This document shows positions 1-64,000 of a stretch of DNA of 64,000 nucleotides, piece after piece. Position 1 is the first letter of the stretch. The number at the start of each line of letters is the position of its first letter. The DNA comes from Acidobacteriaceae bacterium (GTDB taxonomy: Bacteria; Acidobacteriota; Terriglobia; Terriglobales; Acidobacteriaceae). Below the pieces are notes generated by a model, which saw only the letters and a program-made list of their open reading frames with translations, was not told the origin of the DNA and did not search any database. Where the stretch lies: the NCBI GenBank assembly GCA_025462735.1, contig JAOAPC010000022.1, positions 1 to 64,000 of the forward strand, written 5' to 3'. Made by a program: the position numbers and the translations under genes.

Positions 1-2
1 TC

Positions 3-323
3 TTAAGCTGCCCGGCGAATCTCAATGGGAACTGCCGATGTCAGGCTGTGGATCGCGAGCGCAAACATTATGTAAGACCAGCCGCGCAGAATTAATGAGA
101 CGCCAACCGCCAAGCCCAAAAACCATAACGCGGAAACCGGCCACTGTGCCCAAAGCAGGATGCCCAAGCCCAGGGTAATCGCCCCATCAAATACCGCCCA
201 ACCCCAACCTGGAAATTTCAGTCTTATCGCTGTGATCAGTCGAAAAAGACCGATGACCGCTTCGCAGCCCAAGCCGGCTATTACTTGGATCAGCTGCGCG
301 ATTCTGATTCGGATAGTAGCCAA
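3..323 (-). CDS. HdeD-like (DUF308) membrane protein, apparently lacking N-terminal part
   Basis: Hydrophobic repeats of HdeD type (LITAIRLKFPGWGWAVFDGAITLGLGILLWAQWPVSALWFLGLAVGVSLILRG); shorter than typical family members. Confidence 0.5.
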   Translation of the reverse strand: MATIRIRIAQLIQVIAGLGCEAVIGLFRLITAIRLKFPGWGWAVFDGAITLGLGILLWAQWPVSALWFLGLAVGVSLILRGWSYIMFALAIHSLTSAVPIEIRRAA

Positions 324-461
324 GACAGCAGTCGGGCCACAATTATTCAGGAGAATGAACGAGAGTTCCCCCCGGAGTGTGTAGGCCGAAGCCCGATCTA
401 AGTCTTAGCCCGGGCCCTGTCGGCCTGTTTCGCTGAGTTACGACTAAAGCCGCACTACAGA

Positions 462-854
462 GTGGGTCGGGGAGGGGATGCTGGTCTAGACGTGCCGTTC
501 CGATCAGCTCTCACTCTCATGACCAATTGTATTGAGAGTTTCTCCTCGCTACATTTGTTCGCAGCCGAGCACTCTTGGAGCATGCGCTGGATGTTTCTGA
601 AATACGAGGAGCCCCAACACGCAGAAACAACGGATACTGCGTCAAACTTCGGGACCGCCGGGTCTCATTCGAGCCGCGTCGACCCGTTGTATTTGTTCGC
701 TCGAAGTGTACAGTGGCGGCACGCATGCCACGACGACGCGCTCAGGGAGTTGTCTCGTGCTCAAACGTCGCCCGATCCAACTACCAGATGCATTGCGAAG
801 TCACTTTTGACAAGGCGGGGATTCGAAGACACTAACGGTCACTATCAGGAGTAG
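462..854 (+). CDS. hypothetical protein; C-terminal half looks coding (DPLYLFARSVQW..DDALRELSRAQTSPDPTTRCIAKSLL), start uncertain
   Basis: ORF ends 5 bp before the histidine kinase start; overlapping ORFs in other frames make it uncertain. Confidence 0.35.
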   Translation: MGRGGDAGLDVPFRSALTLMTNCIESFSSLHLFAAEHSWSMRWMFLKYEEPQHAETTDTASNFGTAGSHSSRVDPLYLFARSVQWRHACHDDALRELSRAQTSPDPTTRCIAKSLLTRRGFEDTNGHYQE

Positions 855-859
855 TCAAA

Positions 860-1657
860 ATGTGTTCTGCCGCCACTCACAACGTTAAGTCGATCCAAGC
901 TGCTGCTTCTCCGGAAGAACTCAAATCTCTAATACGACGACGTACCCAAACGGTGCGCAGTTTATGCGCGCGACTTCTTCGCGTTCAGGATGAAGAGCGC
1001 CGGCGCCTCGCGCGGGAATTGCATGACAGCACCGGTCAAACGCTGACCGCGCTCAAACTGCAATTAGCAAGTCTTCAAGAGGGGGTAAGAGTCGGGCGGA
1101 CAGATCCGGCGGATTTTGCGCAGGTCAACGCACTGGCTGATCAGGCACTTCGCGATATCCGAACCACTTCATATTTGTTATTCCCGCCCTTGCTGGATGA
1201 GAGGGGGTTTTGTTCCGCCGCGGAGTGGTATGTCGACGGCTTTTCCAAGAGAAGCAACATCCAAGTTAGGCTACATCTCGCCTCGATCGGTCGCTTACCT
1301 CGTCTGATCGAGACAGCTTTCTTCCGCGTTCTGCAAGAGAGCCTGGCAAATATTTACAGGCACTCCGCTAGTCGGGTTGCAGATGTTCGACTCACTGAAA
1401 CTGCGGGCATCGTCGTCCTCGATATTCAGGACTACGGCTGCGGCATACCTGCTGCTCTGCTCGACCAGTTCACACGGGCAGGGTCTGGGGCCGGCGTTGG
1501 ATTAGCAGGAATGCGAGAGCGAATGGAGGATTTCGGGGGGCGACTCGACATTATCTCGGGGCCTTCGGGCACACGCATCCGAGCCAGCGTTCGGATACAG
1601 AACGTCTCGTCAGGTTCTAACCAGAGTTCAGGGTTCAAACACGCAGTTGCGGCTTAG
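860..1657 (+). CDS. NarL/NreB-type sensor histidine kinase (HisKA_3 + HATPase_c)
   Basis: EERRRLARELHDSTGQTLTALKLQL H-box; DYGCGIP and GVGLAGMRERMEDFGGRLDI ATPase motifs. Confidence 0.9.
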   Translation: MCSAATHNVKSIQAAASPEELKSLIRRRTQTVRSLCARLLRVQDEERRRLARELHDSTGQTLTALKLQLASLQEGVRVGRTDPADFAQVNALADQALRDIRTTSYLLFPPLLDERGFCSAAEWYVDGFSKRSNIQVRLHLASIGRLPRLIETAFFRVLQESLANIYRHSASRVADVRLTETAGIVVLDIQDYGCGIPAALLDQFTRAGSGAGVGLAGMRERMEDFGGRLDIISGPSGTRIRASVRIQNVSSGSNQSSGFKHAVAA

Positions 1658-1815
1658 CTCGTGCAAATGGACGCGCCGGCCTAGTTGTTTACCTTTACGG
1701 CGAAGGATGTAGTGCTGGTTCGTTCCAATGAAGAATTGTTCGGGTCGGAAGAGATCAATAGTCTGAACCCGGCAAATCAACGAAGCACTCGTTAAGTGCG
1801 ATAAGCAGTGGGTAT

Positions 1816-2163
1816 ATGAAGATTGTTTTATCTGTTTTGCTGGCGATGGCGCTCTCAACGGCTGCACTGGCCCAATCCCCAGACCAGAGCGGCAGCCAGG
1901 GCCAGAGCGGAAGCCAGCCTCAAGGGAGTCAAAGCCAGGGTGGCCAGATGCAGAGTGGGAGTAGCAATAGCTCTGCCCAGAACATGTCTGGAACTGTGAG
2001 CCACAGCGGAACCAATTTCACCAACGACAAGAACAGCCACAAGTACAAAGTTGACAACCCCGAGACACTCAAGGGACGGGAGGACCAGCATGTTGCTCTC
2101 GTCGTCCAAGTCGATCCGGATAACAACGTAATTCACGTAGTCCAGATTGAACCGCCGAAATAA
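1816..2163 (+). CDS. small secreted Q/S/G-rich protein with conserved C-terminal domain (DUF5818-like)
   Basis: Signal peptide MKIVLSVLLAMALSTAALAQ, SQGQSGSQ low-complexity linker, then SGTNFTNDKNSHKYKVDNPETLKGREDQHVALVVQVDPDNNVIHV. Confidence 0.75.
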   Translation: MKIVLSVLLAMALSTAALAQSPDQSGSQGQSGSQPQGSQSQGGQMQSGSSNSSAQNMSGTVSHSGTNFTNDKNSHKYKVDNPETLKGREDQHVALVVQVDPDNNVIHVVQIEPPK

Positions 2164-2241
2164 CGGTAGCTAGCGAGGATTGCATCCAGGCCCAAAAGTT
2201 TCGATGACTGCTGATCTTGGCAAGCTACTCCTCTCCTGTGG

Positions 2242-2274
2242 AGCGCTCCTACTTGTCCTAGGGGCGCTTTTTTT
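2242..2274 (+). terminator. Rho-independent terminator
   Basis: agcgctccta-cttgtcc-taggggcgct stem followed by T-run. Confidence 0.6.
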
Positions 2275-2315
2275 GCGATTCACGGGATGCAACGCCATCG
2301 AAATAAACGAATGCG

Positions 2316-3818
2316 CTAGCTTGCGGCTTTTTCATCTAGCACATTGGCCGCGGGCAATGTGAACTCAAAGATCGTTCCGTGGGAAGGACTGCGTCTGGTT
2401 GACAAATGGCCGCCGTGGTTTTCCACAATCGAGCGGCTAATCGAAAGTCCCATGCCCAGGCCTTTGGACTTTGTCGTATAGAAAGGTTCGAAGACGTGTT
2501 TAGCCTGGATGGCATCCAGGCCTGGGCCGGAGTCTTCGACCTGGACCACCACGCGGTCACCAATGTTCTCCGTTTTGATGAGCAAATCTCGGGGCGCATT
2601 CGTACCGCTCATCGCTTCGATCGCATTCACCACCAAATTTAAAAGTACCTGCTGCAATTGAACCCGATCGCCTCGCACGTAAGTTGTCCCTGGGGCGAAT
2701 TCGGTCTTGACAGTTACACCCGCTTTGGTGAGCTCGCTGGCGACCAGGGACAATACCTGACCGACAACTTCGTTTGCGTCTACCAAGGCCCTCTCGGGAG
2801 TGACCTTTTTCAGCATAGCGCGAATGCGGGCGATTATCTCGCTGGCACGGTTGGCTTCCCGTAGGACGTTTGACAGCGCCTGCCGCGCTTCCACTAGTTT
2901 CGGCGGTTCCATACTGAGCCACTGCAAAGAGGCGCTCGCGTTCAGTGTGATCGCCGAAAGAGGCTGATTCACTTCGTGCGCGATGGAGGCGGCCAATTCT
3001 CCCAGCATCCCGACCCGTCCCAAATGGGCAACTTCCACTTGGGCTTGGGAGAGAGCTAGTTCGAGCTTCCGCTCCTCGAATCGCCGGTCTACTTCACATG
3101 ACAGCACAGCCAGGCCAAGAACGAGAAGGGTTACGGTGCTAATTCCGAGCGCGCCGAAGGATGAAACACTTATCGTATGAGAAAGAACAGGACTTGAAGG
3201 GAAAGGTAGAAAAGTCACCGCCTTCATGCCCGTGTAGTGCATTCCGGTAATGGCAGCTCCCATTACTGCCGCGCCGCCCAGCTTTCGCCAAACCATGCCT
3301 TTGGGTTCATCGCGGAACAAGAAGCCCAGCCACAAGGCAGCAAAAGAAAATCCAATCGTAAGCAACACCGAAGGGATCATCCTATGCATGTTGAAATGGG
3401 AAACGCCTGAGAAGCGCAGTGCCCTCATTCCGGTGTGATGAAGGCCGGCCATGCCAATCCCCAGGACGATGCTGCCGAGTAGAGCGTAGATCCGGCCCAT
3501 GCGCCGACGGCTTACCAGCATTAGGGCATACGCCGAACATAACATTCCGACCAGGAGCGAAAGCAGGACCGTCGGCCAGTGGTAACTGACCGCCATGGGC
3601 AATCGGAAAGCGAACATCCCGGTGTAGTGCATGGCCCAAATGCCAATTCCCAATGAGATAGTTCCGCCGAGTAACCAGATCAGTTGAAGCCGCCCGCGGG
3701 CAACTGTTACGCGTCCGGCAAGATCGAGGGCAGCATAGGACGCCGACACCGCGATCACCACTGAGAGCGCAACTTGAAGTGCGTCATAGGAACTCGTCAT
3801 TGGCAGATTTGCTTGCAT
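2316..3818 (-). CDS. MHYT-domain membrane sensor histidine kinase
   Basis: Repeated MHYTGM/LHHTGMRAL motifs in TM region; HEVNQPLSAI H-box; GLGMGLSISRSIVENHGG. Confidence 0.92.
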   Translation of the reverse strand: MQANLPMTSSYDALQVALSVVIAVSASYAALDLAGRVTVARGRLQLIWLLGGTISLGIGIWAMHYTGMFAFRLPMAVSYHWPTVLLSLLVGMLCSAYALMLVSRRRMGRIYALLGSIVLGIGMAGLHHTGMRALRFSGVSHFNMHRMIPSVLLTIGFSFAALWLGFLFRDEPKGMVWRKLGGAAVMGAAITGMHYTGMKAVTFLPFPSSPVLSHTISVSSFGALGISTVTLLVLGLAVLSCEVDRRFEERKLELALSQAQVEVAHLGRVGMLGELAASIAHEVNQPLSAITLNASASLQWLSMEPPKLVEARQALSNVLREANRASEIIARIRAMLKKVTPERALVDANEVVGQVLSLVASELTKAGVTVKTEFAPGTTYVRGDRVQLQQVLLNLVVNAIEAMSGTNAPRDLLIKTENIGDRVVVQVEDSGPGLDAIQAKHVFEPFYTTKSKGLGMGLSISRSIVENHGGHLSTRRSPSHGTIFEFTLPAANVLDEKAAS

Positions 3819-4702
3819 CAGCCTTCATTTCCCCAAGGTTCCCGCGCAGCCACGCAGTCGGGTTTTGGACATTCGTAAATAGTATTCGCAGAATGTGCGC
3901 AGGCTTCTTCTACTGAAGTCGTAAGCATCCCCTCGTCTTGAGCGGCATGCACGCCTATGACATGAACCGGAAACATGTTTAGGAGCAAGTACGGAATTTC
4001 GGTTTCACCGAACGAGGAATTGTTACCCGCAGCTGCGGTCCGTAGCATCGCAGTGGAGCCGACACGAGGCGAAAGGATAGGAGTTTAGACCCCGCGTTCG
4101 CGACGATTTCCTTGGAGGAGTCCGCAGCGGCGTCAATGGTGCGCCTACGTTTTTCATAAATTCCGTGAGGCACGACGGCTCGTATAACTTCGAAGACCTC
4201 GTTTCGGCTATTGACGCGCGCCTTGACCAGTCAAGGCAGGCAGCATGACCAATCCCAATCTTCTGAGCACACCTATGGCAGAAAAAATGGAATCAGGAAG
4301 CGTTTGCATGGCTTGTGGAAATAACAAATACGGCCAGTGCGAAGCAATGCGGACATTGTGGCCGGGATCGTGACCTGAGTGAAGAACCTACCGATCAAGC
4401 ACTTGTCGATGATGATCCGGGCCTGCTGCACGCGGATCCAAGCAATCGCATTGATTTGGACCGGTTCGCCCGTTTGGATGAGGCGGAACTGGCCTGCGCC
4501 AGGTCTTCCTGCGAACATTATTCTCTGGGTGAATTCTGACGATGCAAAACTGGCCTGGGCGTTGCTGGCGGACGCCGAGCGAGAAGCAGCATCTCGTGGA
4601 AACCACAGCAGTGGGGCCCGAAGAAGAACTGCTGCGCGTAAGCGACCGCGGCCTTTTTATCAGTGGTCAGTGTGAATGTCGGAAGTGGCGTTCGGTCAGA
4701 CC

Positions 4703-5371
4703 TTAAACCAAAGACATCGAAGACAGCCATTCGGCGTAGGCTGCACTACTCTCGTCGTGCATGCCGAAAAACTTTATTCCAAATACCGGTCCGCGTGACC
4801 AGCAGATAAGTGCTACCGCAGTCACAATCGTTCCTTTTGTATTTGGAAGGGTGAAGCGAATCGTAACCGAGCCGTGTAGATGTGCCCGATCCAACAACCG
4901 CAGTGCCAAGCCACCATCACTTACGTTTAGGATTTGCGCGGAAATAACTGTGCCGTCACGGCGAATCACCTCGGCATCAATCGCAAGCTCATAGCGAAAA
5001 TACCGGCGGTGTTCCGTCTCCATTTTGCGGAGTGAGGACTGAAAATAGGTGCCTAGGCGGCCGGCATCGAGCGGTTTTTCTAACACGAAATTCGATCCCA
5101 GTTCCATGGCTGTCGCAACGGCTGTCTTGTTCACAATTGTGAAGATCACAGACTTGCGATTCGATCGGCTGCCGCGTGCGGCGACGATCAGTTCCGACCC
5201 GCGCTCAATTCCGTCGCAATCGATGATGAACCCGTCAAAGTGACTTCTGCCGATAAGCTCGAGTGCGTTGATGCTGTCTTCGCAGACACGGAGCTCAACC
5301 CCGTCAAACACCTCTGCGACCGGCTTTTGCACCTCCGAATCGCGGCTCACCAGTAGGCTATTTAGGCGCAC
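4703..5371 (-). CDS. degenerate receiver-like + PilZ domain protein
   Basis: N-terminal CheY-like fold pattern (FDGFIIDCDG..VLEKPLDAGRL) then RRYFRYELAIDAEV..ILNVSDGGLAL PilZ pattern. Confidence 0.8.
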   Translation of the reverse strand: MRLNSLLVSRDSEVQKPVAEVFDGVELRVCEDSINALELIGRSHFDGFIIDCDGIERGSELIVAARGSRSNRKSVIFTIVNKTAVATAMELGSNFVLEKPLDAGRLGTYFQSSLRKMETEHRRYFRYELAIDAEVIRRDGTVISAQILNVSDGGLALRLLDRAHLHGSVTIRFTLPNTKGTIVTAVALICWSRGPVFGIKFFGMHDESSAAYAEWLSSMSLV

Positions 5372-5529
5372 ATTGAAATGCTAGACCCCTACGTTCTTCA
5401 GCGGTAGTAACTACGGTAACGGACTCGTGTTCTGTTCGGAATCGTACAAATCGAGTAAGGTTCACAGCGAAAACGTGCAATGGCGAAGCGGCGAATCGGC
5501 TTCCTTACGCACAACCATGACCAGATTCA

Positions 5530-5776
5530 TTTATTACTGACTGATGTTAGTTATGCCCGGAATCAGTGGCCGCCAGTTAGCTGAGAGCGCTTCCATATTG
5601 TGTAATATGAAAGTCCTCTACATATCTGGCTACACCGCTGATCTGATCGCGCAGCACGGAATCCTCGAACCGCAATTGTGCTACTCGAAACGCCATTTAC
5701 CAAAGAAGCGTTGCTGAGCAAGATTCGGAAGGTTCTGGACACGGAGCGTCCAGTTCGCGCTGCTGCAGCGCCATAA
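5530..5776 (+). pseudogene. decayed response-regulator receiver domain (C-terminal part)
   Basis: Frame-shifted pieces: LLLTDV / MPGISGRQLAE...MKVLYISGYTADLIAQHGILEP / VLLETPFTKEALLSKIRKVLD. Confidence 0.75.
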
Positions 5777-6410
5777 CTCTAAATTCGCGGTAATAGACGA
5801 TCAACACTGGAAAACACATTCGCACTAAAAACCCGATACCCCAGCGTTAACTTCCAGCGCCCGGGCATCGCACTACGCTTGCCTGTAGCAACTGAATCCT
5901 AAAATATGCCACCTGCTCGTTCAATTCCCAAGAAGTCCGAACCGTTGCTACAACTTCGGGATTATGATTCTCGCCTTTCAGTTGTAACCGTGTTCCGTTA
6001 AGCCGCACTGAGAGGCGAAACTATATTCCGTGTCCTGAAGGTACACACTGAGTCGTGAAGAATGTCGCCGAAGTGAAATGGGATGCTCGACTTCAACCGA
6101 ACGAGATCGGCGTATCCGTAAAAGACGGATCGTGACGCTTACAGGTTGGGTTGACTCCTATCTTAAAAACTGAACCGTCGAAGATGTTGCTCATCGAGTG
6201 GATGAAGTAAAGGGCGAGCAACCTTGTCGTCTTTGACCTCGATGGAAGGGCTGCCAAAAGAATCTGTTGCAAAATAGTTAATATCCCGCCAGATGAGGTC
6301 CCAAGGTCGCCGATCGAGTGAAGGCGCGTGTGTTGCAGGCGGTTGAGGCAGAACGCGGCACCAGCGAAAGAAAAGCATCCTGAATAACCAGGTTTTCCAT
6401 GCAGTTTGTG

Positions 6411-7571
6411 TTACGCGGTCCGTAGCAGATCGTTGCTCTCGTCCAGCGGAGAGATAAAGAGATGCGACTTGTCAGAATCATTGATGCGGCTTCCACCAGC
6501 CTCCATCATCTCCCAGAAATCGATGCCATAAATAATGCAGAGACTCATGATTTTCGCAATGTGCCTTGGTAGCTTGTTCATTGCTTCGTAGTCCGACAAC
6601 AGACCCAGCGGTATAGAGTAGTCGCGATTTCGGAGCAGCTGTGCAACTCGAATTGTCATCTGGTGAGCTGCGCGAAGAGTCAAGCCAGTACGCGCCCGGG
6701 ACAGACGCAGCAGCCTTGAAAAATTCGTCCCGTTCCCAGCATGCGGTGGCATTGTGAGGAGCTCGGATTTTTTCGGAATGTACATGGGATCAAATGGGTT
6801 CGATTGGCGAGGGCGAAGTTCAAGATCAACCAAGCCCAGGATTCGTGCTTCCCGCGAGAGCCGTAGCGGCCAGGCTGACAACGGAGGACGGTTCGGCAGC
6901 AAGACGATATGCTCATTGTCGACTCGCTTGACATGACAGCAGGCAAGGCCGCCGGGATGTTCTACCAGCCACAGCAAGTCGTCGGCGTACGACCCATCGA
7001 GAACATGCGGCGAATAACATCGGTCTGCACGCACGACGCTGCCGGGCAAGATTTTAGGGTACAGGACGGCATCACGGCTGCCTATTTTGGCAAAAAAATA
7101 ACGTCGGTTCGATTGCTCCGGTCTTGAGCGCCAAGGAATAAGCGAGGAATCGCACTCGAGAACAGCGTCGATCGGCGTGACGATGGCAGTGCGTTCGGTG
7201 TGTACCGCCAGCTGTAGGGACAGAATCAGCTTTAGGTCAAATCCACACACATTCATCCAGTCGGCAAACCGGTAGCCCGTAACCTGGCTAAGCGCCACGA
7301 TCTGACAGATGTGTGGCGTAATCCCATTCTTTTGTTTATAAAGGAAGGTGGGCGGAACGAAGTATGGGGTCTTCTTCCCATAGCGCTTGCAGGTCAGAGC
7401 CGAGACCTGACGCATGGTCAATCCGGCTTGCCTCAATATCTGCTTGAGTTGCGCTGCGCGGGCGTATTTGTCGTATTTCGGTGCGGCGTTCGGTGAACAG
7501 CCTGCCAAGTAAAACGCAGATTTCTCAAGGGACCCACGCGCCAGAGTACTCGCCGCTGCGCAGGTGCTCAT
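6411..7571 (-). CDS. HTH regulator with central LexA/S24-like domain and second C-terminal HTH-like region
   Basis: LKQILRQAGLTMRQVSALT.. HTH; FFAKIGSRDAVLYPKILPGSVVRAD...CCHVKRVDNEHIVLLPNRPP S24-like; FSRLLRLSRARTGLTLRAAHQMT second HTH. Confidence 0.7.
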   Translation of the reverse strand: MSTCAAASTLARGSLEKSAFYLAGCSPNAAPKYDKYARAAQLKQILRQAGLTMRQVSALTCKRYGKKTPYFVPPTFLYKQKNGITPHICQIVALSQVTGYRFADWMNVCGFDLKLILSLQLAVHTERTAIVTPIDAVLECDSSLIPWRSRPEQSNRRYFFAKIGSRDAVLYPKILPGSVVRADRCYSPHVLDGSYADDLLWLVEHPGGLACCHVKRVDNEHIVLLPNRPPLSAWPLRLSREARILGLVDLELRPRQSNPFDPMYIPKKSELLTMPPHAGNGTNFSRLLRLSRARTGLTLRAAHQMTIRVAQLLRNRDYSIPLGLLSDYEAMNKLPRHIAKIMSLCIIYGIDFWEMMEAGGSRINDSDKSHLFISPLDESNDLLRTA

Positions 7572-7633
7572 CCATCAACGCGGGCCAACGACGGCGAAGC
7601 CGTTTCGGGGTGGGGACATTGGGCGGTGATGCT

Positions 7634-7846
7634 TCATGAACCTTTTTCTCCCTGGAGTTCATCGACGCAGTCGAGCATGTGCTGCACTTCGGGATCGCCG
7701 GCGTCGGCGTGTTGCAAAAGCAAATCTTTCGCTGCCGCAGGGCTCAGAGGCTTGAGACCTGGTGCAAGGTAAGGGGCGCCGACTTTCATCTCTTGGTCGG
7801 TCATCGGGTCGGCGGTCATCGATTTGTGCACATCGCTAGATTCCAT
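7634..7846 (-). CDS. small hypothetical protein (70 aa)
   Basis: Short ORF MESSDVHKSMTADPMTDQEMKVGAPYLAPGLKPLSPAAAKDLLLQHADAGDPEVQHMLDCVDELQGEKGS; plausible composition. Confidence 0.4.
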   Translation of the reverse strand: MESSDVHKSMTADPMTDQEMKVGAPYLAPGLKPLSPAAAKDLLLQHADAGDPEVQHMLDCVDELQGEKGS

Positions 7847-8330
7847 CCTGAATCATCTCCTCGATTTTCTCTAGTCATCAGAAAGTGACACTTGAGCGAA
7901 AAATTCCGCCCGGCGTATTGTGCTGGCACAGTCGATGAAACCCACCGGCTTACCTTGAATTCACTGGCAGCATACCGCTGGGGCGGCGAGGTTGCAGTGT
8001 TGGCGGATGCTCGTCGCTTTGCCGACGAACGTTAGGTTCTCAGCCATTCCGCTGCGATCCCGATAATCACTGGGGTTTGCGCTGTGTTGAGATTAGCTAC
8101 AAGCCGGCCAAGAAAGGTGTCCATGCTCATTCGTCGTAGGTATACCGACGACGAATCGACCGCGTTGAAGTGTTTCCAAGACGTTAGGCCCGCGTCACAC
8201 CTTCAGAACCATGGACGGCAGTCTCCTGCCCAATCGCGCGATTTTCGAACATGAGCCCGGCTCTCCCAAAAATACCCGTAGTGTCTCTGCAGTAGCAGAC
8301 AACTAACTAGCTCTTGAGGGGGACACTTTT

Positions 8331-8444
8331 ATGAAAAAGATTGTGCGCTTGGTTGTCGTAGCCGTTCTATTGACTTGTGCGATGTCCACTGCTTCCTTAG
8401 CGGACGGTGGGGCGCCCATGCCCGGCTGCTCAGCTTGTAAATAG
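8331..8444 (+). CDS. 37-aa secreted micropeptide (MKKIVRLVVVAVLLTCAMSTASLADGGAPMPGCSACK)
   Basis: ATG at 8331 preceded by gaggggga RBS; textbook signal peptide; stop at 8442-8444; not in the supplied ORF track. Confidence 0.7.
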   Translation: MKKIVRLVVVAVLLTCAMSTASLADGGAPMPGCSACK

Positions 8445-8498
8445 ATTTAGCTGATTCTTGTGGGCCGGCTGGTTTGCGAGTACTCTGACAGTCGGCCC

Positions 8499-9257
8499 AT
8501 GAACTTCTCCTATCTTGTAACCATGACCCTGTGGGTCCTGCCGCTCGCACTTCAGGCCCTTATTGCGCTCGTTATGCTTAGGCGCAAACTGGTAACAAGT
8601 TTTCCCATTTTCTTCAGCTACACTGTCCTGGTGCTCTCCGGGGAGACCGCTCTCCTATTTGTAAAGAATCCAAGCAATAGTTACGCTCTCGTTTACTGGA
8701 GCCAGGAAGCGTTTGCGGTTTTGCTGGGCTTGGCAGTGATTTTCGAAATTTTGGGGCACATTCTTCCCCCCTCCCCCTTTATGGGATTTGTGTCGAAGTC
8801 CATTTGGATTTTCGGCGCTATTGCTGCCGTTGCAGCTCTTCTGATGTTGGTCTTGACCAACGGCAGTCAGGGAGCAGATCGGATTGTCGAATTTATCATC
8901 CTTGCGGAACGCTCCGCCCGATTTCTTCAGGCTTGCCTATTTATTGTGGTGATTGCGCTCATGTCGCGCCTGGGATTGACGTGGCACCATTACTCGGTCG
9001 GAATCGCCGCCGGCTTTGGTATCTACTCAGCACTGGCGCTTACCGCGTTCGAACTTCATGCTCACCTGCATTTCATGAGTTACAAGACGTTGGCGCTGCT
9101 TAATCCCGCAGCATATAATGTCGCGGCCCTCATTTGGGCCTTCTACATAGTGCGACCATGGCCAGCAACGGTAGTGGAGCATTTGCCCCACGGCACCAAT
9201 TTGGCGGAGTGGAATGAAGCGGTAGGCGGTTACATCAACCAATGGTATCGACGCTAG
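8499..9257 (+). CDS. polytopic (about 7 TM) membrane protein of unknown function
   Basis: Hydrophobic segments throughout; likely start Met14 of the ORF (MNFSYLVTMTLWVLPLALQ). Confidence 0.8.
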   Translation: MNFSYLVTMTLWVLPLALQALIALVMLRRKLVTSFPIFFSYTVLVLSGETALLFVKNPSNSYALVYWSQEAFAVLLGLAVIFEILGHILPPSPFMGFVSKSIWIFGAIAAVAALLMLVLTNGSQGADRIVEFIILAERSARFLQACLFIVVIALMSRLGLTWHHYSVGIAAGFGIYSALALTAFELHAHLHFMSYKTLALLNPAAYNVAALIWAFYIVRPWPATVVEHLPHGTNLAEWNEAVGGYINQWYRR

Positions 9258-9748
9258 TAATCTTCGCAGTGGCTACATTGGCTCTGGTTTTTGTTTACGG
9301 GCTTCTACGCAGCGGGTATCCCGAAATACGTAACGGACGTGACTGGGACGAGAAAAAGCACGAGATTGACGTCCAGATCTTCCGGATCCTTCTAGACCGA
9401 AACGAAGAACTTCAACTTCAGAGCTTTCTTTCTCAAGATCAATTTGCGGCTTTCCAGAGGAGGCGAATACATTTGGGATTGCGTATGCTGCGATTGGTTG
9501 ACGAGAATGCCGGCATGTTGATGGAATTGGGACGGCTCGTAAAAATGAAAGGCGATCCGGCACTCGCGCTGAAGGTTGATGAACTGATCGCAACCGCGCT
9601 GCAGTTGCGATTGAATCTATTCCTTGCGAGGCTTTGCCTGTATGTAAAATGGCTCTTTCCATCTGCGACTGTATCCTTACCGGCTTTCGAAATGCGCTAT
9701 CAACAGCTGTTGGATTCTATGCAGGGGGCCAGCAGCGTGGCCGCGTAG
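9242..9748 (+). CDS. single-TM protein with helical cytoplasmic domain, unknown function
   Basis: Overlaps the preceding CDS by 16 nt; N-terminal TM MVSTLVIFAVATLALVFVYGLL. Confidence 0.75.
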   Translation: MVSTLVIFAVATLALVFVYGLLRSGYPEIRNGRDWDEKKHEIDVQIFRILLDRNEELQLQSFLSQDQFAAFQRRRIHLGLRMLRLVDENAGMLMELGRLVKMKGDPALALKVDELIATALQLRLNLFLARLCLYVKWLFPSATVSLPAFEMRYQQLLDSMQGASSVAA

Positions 9749-9929
9749 CTCTGAATCGGTCATTCTGCGATCTCGGTTATCTACGAGATCGGTTTCTCGA
9801 ACGTGATTGCTTTGGAGCAACTTCGATCGTCACTGTTGCGATGATTTTGCCCTTTGACTCTGACAATTGCATCGGTCAATGGGGTTAATTAATCCATCGA
9901 TAGTATGCTGGTAGATCAGGCCTAAGAAA

Positions 9930-10703
9930 ATGGAACCGGGAAAGTGGATTCGAGCGCTGCGCGAAGATCGGCTGATAAAACCGAGCGATGTCGAACGCAT
10001 TACGCGCACGGTTGCGGAAGCAAAAGGGAACACCGACTTTTATGTTCCACACTCTACCCTGGCCGACATTGAATCGGGTTCCATTCCTAGTATTCACAAA
10101 CTCTTCAGTCTGGCAATTTCGCTCAAGGTACCGTTGAACGAACTATTGTTACCCTTCGGGATCGATCCTAAGGAAATTGCTGATTATGAGGCGGGGTCGC
10201 GGCAGGATGCGCTTCAATTCCAATCTCTGACAGGCAATGAGGCCCCTTTCCGTTTTGCACTTAACTTCGACACGAATTCCAACACGCAGGAGACCACCCT
10301 TTTGAGGCTGCAGCCGCAGGATACGGCGAACTTGCCGCCGGTTCTGCGCGCCCAAATTGATCTTCGTTATCGATATGCGGTAATTGGTTCAAGCGATGAC
10401 AGCATGGCGGACTTGCTTCCTTCGCGATCAGTGGTTCAGATTGACACCTCACAGAACAGAGTTCAGGTGTTCGCGTGGCGAGTGCTTCGTGAGCGTCCTA
10501 TATACCTTGTCTGGCACACGGAAGGGCATACCTGCTGCTGGTGTCAGGTCGATGGACGAGAACTGACCATGGTGCCCCATCCGCTGTCGCGGCAGACAAT
10601 TCGGCGTTTCAAGATGCCCAGGGAAGCGACCGTAGTCGGCAGGGTAACAAATGCGTGGCTTCCGTTTGGGTCGGTTCAGCTCGAGCGCGACATTGCGTCG
10701 TAA
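9930..10703 (+). CDS. HTH regulator with LexA/S24-like C-terminal domain
   Basis: IRALREDRLIKPSDVERITRTVAE..STLADIESGSIPSIHKLFSLAISLKVPLNELL HTH; AVIGSSDDSMADLLPSRSVVQID S24-like. Confidence 0.8.
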   Translation: MEPGKWIRALREDRLIKPSDVERITRTVAEAKGNTDFYVPHSTLADIESGSIPSIHKLFSLAISLKVPLNELLLPFGIDPKEIADYEAGSRQDALQFQSLTGNEAPFRFALNFDTNSNTQETTLLRLQPQDTANLPPVLRAQIDLRYRYAVIGSSDDSMADLLPSRSVVQIDTSQNRVQVFAWRVLRERPIYLVWHTEGHTCCWCQVDGRELTMVPHPLSRQTIRRFKMPREATVVGRVTNAWLPFGSVQLERDIAS

Positions 10704-11227
10704 GACTCTTTCTCGATCCATCTCGAATAATTCAAAATCACCAACGCCAATTCAGTGTTCAGGCAAAAAAGGTCAGAGTAGATAGGGAGCGCCTGCAACG
10801 GAACGGTCGAGCGGTATGCCTGCAGGGATTGCCAAGTCCTCAAAACTGTGTCCCGATCGGCTCTCGTATAACGAATGTACTCCTCCAGTTGCAGCACATA
10901 CGCTGATATTGACGTCTTCAGCAGACGTCGAAAAACTTGATCATGACAGGCGCTTAAGGCGTGATCGGCTTCTTCCACTCCGATCATCGGAGAGAGTTCA
11001 GGATGAAGATAACGGCCGCTATTGCAGTCTCTGAGAGAAGCTAAGTACAACATTCTGGTCAGGTCGTTAGGAAGAACGTCGAGCCCCGTGACCCGAATGC
11101 ACGTTTCAAGGGCGGTCGCGGACACTTCGATTTGCGGGACAAGACGAACAGAGTCCTGGTGGGACTCAGTAACTAATCTCTTGGAAAGCCCCCACAGTCG
11201 ATTTGTCATTCTGTTCACCAGTTCCAA
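10676..11227 (-). CDS. hypothetical protein (183 aa)
   Basis: Long ORF convergent with and overlapping 9930-10703 by 28 nt. Confidence 0.6.
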   Translation of the reverse strand: MELVNRMTNRLWGLSKRLVTESHQDSVRLVPQIEVSATALETCIRVTGLDVLPNDLTRMLYLASLRDCNSGRYLHPELSPMIGVEEADHALSACHDQVFRRLLKTSISAYVLQLEEYIRYTRADRDTVLRTWQSLQAYRSTVPLQALPIYSDLFCLNTELALVILNYSRWIEKESYDAMSRSS

Positions 11228-11406
11228 GTTCAGGAAGGTCCCTGAACTCCGGATGTCCCTAACAACGACGTCCCTTTAGAATTCAGCTCGTGCCGAATAT
11301 TATTCCTAGTTTGTGAGATGTCGTCAGTTCCCCGCGATACACCAAGTAGTTATTACCCTGAGACCGGGGATAATAATATCACTGGCCGCGAACGGCCTTT
11401 GCAAGA

Positions 11407-12624
11407 CTACATTGTTCGGGTGAGTTCCGCGCACTCCCGCGCAATCGACCAATCCTCTTGCGCGCGAATTACTAGCACACGAACCGCAGATTTCGACGTT
11501 GATATCTCAACGTCCGGCTTGGCCAAGGCATTCTTTCCCTCATCGATTTGCGCTCCTAGAAAGCCCAGCTTGGCGCATGTGGCGCGGCGAACCTCTGCGG
11601 AGTTTTCGCCGATTCCCGCAGTGAAGGCGATCGCGTCCACTCCACCGAGTGAGGCAGCCATTGCGGCGATTCCTGTTTGCAGCCGGTGGACAAAAATATC
11701 AAAAGCGAGTTTGGCGCGCTCATTCCCGTTGCCGGCGGCTTTGACGACGTCCCGCATGTCGCTGGACACGCCGGATATGCCCAACAATCCCGAGCGGCGA
11801 TTCAGCGTCTCATCCAGTTGATCCACACTCGTGTGGTCTGCCCGCATGAGCTGCAGCAAAATACCTGGGTCAACCGAGCCGCCACGTGTCCCCATCATTA
11901 TGCCTTCAAGTGGAGTGAAACCCATGGTTGTATCTACGCTCTTACCAGCGTCGATGGCCGCGAGTGAGCACCCGTTTCCAAGATGGCAGCTGATGATTTT
12001 CAACGAAGAAATCTCGCGGCCCAGCATCCGCGCCGCCCGGTGTCCGCAATATTCATGACTGATTCCGTGAAACCCATAGCGCCGGATTCCGTGCTCGAAC
12101 CACTCGTACGGCCCAGGATAAACGGCTGCGTGGGGCGGCAGGGTGCGATGAAACCCCGTGTCGAAGACAGCGACTTGTGGTTTGCCGGGAAACAGCTTCT
12201 CGGCAATTTCAATCCCTTGCAGTCCTGCTTTGTTGTGCAGCGGCGCGATGGCAGAAACGTCAGCAATGGCCTGCTTAACCTCGGACGTGATAATCGTCGG
12301 CTGGCAAAGATGTGGCCCGCCGTGAACAATGCGGTGGCCAACTACGGCGATTTCGGAACCGTTGCGGATAGTCTGTGTCGGCGGCTGCCACAGTTTCTGC
12401 AGCATCTTCTCAAGTGACGATCTTCGATCTTTGGCTTGAACCACTGCTTCTGCATTGAATTTATTCCCGTCGGCATTTTTTAATGTAAGTGTTTCTTTGT
12501 CCCCGTCCCACTCAAGCTTGCCTTCCCAGAGTAGTGGCGTCGGCTCAGAGGAGGGTGTCGGATCCAGATCAAAGAGCGCACTCTTCTGGGTGCTCGATCC
12601 GGAGTTCAGAACAAGGATCTTCAT
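11407..12624 (-). CDS. ackA: acetate kinase
   Basis: MKILVLNSGSSTQKSALF; VGHRIVHGG; FDTGFHRTLPP; TGIGENSAEVR. Confidence 0.97.
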   Translation of the reverse strand: MKILVLNSGSSTQKSALFDLDPTPSSEPTPLLWEGKLEWDGDKETLTLKNADGNKFNAEAVVQAKDRRSSLEKMLQKLWQPPTQTIRNGSEIAVVGHRIVHGGPHLCQPTIITSEVKQAIADVSAIAPLHNKAGLQGIEIAEKLFPGKPQVAVFDTGFHRTLPPHAAVYPGPYEWFEHGIRRYGFHGISHEYCGHRAARMLGREISSLKIISCHLGNGCSLAAIDAGKSVDTTMGFTPLEGIMMGTRGGSVDPGILLQLMRADHTSVDQLDETLNRRSGLLGISGVSSDMRDVVKAAGNGNERAKLAFDIFVHRLQTGIAAMAASLGGVDAIAFTAGIGENSAEVRRATCAKLGFLGAQIDEGKNALAKPDVEISTSKSAVRVLVIRAQEDWSIARECAELTRTM

Positions 12625-12738
12625 AGGGAAGAATTGGCTTTCCTTCGTGTACCTTTGTGCCCTTCGTGGTTAAAAAAATCATCGACCACAAAGAAAACTA
12701 CGGTGCAAGACGGAAACAGCGAGGCAATCGGCTTTGAA

Positions 12739-15129
12739 TCAGTACGGCCATTTCCAATTCAGAATTTCCGGAAGGTCGATGCCGTGCTCAAAAATGTACT
12801 GTTTGTGTTCAATAAGTTTGTTACGGACGAATTGTTTGAAGTGTCCGCCGACCCTTTGCAGCTTGGGCACCCGATCTACCACGTCGCCCGCTAAATGGAA
12901 CCGATCGAGGTCATTCAACACGGTCATATCGAATGGAGTGGTGGTCGTGCCCTCTTCTTTATAGCCGCGCACATGAAGGTTGTCGTGATTATGGCGGCGA
13001 TAAGTGAGTCGATGGATCAACCACGGATACCCGTGATAAGCGAAGATAACCGGCTTATCGACGGTGAACAGGGAATCGAAGTCGCTGTCCGAAAGCCCGT
13101 GCGGGTGTTCGCTTGAGGGCTGAAGCGTCATCAGGTCCACAATGTTGATCACTCGGATTTTCAGATCAGGAAAGTGCTGTCGCAATAAATCCACCGCAGC
13201 CAGGATTTCGAGCGTTGGCACGTCTCCGGCGCAGGCCATAACAACGTCGGGCTCGGAGTCATCGTCATTGCTGGCCCACTCCCAAATGCCGATGCCATTT
13301 GTGCAATGCTCGATCGCCGATTCCATATCCAGCCACTGCAACTCTGGCTGTTTACCCGCCACCATCACATTCACGTAGTGGCGGCTGCGCAAACAATGGT
13401 CAGCAACCGACAACAGGCAATTCGCGTCCGGTGGCAGATACACACGCACTACGTCCGCCTTTTTGTTCATTACGTGATCAATGAATCCCGGGTCCTGGTG
13501 CGTGAACCCGTTGTGGTCCTGCCGCCAGACATGTGAAGTGAGCAGGTAATTCAGCGACGCAATAGGGCGCCGCCACTCGATAGTTCGCGTGACATTCAGC
13601 CACTTTGCATGCTGGTTGAACATTGAGTCCACGATGTGAATGAATGCCTCATAGCACGAGAAGAATCCGTGACGCCCGGTCAGCAGATATCCCTCCAGCC
13701 ATCCCTGGCACATGTGCTCGCTCAATATCTCGAGCACCCGGCCGTCGGGCGATAGGTTTTCGTCCACCGGCAGAATCGGCTCAAGCCATTCCTTGTCCGT
13801 GACCTCATACAAAGCCTCCAGCCGATTCGAGGCAGTTTCATCCGGGCCGAAAACACGAAAATTCTTGGACCCGAGATTCAGCTTCATCACGTCACGCAGA
13901 AATCCGCCGAGCACCCGCGTGGATTCGGCCTCCACCGTTCCGGGCCTCGGCACCTGGACTGCGTAGCTCTGAAAGTCCGGCATCACCAGATCGCGCAACA
14001 ACCTCCCGCCGTTTGCGTGCGGGTTCGCGCTCATCCGGCGGTCGCCCTTGGGCGCAAGGTCGGCCAGCTCGGGAACTAATTTGCCGGATTCATCAAACAA
14101 TTCTTCCGGACGATAACTGCGCATCCAGTCTTCCAGAATTTTTATGTGCGCGGGCTTCTGTTGCAGATCAGTCACCGGAACCTGGTGCGCACGCCAAGTC
14201 CCTTCAACCTGTTTCCCATCGACCATCTTTGGCCCTGTCCAGCCTTTTGGCGTTCGCATTACGATCATTGGCCATTCCGGTAGGCCCGGGTTCTTTCGGC
14301 CACGCGCTTCACTCTGGATCGAGCGAATCTCTTCAACAACTTGATCGAGCGTTGCCGCCATAAGCTGGTGCATGTGCTCCGGCTCGTGGCCTTCGAGGAA
14401 GTACGGCTTCCACCCGTAACCGCTGAACAGTTTGGTCAGTTGGTCGTCGCTCATTCGTCCGAGGATTGTCGGGTTCGCAATCTTATAGCCATTCAAGTGC
14501 AGAATCGGCAGCACCGCGCCATCATGCTGGGGATTAAGAAACTTATTGATATGCCATCCGGTCGCCAGGGGCCCGGTCTCGGCTTCGCCGTCGCCGACAA
14601 CGCAACAAACCAGCAGATCAGGATTATCAAATGCCGCTCCAGCAGCGTGACTGAGTGAATACCCAAGCTCGCCGCCTTCGTGGATTGACCCCGGGGTTTC
14701 CGGCGCGTCGTGGCTGGGAATCCCGCCGGGAAACGAGAATTGCTTGAACAACCGCTGCATGCCCTCTTCGTTCTGCCGGATGTTGGGATATAGCTCGCTA
14801 TAAGTACCTTCCAGATAAGCGTTGGCCACCATCCCCGGACCGCCGTGGCCGGGCCCGCAGACATAAATCACGTCGAGGTCGTATTTCGTGATGACCCGGT
14901 TGAAATGCACATAGATAAAATTCAGCCCCGGCGTGGTGCCGAAGTGCCCGAGCAGTCGCGGCTTAATGTGCTCCAGCTTCAGCGGCTCGCGCAACAGCGG
15001 GTTGGCGTACAAATAAATTTGTCCGACCGAAAGATAATTGGCGGCGCGCCAATACGCGTGGATGTTTGCGACTTCTTCTTGCGATAAAGGCGAATGAGAA
15101 ATACCGGGAAGGGAACTAACGGTCGTCAT
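12739..15129 (-). CDS. xfp: xylulose-5-phosphate/fructose-6-phosphate phosphoketolase
   Basis: [63 protein letters not shown]. Confidence 0.97.
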
Positions 15130-15289
15130 GTGACCACCTCAGAACTTGAGAACTTCGCAACTACTAGCGACGTGCAGGGAACGATCAATTATCTCGCATC
15201 GCGAATAAAAAAGCCGTGAATGGACGATTGGACAAACGTCAGGTGGGAACAGCTCTCGCAGTGTTCGAAGGCCTAACTAAGCTTGTGGA

Positions 15290-15313
15290 GCTACGGGCGT
15301 CCCCGCCCGTAGC
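15290..15313. repeat. hairpin repeat gctacgggcgtccccgcccgtagc
   Basis: Inverted repeat; same design as 37690-37712. Confidence 0.6.
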
Positions 15314-15327
15314 ATCTGAGGGATGGC

Positions 15328-15984
15328 TTACGGTTTCTTTGGCGTCAGTCCGCAAGCTTGGGAAACTGATTTCAAGTCCAGTCCCTCGGGTGAGAACTCC
15401 GCAATCTGCGGACCGTCTGGCGTTAGAAACTCTATCCGAAACAAGTGCGCTCCGATCAACTCGCGCGCCGTACCTTTGTCCATGGCGAGGAAATGGCCGT
15501 TGATCCAATTCCAATTGTGATTGCCGTGAGCATTGTCCACGCGCACGGTTACCCGCATTTGCGGTTGCCCCCAAAATCCCGGCCAGTTGGGCCTCCCTAA
15601 GCGAACGTCAGGATGAAAATCTGCCAGGTTCAGCTTGCCATTGGTGCAATACAGAATGACTTTGGCCTGAGTGTCACTGTTTGCCGCGCTATTGGCCGGC
15701 AACTCGAACCGGACCCTCTTGGCCGCAGTCATGCGGTCTTCGGACGAATATTCCATCCAATTGCCACCGGCGTTCATGCCGTTTGCTGTGCCTTCGTAAT
15801 TTCCTTGATAATTTCCATTTCTCTGATCGTCTCTCCGATCGTCGCCGCGGTACTGGGCGAACAAGCTTACGCTGGAGAGCAACAGCATTGCGATCCCCAT
15901 GCCCCAAACGAAGTTGCGATTCAGACTTTGCAAATACGCTCCAAAGCTTTCCAAGATTTTTTTGGCCTTGCGCAAATGCTTCAA
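15328..15984 (-). CDS. secreted hypothetical protein
   Basis: N-terminal hydrophobic segment WGMGIAMLLLSSVSLFAQ; full-length ORF. Confidence 0.65.
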   Translation of the reverse strand: MKHLRKAKKILESFGAYLQSLNRNFVWGMGIAMLLLSSVSLFAQYRGDDRRDDQRNGNYQGNYEGTANGMNAGGNWMEYSSEDRMTAAKRVRFELPANSAANSDTQAKVILYCTNGKLNLADFHPDVRLGRPNWPGFWGQPQMRVTVRVDNAHGNHNWNWINGHFLAMDKGTARELIGAHLFRIEFLTPDGPQIAEFSPEGLDLKSVSQACGLTPKKP

Positions 15985-16095
15985 GTACCAGATTAATACG
16001 GTGGTGCGGTGAAATCACCTTACAAATCGTATTAACCCGAAATTCCGCAAAAGTTGCGCCCGGCGTTTCTGATCAATAGGCGCTGCTGATCGCGA

Positions 16096-17145
16096 TCAAC
16101 GGGAAGACGACTTTTCCGACGGCGCGTGGGTGCCTACTTGCAGCAAGTCTTTCGCCAGTTGCTCGGTATTGTGCCGCGCCACCCCGTCCTCATATAGGTA
16201 ATCGCCTAGAACTGGGCAAACTCCCACGGCTTCGATCTCGTCCAGATCGACCACAATTTGCGATGCCCCTTCGAGAGCATACTTCGCCTTCAGTTCGGGA
16301 GAAGCTGGCGTTCGGTTGATCAATGCATAGTCAAAAATCTGGCGTCCGGCATGGTCGTTAAGCGCTCGGATGTGGTCGGCGGCGGTGCGTCCCAGGCTCT
16401 CATTGGCCTGCGTCATCAAATTGCAGACGTACACCTTGGTCGCGGGTGACTCCGCAATTGCCTCTGGAATCCCACAGACCAGCAAGTTCGGAATCAGGCT
16501 GGTGAACAGCGACCCTGGACCCATGGTGATCAGGTCAGCTCGGGCAATTGCTTCGAGAGTTTGCGGTAGCGGCTTGGGGCCAGGAGGCACAAGAGACAAT
16601 TCTGCGATCCGGCCTTTGCTGGCGGTAATTTTGGTTTCTCCGCGGACGCGCGAGCCATCCTCCATCAATGCTTCTAACTCGATGTCGGCAGTTGTGGCCG
16701 GATAAATGTGCCCTCGGGTGGCCAGAATTTCCGAGGATGCCCGAACCGCCTCGCTGAAGTCGCCAGTCACGGAAGTGAGTGCGGCAAGAAAAAGATTGCC
16801 GAAGCTGTGGCCCTCGAGCCCCGTCCCTTTTTCAAATCGATGCTGAAATACTTTTGACAGCAGAGCCTCATCTTCGGAGAGCGCAACGATGCAGTTGCGC
16901 ACATCCCCGGGCGGAAGCATGTTGAACTCTTTACGCAACCGGCCGCTGGAGCCGCCATCGTCGGTAACGGTCACTACTGCAGAAAGTTCCGCGACCCGTG
17001 CGGAGTCGAAAGGCGCACCTTCCGCTTCGCCCGCCTGCGGCCCGGGTCTAACAACATATTTTTTGAGTCCCTTGAGAAGCGTGGAGAGACCGGTCCCACC
17101 GCCAATTGCCACTACTCGCAATTCGCGTCCGCTTTGGGGCGGCAT
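16096..17145 (-). CDS. yvcK: YvcK-family gluconeogenesis factor / CofD-like protein
   Basis: VVAIGGGTGLSTLLKGLK; AVVTVTDDGGSSGRLRKEFNMLPPGDVRNC; TMGPGSLFTSLIPNLLV. Confidence 0.95.
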   Translation of the reverse strand: MPPQSGRELRVVAIGGGTGLSTLLKGLKKYVVRPGPQAGEAEGAPFDSARVAELSAVVTVTDDGGSSGRLRKEFNMLPPGDVRNCIVALSEDEALLSKVFQHRFEKGTGLEGHSFGNLFLAALTSVTGDFSEAVRASSEILATRGHIYPATTADIELEALMEDGSRVRGETKITASKGRIAELSLVPPGPKPLPQTLEAIARADLITMGPGSLFTSLIPNLLVCGIPEAIAESPATKVYVCNLMTQANESLGRTAADHIRALNDHAGRQIFDYALINRTPASPELKAKYALEGASQIVVDLDEIEAVGVCPVLGDYLYEDGVARHNTEQLAKDLLQVGTHAPSEKSSSR

Positions 17146-17150
17146 TGGAT

Positions 17151-17759
17151 CTAACCGAGCTCCTCGACTCCTTCTTCGGGAGGAAGAGCAATGTCCCCGC
17201 CGGGGTCGGGATAAAGCAGCTCAGTAAAGCGCGGGTCCTCGGAGAGATTTTGAAAATCCGAATCGTTACGTGCCTGGAAACGCAACGTGGGATTCAGACT
17301 CACGGCGCGAGCAAGATTTTTGAGCGAGTCTTCCACGTGCCCGGTAAGGCAGTCGAGCGCCGCCAGGCCATAAGCCACGTAGTCCGCTTTGGGCACTTGT
17401 TTGGAGAGCTTGTCGAGGTGCTCGCGGGCGCTGACGTAATCCCCGATGTTAATGAGCGACACCACGAAATCGTAGTGCTCCTCAGCCGTCTTGAATTGTG
17501 TGGCGCCGCGCTCCATCTGCTGGTTGCATGCGTTCATGTGGACGGCTGCGCGGTCCGCGAGTTCACGGTTATTGCCCGCGACCACCTTTTGCAGCAGGGT
17601 CTTGGCTTTGTCGTACTTGTGCTCCTGCATGGCACGCAGTCCGTTTTCATAAGACTGCAGCAGTTGCGCCAGTTGGGGATCGCTCACGAGAGTGTGCTTG
17701 GCTGTGGGTTTCGGGGCCATCTGAAGGATTTTTCCTCGGTTTGTCGTAAGGGGATCCAA
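17151..17759 (-). CDS. TPR-type protein
   Basis: Helical repeats LLQSYENGLRAMQEHKYDKAKTLLQKVV; stop lies 6 nt before yvcK start. Confidence 0.75.
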   Translation of the reverse strand: MDPLTTNRGKILQMAPKPTAKHTLVSDPQLAQLLQSYENGLRAMQEHKYDKAKTLLQKVVAGNNRELADRAAVHMNACNQQMERGATQFKTAEEHYDFVVSLINIGDYVSAREHLDKLSKQVPKADYVAYGLAALDCLTGHVEDSLKNLARAVSLNPTLRFQARNDSDFQNLSEDPRFTELLYPDPGGDIALPPEEGVEELG

Positions 17760-17830
17760 ACGGCTACTAGCTTTTTAGCCTTAGCCTCTAGCCAGAGCAG
17801 TTGGTCTTGCTAAGAGCTGCCAGCTAAGAG

Positions 17831-18292
17831 CTATTGAATGTTTGCCGCCGACTGCAGGTCGATCTGTTTCCACTCTCCCGCGATAATTCCTTTACGAATC
17901 TGGGCCGCGGTTTTGTGCTTCTGGGTCATTTGGTACGAGTAATAGAGCTCCTTCATGCAGGTTGAGCACTCGGCCCCGTGCGTCCCTTCAAAACAACTGT
18001 GCAGGCTCTTATGTCCGGTGCGGTCGCAGTAGCAATAACAGGGCTGCTGGTAAATCACCTTTGGGATCTTCGCCGCCAGCTCGTAAGCGTGTGACTGATA
18101 TGGATACTGGTCGTTGTTTCCCCAGAGCTGGTCCCGGCCTAAGATCGCCGGCAGCTTCGCGCCTGGCGCCGGAGGCGGATTATAAGCGGGCACTATCGCT
18201 TCCTCTTTTGCCTGCTCGGAAATGGCCCACGGCGCTGAAACTGCAATCGTGAGCAGCAGCAGCCCGGCCAACATGAGTCCCCGTCTCAACAT
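17831..18292 (-). CDS. secreted PCYCxC-motif protein
   Basis: Signal peptide and PCYCYCDRTGHKSLHSCFEGTHGAECSTCMKELYYSYQMTQKHKTAAQIRKGII. Confidence 0.88.
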   Translation of the reverse strand: MLRRGLMLAGLLLLTIAVSAPWAISEQAKEEAIVPAYNPPPAPGAKLPAILGRDQLWGNNDQYPYQSHAYELAAKIPKVIYQQPCYCYCDRTGHKSLHSCFEGTHGAECSTCMKELYYSYQMTQKHKTAAQIRKGIIAGEWKQIDLQSAANIQ

Positions 18293-18413
18293 ACGATACT
18301 CAAGGGCGTATTGTAACGCGAATTACAGAAGGGCGCATAGACCAGCGCCTGATACTGGTGTACTACCGTGGTTGCGGGAGCAAGGAGCAGGTGCTGGGAT
18401 TAGGAGAGGGGCG

Positions 18414-19064
18414 TCAAGTGAATTGGTTCTGAGGCGCTGATTTTGTGCGTTGCTGTCGCAGCCAGGCGGCAAAGGGCGTTGCAAACAGCAGAGTCCACAA
18501 CGCAAAACCAACCATAAACCATTCAGTCAGAGACTGATGCTCAGAGGGCAAAAGACCGAATCGAATAATGCCCCAAATAACCAGCGCTAGAGTTGTAAGC
18601 AACACGCTCGAAATCAACATGGTCAGTCCAACGCGCTTGCGCCGAAAAAGATCATCGATGCCACGTCCAGCATAGGCCCAAGCTGGGATTGCGAATATCG
18701 GGAAGCTCAGCCAGCGCCAAACCGCCGGACCAAGTGAGTCGGGATACCAATAGCCCCCGTGACCGCCGATCGATGAAAAGACGGGGTTGATGAAGGCGGC
18801 TGGAGCGTTCAGGACAGTAATTAGCATTTCCGAAGACAACGTAGCTCTCTGGAAAGAGAAATTGAAGAAATTATTAGATGGGATAGCCAGTTGGAATTCG
18901 CCTGCTTGCAACATAACACCTGATGCTCCGTGCGAAAGACCTTTAAGCCGAAAATAGAAGAGCAACGCAGGAATGAAAACCAGTCCGGCCGCGAAGACTA
19001 GGTTTAGGATAGGCAGCAGCAGAGAGAACCTAAACACAGACTTTTTCACGCTGGCAGGATACAC
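18414..19064 (-). CDS. membrane protein of unknown function
   Basis: Multiple TM segments. Confidence 0.65.
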   Translation of the reverse strand: MYPASVKKSVFRFSLLLPILNLVFAAGLVFIPALLFYFRLKGLSHGASGVMLQAGEFQLAIPSNNFFNFSFQRATLSSEMLITVLNAPAAFINPVFSSIGGHGGYWYPDSLGPAVWRWLSFPIFAIPAWAYAGRGIDDLFRRKRVGLTMLISSVLLTTLALVIWGIIRFGLLPSEHQSLTEWFMVGFALWTLLFATPFAAWLRQQRTKSAPQNQFT

Positions 19065-19123
19065 CCGTTCACGTTTCTGTGGGAGTTCTTGTTCATTCCC
19101 TAAATCCCCAGTATGTTTAATGA

Positions 19124-20647
19124 ATGTTTCGTCGCTGCACGCTCGGTCTATTTCGATTTCTCGTCGCCTTGCTGATTACTCTACTTCTCTGCTTCTCGGG
19201 TCTTGCGCAGGAGCCTGCTCCTTCTGCGTCCAAGCAACCGGCGGCCGCGCCAACCGAACAAAAGCCCGACCAGAATCCCGCCGAAGCTGGCAGCGACAAA
19301 GCGAGCGCCGACAAATCCACCACTAAACCCGAGAGCAAAATCACGCCCGAGCAAGCCGAGCAACTCTTTCGTGACGTAGACACGATCCTCGACTTCGCCA
19401 GCAACGACACTTCGCTTCCCATCAAGCATGAAGTCAAGCGCCGGCTCGCCAGCCGCGATGAGGTGGTCAGTTACCTCAAGAAAAATATGGCCGAGGACAA
19501 AGATGTGCAGCGCCTTCGCCGCACCGAGCTGGTGCTCAAGAAATTCGGCCTCCTTCCCAAGGATTTCGATCTGCAAACTTTTCTGGTAAGCCTGCTGGAA
19601 GAGCAAGTCGCTGGCTATTACGACGCGAAGACAAAAACCGTGAACCTGCTCGATTGGGTGCTGCCGGACTTGCAGCGCCCGGTACTGGCGCATGAGCTGA
19701 CGCACGCCTTGCAGGACCAATCGTTTGGGCTCGACAAGTGGCTGAAGAAGGGCAACGAAGACCTGGACACCAAAAAAGACCTGAAACCCGACGACATCAC
19801 CAAAGACGAAAACAGTGAAGCCCGGCAAGCGGTCGTCGAAGGGCAGGCCATGGTCGTGCTTGTCGATTACATGCTCGCGCCCTTACACCGGACCGTGGCG
19901 AACTCTCCGGAAGTTGTGGACACGTTGAACGCAGACATGGCGGCCGGCACCGCCGATTCCAAGGTCTATCAAAATGCTCCGGTCTTCATGAAAGAGGCGC
20001 TGACATTTCCGTATCGCTATGGCGTGGAGTTTGAAGCGGAGCTGCTCCGCGAGCAGGGGAAAGACAAAGCCTTCGCGATGACCTTTGCGAACCCGCCGCG
20101 CACCAGCCGCGAAATCATGGAGCCGCAGACCTACATTGCCGGAGAGCACCTGGCGCCGCTTTCGCTCCCAGACTTCAAGCATATCTTTAAGAATTACGAC
20201 CGCTTTGACATTGGCGCTATCGGGGAATTCGACGTTGCCGTGCTAGCGGAGCAATATGCGGGGCTGGAAGCTTCCAAGCGAATTTATCCGAACTGGCGCG
20301 GCGGATATTACTACTCAGTCCATCCCAAAGGAAATATGGCAGCGCCGTTGCAATTGGTGTTCGTCTCCAAATGGGCGAGCCCTAAGGCTGCCGATCAATT
20401 TGCTGCGATTTATGCACGTGGCATGCAGCAGCGCTATAAGAACGTAAAAGCGCCCACTGATACAAATCTTCCGGCGGATTTGAAGGACCTGCGAACGCTC
20501 GGTGGCGACCACAGTTGGACTACAGAAGAAGGCGCGGTCGTAATCGACGTAAAAGCCGATACCGTGCTCGTAACAGAGAGCCTGGAACCGGCAATCACAA
20601 ACGAGTTCCGCGAGGCAGTGTTTGCAGGCACCCCGAGCAATCCGTAA
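19124..20647 (+). CDS. secreted HExxH metalloprotease-like protein
   Basis: Signal peptide; RPVLAHELTHALQDQSFGLD zinc motif. Confidence 0.85.
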   Translation: MFRRCTLGLFRFLVALLITLLLCFSGLAQEPAPSASKQPAAAPTEQKPDQNPAEAGSDKASADKSTTKPESKITPEQAEQLFRDVDTILDFASNDTSLPIKHEVKRRLASRDEVVSYLKKNMAEDKDVQRLRRTELVLKKFGLLPKDFDLQTFLVSLLEEQVAGYYDAKTKTVNLLDWVLPDLQRPVLAHELTHALQDQSFGLDKWLKKGNEDLDTKKDLKPDDITKDENSEARQAVVEGQAMVVLVDYMLAPLHRTVANSPEVVDTLNADMAAGTADSKVYQNAPVFMKEALTFPYRYGVEFEAELLREQGKDKAFAMTFANPPRTSREIMEPQTYIAGEHLAPLSLPDFKHIFKNYDRFDIGAIGEFDVAVLAEQYAGLEASKRIYPNWRGGYYYSVHPKGNMAAPLQLVFVSKWASPKAADQFAAIYARGMQQRYKNVKAPTDTNLPADLKDLRTLGGDHSWTTEEGAVVIDVKADTVLVTESLEPAITNEFREAVFAGTPSNP

Positions 20648-20888
20648 GCAACTTACCACAGACCAATCAAAGAAACACGGAGTGAAAGCCACAGCGCTTG
20701 TCTCAGCTTTTTACCTGTTCGTGTTCTAGCTTTCGACGTTCTGTGAGACTCCAAACTTCTAAAGTTCCATTCAGTTCCTCTGTGGCACCTCTGCGTCCTC
20801 TGTGGTTAAAGGTTTGTGGTTAACGGTTTTCGCGCGACCCATTTTTGTATAATCACCGTTCGTCTTGAATCCCTTCCAGAGAGGCAAT

Positions 20889-21749
20889 TTGTCCCAAGCA
20901 GAGATTGGAATTATCGGCGGCAGCGGCCTGTACTCCATGCCCGGCCTCACCGATATCCGCGAGACATCGCTGCAAACCCCGTTCGGCGCGCCTTCCGATG
21001 CCTTCGTTCTGGGCACGCTTGAGGGAAAAAAAGTAGCGTTCCTGGCCCGCCACGGTCGCGGCCATGCGATTCTGCCGAGCGAACTCAACTTCCGCGCCAA
21101 TATCCACGGATTCAAGCAGCTCGGAGTGGAGCGCATCCTTTCTATTTCTGCCGTCGGGTCTTTGAAAGAAGAACATAAGCCACTGGAGTTCGTGATTCCT
21201 GATCAATTCCTCGATCGCACCCGGCATCGTATCGACACTTTTTTCGGCGAAGGCATAGTAGCGCACATTGCTTTTGCCGACCCTATATGTCCGCAGTTAT
21301 CAGAAGCGGTTGCAGCCGCATGCAAAAAGGCGAAAGTGATTGGGAAGCGTGGCGGGACTTATCTCTGCATGGAGGGGCCGCAGTTTTCAACCAAAGCCGA
21401 GTCGAATCTCTACCGCTCTTGGGGCATGGACGTGATCGGCATGACTAATCTGCAGGAAGCAAAGCTGGCCCGCGAAGCTGAGATCTGTTACGTGACCGTT
21501 GCAATGGTCACCGATTACGACTGCTGGCATCCCCATCACGATTCCGTCACCGTGGATCAAATCATCGCCGTACTGACGAAGAATGCGGAGAACGCCTGCA
21601 ACGTGGTGCGCGAGGCAGTCGCGTCCATGCCGAAGGATCGCCGCTGCAAATGCGGATCGGCGTTGGCCCATGCCATCATCACCGATCGCAAGAAAATTCC
21701 GCAGTCCACACGCGAAAAACTAAAACTGATCCTGGGAAAATATCTGTGA
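20889..21749 (+). CDS. mtnP: S-methyl-5'-thioadenosine phosphorylase
   Basis: [82 protein letters not shown] start more likely than upstream 20865. Confidence 0.95.
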
Positions 21750-21886
21750 GCAGTGATTTGGTTGACCACGAATTCATCGGAACACTCGGGAAGGGCACGG
21801 CTTTAGCTGTGCCGATCTTGCATCAAGTCGATATCAGAACGCGACCTAGGAGCGGCCCTTCCTAACTTTTGGACTAACTGACAAGC

Positions 21887-22810
21887 ATGAGCATACTCGC
21901 CATTGGTTCCATCGCATTCGACAACATCGCTACTCCTTCTGGTCGCGCTGAGAACGTTCTCGGCGGCGCCGCAACCTACTTCTCACTCGCCGCCAGCTAC
22001 TTCACCGATGTACGCGTAGTCGGGGTAGTTGGAGAAGACTTTACCGCCGAACATGAAAATGTATTGAAGAAACGCGCAGTCGACACCCGTGGGATCGAGC
22101 ACGCAAAAGGGAAAACCTTTCGTTGGGGCGGACAGTACCTGGATAACCTGAATGAGGCGAAGACGGACTTCACCGAGCTGAACGTCTTCGAAAACTTCCA
22201 TCCGCAAATCCCTCCGGAATATAAGGATTCGGAGGTTCTATTTCTAGGCAATAATCACCCCAGCCTGCAGGGTGCAGTCCGGCGGGAACTCTCTGCCATC
22301 AAACTGACTGGCGGCGACACCATGAATTATTGGATCCGAAGCGCCAACGCAGAGCTACGGAAAACCCTCCGCCTGATTAATATTCTTATGATTAATGACG
22401 GCGAAGCCAAAATGCTCGCTAACGAATCCAACCTGCCGCGGGCCGCGCAGAAAGTCCTCGCCATGGGGCCGCAGGCTTTGGTGATCAAGCACGGCGAGTA
22501 TGGCGCAACAATTTTCTTTCGCGAAGGAGCTTTCGGTATAGGCAAGCATCCGTTCCGCGCTCCCGCCCTGCCCATTGAAGAAGTCAAAGATCCCACCGGC
22601 GCCGGCGATTCCTTCGCCGGAGGCTTCATGGGATATATCGGCTCGCAGGAAAACCTAAACCGCGAAGTTATCAAGCGCGCTCTGTTCTACGGCGGCGTCA
22701 TGGGATCCTTTGCCGTGGAGCAGTTCGGGACCGAACGCCTGCAGTCTCTGACTCGCCCCGAGATCGACGCCCGCTTCCAAGTGTTTCGCGAACTCACCCA
22801 CCTGGAATGA
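21887..22810 (+). CDS. PfkB-family (ribokinase/adenosine kinase-like) sugar kinase
   Basis: LGGAATYFSLAASYF; DPTGAGDSFAGGFMGYI. Confidence 0.92.
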   Translation: MSILAIGSIAFDNIATPSGRAENVLGGAATYFSLAASYFTDVRVVGVVGEDFTAEHENVLKKRAVDTRGIEHAKGKTFRWGGQYLDNLNEAKTDFTELNVFENFHPQIPPEYKDSEVLFLGNNHPSLQGAVRRELSAIKLTGGDTMNYWIRSANAELRKTLRLINILMINDGEAKMLANESNLPRAAQKVLAMGPQALVIKHGEYGATIFFREGAFGIGKHPFRAPALPIEEVKDPTGAGDSFAGGFMGYIGSQENLNREVIKRALFYGGVMGSFAVEQFGTERLQSLTRPEIDARFQVFRELTHLE

Positions 22811-24450
22811 AGAAGCCGAGCACTCCCGCCAGCGAGATATTTTTGCTTGGGCAGATTGCTGCGATCATCTCTATTGCCGCCTTCTTTTTTTATTTGAAGC
22901 GCGGGGACCTCTTGCTTTACGGCGATGCGGTTGCTCACATCAACATTGCCCGCCGCGTGGTCGATTCGCGAACTCCAGGATTGCTGCAGCTCGGCACCGT
23001 ATGGCTTCCGCTTCCGCATCTGCTGATGCTGCCTTTTCTGGTCTCGCGCTGGATGTGGCAGACCGGGATTGGCGGATCGATTCCGCCGATGTGCGGCTAC
23101 GTTCTCAGCGTCACCGGAATTTTTCACCTGGTGCAGACCGTTCTCGCCTCCTCCAAAAATCAGAAAGTACTGGGAGCAGGCTTTGCTCCGTGGTTCGCCG
23201 CCGCCATCTTCGGCCTCAATCCTAATCTGACTTATCTGCAGACCACGGCGATGACCGAGCCCATCTATTTAGCGTTTTTCATCTGGGCGCTGGTGTTTGT
23301 GTGCACCGCATTGCGGGCCTGCGCCGCTGGCGACGCGAAACAATCGACTTTATGTTTGACCAAGGCCGGATTCTGCCTGTCCGGTGCCTGCCTCACCCGC
23401 TACGACGGATGGTTTCTTGCAGGGGTGGTTATCGCGGTTTTATTAGCGCTTTCGCGACTTCCCAATTTCGCTCCTCTTCGCCCGGGGATTAAAAGACTGG
23501 CATTGCTCGCGGCAGTAGCCCCGGCACTCTGGTTGGGATACAACTACGTGATTTACCGCAATCCGGCGGAATTCGCGAATGGGCCTTATTCAGCCAAAGT
23601 AATCGAGCAAAAGAGTCTCGCCGCCGGAACAGCCCCGCATCCCGGCACTCACAATTTGCGCGTATCTTTTCGATATTTCTTCAAGTCCGCCGAACTGAAT
23701 CTGGGAGAAGGGAAGTGGCAGGTGTTTTGGGTCTGCTCGCTTCTGCTGGGTACGGCAATCATCGTGCTGTTTCAAAGAAGTTTGTGGCCGCTGCTTTTTC
23801 TTTGGGTTCCGGTTCCGTTCTACATGCTCTCAATCGCTTACAGCGGCGTCCCGCTCTATGTTCCAACCTGGTGGCCTTTTTCCCTCTACAACGTCCGTTA
23901 CGGCATTGAGATGCTGCCTGCATTTGCGGTGTTTACCGCCGTTGCCGCTTATGGATTAATGCGATTTGCCACCAGCACAAGGTCACGGCTTGTGATCGCG
24001 ATCGTCTTCCTACTTTTGGTCGCAGGCAGCTATGTCCAAGTTTGGCGCGAAGGCCCAGTCAGCTTCGAGGAAGCGGTCATCAATTCGCGGTCTCGCATCG
24101 CCCTCGAAACCGTGGTTGCATCAAGGTTAGAAATCTTGCCGCCGGATTCCACATTTATTATGTACCTCGGCGACCACGTTGGCGCTCTGCAGCAGGCGGG
24201 CATTTCACTTTCGAGCGTCATCAATGAAGGTAATCATCGTCCGGGGAAGCGCCCTGCTGACCCCAATGGCCTGTGGGAACACGCCCTCAAACATCCGGCC
24301 GCATACGCGAATTATGTGATCGCATTCGATTCTGATCCAGTCGCCTCCACCATAAACAAGAGCGAACTTGCACCGCTGGCAATTTTGCGAGTGACGGGCC
24401 AGCCGGAAGCTACTCTCTATAAGACCCTCAAGAGTAATCAGATACGTTAA
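22807..24450 (+). CDS. GT39/ArnT-like multi-TM glycosyltransferase
   Basis: DAVAHINIARRVVDSRTPGLLQLGTVWLPLPHLLMLP and many TM helices; ATGA overlap with kinase gene. Confidence 0.8.
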   Translation: MKKPSTPASEIFLLGQIAAIISIAAFFFYLKRGDLLLYGDAVAHINIARRVVDSRTPGLLQLGTVWLPLPHLLMLPFLVSRWMWQTGIGGSIPPMCGYVLSVTGIFHLVQTVLASSKNQKVLGAGFAPWFAAAIFGLNPNLTYLQTTAMTEPIYLAFFIWALVFVCTALRACAAGDAKQSTLCLTKAGFCLSGACLTRYDGWFLAGVVIAVLLALSRLPNFAPLRPGIKRLALLAAVAPALWLGYNYVIYRNPAEFANGPYSAKVIEQKSLAAGTAPHPGTHNLRVSFRYFFKSAELNLGEGKWQVFWVCSLLLGTAIIVLFQRSLWPLLFLWVPVPFYMLSIAYSGVPLYVPTWWPFSLYNVRYGIEMLPAFAVFTAVAAYGLMRFATSTRSRLVIAIVFLLLVAGSYVQVWREGPVSFEEAVINSRSRIALETVVASRLEILPPDSTFIMYLGDHVGALQQAGISLSSVINEGNHRPGKRPADPNGLWEHALKHPAAYANYVIAFDSDPVASTINKSELAPLAILRVTGQPEATLYKTLKSNQIR

Positions 24451-24548
24451 CCGCTGCTGGCTCACTGGCTGAAGCACTCACGCCGCATGATGTTAGAATC
24501 CGAGCAAAATTGCTGTTAGAAAACAGGACTGCACTCGTGTTTGCACAA

Positions 24549-24689
24549 ATGCCCCTCCTTGTCGGAGAACTCAAAAAGTCGGCGCTGGCTGCGCTCACTC
24601 GCAAGCAGCAGAAGGCAGTGCTGCGCCGTCTGCAGCAGTCTGGAAAGTTTGAGACCGTCGCGGCTTTACGCCCGGTGCGGTCCGAATGA
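24549..24689 (+). CDS. small ORF (46 aa) translationally coupled to dapF
   Basis: MPLLVGELKKSALAALTRKQQKAVLRRLQQSGKFETVAALRPVRSE; ATGA overlap with next ORF at 24686; GTG at 24537 is an alternative start. Confidence 0.5.
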   Translation: MPLLVGELKKSALAALTRKQQKAVLRRLQQSGKFETVAALRPVRSE

Positions 24690-25492
24690 GCGGCACAGAC
24701 GGCATGACTTTGGCCGCGATTCCATTCGTGAAGGCGAGCGCCTGTGGAAATGACTTCCTTATTATTGAGGGCTTGCACGCGCCACCCGACCTTCCCGCCT
24801 TCAGCCGCGGCATCTGCGATCGTCACAACGGTGTGGGCGCCGACGGCGTGGAGTGGCTGTTTCCGGCTCAGGACGCCGATATTCGCGCCCGCCTCATAAA
24901 CGCCGACGGGTCCGATGCGGAAATTTCCGGCAATGGCACCCGTTGCGTCGCGGCTTATCTGTGCTCGCAGACTCCGCGAACAGAACTCAGTATTCGAACC
25001 GGCGCTGGAATAAAAAATTGCAGTCTGATCTCGCGCACCCACAAATCATTTGAATTCGAAATTGCCATGGGTGAGTCTCAAGTTGGCGATGAGTTTCCGA
25101 TCAAAGTTGCATTTGGGGAGGTTCGCGGGATCCCGGTCTCCATGGGCAATCCACATTTTGTGGTTTTCGTCGATGAATTTTCTCCCGGCTGGCAGGGCGA
25201 TGCCGCCGAGATTGGGAAACATCATGACTTCAAGTACGGGATTAATGTTGAGCTGGTTGCGGTTCGCGACAAAGGAAATATAGAAGTACGTTTCTTTGAG
25301 CGCGGAGTTGGCGAAACGCAATCCTCTGGCACTGGATCATGCGCTGCAGCAGTTGCTGCAATCTTCTGCAAGAAAGCAGAGTCTCCCGTCCGCGTGCACG
25401 CTCCCGGAGGCGCGCAAACGGTGCGCTGGGAAGATCAGGTCTTCCTGCGGGGGCCCGCTCAACTCGTTTGCCGGGGAGAATTCCTGCTTTAA
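24686..25492 (+). CDS. dapF: diaminopimelate epimerase
   Basis: ASACGNDFLII; DAEISGNGTRCVAAYL; SSGTGSCAAAVAA catalytic Cys motifs. Confidence 0.95.
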   Translation: MSGTDGMTLAAIPFVKASACGNDFLIIEGLHAPPDLPAFSRGICDRHNGVGADGVEWLFPAQDADIRARLINADGSDAEISGNGTRCVAAYLCSQTPRTELSIRTGAGIKNCSLISRTHKSFEFEIAMGESQVGDEFPIKVAFGEVRGIPVSMGNPHFVVFVDEFSPGWQGDAAEIGKHHDFKYGINVELVAVRDKGNIEVRFFERGVGETQSSGTGSCAAAVAAIFCKKAESPVRVHAPGGAQTVRWEDQVFLRGPAQLVCRGEFLL

Positions 25493-25499
25493 TCTCTAA

Positions 25500-26456
25500 A
25501 TGCCAGCCCGCCCCCAAGTTGAACGCATCAAGCCTCCAGCCCTGCGGCCGGGAGATAACATTGGCATTGTCGCTCCGGCAAGTTATTTCAGGCGGCAGGA
25601 TTTTGACAACGGTTGCGAGGCGCTGCGGCAAATGGGATACAAGCCGGTTTACGACGAATCTATTTTCGATCGTGATATTTATTTTGCCGGATCAGTCGAT
25701 CGGCGTGCCCGCGAACTGGAAAATATGTTTCAGCGAGATGACGTAAAGGCCATCGTCTGTGCGCGCGGGGGCTACGGTTCGAATTATCTTTTGCCCGCGC
25801 TGGACATCAATAAGATCACTTCGCATCCAAAAGCATTTATCGGATATAGCGACAACACTACACTCCAGACTTACTTTTGTGATGCCGCCGGGACTGTGAC
25901 ATTTCACGGGCCTATGGTTGCAAAAGATTTTGCAAAGGCTGACGGCGTCGATGTTGAGTCCTGGCTAGCTGCGTTGAGCGGACGTGAAAACTGGCGTTTT
26001 AATTTCGACGTGAACTCTGGCGTTAAGCCACTGGCGCAGGGTGCAGCCGAAGGCGTTCTCTACGGCGGGTGTCTCTCGATGTTGGTTGAATCGCTTGGTA
26101 CTCCGTACGAAATCCGCACCGAAGGCACGATACTCTTTATTGAGGATGTGGCCACGAAGCCATACCAGATCGATCGCATGTTGATGCATCTGAAGCTGGC
26201 CGGCAAGCTGGATGGCGTCCGGGGTCTCATCTTCGGCGAAATGCTGGATTGCGTTCAGGCGCCTGGCCAGGGCTACACTTTGGAAGAAGTCGTGATGAGA
26301 ATAGTAGGAGATTTGCGCGTTCCGGTGGCTTACGGACTGCGTTCCGGCCATGTCTCGAGTCACAACATAACGTTGCCGATTGGAGTTAGCGCGGTATTGA
26401 ACGTGGGCGGCTCTGGGGTGACCCTGGAGATTCTGGAACCGGCAACAGCAACGTGA
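25500..26456 (+). CDS. LD-carboxypeptidase (S66 family)
   Basis: LRPGDNIGIVAPAS; ICARGGYGSNYLLPALD; FIGYSDNTTLQ. Confidence 0.94.
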   Translation: MPARPQVERIKPPALRPGDNIGIVAPASYFRRQDFDNGCEALRQMGYKPVYDESIFDRDIYFAGSVDRRARELENMFQRDDVKAIVCARGGYGSNYLLPALDINKITSHPKAFIGYSDNTTLQTYFCDAAGTVTFHGPMVAKDFAKADGVDVESWLAALSGRENWRFNFDVNSGVKPLAQGAAEGVLYGGCLSMLVESLGTPYEIRTEGTILFIEDVATKPYQIDRMLMHLKLAGKLDGVRGLIFGEMLDCVQAPGQGYTLEEVVMRIVGDLRVPVAYGLRSGHVSSHNITLPIGVSAVLNVGGSGVTLEILEPATAT

Positions 26457-26545
26457 ACCTGATTTTCTCTGTGTAACTCTGTGACCTCTGTGGTTAATGG
26501 TTTTAGTAACACGGAGAGCACAGAGGCGGACTGAGTTATTTATCG

Positions 26546-27985
26546 ATGATTTCCAAACAACACATTCATTTAATTGGTATCTGCGGCACGGCCATGGCCT
26601 CTCTCGCCGGAATGCTTGCTGAACGCGGCTTCCGGGTGACTGGTTCCGATGCAGCGGCCTATCCGCCGATGTCTGATTTCCTTGATTCTCTCGGAATACA
26701 GGTTTCGCAGCCATTTGCGGCGGAGAACTTAAAGCCCACTCCGGATCTAGTGGTCATCGGCAATGCCATCTCCCGCGGCAACGTGGAACTAGAGTATGTG
26801 CTCGACCAGCGCATTCCGTTCTGTTCGCTTCCGCAGCTACTGCACGATGAATTTCTGCGCGGCAAAGAAGTCCTGGTGGTCGCCGGCACCCATGGCAAAA
26901 CAACCACAACGTCGATGCTTTCCTGGATCTTTGAGTGCGCGGGAACTCGTCCTTCTTTCTTGATCGGCGGAATCGCAGAAAATTTCGGCCGCAGTTTCCA
27001 GCTTGGAGACGGCAAATACTTCATCCTGGAAGGCGACGAATACGACACTGCGTTCTTCGATAAAGGTCCTAAATTCTTGCACTATTTTCCCGACGCGGTC
27101 ATCCTGACGTCGGTCGAATTCGATCACGCAGATATTTATAAGGACCTCGATGCGGTTGAGACTTCGTTCAAGCGTCTCGTGAATCTCGTCCCGCGACGCG
27201 GACGCATTATCGCCTTCGATTCCGGCGACAGCATCGAGCACTCGCTTGCGAAGGCTTTTTGTCGCGTGGAGCGCTATGGATCTACGGACAACACAACATG
27301 GCGGATCGCAGATTTGAAGCTGGAAACCGATCGCACTACTTGGTCGGTCTTGCAAAACGGAAAACCCTGGGCGGAGTTTGAGTTTCCTCTGGCTGGCGAA
27401 TACAACGTCTGGAACGCCACGGCGGCGGCGGGAATGGCTGCGAATTACGGGATTCCGGTAGACGTTATTGCCAGCGCACTTAAAAAGTTCCAAAGCGTTA
27501 AGCGCCGCCTCGAAGTAAAAGCTGAGGTCAACGGCATCACGATTATCGACGATTTCGCACACCATCCCACCGCGATTGCAGTCACCTTGAACGCTCTGCG
27601 GGCGCGTTATCGCGGCAGGCGCTTGTGGGCGATCCTCGAACCTCGCTCAAACACACTTCGTCGCAACATATTTCAACAAGATCTGGCACAGAGTCTGGCC
27701 ATCGCTGACGAAATTGTGATTGCCAACGTCTTCAGATCCGAATCCATTCCGGAGGCCGAGCGCCTCGACATTGCAGCCGTCGCCACGCACATAGAAAAAC
27801 ACGGCCATCGCGCCCGTGTCATCGCCGACGTGGAGGCCATCGTGCGCATAACCGCGCCCGAGATGCGCTCCGGCGACGTAGTTGCGATTCTCTCCAATGG
27901 CGGATTCGGTCAAATCTATGAGAAATTGCCGCAGCAATTACAGTCACTAGACGCCGCGAATCCAGTTGCGGCTAGCCGGAAATGA
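26546..27985 (+). CDS. mpl: UDP-N-acetylmuramate:L-alanyl-gamma-D-glutamyl-meso-diaminopimelate ligase
   Basis: HIHLIGICGTAMASLAGML; VAGTHGKTTTTSMLSWI; DDFAHHPTAI; LEPRSNTLRRNIFQ. Confidence 0.95.
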   Translation: MISKQHIHLIGICGTAMASLAGMLAERGFRVTGSDAAAYPPMSDFLDSLGIQVSQPFAAENLKPTPDLVVIGNAISRGNVELEYVLDQRIPFCSLPQLLHDEFLRGKEVLVVAGTHGKTTTTSMLSWIFECAGTRPSFLIGGIAENFGRSFQLGDGKYFILEGDEYDTAFFDKGPKFLHYFPDAVILTSVEFDHADIYKDLDAVETSFKRLVNLVPRRGRIIAFDSGDSIEHSLAKAFCRVERYGSTDNTTWRIADLKLETDRTTWSVLQNGKPWAEFEFPLAGEYNVWNATAAAGMAANYGIPVDVIASALKKFQSVKRRLEVKAEVNGITIIDDFAHHPTAIAVTLNALRARYRGRRLWAILEPRSNTLRRNIFQQDLAQSLAIADEIVIANVFRSESIPEAERLDIAAVATHIEKHGHRARVIADVEAIVRITAPEMRSGDVVAILSNGGFGQIYEKLPQQLQSLDAANPVAASRK

Positions 27986-29826
27986 GCTTCCGGCAAAAGC
28001 GTTTTCACCTTGCCACTTTCGCGGCAAGGCTCCTCATCATTATTTCTCATCCTTCGTTCGGCGCCGATCACATTCACTACATCGTATCGCTGGCGCATCC
28101 AGAGAAGCATCTGATTCTGGTCACTGTCGAAATTCCTCCCGGACAAAACACACGCGAACTTCAATTGCCGGTGTGGAATGCCCTCTACCAGGTGCGTGAT
28201 TTCTCACAGTACATGAACTGGATTCGCGCCGACTCTGGCGGCAACGCACTGGTGCTGACGCAACTTAACAAGAGCCGTTGGAAGACGACTGGGACAGAAA
28301 ACGGCGCTCGGGTTCAGTATGAACTGTTCGCTGACAATCCCGGCCCCTACGGCGCGCAATCCAATTCTCATCATGCTTTCTTCAATCTCGCGGAGATTCT
28401 TTGCTATATCGAAGGCGAGCGCGGCAGTCCTGCCAACGTCGAATTTCGCGACGTGCCCGGGGGATGGAAGATTGCTACCCCGTTACCGCAGCAGGGAACC
28501 GGGTTTTCGGCGATCAACTACGACCAGTTAGTGGACTCGCCTATCGAAATCGGGACCTTCGATGAGCGCGACTTCAGTGCAGCCTGCGGAAAATATCGCG
28601 TGGTTGTCGATGCAGTTGACGCCCAGGCCATTCTGAACAAGATCATTCCGCCCATTCAACGCATTGTTTCCGCAGAGACTAGCTGGATGAATGATTGCCC
28701 GTTTCACAGCTATCTGTTTATCTACCATTTCGCTGAATCGTCCGGCGGTGGCGGGATGGAACACGCATACAGCACGGCCATCTCTTTGCCCCGCCAAGAC
28801 CTGGCGGAACGTTTTGACCAGTTCCTCAGCACGACTGCGCACGAGTTTTTTCATCTCTGGAACGTAAAACGGATCCGCCCGCAGTCGCTCGAGCCGGTTG
28901 ACTACACAAAAGAGAACTACACACCCGCGCTCTGGTTCAGCGAAGGCGTAGACAGCACCGTGGCCGAATATATTCTGGTTCGCGCAGGATTGCTCGACGA
29001 GCAGCACTATCTCAATCATCTCGGACAAGAAATTACCGAGCTCGAAAACCGCCCCGCCCACCTTACGCAGTCGGCGGAACATTCGAGTCTCGACGCGTGG
29101 CTGGAAAAATATCCTCATTACAATCTTCCATCGCGAAGTATTTCGTACTACAACAAAGGCGAGTTGCTCGGAGTCCTGCTCGATTTGAAAATGCGCGATG
29201 CAACTGACGATCGCCTGTCACTGCAAGATTTGTTTCGCTGGATGAACGATCACTACGCCAAGCAAGGGAAGTTTTTCCCTGATTCAGAGGGTGTTCGGCA
29301 GGCGGCCGAAAATCTGTCGCATGCGAACTTTAGCGAATTCTTGCGAAAATATGTCAGCGGCGTAGATGAGGTCCCATGGGACATTTTCTTCAGCCGCGTC
29401 GGCGTGCGTGTGAGCAGTACGGAGGTCACGTTTGCTGATTCCGGATTTCAAGCGGCGCAGGCGTTCGATCAGCCGCCCACGGTTGTGCAAATAGAACCCG
29501 ATAGCGAGGCGGACAACGCCGGATTGAAACCCGGCGACGTGATTATGCAGATAAATCGCCAGCGCGCCGGACACGACTTTGAGACAACAATCGCCGGTCT
29601 CGGTCCCGGAGCGTCGCTGCGCTTAGGCGTTCTTCGTGATGGCGTTCAGAAGGATTTTCAATGGACACTCGGCAGCCACAAGCAAAAAGTGTTTCGCCTT
29701 GAAGACGTGCGTGATATTACCGCTCAGCAAAAATCGCGGCGTGCAGCGTGGCTGTTCGGAGATGGCACCGCAAAGCAGAGCTCGTCAAATAGCAGCTCGT
29801 CACAGCTCAGCTCCTCACCACAATGA
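27982..29826 (+). CDS. M61-family (glycyl aminopeptidase-like) peptidase with PDZ domain
   Basis: TTAHEFFHLWNVKRIRP; WFSEGVDSTVAEYILVRAG; GLKPGDVIMQINRQRAG. Confidence 0.93.
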   Translation: MSFRQKRFHLATFAARLLIIISHPSFGADHIHYIVSLAHPEKHLILVTVEIPPGQNTRELQLPVWNALYQVRDFSQYMNWIRADSGGNALVLTQLNKSRWKTTGTENGARVQYELFADNPGPYGAQSNSHHAFFNLAEILCYIEGERGSPANVEFRDVPGGWKIATPLPQQGTGFSAINYDQLVDSPIEIGTFDERDFSAACGKYRVVVDAVDAQAILNKIIPPIQRIVSAETSWMNDCPFHSYLFIYHFAESSGGGGMEHAYSTAISLPRQDLAERFDQFLSTTAHEFFHLWNVKRIRPQSLEPVDYTKENYTPALWFSEGVDSTVAEYILVRAGLLDEQHYLNHLGQEITELENRPAHLTQSAEHSSLDAWLEKYPHYNLPSRSISYYNKGELLGVLLDLKMRDATDDRLSLQDLFRWMNDHYAKQGKFFPDSEGVRQAAENLSHANFSEFLRKYVSGVDEVPWDIFFSRVGVRVSSTEVTFADSGFQAAQAFDQPPTVVQIEPDSEADNAGLKPGDVIMQINRQRAGHDFETTIAGLGPGASLRLGVLRDGVQKDFQWTLGSHKQKVFRLEDVRDITAQQKSRRAAWLFGDGTAKQSSSNSSSSQLSSSPQ

Positions 29827-30530
29827 TCCGAACCATTCTCATGCTCAGCTTTTGGGCGATCTTCCTGCCGGTTGCCGCTCTCTTCTATTTCCCCTGGGTA
29901 TTTATCACCGGCGACGTCCTGCCACTTTATCGAGTGGCGATGTTTGGAGCGCGCACTGGAGTGCGAATTGCCGGAGTCCGAGCACGCGCCTTCGGATTAG
30001 AACACTTGGACCGGTCGCGAACTTACGTGTTCATGTCGAATCACGTTTCCAATATCGACCCGCCGTTGCTCATCCCCCTGCTTCCGGGTCGCACTTCGGT
30101 TCTAGTTAAGAAAGAGCTGTTCAAAGTTCCGATCTTGGGCCGAGCCATGCGCATGGGGTCGCTAGTACCAGTGGATCGCGGCAATCGCGATGCTGGAATC
30201 GCCGCCGTTCGCGACGCGGCCGACGTAGTCAAGCAGGGAATTCACATGACGATTTACGTCGAAGGCCATCGCTCTTTTGACGGCAAACTCTTGCCGTTTA
30301 AGAAGGGGCCGTTTTATTTAGCTGAAGAATGCAACATACCGGTTGTCCCGGTAACTATTTCTGGCACGCATGAGGCCATGCCCAAAGGACGCTTCTCCAT
30401 TAAGCCTGGTGTTGTGACCGTAACTTTCCACCCAGCCATTGAGCCTGCCAATTTCGGTACACGCGAGGACCTGACGGAAAAAGTTCGCGCCGCCATCAAC
30501 AGCGCGCTGCCGGAAGAGTACCGCAACTAA
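29823..30530 (+). CDS. plsC: 1-acyl-sn-glycerol-3-phosphate acyltransferase
   Basis: SNHVSNIDPPLLIPLL; YVEGHRSFDGKLLPFKKGPFYLA. Confidence 0.92.
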   Translation: MIRTILMLSFWAIFLPVAALFYFPWVFITGDVLPLYRVAMFGARTGVRIAGVRARAFGLEHLDRSRTYVFMSNHVSNIDPPLLIPLLPGRTSVLVKKELFKVPILGRAMRMGSLVPVDRGNRDAGIAAVRDAADVVKQGIHMTIYVEGHRSFDGKLLPFKKGPFYLAEECNIPVVPVTISGTHEAMPKGRFSIKPGVVTVTFHPAIEPANFGTREDLTEKVRAAINSALPEEYRN

Positions 30531-30568
30531 TTTTCGCTGCTCTCGGTCTCCAATTACTATCAGTCTGT

Positions 30569-30632
30569 CATCCTGAGCGGAGCAGGAAAATTTGCGATGC
30601 GAATTTCTTGCGGAGTCGAAGGACCTATGAAC
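30569..30632. repeat. dispersed hairpin repeat (gtcatcctgagcg..ggagtcgaaggacct), copy 1
   Basis: Shared outer arms with copy at 31252-31311. Confidence 0.75.
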
Positions 30633-30658
30633 TTGTTTGGAAGAACTCTAGACCCGGA

Positions 30659-31129
30659 TCAGGCGACCTGCTCGGCATTCTCACCACACGCCGCAAATAC
30701 TCCCTCGAAATTAACGAAGAAACACCGCACTTCGACATCCGGAAACTTCTCCTTAATCAGCTGAGCGGCACGCTGCAATTCTGTTTTGTGATGTGCCGAT
30801 TCCTTTTCCCGGTCTCCACCGAATGCTGCCAGTCCGCCATAGGTCGCGCAATCAGAATGACTCATCAAAAAAACACGCGGCGTTTGATGTAACAAGATCG
30901 ACATCCGCACCTGCTCCAGAATAAAGTCGCGTTCAAAATCATTGCGTGGCGATGCAAGTGTCTTGGCACCGCCTGCGACAACAATCATGTCTGGACGCAG
31001 TATTTCTCGCCGCTGCAGAAACTTGTTTACTGCGAGCCGAATGCGTTGATCGAAGCAGCAGAGCACCGCCGCATCGGCGGTGTATGGGTCGGGCGGGGAA
31101 TCGAAGTGAAAGGCCTTTTGCATTTGCAT
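30659..31129 (-). CDS. beta-carbonic-anhydrase-like protein
   Basis: CFDQR (CxDxR) and HSDC (HxxC) zinc/catalytic motifs; MIVVAGGAKTL. Confidence 0.7.
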   Translation of the reverse strand: MQMQKAFHFDSPPDPYTADAAVLCCFDQRIRLAVNKFLQRREILRPDMIVVAGGAKTLASPRNDFERDFILEQVRMSILLHQTPRVFLMSHSDCATYGGLAAFGGDREKESAHHKTELQRAAQLIKEKFPDVEVRCFFVNFEGVFAACGENAEQVA

Positions 31130-31251
31130 AAGATCGGATCGCGTTCCATGTTACCAAACAGAATGCGCGTTGCTCGCGGGTTGGGCACCTCATTCTGGAT
31201 GCGCTACTCTGTCATCACGAGCGGCGTAGGAATGTTGCCCTTACCCTACCC

Positions 31252-31311
31252 TGTCATCCTGAGCGCAGCAGGAAGTTCGTGAAGCGAACTTTCTGCGGAG
31301 TCGAAGGACCT
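31252..31311. repeat. dispersed hairpin repeat, copy 2
   Basis: gtcatcctgagcgcagcaggaagttcgtgaagcgaactttctgcggagtcgaaggacc. Confidence 0.75.
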
Positions 31312-31470
31312 TGTGCTCGTCTGCACAATTGCGAACGTTTCCAGGCATTCCAAAAAGTAATCCGGTTACGTCTGGAGAACGCCTCGCATCGTCTCCTGAG
31401 ATCAACGGCAGTGCAGAGGTCCTTCGACTGTGTGAGTTCATTCGCCGAGCGAATGAACTTCACTCTGCCC

Positions 31471-32127
31471 TCACGCGTGCTTGCTCTTCATCTCCGCCAA
31501 CAACTGCTCAATCCGGTCTTCCTTCTCGATTGCAATAAGCCGGTCCTCGACGTCGTCGTCGCCGAGCTCAGACTTCGCCTGACTGACTGCTTCATTGTGA
31601 GCGACTTTGCGCTTCATGCGGTCAAAGGCAGCGCTCTTTGAACCGTCGCCAATTGCGGTCCGCGCGTCATGCGCTTTGCCAACCGCTCGTGCCCGCCGGT
31701 GCTGCGCAATCAGCAGATCAGATTTAGCATGGGCCTCGTCAAGCTTCTGCTCCAGCTTGCGCAATGCGGTCTTGAGATTCTCCACCTGCGCCTTCTGATC
31801 CCCAACCTGTTGTGAGAAGTTTGCGGACAGCTCGCGATAACTCTCCACCCGATGCAGCGCCGCCCGTGCCAGGTCGTCTTCTTTCTTGCTGACCGCGAGC
31901 TCAGCCTTGCGAGTCCATTCACTGACCTTCTCTTCATTTTCTTTCTGCTTCTTTGCCAGCAAGTGCTGGTCGGCGATGGCGATTGCAACTTGCGTCTTCA
32001 CCTGCAGAAGCTGGTTTTGCATGTCGAGGATGACCTGCTTGATCATCTTCTCCGGATCTTCGGCTTTGTCGATAAGATCATTGAGGTTCGCGCGGACTAG
32101 AGTTGAAACCCGTTCGAGTAGTGCCAT
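31471..32127 (-). CDS. pspA: PspA/IM30 (Vipp1)-family protein
   Basis: LLERVSTLVRANLNDLIDKAEDPEKMIKQVILDMQNQLLQVKTQVA and long coiled coil. Confidence 0.94.
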   Translation of the reverse strand: MALLERVSTLVRANLNDLIDKAEDPEKMIKQVILDMQNQLLQVKTQVAIAIADQHLLAKKQKENEEKVSEWTRKAELAVSKKEDDLARAALHRVESYRELSANFSQQVGDQKAQVENLKTALRKLEQKLDEAHAKSDLLIAQHRRARAVGKAHDARTAIGDGSKSAAFDRMKRKVAHNEAVSQAKSELGDDDVEDRLIAIEKEDRIEQLLAEMKSKHA

Positions 32128-32190
32128 GATGAACTCCTTTCGTTAGCTGTCGGCCGTCAGTTGTCAGCCATCAGCCCTTAGAAAAAACCT

Positions 32191-32229
32191 GGGGTGCCCA
32201 CTTCTCGCCGCTATTGCGAGAAGTGGGAA
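32191..32229. repeat. hairpin repeat ggggtgcccacttctcgccgctattgcgagaagtggga
   Basis: Related to elements at 32463, 48061 and 54879. Confidence 0.65.
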
Positions 32230-32246
32230 GACCCTGACCACGTTTG

Positions 32247-32450
32247 TCATTCCATACCGAGTGGACGCATCGGGCCCGGTGAGGATTCCTTTTTTCCCTT
32301 CGACATTGCCGCCCCAATGGCGACACCGATTGCGATTCCGACTCCGAGCCATGCGCTTCCGCTGCCGATGGCGACCGCGAGTGCAGCTCCAATTCCCGCT
32401 CCAAGGGCAATTCCTAATCCGATTTGCATCGATGGTCGTCTCATCGTCAT
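32247..32450 (-). CDS. small glycine-zipper membrane protein
   Basis: IGLGIALGAGIGAALAVAIGSGSAWLGVGIAIGVAIGAAM. Confidence 0.65.
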   Translation of the reverse strand: MTMRRPSMQIGLGIALGAGIGAALAVAIGSGSAWLGVGIAIGVAIGAAMSKGKKESSPGPMRPLGME

Positions 32451-32462
32451 TCCTCGTCACCG

Positions 32463-32502
32463 TGGGTGCCCCACCCTTCTCCGTCTTTGGAGAGGGTGGG
32501 GA
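32463..32502. repeat. hairpin repeat tgggtgccccacccttctccgtctttggagagggtgggg
   Basis: Inverted repeat, same family as 32191. Confidence 0.65.
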
Positions 32503-32511
32503 ATTTGACCT

Positions 32512-33980
32512 TCACCTCTTGCCTCCATTTGCTGGCGGCAACACATCTGGCCTGGGCGCCTTATCGCCGATGCCGCGTACTTTGGTGAGCAGTTCGGTCA
32601 TACTCATCCCTGACAATGACTCGAACAACGCCGGAACCTGTGCCGCCATTTTGGCGAAGTCGCCAGTGATCTTGTTCATCCCCGTGGCATCACCATTGCC
32701 GGTCGAGACCACCGTGATCTTGTCCACGTTGGCCAGCGGAGCAGCCATCGCCCTCACCACTTCCGGCAAGCTGGTGAGCAGCTTGTCGTAGATTGCGGCC
32801 TGGTTATACTCCTGGTAAGCCTCAGCTTTTACGTTCATGGCGCGGGCTTCGGCGTCACCTTTCTTGAAGATGATTTCCGATTCCGCTTCGCCCTGGGCGC
32901 GAATCGAAGAGGCGTGTCCTTCGGCTTCCGCGATCAGCCTTTGCTTCTCGGCAGCAGCCAGAGTCTCAATCCGCTGACGCTCGATCTCGGCGCCCTTCAG
33001 CACGGTCGCAATTAGTTCTTTTTCGCGGCGATTGATTTCCGCCTCCTGAACTTTGATCTGCTGTTCTTTTTCAACTTGCTGTACCTTCACCTGCTCAGCG
33101 ATAACCTGCTGCTGCATGATGTTGGTCTGAATGTCGTACGCTTTGTCCGCCTGCGCCTGCTGTCGTTTGGTGACTTCGACATATTGCGCTCGCTTGACTT
33201 CAAGATCGCGCTGCGCCTCAGCCTGTTTTGCCAATGACAGAGTTTCCGCGAGCACGCGTTCCTGGTCCGCCTGGGCCTTAGCTACAGCAGCTTCTCGCGT
33301 GGCCAGAGCTCGCCGGATGGCGGTGTCGCGATCAGCCTCAGCCGTCGCCACATCGGCATCGCGCTTGATGCGAGCCACATCTGGCTTGCCCATGTTGATG
33401 ATGTACTCATTCTTGTCGCGAACTCCTTGATGGTGAATGAAATGACTTCGAGCCCCATCTTGTTCATGTCGTCGGCGCAGGTGGAGCGCATGCGGTCGCC
33501 GACCATTTCCGGCTGCTTCACAATTTCTTCCACCGTGAGCTGGCCGATAATGCCGCGCAGGTGGCCTTCCATCACCAGCTTGATCAAGCCTTCGCGTTCC
33601 TGGTCGGACTTGGTCAGGAACTGCTCCGAGGCGGTCCAGATCGATTCGGTATCAGACTTCACTTTGATCTGCGCCACCGCCTCGACCGTAACGGCCACGC
33701 CCTGTTTGGTGTAAAGGTCCTGCTGCGGCGCCACGTCGAACGACATCAGTTCGAGAGACAACTCGTGACAGTTTTCCATCATGGGGAACACGATCGTTCC
33801 CCGTCCCACAACAACTCTCTTCGCGCGGAATCCGTAAACAATCAGCGCTTCATGCGGACCCGCCTTTCGATATAGACGCGCCAGCAAACTCATCAGGAAT
33901 GCGAGAACCAGAAGCCCTGACCCAATGACAATCCAAACCTCTGTTGACAATCCGAAATACATAACCCCTCCTCTGTGCAA
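32512..33980 (-). CDS. flotillin / YqiK-family SPFH protein, split by a 1-nt frameshift near 33420
   Basis: ORF 33282-33980 (SPFH: LSRLYRK..DVAPQQDLYTKQGVAVTVEAVAQIK) and ORF 32512-33393 (EADRDTAIRRALATREAAVAKAQADQERV; AEGHASSIRAQGEAE) together make one protein. Confidence 0.9.
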
Positions 33981-34104
33981 CGCGAGAAATCATCAACCAC
34001 CAAAAACACGAAGATTCAAAACGAGAAACCAGCTTCGCGTGCTTCGTGGTTGCGAGTTATGCGATCCAAATCGCGATCAGTTACGGGCCGCCCAACTGTG
34101 GTCG

Positions 34105-34758
34105 TCATGGCCGGCTCCCGTCTGTTTCGTTTACTGACTCGCCGAACTCGCTCTCTTCTCCCGCCAACTCCGACCATGGGCGCACATAAGCAATACCTCG
34201 CTCGTAACGCGTCACCACAACTTCGGTTGTCTTTGGAATCACCGAGCCATCGTCTGCACGGGCGCCGCACACTCGGCGGGTCCCGGCTTGCGAGTAGATC
34301 AGCTCTCCGGTGCCGCCTTCGCGAATTGGCATAGAGAGCCGGCCGAGCACGCCGACCATTTCGTAGTCAGCGGGGTCGAGGGCTTCATCCGGAGAACTGA
34401 GAACGCGACTCAGAAAAAGATAAATAATGGCCGCGCCGCCGGTCCCGCTTAACAGCGAAATTCCCAGCGCTGCCCAAAACCAAACCGCAGAATGGCGGGT
34501 CAGCAAGAATCCTGTTCCGCCAAACCACGCCAGGAAAGCAGTCAGCGTGATCAAGTTGAAAGGAGAGACCTGACTGCCTGGCGCTCCGGCGTTCATTCCG
34601 TGAGTGGAATGTGCATGTCCTGCCGCGTGAAAATGAACCGCTGGCACGTGGCCGTGGAACTGCGGAATATGCAGATGCAGGCCGCCCGCCAGAAACATCA
34701 GGAGGCTCAGGAAGAACCCCACGACGAAACAAACCAGGTAGAAGTCCGCCCAGGTCAT
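34105..34758 (-). CDS. NfeD/YuaF-like membrane protein (flotillin partner)
   Basis: TM segments then OB-like LGRLSMPIREGGTGELIYSQAGTRRVCGAR; adjacent to flotillin. Confidence 0.75.
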   Translation of the reverse strand: MTWADFYLVCFVVGFFLSLLMFLAGGLHLHIPQFHGHVPAVHFHAAGHAHSTHGMNAGAPGSQVSPFNLITLTAFLAWFGGTGFLLTRHSAVWFWAALGISLLSGTGGAAIIYLFLSRVLSSPDEALDPADYEMVGVLGRLSMPIREGGTGELIYSQAGTRRVCGARADDGSVIPKTTEVVVTRYERGIAYVRPWSELAGEESEFGESVNETDGSRP

Positions 34759-35261
34759 AGCCGTCCTCCTTTTCTTGCGTGTGAGTTTGCCCCGGCCCGC
34801 GGATGTAGCGCTTCGAGCAGCCGGTCCGCGAGCCCCGGCGTGTCAAGAATTGCGCCAAGCAGCAGGAACGCCTTGCGCGTGTCTTTCTCCCGCGCCAGCT
34901 TGATGAAGATGTTGCAGAGCTCCGGGTCTCCAGCGAAGCGCTCAGAAGCATGTAGCAACCAAACATCCAGCCGGCCCTCGGTGGTGCGCAGGTCCGAAGT
35001 AAGTTCGGTGTGATAACCCTCGGGGTCATCCACCAAAAATCCCGGATGAACCTTAAAAAACTTCGCCAGCAGAGAACGAGAAGCCTGTGTCATATGCCGT
35101 CGCGACCCGCCTTCGATCTGCGAAATATAGGACTGGCTGATGCCCTTGCCCAGTTCCTTGCGGACTGCATTCACCACCTCCTGCTGCGTCATGGGCCGGT
35201 CGAGCCCGCGAAGTGATCCTTCGACCTCCCGCAGGTAGCGAATTTTCTCCGCAAGTCTCAT
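34755..35261 (-). CDS. XRE-family HTH regulator
   Basis: KIRYLREVEGSLRGLDRPMTQQEVVNAVRKELGKGISQSYISQIEGGSRRHMT; ATGA overlap with 34105-34758. Confidence 0.85.
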   Translation of the reverse strand: MRLAEKIRYLREVEGSLRGLDRPMTQQEVVNAVRKELGKGISQSYISQIEGGSRRHMTQASRSLLAKFFKVHPGFLVDDPEGYHTELTSDLRTTEGRLDVWLLHASERFAGDPELCNIFIKLAREKDTRKAFLLLGAILDTPGLADRLLEALHPRAGANSHARKGGRL

Positions 35262-35271
35262 ATATCAATAC

Positions 35272-35287
35272 GCGATATTAATATCGC
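35272..35287. promoter_or_regulatory. 16-bp perfect palindrome GCGATATTAATATCGC, candidate operator of the XRE gene
   Basis: Lies 11-26 bp upstream of the HTH gene start. Confidence 0.6.
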
Positions 35288-35387
35288 AATATGTAATATA
35301 CTGTCAAGGGGTGGATTTAGCTTGTTTTCAGCAACATGCTAAGAAGAAAAATGGAATGTGCGAGTTTAGGGCTGCGAGTCGTTATCT

Positions 35388-35783
35388 CTAGGGATGAATT
35401 ACCCGAAGCCCCAGTGCTTTTTCAAAAACATCGAAGTCGCGATCACGATGTAGCAGCTCATGACCCGCCTGCAGGCAGAAAGTTGCGTTCAAGCAGTCGA
35501 TCGTTCGTCGCACGGTGTAACCCTGATCGCGTAACTTCCGATAGTTTAGGGCGGACGCTATCGCCAATTCTTTTCCGCCGGTTTCGAATAAATGAAAGGT
35601 AAGCAATTCGTCGCGCACCTGCGCGAACAGTGCGGTATCGCGAATACCCTGCAGGACCTCGCAAAGAATTAGATCGGTAAGGCCAAGCCGCTGATGGGTC
35701 AGCTCGTCGTCAAGCCAGATAGTTTCCGGATTATTCGTGCCGCGGAGGTAATCAATCCACATCGTAGTGTCAACGATCACCAT
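35388..35783 (-). CDS. vapC: PIN-domain toxin VapC
   Basis: MVIVDTTMWIDYLRGTNNPE; LTDLILCEVLQGI; TIDCLNATFCLQAGHELLHRDRDFD; start at internal Met. Confidence 0.9.
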   Translation of the reverse strand: MVIVDTTMWIDYLRGTNNPETIWLDDELTHQRLGLTDLILCEVLQGIRDTALFAQVRDELLTFHLFETGGKELAIASALNYRKLRDQGYTVRRTIDCLNATFCLQAGHELLHRDRDFDVFEKALGLRVIHP

Positions 35784-35800
35784 GGTTTTGTGTGGGGGGG

Positions 35801-36028
35801 TTAAGTTCGGCTCAGGCGCGACTGGGCAAGTTCGCCCTCCCATTGCACCTTACCCCGAAGACGCCGAATGGAGCCTTGGGCGTGGGTCTGAGCCAATAAT
35901 CGAAGCCCGGCTTCTACCGCGGCCTTCTTCGTGCGCGCGCCGCTACGGCGCATAGCCTGGGCCATCAGGCGATCGTCGATGTCAATGTTGGTCCGTATGC
36001 CACAATCCCCAATGTGTATATATATCAT
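35801..36028 (-). CDS. vapB: VapB-type antitoxin
   Basis: RTNIDIDDRLMAQAMRRSGARTKKAAVEAGLRLLAQ; immediately upstream of vapC. Confidence 0.85.
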   Translation of the reverse strand: MIYIHIGDCGIRTNIDIDDRLMAQAMRRSGARTKKAAVEAGLRLLAQTHAQGSIRRLRGKVQWEGELAQSRLSRT

Positions 36029-36166
36029 ATTTATGTGTATTGCGCAATGTTGCTGGTTTCGCTTAAGGTTGCCAGTTGATTTCGACCAATGGCAGGACTA
36101 GCATTGAGGGCGCTGCCACAGCGCGCTCACAAAAACTTCTTTTCAGCACTGAATTCAGGAGGTTCC

Positions 36167-37669
36167 ATGGCTACAATTTCCACGACACAAATCGATCCTC
36201 GCGTCCTCAGCTTCCTCGAGAAGCCGCGCAAAATGCTTATCAACGGAAAATGGGTAGACGCTGTTTCCGGTAAGACTTTCCCCACTTACGATCCCTCTAC
36301 TGGAGAGGTCCTGGCGCAGGTTGCTGAAGGCGACCGGGCAGACATCGATCTCGCCGTAAAGTCGGCGCGTAAAGCTTTTGACGAAGGTCCTTGGCGCAAG
36401 ATGACGCCCTCTGAGCGCGGCCGCCTGATCTGGAAACTCGCCGACCTTATCGAACAGCATCTCGAGGAGTTTGCTTTTCTCGAATCGCTGGATAATGGCA
36501 AGCCGCTGACCGTCGCGCGCGCGGCCGATGTTCCACTCGCCGCCGACCTTTTCCGCTACATGGCCGGATGGGCCACCAAGATCGAGGGCAACACGATTCC
36601 GCTGTCGGTCCCGTACACGCCCGGCGCAAAGTATCTGAGCTATACATTGCGCGAGCCGGTAGGCGTAGTCGGACAAATTATCCCGTGGAATTTTCCGTTG
36701 CTCATGGCGGCCTGGAAGCTTGGTCCCGCGCTGGCCACGGGTTGCACGGTTGTGCTGAAACCCGCTGAGCAGACGCCGCTCTCCGCACTGCGTCTTGGCG
36801 AGTTGATCGTCGAAGCAGGATTCCCCGAAGGTGTGGTCAACATCGTCCCCGGCTACGGCGAAACCGCGGGTGCTGCTTTGGCTGCGCATGCCGATGTGGA
36901 CAAGATCGCCTTCACCGGTTCCACCGAAGTTGGCCGGCTGATTGTCCACGCCGCTGCCGGCAATCTGAAACGAGTTTCGTTGGAGCTTGGCGGCAAATCT
37001 CCCAACGTGATCTTCAAAGATGCCGACATGGACGTCGCCATTCCGGGCGCTGCCAGCGGGATCTTCTTCAACCACGGCCAGTGCTGCTGCGCCGGTTCGC
37101 GACTCTACATTGAAAAAGAAGTGTTCGACAAAGTTGTTGAAGGCGTCGCTGCCAGTGCAAAGAAAATCCGCGTCGGCTCAGGCCTTGATCCCAAAACGCA
37201 AATGGGACCGCTGGTTTCCGAAGAACAACTGAATCGCGTCTGCGGATATCTCGAATCCGGATTCTCACAAGGCGCGAAAGCTGCGGCTGGCGGGCATAAG
37301 AAGGGCGACAAGGGTTATTTTGTCGAACCCACGGTGCTCGTCGACACGACCGAAGACATGAAAGTCGTGCAGGAAGAAATCTTCGGTCCGGTGGTCGTAG
37401 CAATGCCATTCTCGAGTGCGGACGAGATCGTGCCGCGCGCCAATGACAACGTGTACGGGCTTGCAGCCGGCATCTGGACTCGCGACATCAGCAAAGCCCA
37501 TCGGATGGCCGAATCGTTCCAGGCGGGAACCGTGTGGATCAACTGCTACAACATCTTCGACGCGGCCCTGCCGTTCGGAGGTTACAAGCAGTCCGGCTGG
37601 GGACGCGAAATGGGCCACGAGGTCCTGAACAATTACACGCAGACCAAAGCGGTGTGCGCTCGCATTTAA
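36167..37669 (+). CDS. NAD(P)-dependent aldehyde dehydrogenase
   Basis: FTGSTEVGR; LELGGKSPNVIF; NHGQCCCAGSRLY; aggagg RBS before ATG 36167. Confidence 0.96.
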   Translation: MATISTTQIDPRVLSFLEKPRKMLINGKWVDAVSGKTFPTYDPSTGEVLAQVAEGDRADIDLAVKSARKAFDEGPWRKMTPSERGRLIWKLADLIEQHLEEFAFLESLDNGKPLTVARAADVPLAADLFRYMAGWATKIEGNTIPLSVPYTPGAKYLSYTLREPVGVVGQIIPWNFPLLMAAWKLGPALATGCTVVLKPAEQTPLSALRLGELIVEAGFPEGVVNIVPGYGETAGAALAAHADVDKIAFTGSTEVGRLIVHAAAGNLKRVSLELGGKSPNVIFKDADMDVAIPGAASGIFFNHGQCCCAGSRLYIEKEVFDKVVEGVAASAKKIRVGSGLDPKTQMGPLVSEEQLNRVCGYLESGFSQGAKAAAGGHKKGDKGYFVEPTVLVDTTEDMKVVQEEIFGPVVVAMPFSSADEIVPRANDNVYGLAAGIWTRDISKAHRMAESFQAGTVWINCYNIFDAALPFGGYKQSGWGREMGHEVLNNYTQTKAVCARI

Positions 37670-37689
37670 GTTCGAACCACTCTGGATGG

Positions 37690-37712
37690 AGGCACGGGCA
37701 TCCCGCCCGTGC
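37690..37712. repeat. hairpin ggcacgggcatcccgcccgtgcc
   Basis: Perfect stem; same design as 15290-15313. Confidence 0.6.
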
Positions 37713-37757
37713 CCTCACAATCACTTTTAGTCTAGAACGACGGTCAAACTGCTGGAG

Positions 37758-38270
37758 GTGTGTTTGACAATAAACAATCGGAGACTGGTTAGCATTATCG
37801 TGATCGGTGTGCTTTCATCGTGTTGCGTAATCTTCGGAAGATCCCACCAAAAAGACCAAGACAAGCAAGCGCCACAAGTGAGTGTTGATTTAAGTGTTTT
37901 AGGCAAGCGTGGCGAACAGGTGACTCTTAGCCAAGTGCGGAAAGTCGACCTGCTGCCCAACGGCGCAATTAAAGAGATTGGCCCAATGGCTAACCCCGAT
38001 GAGGACTTCCAGTCCACTGATGTAAGGCGTGGCAAAGAGTTGCCCACGAGAAGGCTTGCAGTAGCGGGGGTTTCGGAAAGCCTTTGCATCATACATTACG
38101 AGCGGGGCGGGATCGGTCGTAATTGGATATTGGCAATTCTAGAGTTGACGGGCGGGAAGGCAAAAGGGGTATGGATCTCAAACACTCAGCGATTTGCAAA
38201 CTTGAACGAAATAAAAGCAGCTTTAGAATCGGGCAAGCTACAGAATCAGCTCGGTGAAGCAGGATGGTAA
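37758..38270 (+). CDS. hypothetical exported protein (170 aa)
   Basis: GTG start, hydrophobic N-terminus; followed in frame by RHS-core-like tail. Confidence 0.5.
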   Translation: MCLTINNRRLVSIIVIGVLSSCCVIFGRSHQKDQDKQAPQVSVDLSVLGKRGEQVTLSQVRKVDLLPNGAIKEIGPMANPDEDFQSTDVRRGKELPTRRLAVAGVSESLCIIHYERGGIGRNWILAILELTGGKAKGVWISNTQRFANLNEIKAALESGKLQNQLGEAGW

Positions 38271-38387
38271 TACCGCGCCAAATACTGCTCGCTCGGCTTT
38301 GGAAGATTCATCAGCCAGGACCCGATCAACTCATACTCTCGTCTCGGCAGCAGTCCGACCCGTCCCTTTTTATTTGCCCTGATTTAA
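38271..38387 (+). pseudogene. remnant of RHS repeat-associated core domain
   Basis: In-frame after TAA: YRAKYCSLGFGRFISQDPINSYSRLGSSPTRPFLFALI*; matches RARYY..LGRFIS.DPI consensus. Confidence 0.8.
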
Positions 38388-38410
38388 GTTTGGAGCGGAG
38401 ATAACCGGAA

Positions 38411-38794
38411 TTAAGGCCGCACCAGCGGCATGTCCTTCGCGGCGTGTTCTTCTAGAACTGGAGGCTCTTGACGCAGGAAATCGTAGTGTTCAATGTGGAC
38501 CGCGACCGCCGGCTTGCCGCCTTCGACCTGCTCGCGACGCACAACCCGCGCCCGGCAGCAAACATTCATGTCCTCGGCCAGCGTGATCTCCGAAGGCATC
38601 ACTAGGGTCATGTCGACCAGTTCACCTTCAGCCAGCGCCAAATCCGTCCACAGCATCGCGCCGCGCGAGCTTAGGTCCTGAGTAAATCCCGAGCCGCTTC
38701 GGGCTTCTCCTGGCACTCGCAGCATAACCGGCACCTGATAAGGAAAGCGCTGCCCGCAGCGTCGTTCCATTCGGTTCTGCTCAGGGCTCGTCAT
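38411..38794 (-). CDS. PilZ-domain protein
   Basis: RRCGQRFPYQVPVMLRV..GFTQDLSSRGAMLWTD. Confidence 0.8.
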   Translation of the reverse strand: MTSPEQNRMERRCGQRFPYQVPVMLRVPGEARSGSGFTQDLSSRGAMLWTDLALAEGELVDMTLVMPSEITLAEDMNVCCRARVVRREQVEGGKPAVAVHIEHYDFLRQEPPVLEEHAAKDMPLVRP

Positions 38795-38857
38795 CGACCA
38801 ACACTCTAGCGCAACCCGGCGTTCCGGGGAAGTGAAAAGAGCAATTCACAGGCCATT

Positions 38858-40290
38858 GTGTTCCGATTTGCATTGGAGCGGCACCAGACCTCATCATGGA
38901 ATGTGAGCTCCGTGCCGGCCCCTGACTCCCCACAATCTAATGCAGCAAAATCGAGCTCTCGCGGCTTGCCTGTAACCCTGCGCGCCCTCAAACACCGCAA
39001 CTTTCAACTCTTTTTCAGCGGACAGCTCATCTCCCTTATCGGCACCTGGATGCAAAATGTTGCACAGGCATGGCTGGTTTATCGCCTCACCGGGTCATCG
39101 CTTCTGCTTGGATCGGTCGGATTCGCCAGTCAGTTTCCGGTGTTTCTGGCCTCTCCGCTGGGCGGCATTGTTGCCGACCGCTATAACCGCCATCGCGTCG
39201 TGATCGCGACTCAAACAGCGTCCATGATCCTCGCACTCATTCTCGCCGGCCTGACGCTCTGGCATGTGGTGACGGTCCCAGAGATTTTTGTCCTGGCGGC
39301 GCTGCTCGGTATCGTAAACGCATTCGACATTCCCGGACGGCAAGCGTTCTTAGTAGAAATGGTCGGCAGGGAAGACTTGATGAACGCCATTGCGTTGAAC
39401 TCTTCCATGTTCAACGGCGCGCGCATTATCGGGCCGGCAATCGCCGGGATCCTCGTGGCAAAGATCGGCGAAGGATGGTGCTTCTTCGCCAATGCGGTTA
39501 GCTATATTGCAGTACTTATCGGACTGCTGATGATGCGGGTGCCGCCGCGCCCCCACCGGCAGCACGGGTCGCCAATCGCTCACATGATCGAAGGATTTCG
39601 TTGGGTATACGGGACACAGCGCCGATACGTGCATTGCTGTTCTTGCTTGGACTGGTAAGCCTGGTCGCCATGCCATATACGGTGCTCATGCCGATCTTTG
39701 CAGACAGAATTCTTCGCGGAGGAGGGGAACAGCTGGCGGTGCTGATCGGGTCGCATGATCTGGGTGCGATGCGACTCGGAATTCTGATGGGTGCAACCGG
39801 CGTCGGAGCCTTGCTCGGCGCACTCACGCTGGCCACGCGCACCGGAGTTTACGGTCTCGGCCGGTGGGTCACTCTTTCCTGCGGGGGATTTGCCATCAGT
39901 CTGATGGCGTTCGCATTGTCACGCCACTTCTGGCTGTCGACCGCGCTATTGGTCCCTGTGGGGTACTGCATGATGCTGCAAATGTCAGCTTCCAATACCT
40001 TGATTCAAGCCATGGTGCCCGACGAGCTTCGCGGACGCGTGATGTCCGTCTATTCCATGATGTTCATGGGGATGGCGCCATTCGGCGCGTTTTTCGGTGG
40101 CGCGATTGCCGATCGTTTAGGCGCGCCGCTGGCCGTGAGTATGGGTGCAGTCGCCTGTTTAGGAGGCGCCGCCATCTTCGGCTTGCGCCTTCCGAAGATC
40201 CGGGCCGAAGCCCGGAGCCTGATCGTCGCTCAGGAGATGGTCGGCGGCGAGCCCGTGCAGGAGATGACCGCGCAAAGTTCTGAGGACTAG
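38858..40290 (+). CDS. MFS transporter (MFS_3/EntS-like), split by a 1-nt frameshift near 39617
   Basis: ORF 38858-39658 (ALKHRNFQLFFSGQLISLIGTWMQNVAQAWLVYRLTGSS) and ORF 39601-40290 (GLVSLVAMPYTVLMPIFADRIL..ASNTLIQAMVPDELRGRVMS) form one transporter. Confidence 0.9.
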
Positions 40291-40324
40291 CGCCCCGCAA
40301 GCGATTACTTTCGCCTAAAAAACA

Positions 40325-40350
40325 AAGCCCCGGACTAATCCGGGGCCTTG
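40325..40350. terminator. bidirectional terminator hairpin gccccggactaatccggggc
   Basis: Perfect stem between convergent genes, flanked by A-rich/T tracts on one side. Confidence 0.6.
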
Positions 40351-40363
40351 CACTTCGGCCGAA

Positions 40364-43300
40364 TTAAAAACTCAGAGTGCCTCTTATTTGAATTAATCTC
40401 GGTGAAGCGTCTCCACCCAGGAAAGATCCCACAATACTGGTCGGCACACTCACTGTGTTTATGATCGAACCAAAGTTTGAACTCGAAATATCGCCGTCCG
40501 GCTGGTCGAAGTTGGGATGATTCAGGATATTGAAGAACTGCACGCCGACTCCTAAATTGCTGGCTTCGCTAATCGGCAGATGGAAGTTCTTCATGACAGT
40601 CAGATCAGTATCGAAAAAGTGTGGTCCCCAGACCTGATTTCGCCTCTGATTGCCCCAGCCGTTGACTGCTGGAGTGAACTGAGTAGTGCCGTTCAGACAG
40701 GGAGTGTAGAGAGCCTGTCTTGTGCAAACCACCGCGCCGCGCGCCAAGTCGTTCGCGAAGACGTTACTGCCGCCGTTAGTGCCGTAGTTGAAGCCGCTTA
40801 GGACTCCAGTGGCAGCGCCGTCGACGACTGTGAGCGGGTAACCACTGCGTGTAAACACTGTCCCAGAGACCGTCCAACTGGCTATTGCGCCCACCCAGCC
40901 ATTGAGCTTCGGTGTTGTCCACACATAGTTCATACTGGCATAGTGCCGAACGTCGTAGTCCGCGTTGCCGTGGTTGAAACGTCGAATGTTGAATGGGTCT
41001 TGCGGGTTGAGCACACTCTCGTTTGTGTTGAAGTTAAAGGGGAGGAAACCGGCGTTAGAGATTAAATCCGTCGCGTGGCTGTAGGTGTAGTTTGCCTGAA
41101 ACTGAAGTGCAGAGAATCGTCGCTGCAAGGACACAGTGACCCCGTTGTAGTTGGAGATGTTGGAACTGGAAATTTCCGTTACGGTCCCGAATCTCGGATC
41201 CGGCGCGGCCCCAGGCAGATCAGAGAATCTGGGAACTGTCGCTCCCAGACTGGTCAGGCAAGTTGCATTACAGAAGGCGTTTAGCCCCCCGTTTAGAACG
41301 GCGCCGTATATCGAGTGGTTACCAACATAATTGACGCTTATAGATGTTTTGTCTCCGAAACCTTGCTGCAGCTCAAGGTTCCACTCCTGATACTGCGGAG
41401 AGTGTATCTTGCGCGCCGAACTGAAGATGGCCGGCGGAAAGAAGAATGGCGTTGCCGCTTGAATGCTGGCCAGGGTTCCGCCATTCGCAAAGCCAGTTAC
41501 AAAAGCTGAATTTGCTGCTCTGGCCGTACTCAGGACATTGTTAGGAGTCCCTGGCGCAAGCTTGCACGGTATTGCCGGCACCCCACCCCCGCAGGTTCCC
41601 GACACAAAGAACTGGTTATACAGCGGGGGATTATTCAGGAAGTTGTCCGCGACGATGGCGGGGAAGAAATCGTGAAAGAGTCCAATTCCACCCCGAACCA
41701 CAGTCTTCGTGCCAGCTCCAAGCGGAGTCCACGCGAACCCCAGCCGAGGTTCCCAAGCGATAGAGGTGTACGAAGGCAAGGTCTGATGCAGTCGTGTGCG
41801 AATTGCCTGGTTGTATGGCTGATTCGGATTGTGCGAAATTCCAAAGAAATTACTGGCTAGTCGGGAAAAACAATTGGTCTGGCAAACTGGGTTGGAATCG
41901 TGTTCAGCGCGCAACCCGATTGTCAGTTTGAAGTTGGGACGCACCGCCACCTCATCTTGTACGTACAAGCCCAACGCATAGAGTGCGACAGGTTCAGTAA
42001 GTCGTTGGGTGAAGGCCTGGATAAACGAGCCGCCTGTCGCAGCCCCATTTCCGTTGAAGAAGTCAGAGAGGTTCTCTTGAAAGACTTCTCCAGTTGTAAA
42101 CAATCCTGGTGACGAATCTGTGATGTCATTCCGGCGGAAGTTGACGCCGAACTTAATGTTGTGCCTTCCGTAAACTTTTGAGAGGTCATCGATGATCTGA
42201 TATTGCGTGACGTTGCGGCCCTGTGGCCAGTCGTTCAAGTCGAATCCGAGATCGTAAAAGGCTCTTCCACTAAACCGCAGACGGTACGGCATGAGCGCCG
42301 TTGCTGCGAGCAGGTTTGCAGGTTTAAAGATCGCGCTGTACCAGGAGCCGGCTAAAATAAATTGATTGACTGCATTGCCACTGAAGGTGTGGGTTTCATT
42401 GATTTGTCCTTCATATTGCGGCTGATTACTTTGCGCGTTAAAAATTTTGTTGATTGGATCTGTATACGTCGCTTGCACACCATGATCCGTTCGGAAGTGG
42501 ATGTACGCACGATCGTTTGAGCCAATGTTCTGGTCCACGCGTGCCGTAAGCAGCCACTCATGGGTGAAATTGCCGGCAATAGAACGAAATTGCAGCGCGC
42601 ACGGCGTCGTCCCATTGCCAAACGGAGTGAACGAAGTACACCCAGGGCCTGTTGGGGCACCGACTGCGTTGGTACCTGGCGCTAGGATGTTCTGCGCTCC
42701 CCTGGATCCCGGCGCACTGTTCCAGAGACTGAACATGTGATTGTAAAAAGGTAGCTCCGCCGGGTTGGTTGCTGCGATGTTGGCAAGAGTTGCAGCTTGG
42801 AATTGCGGGCTCGGAATATTTACCGCCGCATTCGTGGGCAGCACTACCCTCAAGCCTTCATAGTCGACAAAGAAGAATGTCTTATCGTGGATAACCGGTC
42901 CACCCAGCGCTGCCGACCACTGGTTTGCATTGTCGAATGCACGCGACACCCGCGGAACGCTGTGATTATTGAACCAATTATTTGCATTCATTACGCGGCC
43001 ATTCCAGAAATAGTTGGCGTCGCCATGAAACTCATTGGCTCCCGACCTCGTCACATAGTTCACGTTGGCACCAGCCAGGCCGCCGTACTCCGTCGAGTAT
43101 CCGTTATTCACTACGGTCGCTTCTCGAACGTCGTTTAAGCCGAGCAATAAATTAGTGGCGCCCGAGTTGTTCAAATTCAGGAATGGGTCGTTCTCGTTCA
43201 TTCCATTAATGGTGAACAGGTTCGAGGTAGCCGGAAGACCAAAGGTCGACGAGTTGCCAAATCCCGCTTGTGTGTTCATCACCGCACCCGGCGCGCTCTG

Positions 43301-43777
43301 AACCAGGTAACTCAAATCGTTACCCGGATTAGGCACCAGCTGCACTTGTTCCGGCGTGAACGTCGTCGAAATATTCCCATTTTCCGTTTGCACCACGCCG
43401 CCCTCGGCGGTTACCTCAACCGTCGTAGGCGCGCTCGCCACCCCAAGTTGAATATTCACAGCGCTCGCCTGACCAACACTGACATGCACCACGTGGTCAA
43501 CCGGTTGGAATCCTGAAGCATTAACCGTGATCGTATAGCTACCGGGATCCAGCAGCGAAAACCGGTAAACACCTTGCGTATTGACGTTGCTGTTTTGCGT
43601 GGCCCCGGTTTGATTGTTTTTGAGGGTGACGGTCGCGTTGGCAATCACAGCGCCGCTCTGATCGGTTACGAGTCCGGTGATATCGCCAGTCGTTAAAGAT
43701 TGCGGAAAGGCTGGAACGGTGAGAATTGCGGCAAGCAAGGCACAAAACAAAGCACAGAAACCCAGTCTTGCAGACAT
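40364..43777 (-). CDS. TonB-dependent (Oar-like) receptor with carboxypeptidase-regulatory N-terminal domain
   Basis: Signal peptide MSARLGFCALFCALLAAILTVPAFPQ; GDITGLVTDQSGAVIANATVTLKNNQTGATQ; C-terminal beta-barrel; ORF extends to 43894. Confidence 0.92.
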   Translation of the reverse strand: MSARLGFCALFCALLAAILTVPAFPQSLTTGDITGLVTDQSGAVIANATVTLKNNQTGATQNSNVNTQGVYRFSLLDPGSYTITVNASGFQPVDHVVHVSVGQASAVNIQLGVASAPTTVEVTAEGGVVQTENGNISTTFTPEQVQLVPNPGNDLSYLVQSAPGAVMNTQAGFGNSSTFGLPATSNLFTINGMNENDPFLNLNNSGATNLLLGLNDVREATVVNNGYSTEYGGLAGANVNYVTRSGANEFHGDANYFWNGRVMNANNWFNNHSVPRVSRAFDNANQWSAALGGPVIHDKTFFFVDYEGLRVVLPTNAAVNIPSPQFQAATLANIAATNPAELPFYNHMFSLWNSAPGSRGAQNILAPGTNAVGAPTGPGCTSFTPFGNGTTPCALQFRSIAGNFTHEWLLTARVDQNIGSNDRAYIHFRTDHGVQATYTDPINKIFNAQSNQPQYEGQINETHTFSGNAVNQFILAGSWYSAIFKPANLLAATALMPYRLRFSGRAFYDLGFDLNDWPQGRNVTQYQIIDDLSKVYGRHNIKFGVNFRRNDITDSSPGLFTTGEVFQENLSDFFNGNGAATGGSFIQAFTQRLTEPVALYALGLYVQDEVAVRPNFKLTIGLRAEHDSNPVCQTNCFSRLASNFFGISHNPNQPYNQAIRTRLHQTLPSYTSIAWEPRLGFAWTPLGAGTKTVVRGGIGLFHDFFPAIVADNFLNNPPLYNQFFVSGTCGGGVPAIPCKLAPGTPNNVLSTARAANSAFVTGFANGGTLASIQAATPFFFPPAIFSSARKIHSPQYQEWNLELQQGFGDKTSISVNYVGNHSIYGAVLNGGLNAFCNATCLTSLGATVPRFSDLPGAAPDPRFGTVTEISSSNISNYNGVTVSLQRRFSALQFQANYTYSHATDLISNAGFLPFNFNTNESVLNPQDPFNIRRFNHGNADYDVRHYASMNYVWTTPKLNGWVGAIASWTVSGTVFTRSGYPLTVVDGAATGVLSGFNYGTNGGSNVFANDLARGAVVCTRQALYTPCLNGTTQFTPAVNGWGNQRRNQVWGPHFFDTDLTVMKNFHLPISEASNLGVGVQFFNILNHPNFDQPDGDISSSNFGSIINTVSVPTSIVGSFLGGDASPRLIQIRGTLSF

Positions 43778-44016
43778 ACGAATGTTCTCCAGGAAAGATC
43801 TTCTATGGGAGAAGACTCTGCAAGCTCCGTGCCACAGGTTTAGAACAAGCTTTCTGCTGAAAGCGAAGATGTTATACGTGGATCGAGAGAACAAACGAGT
43901 GACTCGCTACTGGAATCAAGAGTGGGATTCAAATTGTGAAATGGTGAGAAGCTAAGTCTTACGTCAGCGTTATTACGTTGAGATACGACCGTTGGCGTAT
44001 GCGCAGATCGCAACCA

Positions 44017-45075
44017 TCAACGCGCGCCGTGCCAATGCCGCAAGGAAAATGTCAGCACTCGCGCATATTCGAGCACCGATTGCGGAGCCCCCGCGGGCGA
44101 AATTGGGATGTAAGAGAATGTCAGCACCAGCATCAGCAAAGCGACAACTGCAAGCCAACGCCGCCCGGTTGTGATCTCCGGCCAAATCGGCACCGAAGGA
44201 TGTCGCATACCGCTCAACCTCAACAGCACAGCCCATACCAGCCAGCCAGTCCAGTAAAACAGCGCCAGTGGAATCAGCGCGAGAATGGTCGCCCGCGAAA
44301 TTATTTTGTGAGCTCGCGGAGAAACCGCGAACACGATGTGTCCGCCGTCAAGTTGTCCACCGGGAAGAAGATTCAACGAGGTTGCGAACATTCCTACCCA
44401 CGCGGCAATCGCAACCGGGTGCATATATATCCGATTCAGTGGAACACTCGCGATGCCGCGCCCATGCCCTGCAACAACCAGAAGTTTGCGCACAAGGTGA
44501 AAAATTAGCGGATACCCGAGCTGAATGTCCGGCGGCGCAGCTCCGTATGGCGCAACCCGGGAAAGGCCTAGAGAGAAGATCAGCACGATGAACGCGACTA
44601 CGAATCCGGCAATTGGACCCGCGATTCCTATATCAAAAAGAACAGCGCGCGAACGCAACGGAGATTTAATTCGGATGAATGCGCCGAGCGTCCCGATGAG
44701 CGTAGGAAACGGAATGAAAAACGGCAGCGTTGCCGAAACTTCATAACGGACGCAGAACAGGTAGTGTCCCATCTCGTGCGCCAGCAGAATGAACATCAGG
44801 GTGAGCGAGAAGGGAAGACCCAGCAGTAAATGCGAACCTTGCAGCGCCCACTGCACCGGAAAAATTCCATCGTCGATGGTGAACGGCGGCCGCCCCACTA
44901 AAAAATTCCATTGCAAGCGCGCGCCTACAACCAGCGTGGTGAAAAATGTCAATGCGAGGAGCAGAAGATGCAGCCAATACCTGTGCCTAGGAGGCGGCGC
45001 AAGCGACACATCCGCCCCATCTGGGGCGTAAATTTGGCTGGGAACATAAACTTCGGGGGAATTCTGGGTTGACAT
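44017..45075 (-). CDS. site-2 protease family (M50) membrane metalloprotease
   Basis: LLAHEMGHYLF HExxH; NLLPGGQLDGGHIVFA. Confidence 0.92.
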   Translation of the reverse strand: MSTQNSPEVYVPSQIYAPDGADVSLAPPPRHRYWLHLLLLALTFFTTLVVGARLQWNFLVGRPPFTIDDGIFPVQWALQGSHLLLGLPFSLTLMFILLAHEMGHYLFCVRYEVSATLPFFIPFPTLIGTLGAFIRIKSPLRSRAVLFDIGIAGPIAGFVVAFIVLIFSLGLSRVAPYGAAPPDIQLGYPLIFHLVRKLLVVAGHGRGIASVPLNRIYMHPVAIAAWVGMFATSLNLLPGGQLDGGHIVFAVSPRAHKIISRATILALIPLALFYWTGWLVWAVLLRLSGMRHPSVPIWPEITTGRRWLAVVALLMLVLTFSYIPISPAGAPQSVLEYARVLTFSLRHWHGAR

Positions 45076-45159
45076 CTTTTACTCAATGGAGAGACCACAG
45101 TTGGTGCGCCGGACATTCTGCGTCCGCCCCTAGCGAACCTGTGCCCGGGACCCTGAACC

Positions 45160-45429
45160 TTATTCTATCGTCTGCAGTTCTTTGCCGGGTTTGAATCGCA
45201 CAGCTTTGCCCGGGGGAATCGAGACCTCGGCTCCAGTTCGCGGGTTGCGCCCGATACCGGTCTTCCGTGGGCGAACGTTGAAGACGCCAAAGCCGCGCAG
45301 TTCAATGCGATCGCCGTGAGCCAGAGAACGTTTCATGCTCTCGAACACGGTTTCAACCGCCATTTCAGCTTTGGTTTTAGTGATACCGGTCCTATTTACC
45401 ACTTCGTTAATGATGTCGAGCTTGATCAC
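45160..45429 (-). CDS. HU/IHF-family DNA-binding protein
   Basis: MIKLDIINEVVNRTGITKTKAEMAVETVFESMK..GRNPRTGAEVSIPPGKAVRFKPGKEL. Confidence 0.95.
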   Translation of the reverse strand: MIKLDIINEVVNRTGITKTKAEMAVETVFESMKRSLAHGDRIELRGFGVFNVRPRKTGIGRNPRTGAEVSIPPGKAVRFKPGKELQTIE

Positions 45430-45692
45430 AGGTGCCTCATCGCGTAGGAGTCTTTGGGGTACCTCAAGTGCCTGATGCTAAGGGACATAAAGAAGATTGT
45501 CAATTGTGGGCTTTGTCCGGCAAGGCGAAAGATCCATTTTCAACTGTCAGCCCTCAGTTCCGGATCAGACAGTTCGTGAGTCGGTTGCGCACATCGAAGA
45601 GGGGAAATAAGAAAAAGGAGAAGGGAACTGACTGGAGGTCGGGAAGCAGTGGCAAAGAAACCTTAAGACTGAAACCTTGAAACCTTGAAACC

Positions 45693-46121
45693 TTACTTCC
45701 TTCCTTCGCCTTCCTTATAGATGTATTTGATCGAAGGCTTGTAGATCATCAAGTTGGGTCCACTTGATCGGTTTACCTTGATGCATGCCCGGTCGTACCA
45801 CTCAATGCAGCCGTGAACTTCTTCGCCGTCAGTGAGCACGATCACCATCGAAGTCTTTGACTGCATCTGCTTCTGATAATAGAAATTTTCCGCGTTGGTC
45901 TGGTCCGGGGGCGGAGACTTCCGGGCACCGTTCGACCGTTCCTGTGAGCGCTCTGGACGATCCCGACGCTCTCCACCATTTTGCACCGGATGACTGGGGC
46001 TGGAATGACTGGTGTGGTTCAGCAATGGCCGGATCAGCTTGCGGCTGGCAAATCCATCCTTGTCAACGTGACGTTCACCGGTCACGGCTGGGGTTGTTTC
46101 TTTCACGGCATCACCTGCCAC
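45693..46121 (-). CDS. Hfq-like RNA chaperone with long N-terminal extension
   Basis: ENFYYQKQMQSKTSMVIVLTDGEEVHGCIEWYDRACIKVNRSSGPNLMIYKPSIKYIYK Sm-like core. Confidence 0.75.
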   Translation of the reverse strand: MAGDAVKETTPAVTGERHVDKDGFASRKLIRPLLNHTSHSSPSHPVQNGGERRDRPERSQERSNGARKSPPPDQTNAENFYYQKQMQSKTSMVIVLTDGEEVHGCIEWYDRACIKVNRSSGPNLMIYKPSIKYIYKEGEGRK

Positions 46122-46311
46122 ACGCTCAAATTGCGGCCCCCCACAACGAAAACGGCGCGCTTGGTGGAAACTAAAGGCGTGAGTTGCTACTTACCCTAGC
46201 ACAGCGACGCAAGAGTGACAATCCCGAGTTCCGCGTACGAAGTGACCAGAGGAATCTGGACTAGGAAACCATCGTTATGTCGAAGGCTTGCCGAGAAATT
46301 AGCACGATCTT

Positions 46312-47988
46312 CTAGGTTTGCAGCACTCCCACTTTGAACTCCGGCACGTCGGGATTCAGGGCCGCCGCTTCGAGCGCCATTGTGATGGCATCTCGCGTGT
46401 CAACCGGATCGATGATCTTATCGATCCAGAGTCTCGCCGCGCCGTAGCGAGGATCGGTCTGCTCGTCGTAGGTGCTCTTCACCGATTCGTAGAGTTCCTT
46501 TTTCTCCGCGTCGCTCAGCTGCTTGCCGCCGCGCTCCAGCTGTCGAATCTTAATCTCGACCAGCGTGCCCGCTGCGGAATCGCCGCTCATAACCGCATAC
46601 CTCGCCGTTGGCCACGCGAATAAAAAGCGCGGATCATAAGCCTTGCCGCACATGGCATAATGTCCCGCGCCAAATGATCCGCCGAGAATGACCGTGATTT
46701 TTGGCACCACAGAATTCGAGACCGCATTCACCATCTTTGCGCCGGCCTTGATAATTCCGCTCCACTCCGCATCCCGGCCCACCATGAATCCGTTCACGTC
46801 GTGCAGGAATACCAGCGGGATTAAATTCTGATTGCAATCCATGATGAAGCGCGCGGCCTTTTCCGCTGACTCGGTATAGATCACTCCTCCAAATTCTGTC
46901 CGTTTCCGCCCCTCGTGATCAGTGGCTTGCGCGTGCAGCTTCTGATTGGCGACGATTCCTACGGCAAAGCCGCCGATGCGTCCGTATCCGCAAACCAGCG
47001 TCTTGCCGTACTCGGCTTTGTATTCGTCGAATTTGCTGGCGTCGGTGATGCGAGCGATTACTTCGCGGATGTCATAAGGGCGCGCTGGCGAGGAATCATA
47101 AATTCCGTAAATTTCTTCCGCAGCCAGCGCTGGTGGCACCGGTTTCTTGCGGTCCCAGGGCGATTGCCTGCGGTATCCCCATTTTTCGATAATTGACCGA
47201 ATCCGTCTTAGGCAGGCTTCATCGTTCGGCTCGTGGAAATCAACCGTCCCACTGATCGCCGAGTGCATCGCCGCTCCGCCCAGTTCTTCGGCAGAAATTT
47301 TCTGCCCAATTGCGGCCTGTACCAGTGCCGGCCCCGCCAGGAAAAGCCCGCTGCCGTCGGTCATCAAAACGTGATCGCACATGACCGGCAAATATCCGCC
47401 CCCCGCCACGCACATGCCCATGATGGCGGCTATCTGGGGAATTCCCATCGCCGACATGACCGCGTTATTTCGGAAGACTCGTCCGAAGTCGTCGGTGTCA
47501 GGAAAAACATCCTCCTGCAGCGGGAGAAATATGCCCGAAGAATCGACCAGGTAAATGACCGGAATCCGGTTATCGATGGCGATGTTTTGCGCGCGAATGA
47601 CTTTCTTGGAAGTCATGGGAAAGAACGCGCCGGCTTTCACCGTGGCGTCATTCGCAATGATCATCACCATGCGACTTTCAATCCTCGCCAAACCGGTGAT
47701 CACGCCGGCCGCCGGCGCCCCGCCCCATTCTTCGTACATTCGGTACGCCGCAAACAGGCCGATCTCGAAAAAGCTGCCCGGATCCACCAGCTTGTGAATC
47801 CGCTCGCGCGCGGTTAAGCGCCCTTTCGAATGTTGGTTCTCAATCGCCTTTTGCCCGCCGCCCTCGCAAATCTGCTCCTCTTCATTGCGAATGCCAGAGA
47901 CCAGGTCGGCGAGGAAGCGCATGTTGGCCTCGAAGCGCGCCGAAGTGGGATCAACCTTGGTGGTAAGGATAGAGGTTTCCGAAGCCAT
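46312..47988 (-). CDS. acyl-CoA carboxylase carboxyltransferase (beta) subunit, methylcrotonyl/propionyl-CoA type
   Basis: GRLTARERIHKLVDPGSFFEIG; AAIMGMCVAGGGYLPVMCDHVLM; GGSFGAGHYAMCGKAYDPRFLFAWP. Confidence 0.95.
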   Translation of the reverse strand: MASETSILTTKVDPTSARFEANMRFLADLVSGIRNEEEQICEGGGQKAIENQHSKGRLTARERIHKLVDPGSFFEIGLFAAYRMYEEWGGAPAAGVITGLARIESRMVMIIANDATVKAGAFFPMTSKKVIRAQNIAIDNRIPVIYLVDSSGIFLPLQEDVFPDTDDFGRVFRNNAVMSAMGIPQIAAIMGMCVAGGGYLPVMCDHVLMTDGSGLFLAGPALVQAAIGQKISAEELGGAAMHSAISGTVDFHEPNDEACLRRIRSIIEKWGYRRQSPWDRKKPVPPALAAEEIYGIYDSSPARPYDIREVIARITDASKFDEYKAEYGKTLVCGYGRIGGFAVGIVANQKLHAQATDHEGRKRTEFGGVIYTESAEKAARFIMDCNQNLIPLVFLHDVNGFMVGRDAEWSGIIKAGAKMVNAVSNSVVPKITVILGGSFGAGHYAMCGKAYDPRFLFAWPTARYAVMSGDSAAGTLVEIKIRQLERGGKQLSDAEKKELYESVKSTYDEQTDPRYGAARLWIDKIIDPVDTRDAITMALEAAALNPDVPEFKVGVLQT

Positions 47989-48060
47989 GTTTCGCGATTG
48001 CTACGTTAAACCAGCGGGGCAGAAAGGCGCAAACTTGACGACAACCTTTCCGAGAATCGT

Positions 48061-48099
48061 GGGGTGCCGCCCTTCTCGCCTTCGTCGCGAGAAGTGGGA
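48061..48099. repeat. hairpin repeat ggggtgccgcccttctcgccttcgtcgcgagaagtggga
   Basis: Same family as 32191. Confidence 0.6.
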
Positions 48100-48218
48100 G
48101 TGAAAGTCTGCGGCTCGCGGCGCCGTTTCGTTCGAGCATCTTGCGCAACCGTGGAAGAGCGGCGCTTTAGCGCCGCGTCAGGCGTTCAAGACAGATGGGC
48201 TTTAGCCCCTGCGAAAAT

Positions 48219-48623
48219 CTACTTCTTCTCTTCTGGCTTCAACTCCAGCGCGGCGGAGTTCATGCAATAGCGCAGGCCTGTAGGACGAGGCCCGTCCGGA
48301 AACACATGCCCCAAATGAGCCTCGCAGCGCGAGCACCGAACCTCAGTGCGCCGCATGCCGTGCGATACATCGGTCTTCTCTTCGACGGCCCCTTCAGTCG
48401 CTGGCTTATAGAAGCTGGGCCAGCCGGTGCCGGAGTCGAATTTCGTCTCCGAGCTGAACAGTGGCTGTCCGCAGCACACGCAGGTATACGTCCCCGGGTC
48501 TTTGGTCTTGTTGTATTTTCCGGTGAACGCCGGCTCGGTTCCGCCCTTGCGCGTTACCTGATACTGCTCGGGCGATAGTTCTTTCTGCCACTCGGATTCG
48601 GGCTTAGCAATTTTGTCAGTCAT
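48219..48623 (-). CDS. msrB: peptide-methionine (R)-S-oxide reductase
   Basis: [64 protein letters not shown]. Confidence 0.97.
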
Positions 48624-48762
48624 AGGTCAGCTCTTGGCTATTAGCCTTTAGCTCTCAGAATTTTAATGGATTTACAAAGAATAGATGCGCCGCCGAAGCC
48701 GAAGTGGCAAGTGATCTCGCTAGAAGCTAAGAGCTAACAGCTTAAGAGCTGGTTTCTCTCTC

Positions 48763-48790
48763 TTGACTTCGCTTTATATTCGCCTACAAT
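48763..48790 (+). promoter_or_regulatory. sigma70-like promoter of lexA (TTGACT-16-TACAAT), probably leaderless
   Basis: -10 ends 7 nt before the ATG at 48797; no Shine-Dalgarno space. Confidence 0.55.
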
Positions 48791-48796
48791 GCAGGC

Positions 48797-49417
48797 ATGG
48801 CAATCACTAAACGTCAGCGAGAGGTGTACGACTTTATCGCGGAGTTCGTGCAGCGCAATCAGTACTCGCCTTCGTTCGAGGAAATCGGCGACGGCTTAGG
48901 ACTGAGTTCGCTCGCCACCGTGCACAAACATATTTCAAACCTGGAAAAAAAGGGTCTGCTCAACCGCGACTACAACCGCAGCCGATCGATCGATTTGCTT
49001 CCTCCTAAAGGCCGCCTGAAGCTGGCCATGTCGGTGAATACCGGAATGGTGTTACCGCTGCTCGGGCGAATCGCCGCTGGCCAGCCGATTGAAGCCATCG
49101 AACGCCCGGAGACCATTTCACTCGCAGATTTTGTCCGCTCAAAAGAAGCTTTTGTCCTCGAGGTCAGCGGCAACTCCATGGAGGACGAGGCAATCCTCGA
49201 TGGCGACTACGTTCTGGTGGAGAAAACTAAGATCGCGCACAACGGCGACATTGTGGTCGCGCTGGTTGGTGGTACTGACGCCACCCTTAAGCGCTTCTAT
49301 CGCGAGGGAGACAAAATTCGTCTGCAGCCCTCGAATGCGAAGATGAAGGCGATCATCGTCCCCGCTGCGGACGTACAGATTCAGGGCCGGGTCATCGGTG
49401 TGCTCCGGAAGTACTAA
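48797..49417 (+). CDS. lexA: LexA repressor
   Basis: MAITKRQREVYDFIAEFVQRNQYSPSFEEIGDGLGLSSLATVHKHI; VSGNSMEDEAILDGDYVLVEK; ATLKRFYREGDKIRLQPSN. Confidence 0.97.
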   Translation: MAITKRQREVYDFIAEFVQRNQYSPSFEEIGDGLGLSSLATVHKHISNLEKKGLLNRDYNRSRSIDLLPPKGRLKLAMSVNTGMVLPLLGRIAAGQPIEAIERPETISLADFVRSKEAFVLEVSGNSMEDEAILDGDYVLVEKTKIAHNGDIVVALVGGTDATLKRFYREGDKIRLQPSNAKMKAIIVPAADVQIQGRVIGVLRKY

Positions 49418-49505
49418 TTTTTCAGATTGTCATTCCGAATCGCGTCCGCGATCGAGAAAGTACTAATTGTTCAATCTGTCGTTCCGAATCGCTTCAGCGA
49501 TGAGG
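49409..49505. repeat. imperfect tandem duplication, 49-bp period
   Basis: aagtactaattttt cagattgtcattccgaatcgcgtccgcgatcgag / aagtactaattgttcaatctgtcgttccgaatcgcttcagcgatgag. Confidence 0.75.
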
Positions 49506-49545
49506 AATCTGCTTTTCCCGTGGATTAGAAAACATCTGCAAAAAT

Positions 49546-49574
49546 AAAGCCCGGGATTCTATCCCGGGCTTTTG
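49546..49574. terminator. bidirectional Rho-independent terminator
   Basis: aaagcccgggattctatcccgggctttt between convergent lexA and trxA. Confidence 0.85.
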
Positions 49575-49593
49575 GTCTCGTACTAAACAGCTT

Positions 49594-49941
49594 TTAGACA
49601 GTCTTGACTTCGATGATGTGCTTTTCCAGCCGCTTCTGAATCTGGTCTTTCGGAACGTAGCCGACAATCTGCTCCTGGACCTGGCCGCCCTTAAACAGCA
49701 GCAGCGTAGGAATCCCGCGCACGTTGTACCGCATGGGAGTAGCGTTGTTCCGGTCCACGTCCATTTTGCCGATCTTCAATTTGCCTTCATATTCCTTCGC
49801 GAGTTCGTCCACGATGGGAGCAATGGCGCGGCACGGTCCGCACCAGGCCGCCCAGAAATCCACCAACACCGGAGTCTCCGACTTCAGCACATCCTGATCG
49901 AAGTTCGCGTCCGTTACCTCAAAGATGCCGTTTGCCGCCAT
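49594..49941 (-). CDS. trxA: thioredoxin
   Basis: [49 protein letters not shown]. Confidence 0.97.
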
Positions 49942-50091
49942 TGTTCGTATTCCTCCAACGTTTAGTGCACTATCGATATCGTAACACTAGATATTGGATG
50001 CTACAGGCCCGAGAAGGTCGCAACGACGCTGACACGGCCAGCACTGGCTTGCCGCGGCGTTTTTGCGTTGCACAGGAATTGACGGCCAATA

Positions 50092-50122
50092 AAAAAGCGC
50101 CCTGAACATTGTTCAGGGCGCC
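50092..50122 (-). terminator. Rho-independent terminator downstream of sigma/anti-sigma operon
   Basis: gcgccctgaacattgttcagggcgc stem; T-run on minus strand. Confidence 0.75.
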
Positions 50123-50247
50123 TCGGCAGCCCTCCCCCAGAACTGCCTCGAACGAATTGGATAGTAGAGGAGGTAAGAACAAGTGTAAATGTCACTTCAG
50201 TAACTGAGGCGCGATCGAGACAGTAACTCGGCCGTGTTCCGGATGGG

Positions 50248-51273
50248 CTACTTCAGTTGCCAGCTCTGGCCACCGTCGGACGTGCTCCAGACTTCGCCAT
50301 CAGCCGTGCTGACCACCCCATTCTGCGCGTCCGAAAATTCGATGTGGGCAATGTCGCCGGTGAAAACCGGCTCAGCCTTGGTCCAACTCCGGCCAGAGTC
50401 TGCAGAATGATACAGCGTTCCGGCCGCGCCGCCGGCCCACACGTCGTCTCCGATTGAGCTAATCGCATGGAACGGAATGCCCCCCGCCACAGGCACAATC
50501 TGCCATGTTTTGCCGGAGTCGAACGACCGCTGGACTTGGCCATCTGCAGATAGGCTCCATGATGATGGTGAAGTTGACGAGGAAGACAAGGACAATGAGG
50601 ACGAAGCTTTGGAAACGGCTGCTCCGACCGCGTTACTACCCCGGGCGGCTACGGCTTCGTCAGCGGGGGCGGTCGTCGTAGGAGTCGCTGCAGCTTGCTC
50701 CGACTGCTTGGTTTCGTTGGCCGAAGACGGGGCGCCGAAATGCACTTGTCCGGACTGGTCAAACTGCATGCTGGCGTACGGCTTGGCGGTCATATGTTTG
50801 GCCTGAGGGCGGACCTTCGCGGCAGCCTCTATCGCCGGAGCCTCGGCAATTTGACCGACTTCCGGCGGGGTCTTCAGCTCCGCAACCTGCTGCGGTGCAT
50901 TGTCCTTCGCTGGTAAGGCGCTGCTCCGCAGGTGCTGAGTGAATATCCCCCGGTTCGTCACCAAAACACTTCCCACGATGACAACTGAAGCCGCCAGCGT
51001 GGCCCAGCGTAGCGCTAGTCGCGGCTGTCTCCAACGCGAGGACGATGCTGCCGAAGACGGTGCCAGAACCCCCTGCGCCTCGGATGTATCCGGCATCGCC
51101 AAATACAGCACCTCGCGGCAATCCGTGCACGCCGAGAGGTGGTTGAGCATGCCGTCGCGGTCCCGTCCAGAAAGGCTGTTTTCAGCAAACGCCGCCAGCA
51201 GCTCAGGATCGGGGTGCGTCCCGGCGGCCTGTGCTTTCAGGCGCCCAGAAACGAGTTTTTTGACGGCATCCAT
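50248..51273 (-). CDS. anti-sigma-like protein with cytoplasmic zinc-finger-type domain, TM and C-terminal YCF48/BNR-like repeats
   Basis: MLNHLSACTDCREVLYLA; TM WATLAASVVIVGSVLV; SFDSGKTWQIVPV..LYHSADSGRSWTKA..VWSTSDGGQSWQLK. Confidence 0.82.
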   Translation of the reverse strand: MDAVKKLVSGRLKAQAAGTHPDPELLAAFAENSLSGRDRDGMLNHLSACTDCREVLYLAMPDTSEAQGVLAPSSAASSSRWRQPRLALRWATLAASVVIVGSVLVTNRGIFTQHLRSSALPAKDNAPQQVAELKTPPEVGQIAEAPAIEAAAKVRPQAKHMTAKPYASMQFDQSGQVHFGAPSSANETKQSEQAAATPTTTAPADEAVAARGSNAVGAAVSKASSSLSLSSSSTSPSSWSLSADGQVQRSFDSGKTWQIVPVAGGIPFHAISSIGDDVWAGGAAGTLYHSADSGRSWTKAEPVFTGDIAHIEFSDAQNGVVSTADGEVWSTSDGGQSWQLK

Positions 51274-51280
51274 TTCTGGC

Positions 51281-52261
51281 CTATGTGCCCCTCTCGTCGG
51301 CTTTCGCCCCTGTATTCGAGAACGCCACCGGGGCCGAATCTTGCGACAAACTTGCACGAATATCCACGCTCAGATCGCGGGCATCTGTCGTGAGTGCCTC
51401 TTCCGCCTCTCTCCGGCTCATCCCCATCCCTATCAGAGACTTCAGAATCTGCTTTCTGACACTTTTTGTCAGTTTCTCAACCTTGCGGCTGATCGTCGAT
51501 TCGTGCACCGAAAGCGAGCGCGCAATCTGGGCCAGCGTGCGTTCATCCAGAAAATACGACGCCAGGACGAAGCGGTCTTCGGCAGCGAGCGAGCGCAGCG
51601 CTCGATCCACGGCGACCTCAAGCCGCTCGTCGACCGCGGCGATTGCCGCGGCCGTGGCAGCAGGGAACTGTGTGCCCTCTTCGCACTCCTGGTCCAGACT
51701 CACCAGCCGCCGCTGCTTACGGTAATGGTTAATGTATTCCTGGGCCAACACCGTCCGCAGCCAGCCACCGAGCGACCCGCGGCCGCCATAAGACCAGAGT
51801 TTTGACCGGCGCTGTCCTTCGCGGGTTTGCGTTCCATAGAGTTCGGCGTAAACCGAATTCGCCAGCTCTCTCCCGGCAGCATCGTCTCGCGTAATCTGGC
51901 GGCCGGCGTCATAGAGCTTTTCGCGGAACCGCATCATAAACACCTGCCAGGCACGCTCATTTCCCGCAGCGCAGGCCCGCGCCAGCGCCAGATCTTCCAC
52001 GTGCAATCGGCTGAAAAATTCCTGTCTTTCCCGGCTCCACGACGATGAAGACGGTGATGAAGAAGATGACGAGGTTAAGGATGACGGCGAGTTTACAGAT
52101 ACAGATACAGACAGGCCTTTCCGGGCTACGTCATCCAGGATTGCCGCGAACTCGCCTGCCGTGATGCCGAACTCTTCCGCACGACTCTTGCGATAGAGCT
52201 CCAGCACGGCAGGGTTCGATTCCGTTGCTGCTTCAGGATGACCTGAATTTCTTGCGGGCAT
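51281..52261 (-). CDS. sigma-70 family RNA polymerase sigma factor
   Basis: LAAEDRFVLASYFLDERTLAQIARSLSVHESTISRKVEKLTKSVR region 4; upstream of anti-sigma-like gene. Confidence 0.88.
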   Translation of the reverse strand: MPARNSGHPEAATESNPAVLELYRKSRAEEFGITAGEFAAILDDVARKGLSVSVSVNSPSSLTSSSSSSPSSSSWSRERQEFFSRLHVEDLALARACAAGNERAWQVFMMRFREKLYDAGRQITRDDAAGRELANSVYAELYGTQTREGQRRSKLWSYGGRGSLGGWLRTVLAQEYINHYRKQRRLVSLDQECEEGTQFPAATAAAIAAVDERLEVAVDRALRSLAAEDRFVLASYFLDERTLAQIARSLSVHESTISRKVEKLTKSVRKQILKSLIGMGMSRREAEEALTTDARDLSVDIRASLSQDSAPVAFSNTGAKADERGT

Positions 52262-52377
52262 GCTTTTTGAATGCTACCAATTATTAGACGCGGGAATCTG
52301 GATTTGTGGCGTTGGTGGGCGTCCGGATTACAAATGCTACTATGCTGCCGACATCAATGTCCCACGGGAGAAGCATG

Positions 52378-53106
52378 CTGCTATCCAGTTTGCGGTTGCC
52401 AGCTCTAATTACCGTCTTCGCAAGCAGTGCCATTTGCGCCTCATTAACAGTGGGCTTTGCCGAGCGCATGATCCCCACCCTGGGAGGGAACTACCAGAAC
52501 TACAAGGGTGTTCCGTATGAGGGCAGCCGCTACAAAGGCGGTGCGCAGAAGGTTCCGGGGCGCGTGGAATGTGCGTATTACGACCTTGGTGGGGAAGGCG
52601 TGGCCTACCACGACAGCGATTCCAAGAACCGCGGCAGTGGAGAGCTCAATCCCGCGGACGGGACCTACTTGAACGAGTTCCGCATGGATGAAGGCGTAGA
52701 CATTTCCTATACCAAGTTTCACGATCAGATCGACAACAATCCGTTCAACCGGGTGCAACCTCCGGCAGACCAGCTCTACGTGGGATGGACCGAGCCGGGA
52801 GAGTGGTTCAACATCACGGTTGAGGTTGCTCGCGCGGGCGGCTACAGCGCCAATCTTCTGTATACGTCAAATCGCGGCGGGACTATCTCGATGGATGTGA
52901 ACGGAAAGGATGCCAGCGGCCCACTAACAATCGTCTCAACCTTCAATGCCGCCGATCCAATTGCCTGGCGCCAATGGCATCACTGGAACGTGATGCGAGA
53001 TATAGTGCGCCTTCGACTCCTTGCGGGGAAAAATGTTCTCACCGTTCACATTCTTACCGACGGAAATATGAATCTTGCATATTTCGATTTCAAGAAAGCT
53101 CGTTGA
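52378..53106 (+). CDS. secreted carbohydrate-binding-module (CBM6/35-like) protein
   Basis: VPGRVECAYYDLGGEGVAYHDSDSKN..EFRMDEGVDI; VGWTEPGEWFNITVEVARAGGYSANLLYTSNRGGTISMDVNG. Confidence 0.82.
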   Translation: MLSSLRLPALITVFASSAICASLTVGFAERMIPTLGGNYQNYKGVPYEGSRYKGGAQKVPGRVECAYYDLGGEGVAYHDSDSKNRGSGELNPADGTYLNEFRMDEGVDISYTKFHDQIDNNPFNRVQPPADQLYVGWTEPGEWFNITVEVARAGGYSANLLYTSNRGGTISMDVNGKDASGPLTIVSTFNAADPIAWRQWHHWNVMRDIVRLRLLAGKNVLTVHILTDGNMNLAYFDFKKAR

Positions 53107-53192
53107 GATAAAGGTGAGCGATGACCTGCAGCAACAAGGGCGGAGGATTGGCTGAAGTACAATGGCTCTGTCTTTAACTTTAGCCTGACCTC

Positions 53193-53269
53193 GGGCGCGT
53201 AGCTCAAACGGATAGAGCATCAGATTTCTAATCTGAGGGTTGCAGGTTCGATTCCTGCCGCGCCTACCA
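53193..53269 (+). tRNA. tRNA-Arg (anticodon TCT), CCA encoded
   Basis: Cloverleaf folds by eye: GGGCGCG/CGCGCCT acceptor, GCTC..GAGC D arm, TCAGA-TTTCTAA-TCTGA anticodon arm, GCAGG-TTCGATT-CCTGC T arm. Confidence 0.96.
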
Positions 53270-53272
53270 CGC
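53245..53272 (+). repeat. 28-bp tRNA-3'-end repeat, copy 1 (within tRNA-Arg)
   Basis: ggttcgattcctgccgcgcctaccacgc. Confidence 0.8.
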
Positions 53273-53367
53273 ACACAACTTTTCGATTCCGCGCATGACC
53301 GCACACTCGGCCGGCCAATTCCTGCACGGTTCGCAGGTCAACTCCGGACGTAAGAATGAGCAGGTGC

Positions 53368-53565
53368 TCAGTCATTCAAATGGCAGGAATGAACGCAAAG
53401 GAGTGGCTGCCCTGAATCGTCGGCGCTATCGAGGAACCCTTTGCAATCCTGGCAACTACCCTGATGACATTCCTCAGATATTGAGGTGGGTACGTCTGGC
53501 TCAGGAGATAAATTAGGTTCAATCGTCTTCATATAACTAACAAATTTGGGAGAACTAAAAGGCAA
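53368..53565 (-). CDS. small Cys/His-rich protein
   Basis: EECHQGSCQDCKGFLDSADDSGQPLLCVHSCHLND; plausible metal-binding spacing. Confidence 0.4.
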   Translation of the reverse strand: MPFSSPKFVSYMKTIEPNLSPEPDVPTSISEECHQGSCQDCKGFLDSADDSGQPLLCVHSCHLND

Positions 53566-53884
53566 AGAGCTGCGATCCCGGCCTCTGGTAATCCCACACT
53601 CAAATTTTGATTAAATCCGCATTCGACAAGTTGCGTGTGGAACCGCAAAAAAACAAAATTTACATTTGCAATTTAAGCTGACTTTAATGCTGGCCCACGT
53701 CAATCGAAATGAGCACCAGACGCGACGCCCCGACCTTTCTTTGTCGATTCAAGGATGGTAAAACGGAAACTCTTACGATCGAACAGCGCACTCCACCGTG
53801 ACCTGGTGGACGCACTTGCGAAACCAAGTGGAGGCGTGAATCCACATTGCTTGCGCAAGAACTGATTTGCGACCCGAAGCCGAG

Positions 53885-54250
53885 TCACCTTTTCTTGAAT
53901 AGCGGCGTTAGCCGCTCATGCAAACGTTCGATAGCGTGGAAGAGGTCCGCCAGTCCTTCAGTTTCGAAACCCAGTTCCAACGACTCCAGATCAACCGTTA
54001 AATCCGTCGTGATCTGCGCCGCACGGCGCACACGCTCCCGCGACAATATGCTGAGCACGGCGTACGGGTCGCGCTGTTGCTGTTTGCGTTCAGTCCATTG
54101 TTGGACGGCCCACGCGGTCTGGCGGATATTGTCAACTGCGCTGCGGAAGTCGCTCAGAACGCGTGGAGAAAAATCGCCAGAGATAACTAGCTTTTCTAGT
54201 TCTTGCAGCTCCTGTGTTGCCGCTGTAAGCCGTTCAGAAAGTGGTTCCAT
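53885..54250 (-). CDS. helical hypothetical protein (121 aa)
   Basis: Complete ORF with coiled-coil-like composition. Confidence 0.6.
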   Translation of the reverse strand: MEPLSERLTAATQELQELEKLVISGDFSPRVLSDFRSAVDNIRQTAWAVQQWTERKQQQRDPYAVLSILSRERVRRAAQITTDLTVDLESLELGFETEGLADLFHAIERLHERLTPLFKKR

Positions 54251-54370
54251 AAGCTAATCCTCGCAACCCTCGGATGCCGAGAATCGACAATCCTGTTATC
54301 GCAGATACTCGCCCGATATTTTTACTGCTTCCCGCTCCCCGTTTACAAGCTGTTCCGATGTGACCGCACG

Positions 54371-54398
54371 GCTTCGATTTCTGCCGCGCCGACCACGC
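54371..54398 (+). repeat. 28-bp tRNA-3'-end repeat, copy 2 (25/28 identical)
   Basis: gcttcgatttctgccgcgccgaccacgc. Confidence 0.8.
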
Positions 54399-54473
54399 TA
54401 AAAACCCGCCGTTACTTGACGTCCACCGATAATCGGTGCAACACTCCCCAAAATCACGCGATAGGAGATCCAA

Positions 54474-54863
54474 ATGCGGAACCTGACTCTTTGGCTGGTT
54501 TTGTTCCTGGCGGGCCTGCTCGTCGGTTTTATTCCCCAGTACCTGAAAACCCGCGATTTGAAGCGACAGGTGGATGTTTGCAACGCCGCCTATCAGCTCG
54601 CGGAAGTCCGACGGTCCGCCGCCCTGACATATGTCACCGCAACTCAGTTGAACTATGGGACAGCCAGCGGATACGCCCACCGGTTCTTCGACCAAGTCCG
54701 TCAGCTCGCCGGCACAACTTCAGATCCCGTTGGCCGTTCCATGCTCTCCGACGTGCTTTCCTCGCGCGACAAAATCACCACCGACTTGGCGAAAGGGGAT
54801 CCGCAGGTCGTCAACGAACTCCAGCCCATTTTGCTCGAGGTTGAGGGAGCCGGCAGCAAGTAG
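54474..54863 (+). CDS. membrane-anchored hypothetical protein
   Basis: N-terminal TM MRNLTLWLVLFLAGLLVGFIPQYLKTRDLKRQVDVCN. Confidence 0.65.
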   Translation: MRNLTLWLVLFLAGLLVGFIPQYLKTRDLKRQVDVCNAAYQLAEVRRSAALTYVTATQLNYGTASGYAHRFFDQVRQLAGTTSDPVGRSMLSDVLSSRDKITTDLAKGDPQVVNELQPILLEVEGAGSK

Positions 54864-54878
54864 GGCTAGCTACGAACG

Positions 54879-54914
54879 AGGCTGCCCCACCCTTTGCGGT
54901 TTTCAAAGCGGGGG
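54879..54914. repeat. degenerate hairpin repeat gctgccccaccctttgcggttttcaaagcgggggt
   Basis: Resembles 32191/32463/48061 family. Confidence 0.45.
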
Positions 54915-54932
54915 TAAAGAGATACCTGCTGT

Positions 54933-55220
54933 CTAGTCCTTTAACGGCACCAGCAACTCGTTGGTACCGCGGCAGAACGTTGCCACGCGTTCGATGGAGC
55001 CGGTTTGGTTGGGAAGAGTCATCACCGGGCCGTAGCAGTAAACCGCATGACCTGTACGGGCAAAATACCACTTGCCGCCCTTATGCCGGACCGCCTTCGC
55101 TTGTTGCGCGAACCGCGGCTCAGGCTGGGGACTGGCCGCGTGGAAAAGCTGAACCTGTGGGACAGGGAGTAAAGCCAACAACAGTATTGCAAGTGCGTTC
55201 ATAAACACCACCCGGGCCAC
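54933..55220 (-). CDS. small secreted hypothetical protein
   Basis: Signal peptide MNALAILLLALLPVPQVQLFHA. Confidence 0.55.
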   Translation of the reverse strand: MARVVFMNALAILLLALLPVPQVQLFHAASPQPEPRFAQQAKAVRHKGGKWYFARTGHAVYCYGPVMTLPNQTGSIERVATFCRGTNELLVPLKD

Positions 55221-55223
55221 AAC

Positions 55224-55739
55224 CTAGATCGCGAACGAAACTCGCCTCATGTCAGAAGGGTCGGTAAGCTCAACCGGCGGTGCCGGAAGAGTCTTCTCCG
55301 CCTTTCGGGCCTTTCGATTAGTTTTCGCATTCGCTTGCGGCCCTACCTTGCTCGATGGAACCTGTATTACCGGAACCTGGGTTAACGGAACTTGGGCTGA
55401 CGGGATCTCGGCTAATGACGACACGTGACTCGACGGGTTCTGGGATGCCGAACCATCAGATGCCGGATTCTGAGATGCAGCAATCCCGGCGTGAAGCTGG
55501 CTATTCCCGCGCGACTTGGCCTTTTTGGACCATTCTCCGGCATGCCTTCGCAGCGTGCTGAGGTACACGTTGTCCTTGAAAAGCGTGTGAATCAAGCTGA
55601 GCTGCGAATCGATCATCTTGTCCTGCTCAATGACCAGCTTGGTCAGCAGGAGGTACGAAATCACAAAGAGCACGACTAGCAGCGGAAGCGCGGTCAACTT
55701 GCGTTTACGTTTAGTGGCCGCGTTCACGATGGCATCCAT
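55224..55739 (-). CDS. membrane-anchored hypothetical protein with repetitive linker
   Basis: TM LPLLVVLFVISYLLL; tandem SAQVPLTQVPVIQVPSSKV. Confidence 0.6.
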   Translation of the reverse strand: MDAIVNAATKRKRKLTALPLLVVLFVISYLLLTKLVIEQDKMIDSQLSLIHTLFKDNVYLSTLRRHAGEWSKKAKSRGNSQLHAGIAASQNPASDGSASQNPSSHVSSLAEIPSAQVPLTQVPVIQVPSSKVGPQANAKTNRKARKAEKTLPAPPVELTDPSDMRRVSFAI

Positions 55740-56048
55740 TTTTCAGTCCCCGGGTCTCGCGCACAGTCCGAGCGCTGCCTACCTCAAAGCAGATTGTGCA
55801 CCGAACTGCGGCGTAATTGTATGTTGCTGAAAATTAAAGCCTTAGATTTAATCCTTGGACCGCACTCGACCGTGCAAAACTGCAAGGCCTTGCACATTGA
55901 GGGTAACCAGTTGTGTTACTGCCGTAAGTTGCGAACGTCCAAAAGAAGGGATTGTTAACGGGCGTTGAATTGAAAATCTATTTTGCTTTATTGCGTCCAT
56001 CAAAAATTGCAATTGGACAGCCTTGTCCGCCGCCGATAGCGTTTAATT

Positions 56049-56765
56049 ATGGCTTCTTCTATTCATATTGACGATTCGCAAGTAGACGTCCTGCACCACA
56101 CAGTCAGCCGTATTGCCGCCGCCGATGGTTTTCACCAGGCGCTCGATCACGTTCTGGATTGCGCCGTGGAAGTCGTTAAATGTGATTCCTGCTTTATTTA
56201 CGTCCTTGAAGGGGATGACTTGGTTTTGCGGGCATCCAAGAATCCTCACCAGGAGCTGGTCGATCGGCTGAAACTCCGCCTGGGGCAGGGAATTACGGGA
56301 TGGGTAGCCGAGCATCGTGAGCCGGTCGCAGTCTTTCGCGAGGCTTACAAGGACCCGCGATTCCAGTACTTCACCGAGCTTCCAGAAGACCGGTTTGAAG
56401 CTTTCTTGTCCGTTCCGCTTCTGTCAAGAAGCCGGTTAGCGGGCGTCATGAACCTGCAGCACCGTGAGCCGCACGTTTACAGCTCTCGCGACATTCGGCT
56501 GCTCTCGACCATCGGATTTCTCGCCGGTGCCGAAATAGAAGTGGCGCGACTCGAGACCGCGAACTCTGGTCTTTCACGGCAGCTTGAGACTCGAAAACTG
56601 GTAGAGCGCGCAAAAGGAATCCTGCAGCGCGACCTCAGCTTAACCGAGGAGCAGGCTTACTTGAGCATCCAGCGCCAGAGCCGGCAAAAACGCAAAACCA
56701 TGAAAGAGATTGCCGAGGCCATCATTCTCGGCGAAGACGTAAGGAGCAGTTCGCGAGCGGAATAA
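56049..56765 (+). CDS. GAF + ANTAR domain protein
   Basis: GQGITGWVAEHREPVAV..PLLSRSRLAGVMNLQHRE GAF; LVERAKGILQRDLSLTEEQAYLSIQRQSRQKRKTMKEIAEAII ANTAR. Confidence 0.92.
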   Translation: MASSIHIDDSQVDVLHHTVSRIAAADGFHQALDHVLDCAVEVVKCDSCFIYVLEGDDLVLRASKNPHQELVDRLKLRLGQGITGWVAEHREPVAVFREAYKDPRFQYFTELPEDRFEAFLSVPLLSRSRLAGVMNLQHREPHVYSSRDIRLLSTIGFLAGAEIEVARLETANSGLSRQLETRKLVERAKGILQRDLSLTEEQAYLSIQRQSRQKRKTMKEIAEAIILGEDVRSSSRAE

Positions 56766-56807
56766 ATCGCGAACTGCCCGTTGTCTCGTTAATTCCGGCA
56801 ACTTCTT

Positions 56808-58916
56808 TTACGGCTGCGGAGTCTGCGTCTGGTCTGGCTGCGATGGCTGCGGCGTTTGCGTCTGCACGTCCGTTCGAGGAGCAACGAATGGAATCTTGGG
56901 CATGTGCGTGACTTGCGCTCGCTCCGCATCCTGAACCAGGATGCCTGCATTTTCGAGTAGCAGCCCGGTCGCGCGGTCCAGCTCTACGCGCGCTTTCTCA
57001 TACGCTGCCAGCGCAGAAACCAGAGTAGATTCCGTGCTGGTTAGTCCCGACTGCATTTGCAGAACATTCGTCGGATTTGATACTCCTGCCTCCAGCTTCT
57101 TCTGCTCCGCATCCAGCGTTTGCCGAGCCAGATTTACCGCGGCTTGCGCTGCGTCCACGCTGGCACGATTCTGCTGCACGTCGAATTGCGCATTACGAAC
57201 TTCAATTCGTACCTGATTTTCGAGCTGTTGCAAGCGCACTTGTGCCTGCCTGAATTCAAGTTCTGAGCGCACCTGATTGGCCTGCGCCGTGCGGTTAAGG
57301 ATGGGCACGTTCAGGGTGATTCCTACACCTTTATCTGGTGCAGTGGAGTTCACCATTTGACTGAGAGTGCCACTGTAACTAACCGGCCCAGATAGGAATT
57401 GCGAAGGAATGCGGTTGCGGTTGATGCAGATTCCTGAGACGGACGGACAAAAAATAGCATTCGGGCTCAGGGCTCCGCCCAGTCCGCTTCCGCCGTAATA
57501 CGCATACAGCCCGAGCGAAGGCAGCATGGCGTTGTGCACGGATTTAACATTCAGATCGCGGCTGTTCAGATCAATGCGTGATTCGGCTAGCTCGGCCCGA
57601 TGTTGCAATGCGTCATTGATCAGGTCTTCGGTGGGCGAGACCGGCTCCTGAGCAGGCAATTGGATGGTCGAAGTTGGAATCACCTGTGCGCCCCCGAGCT
57701 GCGGATTCTGCAGATTTCGGCTGAGCGCATTTTTCATGAGCAATTCCTGCAGCTCAAGGTTGGTCTGGGCAACGGTGAGCAGCTGGCGATTACTGGCAAC
57801 TGTGCTCTGCGCGCTCACGACCTGGATCGGCGGCAACGTGCCGACCTGTACGGCTTTCTCGTTATCACTGAGCGTTTTCTCGGCAAAGGTCAGCGCCTCC
57901 TGCTGCACCCGCACATTCTCAACTGCGTAAACCAGGTTCCAGTACAGGTTCTCGATCTGGTCAACCGTTGTGATCACCTGCAGGCGAAATGCAACGTCAG
58001 AAATTTCACGATTATTTTTCGCAATGCGGATGAACCGCGTGTTCGGCAAAAAGCCGAAGCCCTGAAGCAGCTCCTGGGTCACTCTAAATTGAAAGTTCGA
58101 GCTGATAGTCGGACTCAGCGCGCTCAGCGGATTGTCGCTAGTGAGGTGAGTATTGTTGAAGCCGACCAGCAGGTTGGTACCAGTATGAAATCCCTGCTGG
58201 TAAGAAACATCCGCGATGCCGGTGTTGTTGTTGGTGACGGCCCGTCCGCTTAATGCGCTGCTTGAGAGCACAAAAGCGCGGTCCATCTGCAGTGTGCTGG
58301 AAATCACCGGATCGAAGCTGGTGATAGGTGAGCCGATACCAAGAGTTGAGCTGACCAATCCGTTGGTGCCGGTTCCCACGCCGCCCGCAGCAACGCTCGT
58401 ACCGCCCGCGCCTGAACCCACGTTGCCGCTCAAACCCCCAACTCCGCCACCCGGCGTGTTCTGGACAATTCCTGTGTTGACGCCCAAAATATTCGATCCC
58501 GCTTTTGCCCGGAGCATGTCCGTGTCGGCAATATTTAGGTTGTACCGCGCCAGATCGAGATCGAGATTGTTCTCCAGCGCGAGCGCGACCGCGTCATCCA
58601 TGGAGAGATAAATTTTGCCGTCGCGCATGAGCTGGTCAATACGCGGCGTATTCGCAAAGTCGGGCTCCGGAACCGTACGCGCCTTGTAAGGCGCCAGTAC
58701 GTTTGGAAATGGCTTCACCGATTTCGAATAATCGTGGGTCACGTATGCGTGCGTCCGCGGTTTATTTTCCGATTGCGGCGCCGCGGGTAGATTTTCCTGA
58801 ACCTGAGGTTGCGCAGGAGGCGGTGTCTGCTGCGACCAGCTCCTCGCGCCAAATGTAGCTAGAAGAACACAAACGGCAAGAGTGGAGGCAATGACTTTTA
58901 AGCCGGACATGGGCAA
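56808..58916 (-). CDS. TolC-family outer-membrane efflux protein
   Basis: Signal peptide, MDDAVALALENNLDLDLARYNLNIADTDMLRAKAG; QVRIEVRNAQFDVQQNRASVDAAQAAVNLARQTLDAEQKKLEAG. Confidence 0.92.
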   Translation of the reverse strand: MPMSGLKVIASTLAVCVLLATFGARSWSQQTPPPAQPQVQENLPAAPQSENKPRTHAYVTHDYSKSVKPFPNVLAPYKARTVPEPDFANTPRIDQLMRDGKIYLSMDDAVALALENNLDLDLARYNLNIADTDMLRAKAGSNILGVNTGIVQNTPGGGVGGLSGNVGSGAGGTSVAAGGVGTGTNGLVSSTLGIGSPITSFDPVISSTLQMDRAFVLSSSALSGRAVTNNNTGIADVSYQQGFHTGTNLLVGFNNTHLTSDNPLSALSPTISSNFQFRVTQELLQGFGFLPNTRFIRIAKNNREISDVAFRLQVITTVDQIENLYWNLVYAVENVRVQQEALTFAEKTLSDNEKAVQVGTLPPIQVVSAQSTVASNRQLLTVAQTNLELQELLMKNALSRNLQNPQLGGAQVIPTSTIQLPAQEPVSPTEDLINDALQHRAELAESRIDLNSRDLNVKSVHNAMLPSLGLYAYYGGSGLGGALSPNAIFCPSVSGICINRNRIPSQFLSGPVSYSGTLSQMVNSTAPDKGVGITLNVPILNRTAQANQVRSELEFRQAQVRLQQLENQVRIEVRNAQFDVQQNRASVDAAQAAVNLARQTLDAEQKKLEAGVSNPTNVLQMQSGLTSTESTLVSALAAYEKARVELDRATGLLLENAGILVQDAERAQVTHMPKIPFVAPRTDVQTQTPQPSQPDQTQTPQP

Positions 58917-59256
58917 ATTCCTCTCATCTGAAAGATGTCTTTTAGAGCGTTAGACCAGAGTTGGATGCAAAAACCAATTTGATCATTACAAACGGATTTT
59001 CCAGAATTGCGCGACTCCAGTCGCGCCGGTCGAGTTCGCATAAAGAACGGATGTCAGTCGTGCGGCCAAGGTTGAGTAACAAATACGACCCGAACATTCC
59101 AATGTAGATTCAATACCGAGGCGTGGAGTGTAAAGAATTATAAAAAGACTGTGCCGCCATCAGGCTTCGGCCGCGTCAACCTGGCAGGAGATCAAAACAT
59201 CAGGAGATCAGCAGGACTTGCCGAAAGGGCGGGGAAGTTTGCCGTGTCGCACGTTC

Positions 59257-60303
59257 CTAATGTCCGTACCCGCCATGCTCCAGCGAAACTTTTCCCCTGA
59301 ACATGCGGTAAACAATGACGAAGTACATTATCGCCAGAGCCATGCCAAAAGCCCACCACACTAAGCCAACGTGAAGCGTGTGAGGCCCGGAGAGCGCCTT
59401 CTGGATCGTAATGTCGTTGGCGGAATCGCTGCTCGATGGCAGCAGCCTAGGATACAAGGCAACCGCCGCGCCAACTAACATCATGGCGAGATACATGCAA
59501 GAACAGGCGAAAGCCTTGCGATCATCCTGCTTGCGGGAGAAAACCATGATTCCTACGAGGGCGCCGAAAACGAGCGCGGGAACCACGAAGGCCAGCGGAT
59601 GTGCCCAGTAATTGTCCAGCCCGTCGCGCCTCGCTGCAATGGTCGCGGGCAGACTTACTACTGTGAGCCCCAATAATGCGACAGACAAATACATCGCCGC
59701 GGACCTGGCCCGCAATTGCAAATTTGCTTCAGTCTTCACCGCGAGGTAAAGCGCGCCGTGAAGAGCAAGTGCAACCAGGGCCAACACCCCGCCGATGACC
59801 GTGTACCAGTCGAGAATCCCCGGCTCGGGACCGATTCGCCAGTTGGTCCACAGCGGCAGGAAGAAGTAGCCGTCTTCGCCTAGCGGGACCCCCCGAATCA
59901 CATTCGCCAGCGCCGCTCCGTAAAGGACTGCTAGAAGCAAGCTCGAAATAAAAAATACGCCGTCAAAAAAGGCCCGCCAGACGCGGATTTCCATGTGCAT
60001 GCGCAATTCGATGCCGAGAGCGCGCATGATCAGCAGCCACAATACGATCATCAACGCAAGATAAAAACCGCTGAAGGCCGATGCGTAAAGCAGAGGGAAC
60101 GCAAAGAACAGCGTGCCCCCGGCCGCGATCAGCCAGACTTCGTTACCGTCCCAGACCGGGCCGATCGTGCGCACCGATATTTGTCTTTCTTCTTCGGTGC
60201 GCGCCAGAAATGGATGCAGAATACCTACGCCAATATCAAACCCGTCGAGCACGACGTAGGCGACGATCATCAGCGCGACCAGCCAAAACCAAATGAATCC
60301 CAT
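59257..60303 (-). CDS. cydB: cytochrome d ubiquinol oxidase subunit II
   Basis: VLDGFDIGVGILHPF; GPVWDGNEVWLIAAGGTLFFAFP. Confidence 0.96.
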   Translation of the reverse strand: MGFIWFWLVALMIVAYVVLDGFDIGVGILHPFLARTEEERQISVRTIGPVWDGNEVWLIAAGGTLFFAFPLLYASAFSGFYLALMIVLWLLIMRALGIELRMHMEIRVWRAFFDGVFFISSLLLAVLYGAALANVIRGVPLGEDGYFFLPLWTNWRIGPEPGILDWYTVIGGVLALVALALHGALYLAVKTEANLQLRARSAAMYLSVALLGLTVVSLPATIAARRDGLDNYWAHPLAFVVPALVFGALVGIMVFSRKQDDRKAFACSCMYLAMMLVGAAVALYPRLLPSSSDSANDITIQKALSGPHTLHVGLVWWAFGMALAIMYFVIVYRMFRGKVSLEHGGYGH

Positions 60304-60377
60304 CTTTATTCTCTAAAGACAATCTCTAAACGACTGTGTCAAACACTCTCTAAACTGCTTTCGTTAAAAGGCGATTC

Positions 60378-61733
60378 CTAGGCGACGGTAAATGGCTCGG
60401 CAACTTGCGCAGACGCGGCCCTCTCCGGCCCGTTCGCGATAATGTGATAGACCAATATCACGAACAGAATGGAGAGTGCGCTGTACATGCCCATGAAGCC
60501 GAGCAAGGTGAACAGCCCATTTCCCGCAGACACATTCTTGGAATAGCCTGCGCTAGTGCGAATCAGTCCGTACACAACCCACGGCTGGCGGCCGATCTCA
60601 GCCGTCATCCATCCGGCGGTATTCGCGATGTATGGCAGCGGGAAACTCAGCATCAGCGGCCACAGCGCCCACCGTGTGGCGAACAATTTCCCGCGCCACA
60701 GCAGAAAAGCAGCCACGGCCATCAGCAAAGCAAAGTACGTCCCGAGCCCAGCCATGATGTGATACGCGTAATACAGCAACGGCAACGGTTCGGGCCACTG
60801 ATCGCGCGGGACACGGTCAAGACCTTCTACTACCGCTTTCGGAGTGCCATAGATCAAGAAACTCAGAACATCGTTCACGACCAGGGGGTTGTCAATTGTT
60901 TGCTTTTGTTCATTGGGCTGACCTAGCAGCACAATCCCGGCGCCGCGTTCCGTATGAAAAAGTCCTTCCATCGCTGCCACCGCCGCTGACTGATGTTTTG
61001 CCATATATTTTCCCTGCATGTCGCCGGTCGGAAAGATTTGAGCTATGCACGCAATCACCCCAGCGACAACACCTACGCGAAGAAAGATTTTGCCCGATTC
61101 AGAAAATCGATCTTCGAGCACGTAGAATGCGCCAACTGCGCACATCGCGAACGCGCCTGTGATCACCGCGCCGGACATATTGTGCGCATATTGAATGAGC
61201 GCCCAGGGATTGGTCAGCAGTCCCCAAAAACTTGTAACTTCATACTGGCCATTTGGAAGAACACGATACGCGACCGGATGTTGCATCCATGCGTTGCTCA
61301 CAATAATGAAGTAGCCCGAGATCCATGACCCGAGAAAAACCAGAAAAGCGGAAGCCCAGTGCGCGAGGGGTGAAAGACGTCTCTCGCCAAAGAGGAACAG
61401 GCCCAGAAATGCCGACTCCAGAAAAAATGAAAAGACGCCTTCCATGGCCAATGGCTGGCCGATAACGCCTCCGGTGACGCGCGCGAACTGCGACCAGTTC
61501 GTGCCAAACTGAAATTCCATCGGAATGCCGGTCACGACGCCGAGCAGGAAATTAATAGCGAAGATCCTCGCCCAGAATCGCGCCGCCTGGTTATAGCGCT
61601 CGTCTTGATTCCGGAGGGCGATGCTCTTCAGCACCACGATCAGCAACGCCAATCCCACGGTCAATTGCGGGAATAGATAGTGATAGGTGATGGTGAAGCC
61701 GAAGTGGATGCGATGCAGCAGCAGTGCAGTCAC
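60378..61733 (-). CDS. cydA: cytochrome d ubiquinol oxidase subunit I
   Basis: HRIHFGFTITYHYLFPQLTVGLALLI; GVVTGIPMEFQFGTNW; MAGLGTYFALLM; GRQPWVVYGLIRTS. Confidence 0.96.
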   Translation of the reverse strand: MTALLLHRIHFGFTITYHYLFPQLTVGLALLIVVLKSIALRNQDERYNQAARFWARIFAINFLLGVVTGIPMEFQFGTNWSQFARVTGGVIGQPLAMEGVFSFFLESAFLGLFLFGERRLSPLAHWASAFLVFLGSWISGYFIIVSNAWMQHPVAYRVLPNGQYEVTSFWGLLTNPWALIQYAHNMSGAVITGAFAMCAVGAFYVLEDRFSESGKIFLRVGVVAGVIACIAQIFPTGDMQGKYMAKHQSAAVAAMEGLFHTERGAGIVLLGQPNEQKQTIDNPLVVNDVLSFLIYGTPKAVVEGLDRVPRDQWPEPLPLLYYAYHIMAGLGTYFALLMAVAAFLLWRGKLFATRWALWPLMLSFPLPYIANTAGWMTAEIGRQPWVVYGLIRTSAGYSKNVSAGNGLFTLLGFMGMYSALSILFVILVYHIIANGPERAASAQVAEPFTVA

Positions 61734-61904
61734 GGCGCAACTCTAAGCAGCCCGATCGGACGCATCGTTCGATCATAATCACCGCGGCTCCCTTTGGAAA
61801 TCTTGCCGAAACGTCAGACGCGCTGATACGACCAAGGTACGCTTTCCCTCAAGATTGTACGAGCAACACGAAGTCTTCTGCGAGAGGATCGCCGTTTGAT
61901 GCGC

Positions 61905-63353
61905 TCAGTTCAGACTTTGAAGATAAGCAATCAACGGCTTCATCTCGTCGTCTTTGAGTTGCACAGGCGGCATTCCACCGGCGGTCATTTTTGCACTGGG
62001 AGTGTTTAGCAATGCCGCAATCCTCGCCGCATCGTATTTCGCACCTACGCCGACCAACTTCGGCGCGGCCGCGGTGCCAACGCCGTTATCTCCGTGGCAG
62101 GCATTGCAGCTTTGTGCTTCAAAGATTTCTTTGCCCTTGGCCGCCTCAGGATTAGATAATGCGACGTTTTGCGCGCTCAACGAGCTGCCGGAAAGTTCGG
62201 GTTCGAACTTCGCGTTCATGAACTCTTTGGTGGCCTCCTGCTGTGCTCTCAATTGCGCAGCCACGCCGGGATTGCGCATATCCTGGCGATAACTGCTAAC
62301 TCCGAGCGCGGCGAGCCCCAGCAGAACAATGGTGAACAGTCCAACGCTAATAGGCCGCTTCCACGGGCGCCTCTCAAGACTGCGATCAAAAAATGGTAGT
62401 CCAACCAGCAACAATCCTACGATTCCAGGGATAACTAAAATCCCAAGCAGCGCCGTCGAGCCGTGCCAGTATTTCAAATATTGAAATACAGGAACGTAGT
62501 ACCATTCCGGCCGCGGCATGAATTGCGTGTCCGCCGGATCCGCTCTGGGCCCGAGGTCCATCGGCCAGAAGTATGCGACAAGTCCCAACAGCACAATGAT
62601 CAGCGTGGCGAAGCCCATGTCCATCACCAGCTGCTTGGGATAAAAAGTTTCCGCCGGAAGTTTGGGGCTGACCGGATCTTCCGTCGCGGGGCCAGCGGCG
62701 CCAGCTTTTCGAAACGAATAAACATGGATCGCTACAAACGCAAAAATGCATGCCGGAATCACAAATACATGCAGCACAAAGAACCGCGACACGGTGAGCG
62801 TCCCCATCTCAGTCCCGCCCCGGAGCAGCTCTTTCAGTCCATTTCCCACCCATGGAATTTCGCTGAGAATGTTCGTTCCCACCGTGGTCGCGAAGAATGC
62901 CTTCTGGTCCCAGGGTAAAAGGTAGCCAGTAAACGCCATCCCCAGCATCAGCGCGAGCAGCACGCATCCCGCAACCCACACCAGCTCGCGGCGTCCTTTA
63001 TATGAGCCGTAAAGGAAGGTTTGGGTCATGTGCAGCAAGAGCACAATAATGATCGCGCTCGACCCATAGGCATGGATACTCCGCAGAAAAGATCCGCCGG
63101 TCACTTCTTTGGTGATGTACGCGACCGTTGTATGCGCGTGGTCCGCTGAAGGTACGTAATACATGGCGAGAAACACGCCGGTCACAATCTGCGAGAGAAA
63201 AAGAAAAAGCAGGCCCGAGCCGAATACATACGCGATCTTTGCTCCACCCGGAATCGGTTCATCGAGTGTGTGGCGGAGAAGGGAATCGAGGCCGGTTCGG
63301 TGGTCCAGCCATGCGCGGAAGCCAGATTTGGACTCTTTGCCGTCCGCGCTCAC
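61905..63353 (-). CDS. cytochrome b of bc-type complex fused to C-terminal cytochrome c domain
   Basis: SIHAYGSSAIIIVLLLHMTQTFLYGSYKGRRELVW; AQSCNACHGDNGVGTAAAPKLVGVG. Confidence 0.95.
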   Translation of the reverse strand: MSADGKESKSGFRAWLDHRTGLDSLLRHTLDEPIPGGAKIAYVFGSGLLFLFLSQIVTGVFLAMYYVPSADHAHTTVAYITKEVTGGSFLRSIHAYGSSAIIIVLLLHMTQTFLYGSYKGRRELVWVAGCVLLALMLGMAFTGYLLPWDQKAFFATTVGTNILSEIPWVGNGLKELLRGGTEMGTLTVSRFFVLHVFVIPACIFAFVAIHVYSFRKAGAAGPATEDPVSPKLPAETFYPKQLVMDMGFATLIIVLLGLVAYFWPMDLGPRADPADTQFMPRPEWYYVPVFQYLKYWHGSTALLGILVIPGIVGLLLVGLPFFDRSLERRPWKRPISVGLFTIVLLGLAALGVSSYRQDMRNPGVAAQLRAQQEATKEFMNAKFEPELSGSSLSAQNVALSNPEAAKGKEIFEAQSCNACHGDNGVGTAAAPKLVGVGAKYDAARIAALLNTPSAKMTAGGMPPVQLKDDEMKPLIAYLQSLN

Positions 63354-63922
63354 GCCAACTCCTCCTTAGTATGAGTCAGCTGGCGGAAGAACTGATATTG
63401 CGTCTTCAGGGTTCCATCTTCAATTTTTGTTTCCAGGCGGTCCATGCTGCGCGGAGGCGGCCCGCTCAACAACGTGCCATCCGGAGCAAAATTGCCGAGA
63501 TGGCATGGGCAGATGAACCTCCTTTCTTTCTCGACAAATGGAACCGAACACCCCAGATGAGTGCAAACCGCCGACAGCACGATCAACTGACCTTGTGCGT
63601 CTTTGCTCACATAGACCGGCTTTTCGGTCATGGTTCTGCGCCAGCCGTCGCGCTGCTCGATGGTTACCAGCTTTTTTACCGGCGCATCGAGGTTCTGGAA
63701 TTCGTCCACCTTGCCCACGTCCGACCACGACTTGTCGGTCGTTCGCGCAAGCACGGGATGCAAGGTGAAGCGTACTAACGGAATGGCAAGCAGCGCGCCC
63801 ACAGTCGCGCTTCCGGCAGCCAGCAGGCCGGCGAGAAACGAGCGTCGATTTGGATCGCCCGATTGTTTTTGGGTTACGGGTTCGACTTGCGGCATTGTTT
63901 TTCGGATGTCGAGCTGGAACAA
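63350..63922 (-). CDS. Rieske [2Fe-2S] protein
   Basis: RRSFLAGLLAAGSATVGALLAIPLV; CTHLGCSVPFVEKERRFICPCHLGNFAPDGTLLSGPPPRSM. Confidence 0.96.
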   Translation of the reverse strand: MFQLDIRKTMPQVEPVTQKQSGDPNRRSFLAGLLAAGSATVGALLAIPLVRFTLHPVLARTTDKSWSDVGKVDEFQNLDAPVKKLVTIEQRDGWRRTMTEKPVYVSKDAQGQLIVLSAVCTHLGCSVPFVEKERRFICPCHLGNFAPDGTLLSGPPPRSMDRLETKIEDGTLKTQYQFFRQLTHTKEELA

Positions 63923-63929
63923 ATCAAAG

Positions 63930-64000
63930 TCACTTTTTTCCTAACTGGCGGACATAAGCAACCAGTTGCTGAATTTGATCAGGCTTCAGCTTCTGGGCGA
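63930..64000 (-). CDS. partial c-type cytochrome-like C-terminus (AQKLKPDQIQQLVAYVRQLGKK*)
   Basis: Runs off window edge; C-terminal helix typical of cytochrome c, upstream of Rieske gene. Confidence 0.6.
   Translation of the reverse strand, partial: AQKLKPDQIQQLVAYVRQLGKK

Follow-up and report, generated by a model that had tools for sequence, protein, structure and literature searches.

A conserved micropeptide, seven-helix membrane protein and HTH regulator cassette of an Acidobacteriota family: a putative peptide-sensing module

A 64,000-nt stretch of contig JAOAPC010000022.1 from an Acidobacteriaceae bacterium (hereafter, the window) carries a cassette of genes coding for a micropeptide, a seven-transmembrane protein (7TM), a protein of 168 amino acids (p168), a helix-turn-helix (HTH) regulator and a conserved protein, X. 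We propose, at a probability of ca. 0.52 and in the absence of binding or expression data, that this cassette is an undescribed autoregulated peptide-sensing module. The analysis below establishes the conservation of the cassette, coding selection on the peptide, tandem arrays of peptide genes, the topology, a conserved promoter and palindromes at well-placed positions.

A first-pass annotation, made from the letters of the window and a list of its ORFs, had described a unit of four ORFs on the plus strand, with 54 bp separating the peptide ORF from that of the 7TM and with the 7TM gene overlapping the gene of a single-TM protein by 16 nt. All four ORFs are present in the sequence (Table 1), the overlap is confirmed (positions 9242–9257 are shared) and the 54-bp gap holds if the 252-aa version of the 7TM is accepted. 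The start codon of this version is preferred because profile homology begins there and because of the position of the promoter that precedes it. The four-gene unit was too small, since gene X and a second HTH gene (HTH2) had been missed. Gene X is convergent with HTH1 and overlaps its 3′ end; HTH2 is divergent from the peptide gene, lies ca. 760 bp away from it and is also found in loci L038, L039 and L040. A 70-aa ORF without a match in the Pfam search is located between HTH2 and the peptide gene (window 7634–7846, minus strand), and a REC/PilZ protein is encoded at 4703–5371, 3 kb from the cassette. No match to a known RNA element was found by Rfam in window positions 4000–13000.

Table 1. 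Features of the cassette region and their positions in the window.
Feature	Position	Strand	Remarks
HTH2, second member of the HTH1 family	6411..7571	-	HTH-family HMM E 8e-95
Palindromic candidate operator TCGTCGCTTTGCCGACGA	8011..8028	.	paired with the 8134 site, 123 bp apart
Palindromic candidate operator TCGTAGGTATACCGACGA	8134..8151	.	best match in own 4.36-Mb genome
Conserved box CGATTTTCGAACA	8239..8251	+	~80–90 nt before the peptide start; role unknown
37-aa exported micropeptide	8331..8444	+	signal peptide followed by mature DGGAPMPGCSACK; inferred to be cleaved after SLA
Sigma-70-type promoter TTGTGG-17-TACTCT of the 7TM-p168 operon	8458..8486	+	ends 12 nt before ATG 8499
7TM protein, probable receptor	8499..9257	+	ORF opens at GTG 8460; preferred start ATG 8499
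p168, 168 aa	9242..9748	+	N-terminal TM helix and cytoplasmic helical hairpin; 16-nt overlap with 7TM gene
HTH1, HTH regulator with degenerate S24-like C-terminal domain	9930..10703	+	Pfam HTH_3
Gene X, conserved cytoplasmic protein, function unknown	10676..11227	-	X-family HMM E 8.5e-37

The membrane genes had been said to belong to no nameable family. This holds for the 7TM and p168 and extends to the peptide and X, none of the four being covered by a Pfam or NCBIfam family. More generally, Pfam, NCBIfam, PADLOC and PDB sequence and fold searches were of no help for these four proteins, although not every library was searched with each protein.

Homologues of the 7TM were detected in 175 of 201 genomes of one Acidobacteriota family, two or more times in many of them. 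When the whole phylum was sampled, the 7TM matched nearly all genomes of the family but only three outside it, weakly. A GTDB scan with the window 7TM sequence alone as a query returned no match. A GTDB search with an alignment of the HTH protein retrieved 188 relatives/loci, 80 of which were kept; all 80 are from Acidobacteriota, many of them Ca. Sulfotelmatobacter and Acidobacteriaceae MAGs. When loci were seeded by the HTH only, 7TM, p168 and X were present in 46 of the 52 loci with enough flank, and X adjoined the HTH gene in 52/52 testable loci. Conservation is thus reciprocal, the cassette being recovered from 7TM seeds and from the HTH alone. The first-pass annotation would have been refuted had relatives failed to conserve the 37-aa ORF or the order of the genes; both are conserved family-wide.

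The commonest gene order is HTH, X (reverse), peptide, 7TM, p168 (60 loci). The order seen in the window (peptide, 7TM, p168, HTH, X in reverse) is rarer, and the peptide gene is located upstream of 7TM-p168-HTH in the window subclade. While p168 is conserved beside the 7TM in type-A loci, type-B loci consist of the peptide and 7TM genes only, without p168 or HTH. The genome from which the window derives codes for two 7TM paralogues, each with its own exported Cys-containing micropeptide, and the locus of one of them (L003/L056) has a complete set, including HTH and p168. Clustering of neighboring genes revealed only cassette families conserved close by.

Several observations concern the surroundings of these loci. 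Three HTH-X pairs with ample flank (L082, L083 and L152) have no 7TM or p168 nearby, and an HTH-X core may therefore stand alone. In 5–7 of 14 type-B loci (L058–L067), the peptide-7TM pair is flanked by gyrB on one side and dnaN/dnaA on the other (for example, L067:5107-6564, L060:4199-5416 and L064:2540-5236); this region is the usual neighborhood of the replication origin. Beside the type-B pair of the window genome (L002; C11 near 252000), a PilZ-domain protein and a DUF58 protein are encoded. Some type-A loci share a gene for an ABC transporter ATPase, located ca. 2.7 kb upstream of the 7TM gene on the opposite strand (e.g., L140:1731-3071); this recurrence may be plain synteny.

The full micropeptide of the window is MKKIVRLVVVAVLLTCAMSTASLADGGAPMPGCSACK, and its ATG codon at 8331 is preceded by a GAGGGGG stretch. 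ORFs of 30–90 aa located ≤400 nt upstream were counted as micropeptide genes if they had a Shine-Dalgarno sequence, a hydrophobic signal and a tail with a C-x(2-9)-C pattern. Such an ORF was found upstream of 57 of the 66 7TM genes in the HTH-seeded set, compared to 0/66 on the opposite strand, 1/1796 in segments drawn at random from these loci and 0/103 upstream of HTH genes. In the 7TM-seeded set, 26 of 38 7TM genes had one, versus 0 and 2/1074 in controls. Thirty-seven peptides, chosen by their C[KR]P end, were aligned. All of them retain two Cys and the final Pro, in a conserved frame ADG...C...C[KR]P whose intervening residues vary. The frequencies of differences at the three codon positions are 0.29, 0.25 and 0.58, and dN/dS equals 0.29 for the leader and 0.27 for the mature part. 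We conclude that the micropeptide gene is a real protein-coding gene and that selection acting on it is purifying rather than diversifying. A chance ORF is rejected by the strand and random-segment controls, by coding divergence and by gene order. The claim of a 37-aa ORF with a ribosome-binding site and a signal peptide is upheld by positional conservation, the position and strand controls and the coding type of divergence.

Peptide genes also occur in tandem: there are six in locus L164 and three each in L162 and L163. The mature ends of tandem copies are the same or nearly identical, while their leaders differ. One precursor (L046) contains three repeats of AGGGPxPxCDPxxC. As judged from the sequences, apparent signal-peptidase sites (A before D/E/N/G) recur despite variable leaders. 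Peptides without Cys were found in a few cassettes (L047, L123 and L147); their mature part is similar and is of the DGxPxP type or Pro-rich. Because such peptides exist, the inferred disulfide is not essential.

The first-pass annotation had called the next protein 7-TM-like, and seven helices are supported both by an AlphaFold2 model (seven helices and a C-terminal helix, pLDDT 85.7) and by the positive-inside rule. There are ca. 9.5 Lys and Arg residues per sequence on the inferred cytoplasmic side compared to 2.1 outside, and because of this excess, the protein is oriented with its N-terminus out and its C-terminus in. The nearest PDB folds found by Foldseek are class C GPCRs, rhodopsins and designed GPCR-like folds, all of them weak matches (E 0.007–0.2, TM-score 0.35–0.52). 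The modelled 7TM shares with these folds seven helices, the N-out/C-in orientation and a C-terminal helix after TM7, but there is no sequence similarity and the best E-value is 0.007. We regard the predicted likeness to GPCRs as one of topology and do not claim homology. The AlphaFold2 model of p168 (pLDDT 79.6) consists of one TM helix and a long helical hairpin; no match to p168 was found in Pfam, PDB sequences or PDB folds.

With the other proteins and the leader controlled for, distances between mature peptides follow those between 7TM proteins (partial r 0.34, permutation p 0.003). No such relation to the distances of p168, HTH or X emerged in the same partial-correlation test. The leader, too, correlates with the 7TM (partial r 0.38), and it also tracks X. 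Since the leader behaves in this way, linkage of neighboring genes could explain the coevolution signal.

The promoter arrangement that precedes the 7TM gene in the window is found in front of 72 of 84 type-A 7TM genes, compared to 1.5 expected after shuffling. The 7TM-p168 mRNA is inferred to be near-leaderless. The conserved box upstream of the peptide gene has a counterpart, CGnTTTTCGAACA, at the equivalent place in L038, L039 and L040.

Two palindromic sites are located in the region between HTH2 and the peptide gene. The palindrome of the window clade, TCGTCGGTnnACCGACGA, is present as pairs in L038 and L039 and near the peptide gene in L040. It was not found in relatives L037 and L041, although the L037 contig stops so close to the gene that a site could have been missed. 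In the window genome, sites with ≤3 mismatches are near background (33 versus 27 in a control). The two best sites of the genome are both in this cassette, the one at 8134–8151 being the best of all. Six sites have ≤2 mismatches, among them the other cassette site; one of the four remaining, C11:252236, precedes the type-B peptide gene next to a 7TM paralogue by ca. 100 bp. Sulfotelmatobacter-type loci carry a different palindrome, TTGTTnnGAATTCnnAACAA, between X and the peptide gene and, in addition, twice before HTH (112–113 bp apart). When 1.06 Mb were searched allowing ≤3 mismatches, 106 of 127 matches to it fell within the two cassette intergenic regions; in six whole genomes, there were 25 sites with ≤1 mismatch and none for a reversed control. 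This operator is absent near the window cassette, whose clade has its own palindrome. We infer that the cassette HTH binds the palindromes, though there are no binding data and it is not known which HTH protein would do so.

Copies of TTGTTnnGAATTCnnAACAA outside the cassette were seen in six Ca. Sulfotelmatobacter-type genomes (L192–L203) and may define a regulon. Their neighbors code for PilZ proteins (in two places), a thaumatin and ricin-B lectin protein, an arylsulfotransferase, a PAS histidine kinase, a papain-family protein and two unknown proteins of ca. 1200 aa. Since the matches in the six genomes sit by such varied genes, a common regulon function outside cassettes is not claimed.

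The LexA/S24-like domain ascribed to the HTH regulator was supported only in part: the domain is related, as revealed by profile-profile comparison only, and its catalytic residues are mostly lost. The C-terminal domain was aligned by hhalign to a Pfam-S24 protein of the same genome (L209) with 93% probability. LexA itself was rejected as a close relative (hhalign 0.6%). Model PF00717 fails to reach cassette regulators; its eight matches in the window genome are all elsewhere. A true LexA-type S24 protein (PF00717 E 1.8e-32) is encoded in the window at 49055–49396 on the plus strand. Among 20 HTH homologues, the position of the catalytic Ser is occupied by Thr in most, Ser being present in HTH1 of the window, and the catalytic Lys (placed by eye) is replaced within a CCWC stretch, two Cys and the Trp of which are invariant in the 20 sequences. 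Like S24/LexA/CI-type repressors, the cassette regulator has an N-terminal HTH, a C-terminal S24-like domain and palindromic candidate operators at its own promoter; unlike them, it is not matched by the Pfam S24 model and its catalytic Ser is mostly Thr. Because of the latter, autocleavage is unlikely.

The proposed mechanism is as follows. The micropeptide would leave the cytoplasm through Sec and be processed by signal peptidase I, the cleavage being inferred from the sequence. The released peptide would be Gly/Pro-rich, ca. 12–20 residues long, and mostly with two Cys able to form a small loop through an inferred disulfide. The N-out 7TM would sense the peptide outside the inner membrane and pass its state to co-transcribed p168, a putative membrane-tethered helical protein on the cytoplasmic side. 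The S24-like domain of the HTH protein, with protease residues mostly lost, probably only senses or dimerises, and the protein would set peptide output by binding palindromes upstream of the X/peptide genes and of its own gene. Ligand–receptor binding, the flow of the signal from 7TM through p168 to HTH and the signal output are all inferences. The downstream path is not uniform, since type-B loci have no p168 or HTH. By analogy with some pheromone propeptides (PMC11343458), tandem copies and repeats may be read as dosage or repeats of one ligand. The earlier suggestion of an undescribed cassette that fits peptide signalling or envelope sensing is thus supported, with peptide signalling as the best reading, though still an inference.

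Three other explanations were considered. It is possible that the micropeptide is an uncleaved accessory subunit, whose hydrophobic part is held in the membrane and whose short Cys/Pro tail contacts the 7TM on its periplasmic side, regulating or stabilising it. The near-obligatory pairing with the 7TM, even in loci without HTH and p168, and the tracking of the 7TM by the leader as well as by the mature part speak for this. On the other hand, apparent signal-peptidase sites recur though leaders vary, one precursor contains a triple repeat, and the copies in tandem arrays differ in their leaders but retain the mature end.

An unlikely alternative is that the peptide is a narrow-spectrum bacteriocin, with the 7TM (together with p168) providing immunity and the HTH protein controlling production. 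Small secreted Cys peptides, in tandem and beside a membrane protein, recall bacteriocin-immunity pairs, and the mature part varies between species. However, neighbor clustering revealed no dedicated exporter or modification enzyme conserved with the cassette, PADLOC gave no meaningful match, the cassette is present in nearly all genomes of the family, selection is purifying and not diversifying, and a 7TM with a membrane partner would be an elaborate means of immunity. Envelope redox or metal sensing, in which the Cys pair of the peptide would be a periplasmic thiol/metal probe read by the 7TM and the CCWC Cys of the regulator would also sense redox, is likewise improbable: the Cys pair of most peptides and the invariant CCWC residues favor it, but Cys-free peptides occur in otherwise complete cassettes, a probe needs no arrays or repeats, and no metal or redox gene recurs nearby.

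The peptide-sensing reading can be compared with known systems. In RRNPPA quorum sensing of Bacillota (e.g., Rap-Phr), cytoplasmic TPR receptors bind a re-imported peptide (PMC11343458). A gene for a small Sec-exported propeptide, which here stands in the same cassette as that of the putative receptor, repeated or duplicated peptide units and, in many RRNPPA members, an HTH regulator (PMC11343458) are common to both. The cassette differs in that the partner is a 7TM membrane protein and the HTH protein has no TPR domain: no TPR domain C-terminal to the HTH was found, Pfam scans of the HTH proteins giving HTH families only. With Agr/Fsr cyclic peptide systems, the cassette would share a Cys-dependent peptide loop (inferred here), a polytopic membrane receptor and an autoregulated locus, but it lacks an AgrB-like protease, a histidine kinase and a response regulator and has a signal-peptidase-type leader. 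Pfam detected no Agr-type domains in the cassette proteins, and none are conserved with the cassette within a few kb. The open-licence literature that was searched contains neither a description of the cassette nor a peptide-signalling system for Acidobacteriota. We conclude that the cassette is categorically new in its make-up and that it resembles peptide pheromone systems in outline, without the receptor types that define RRNPPA and Agr; its function is inferred.

A bolder reading, which we offer only tentatively, is that nearly all members of a dominant soil family of Acidobacteriota possess a native, hitherto unknown peptide-signalling system, in which a peptide released by signal peptidase, a stand-alone 7TM receptor of GPCR-like topology and an HTH repressor would be coupled via an unknown membrane-tethered transducer, with no histidine kinase. 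If this is true, bacteria would have a new type of receptor, a stand-alone 7TM protein that reads peptides. Among soil bacteria, few groups are as common or as hard to work with as Acidobacteriota. The cassette is family-wide and consists of protein families that lack a curated model, and its peptides are short enough for synthesis and for direct tests on cultured members; it thus offers a testable handle on how soil Acidobacteriota may sense self or their envelope.
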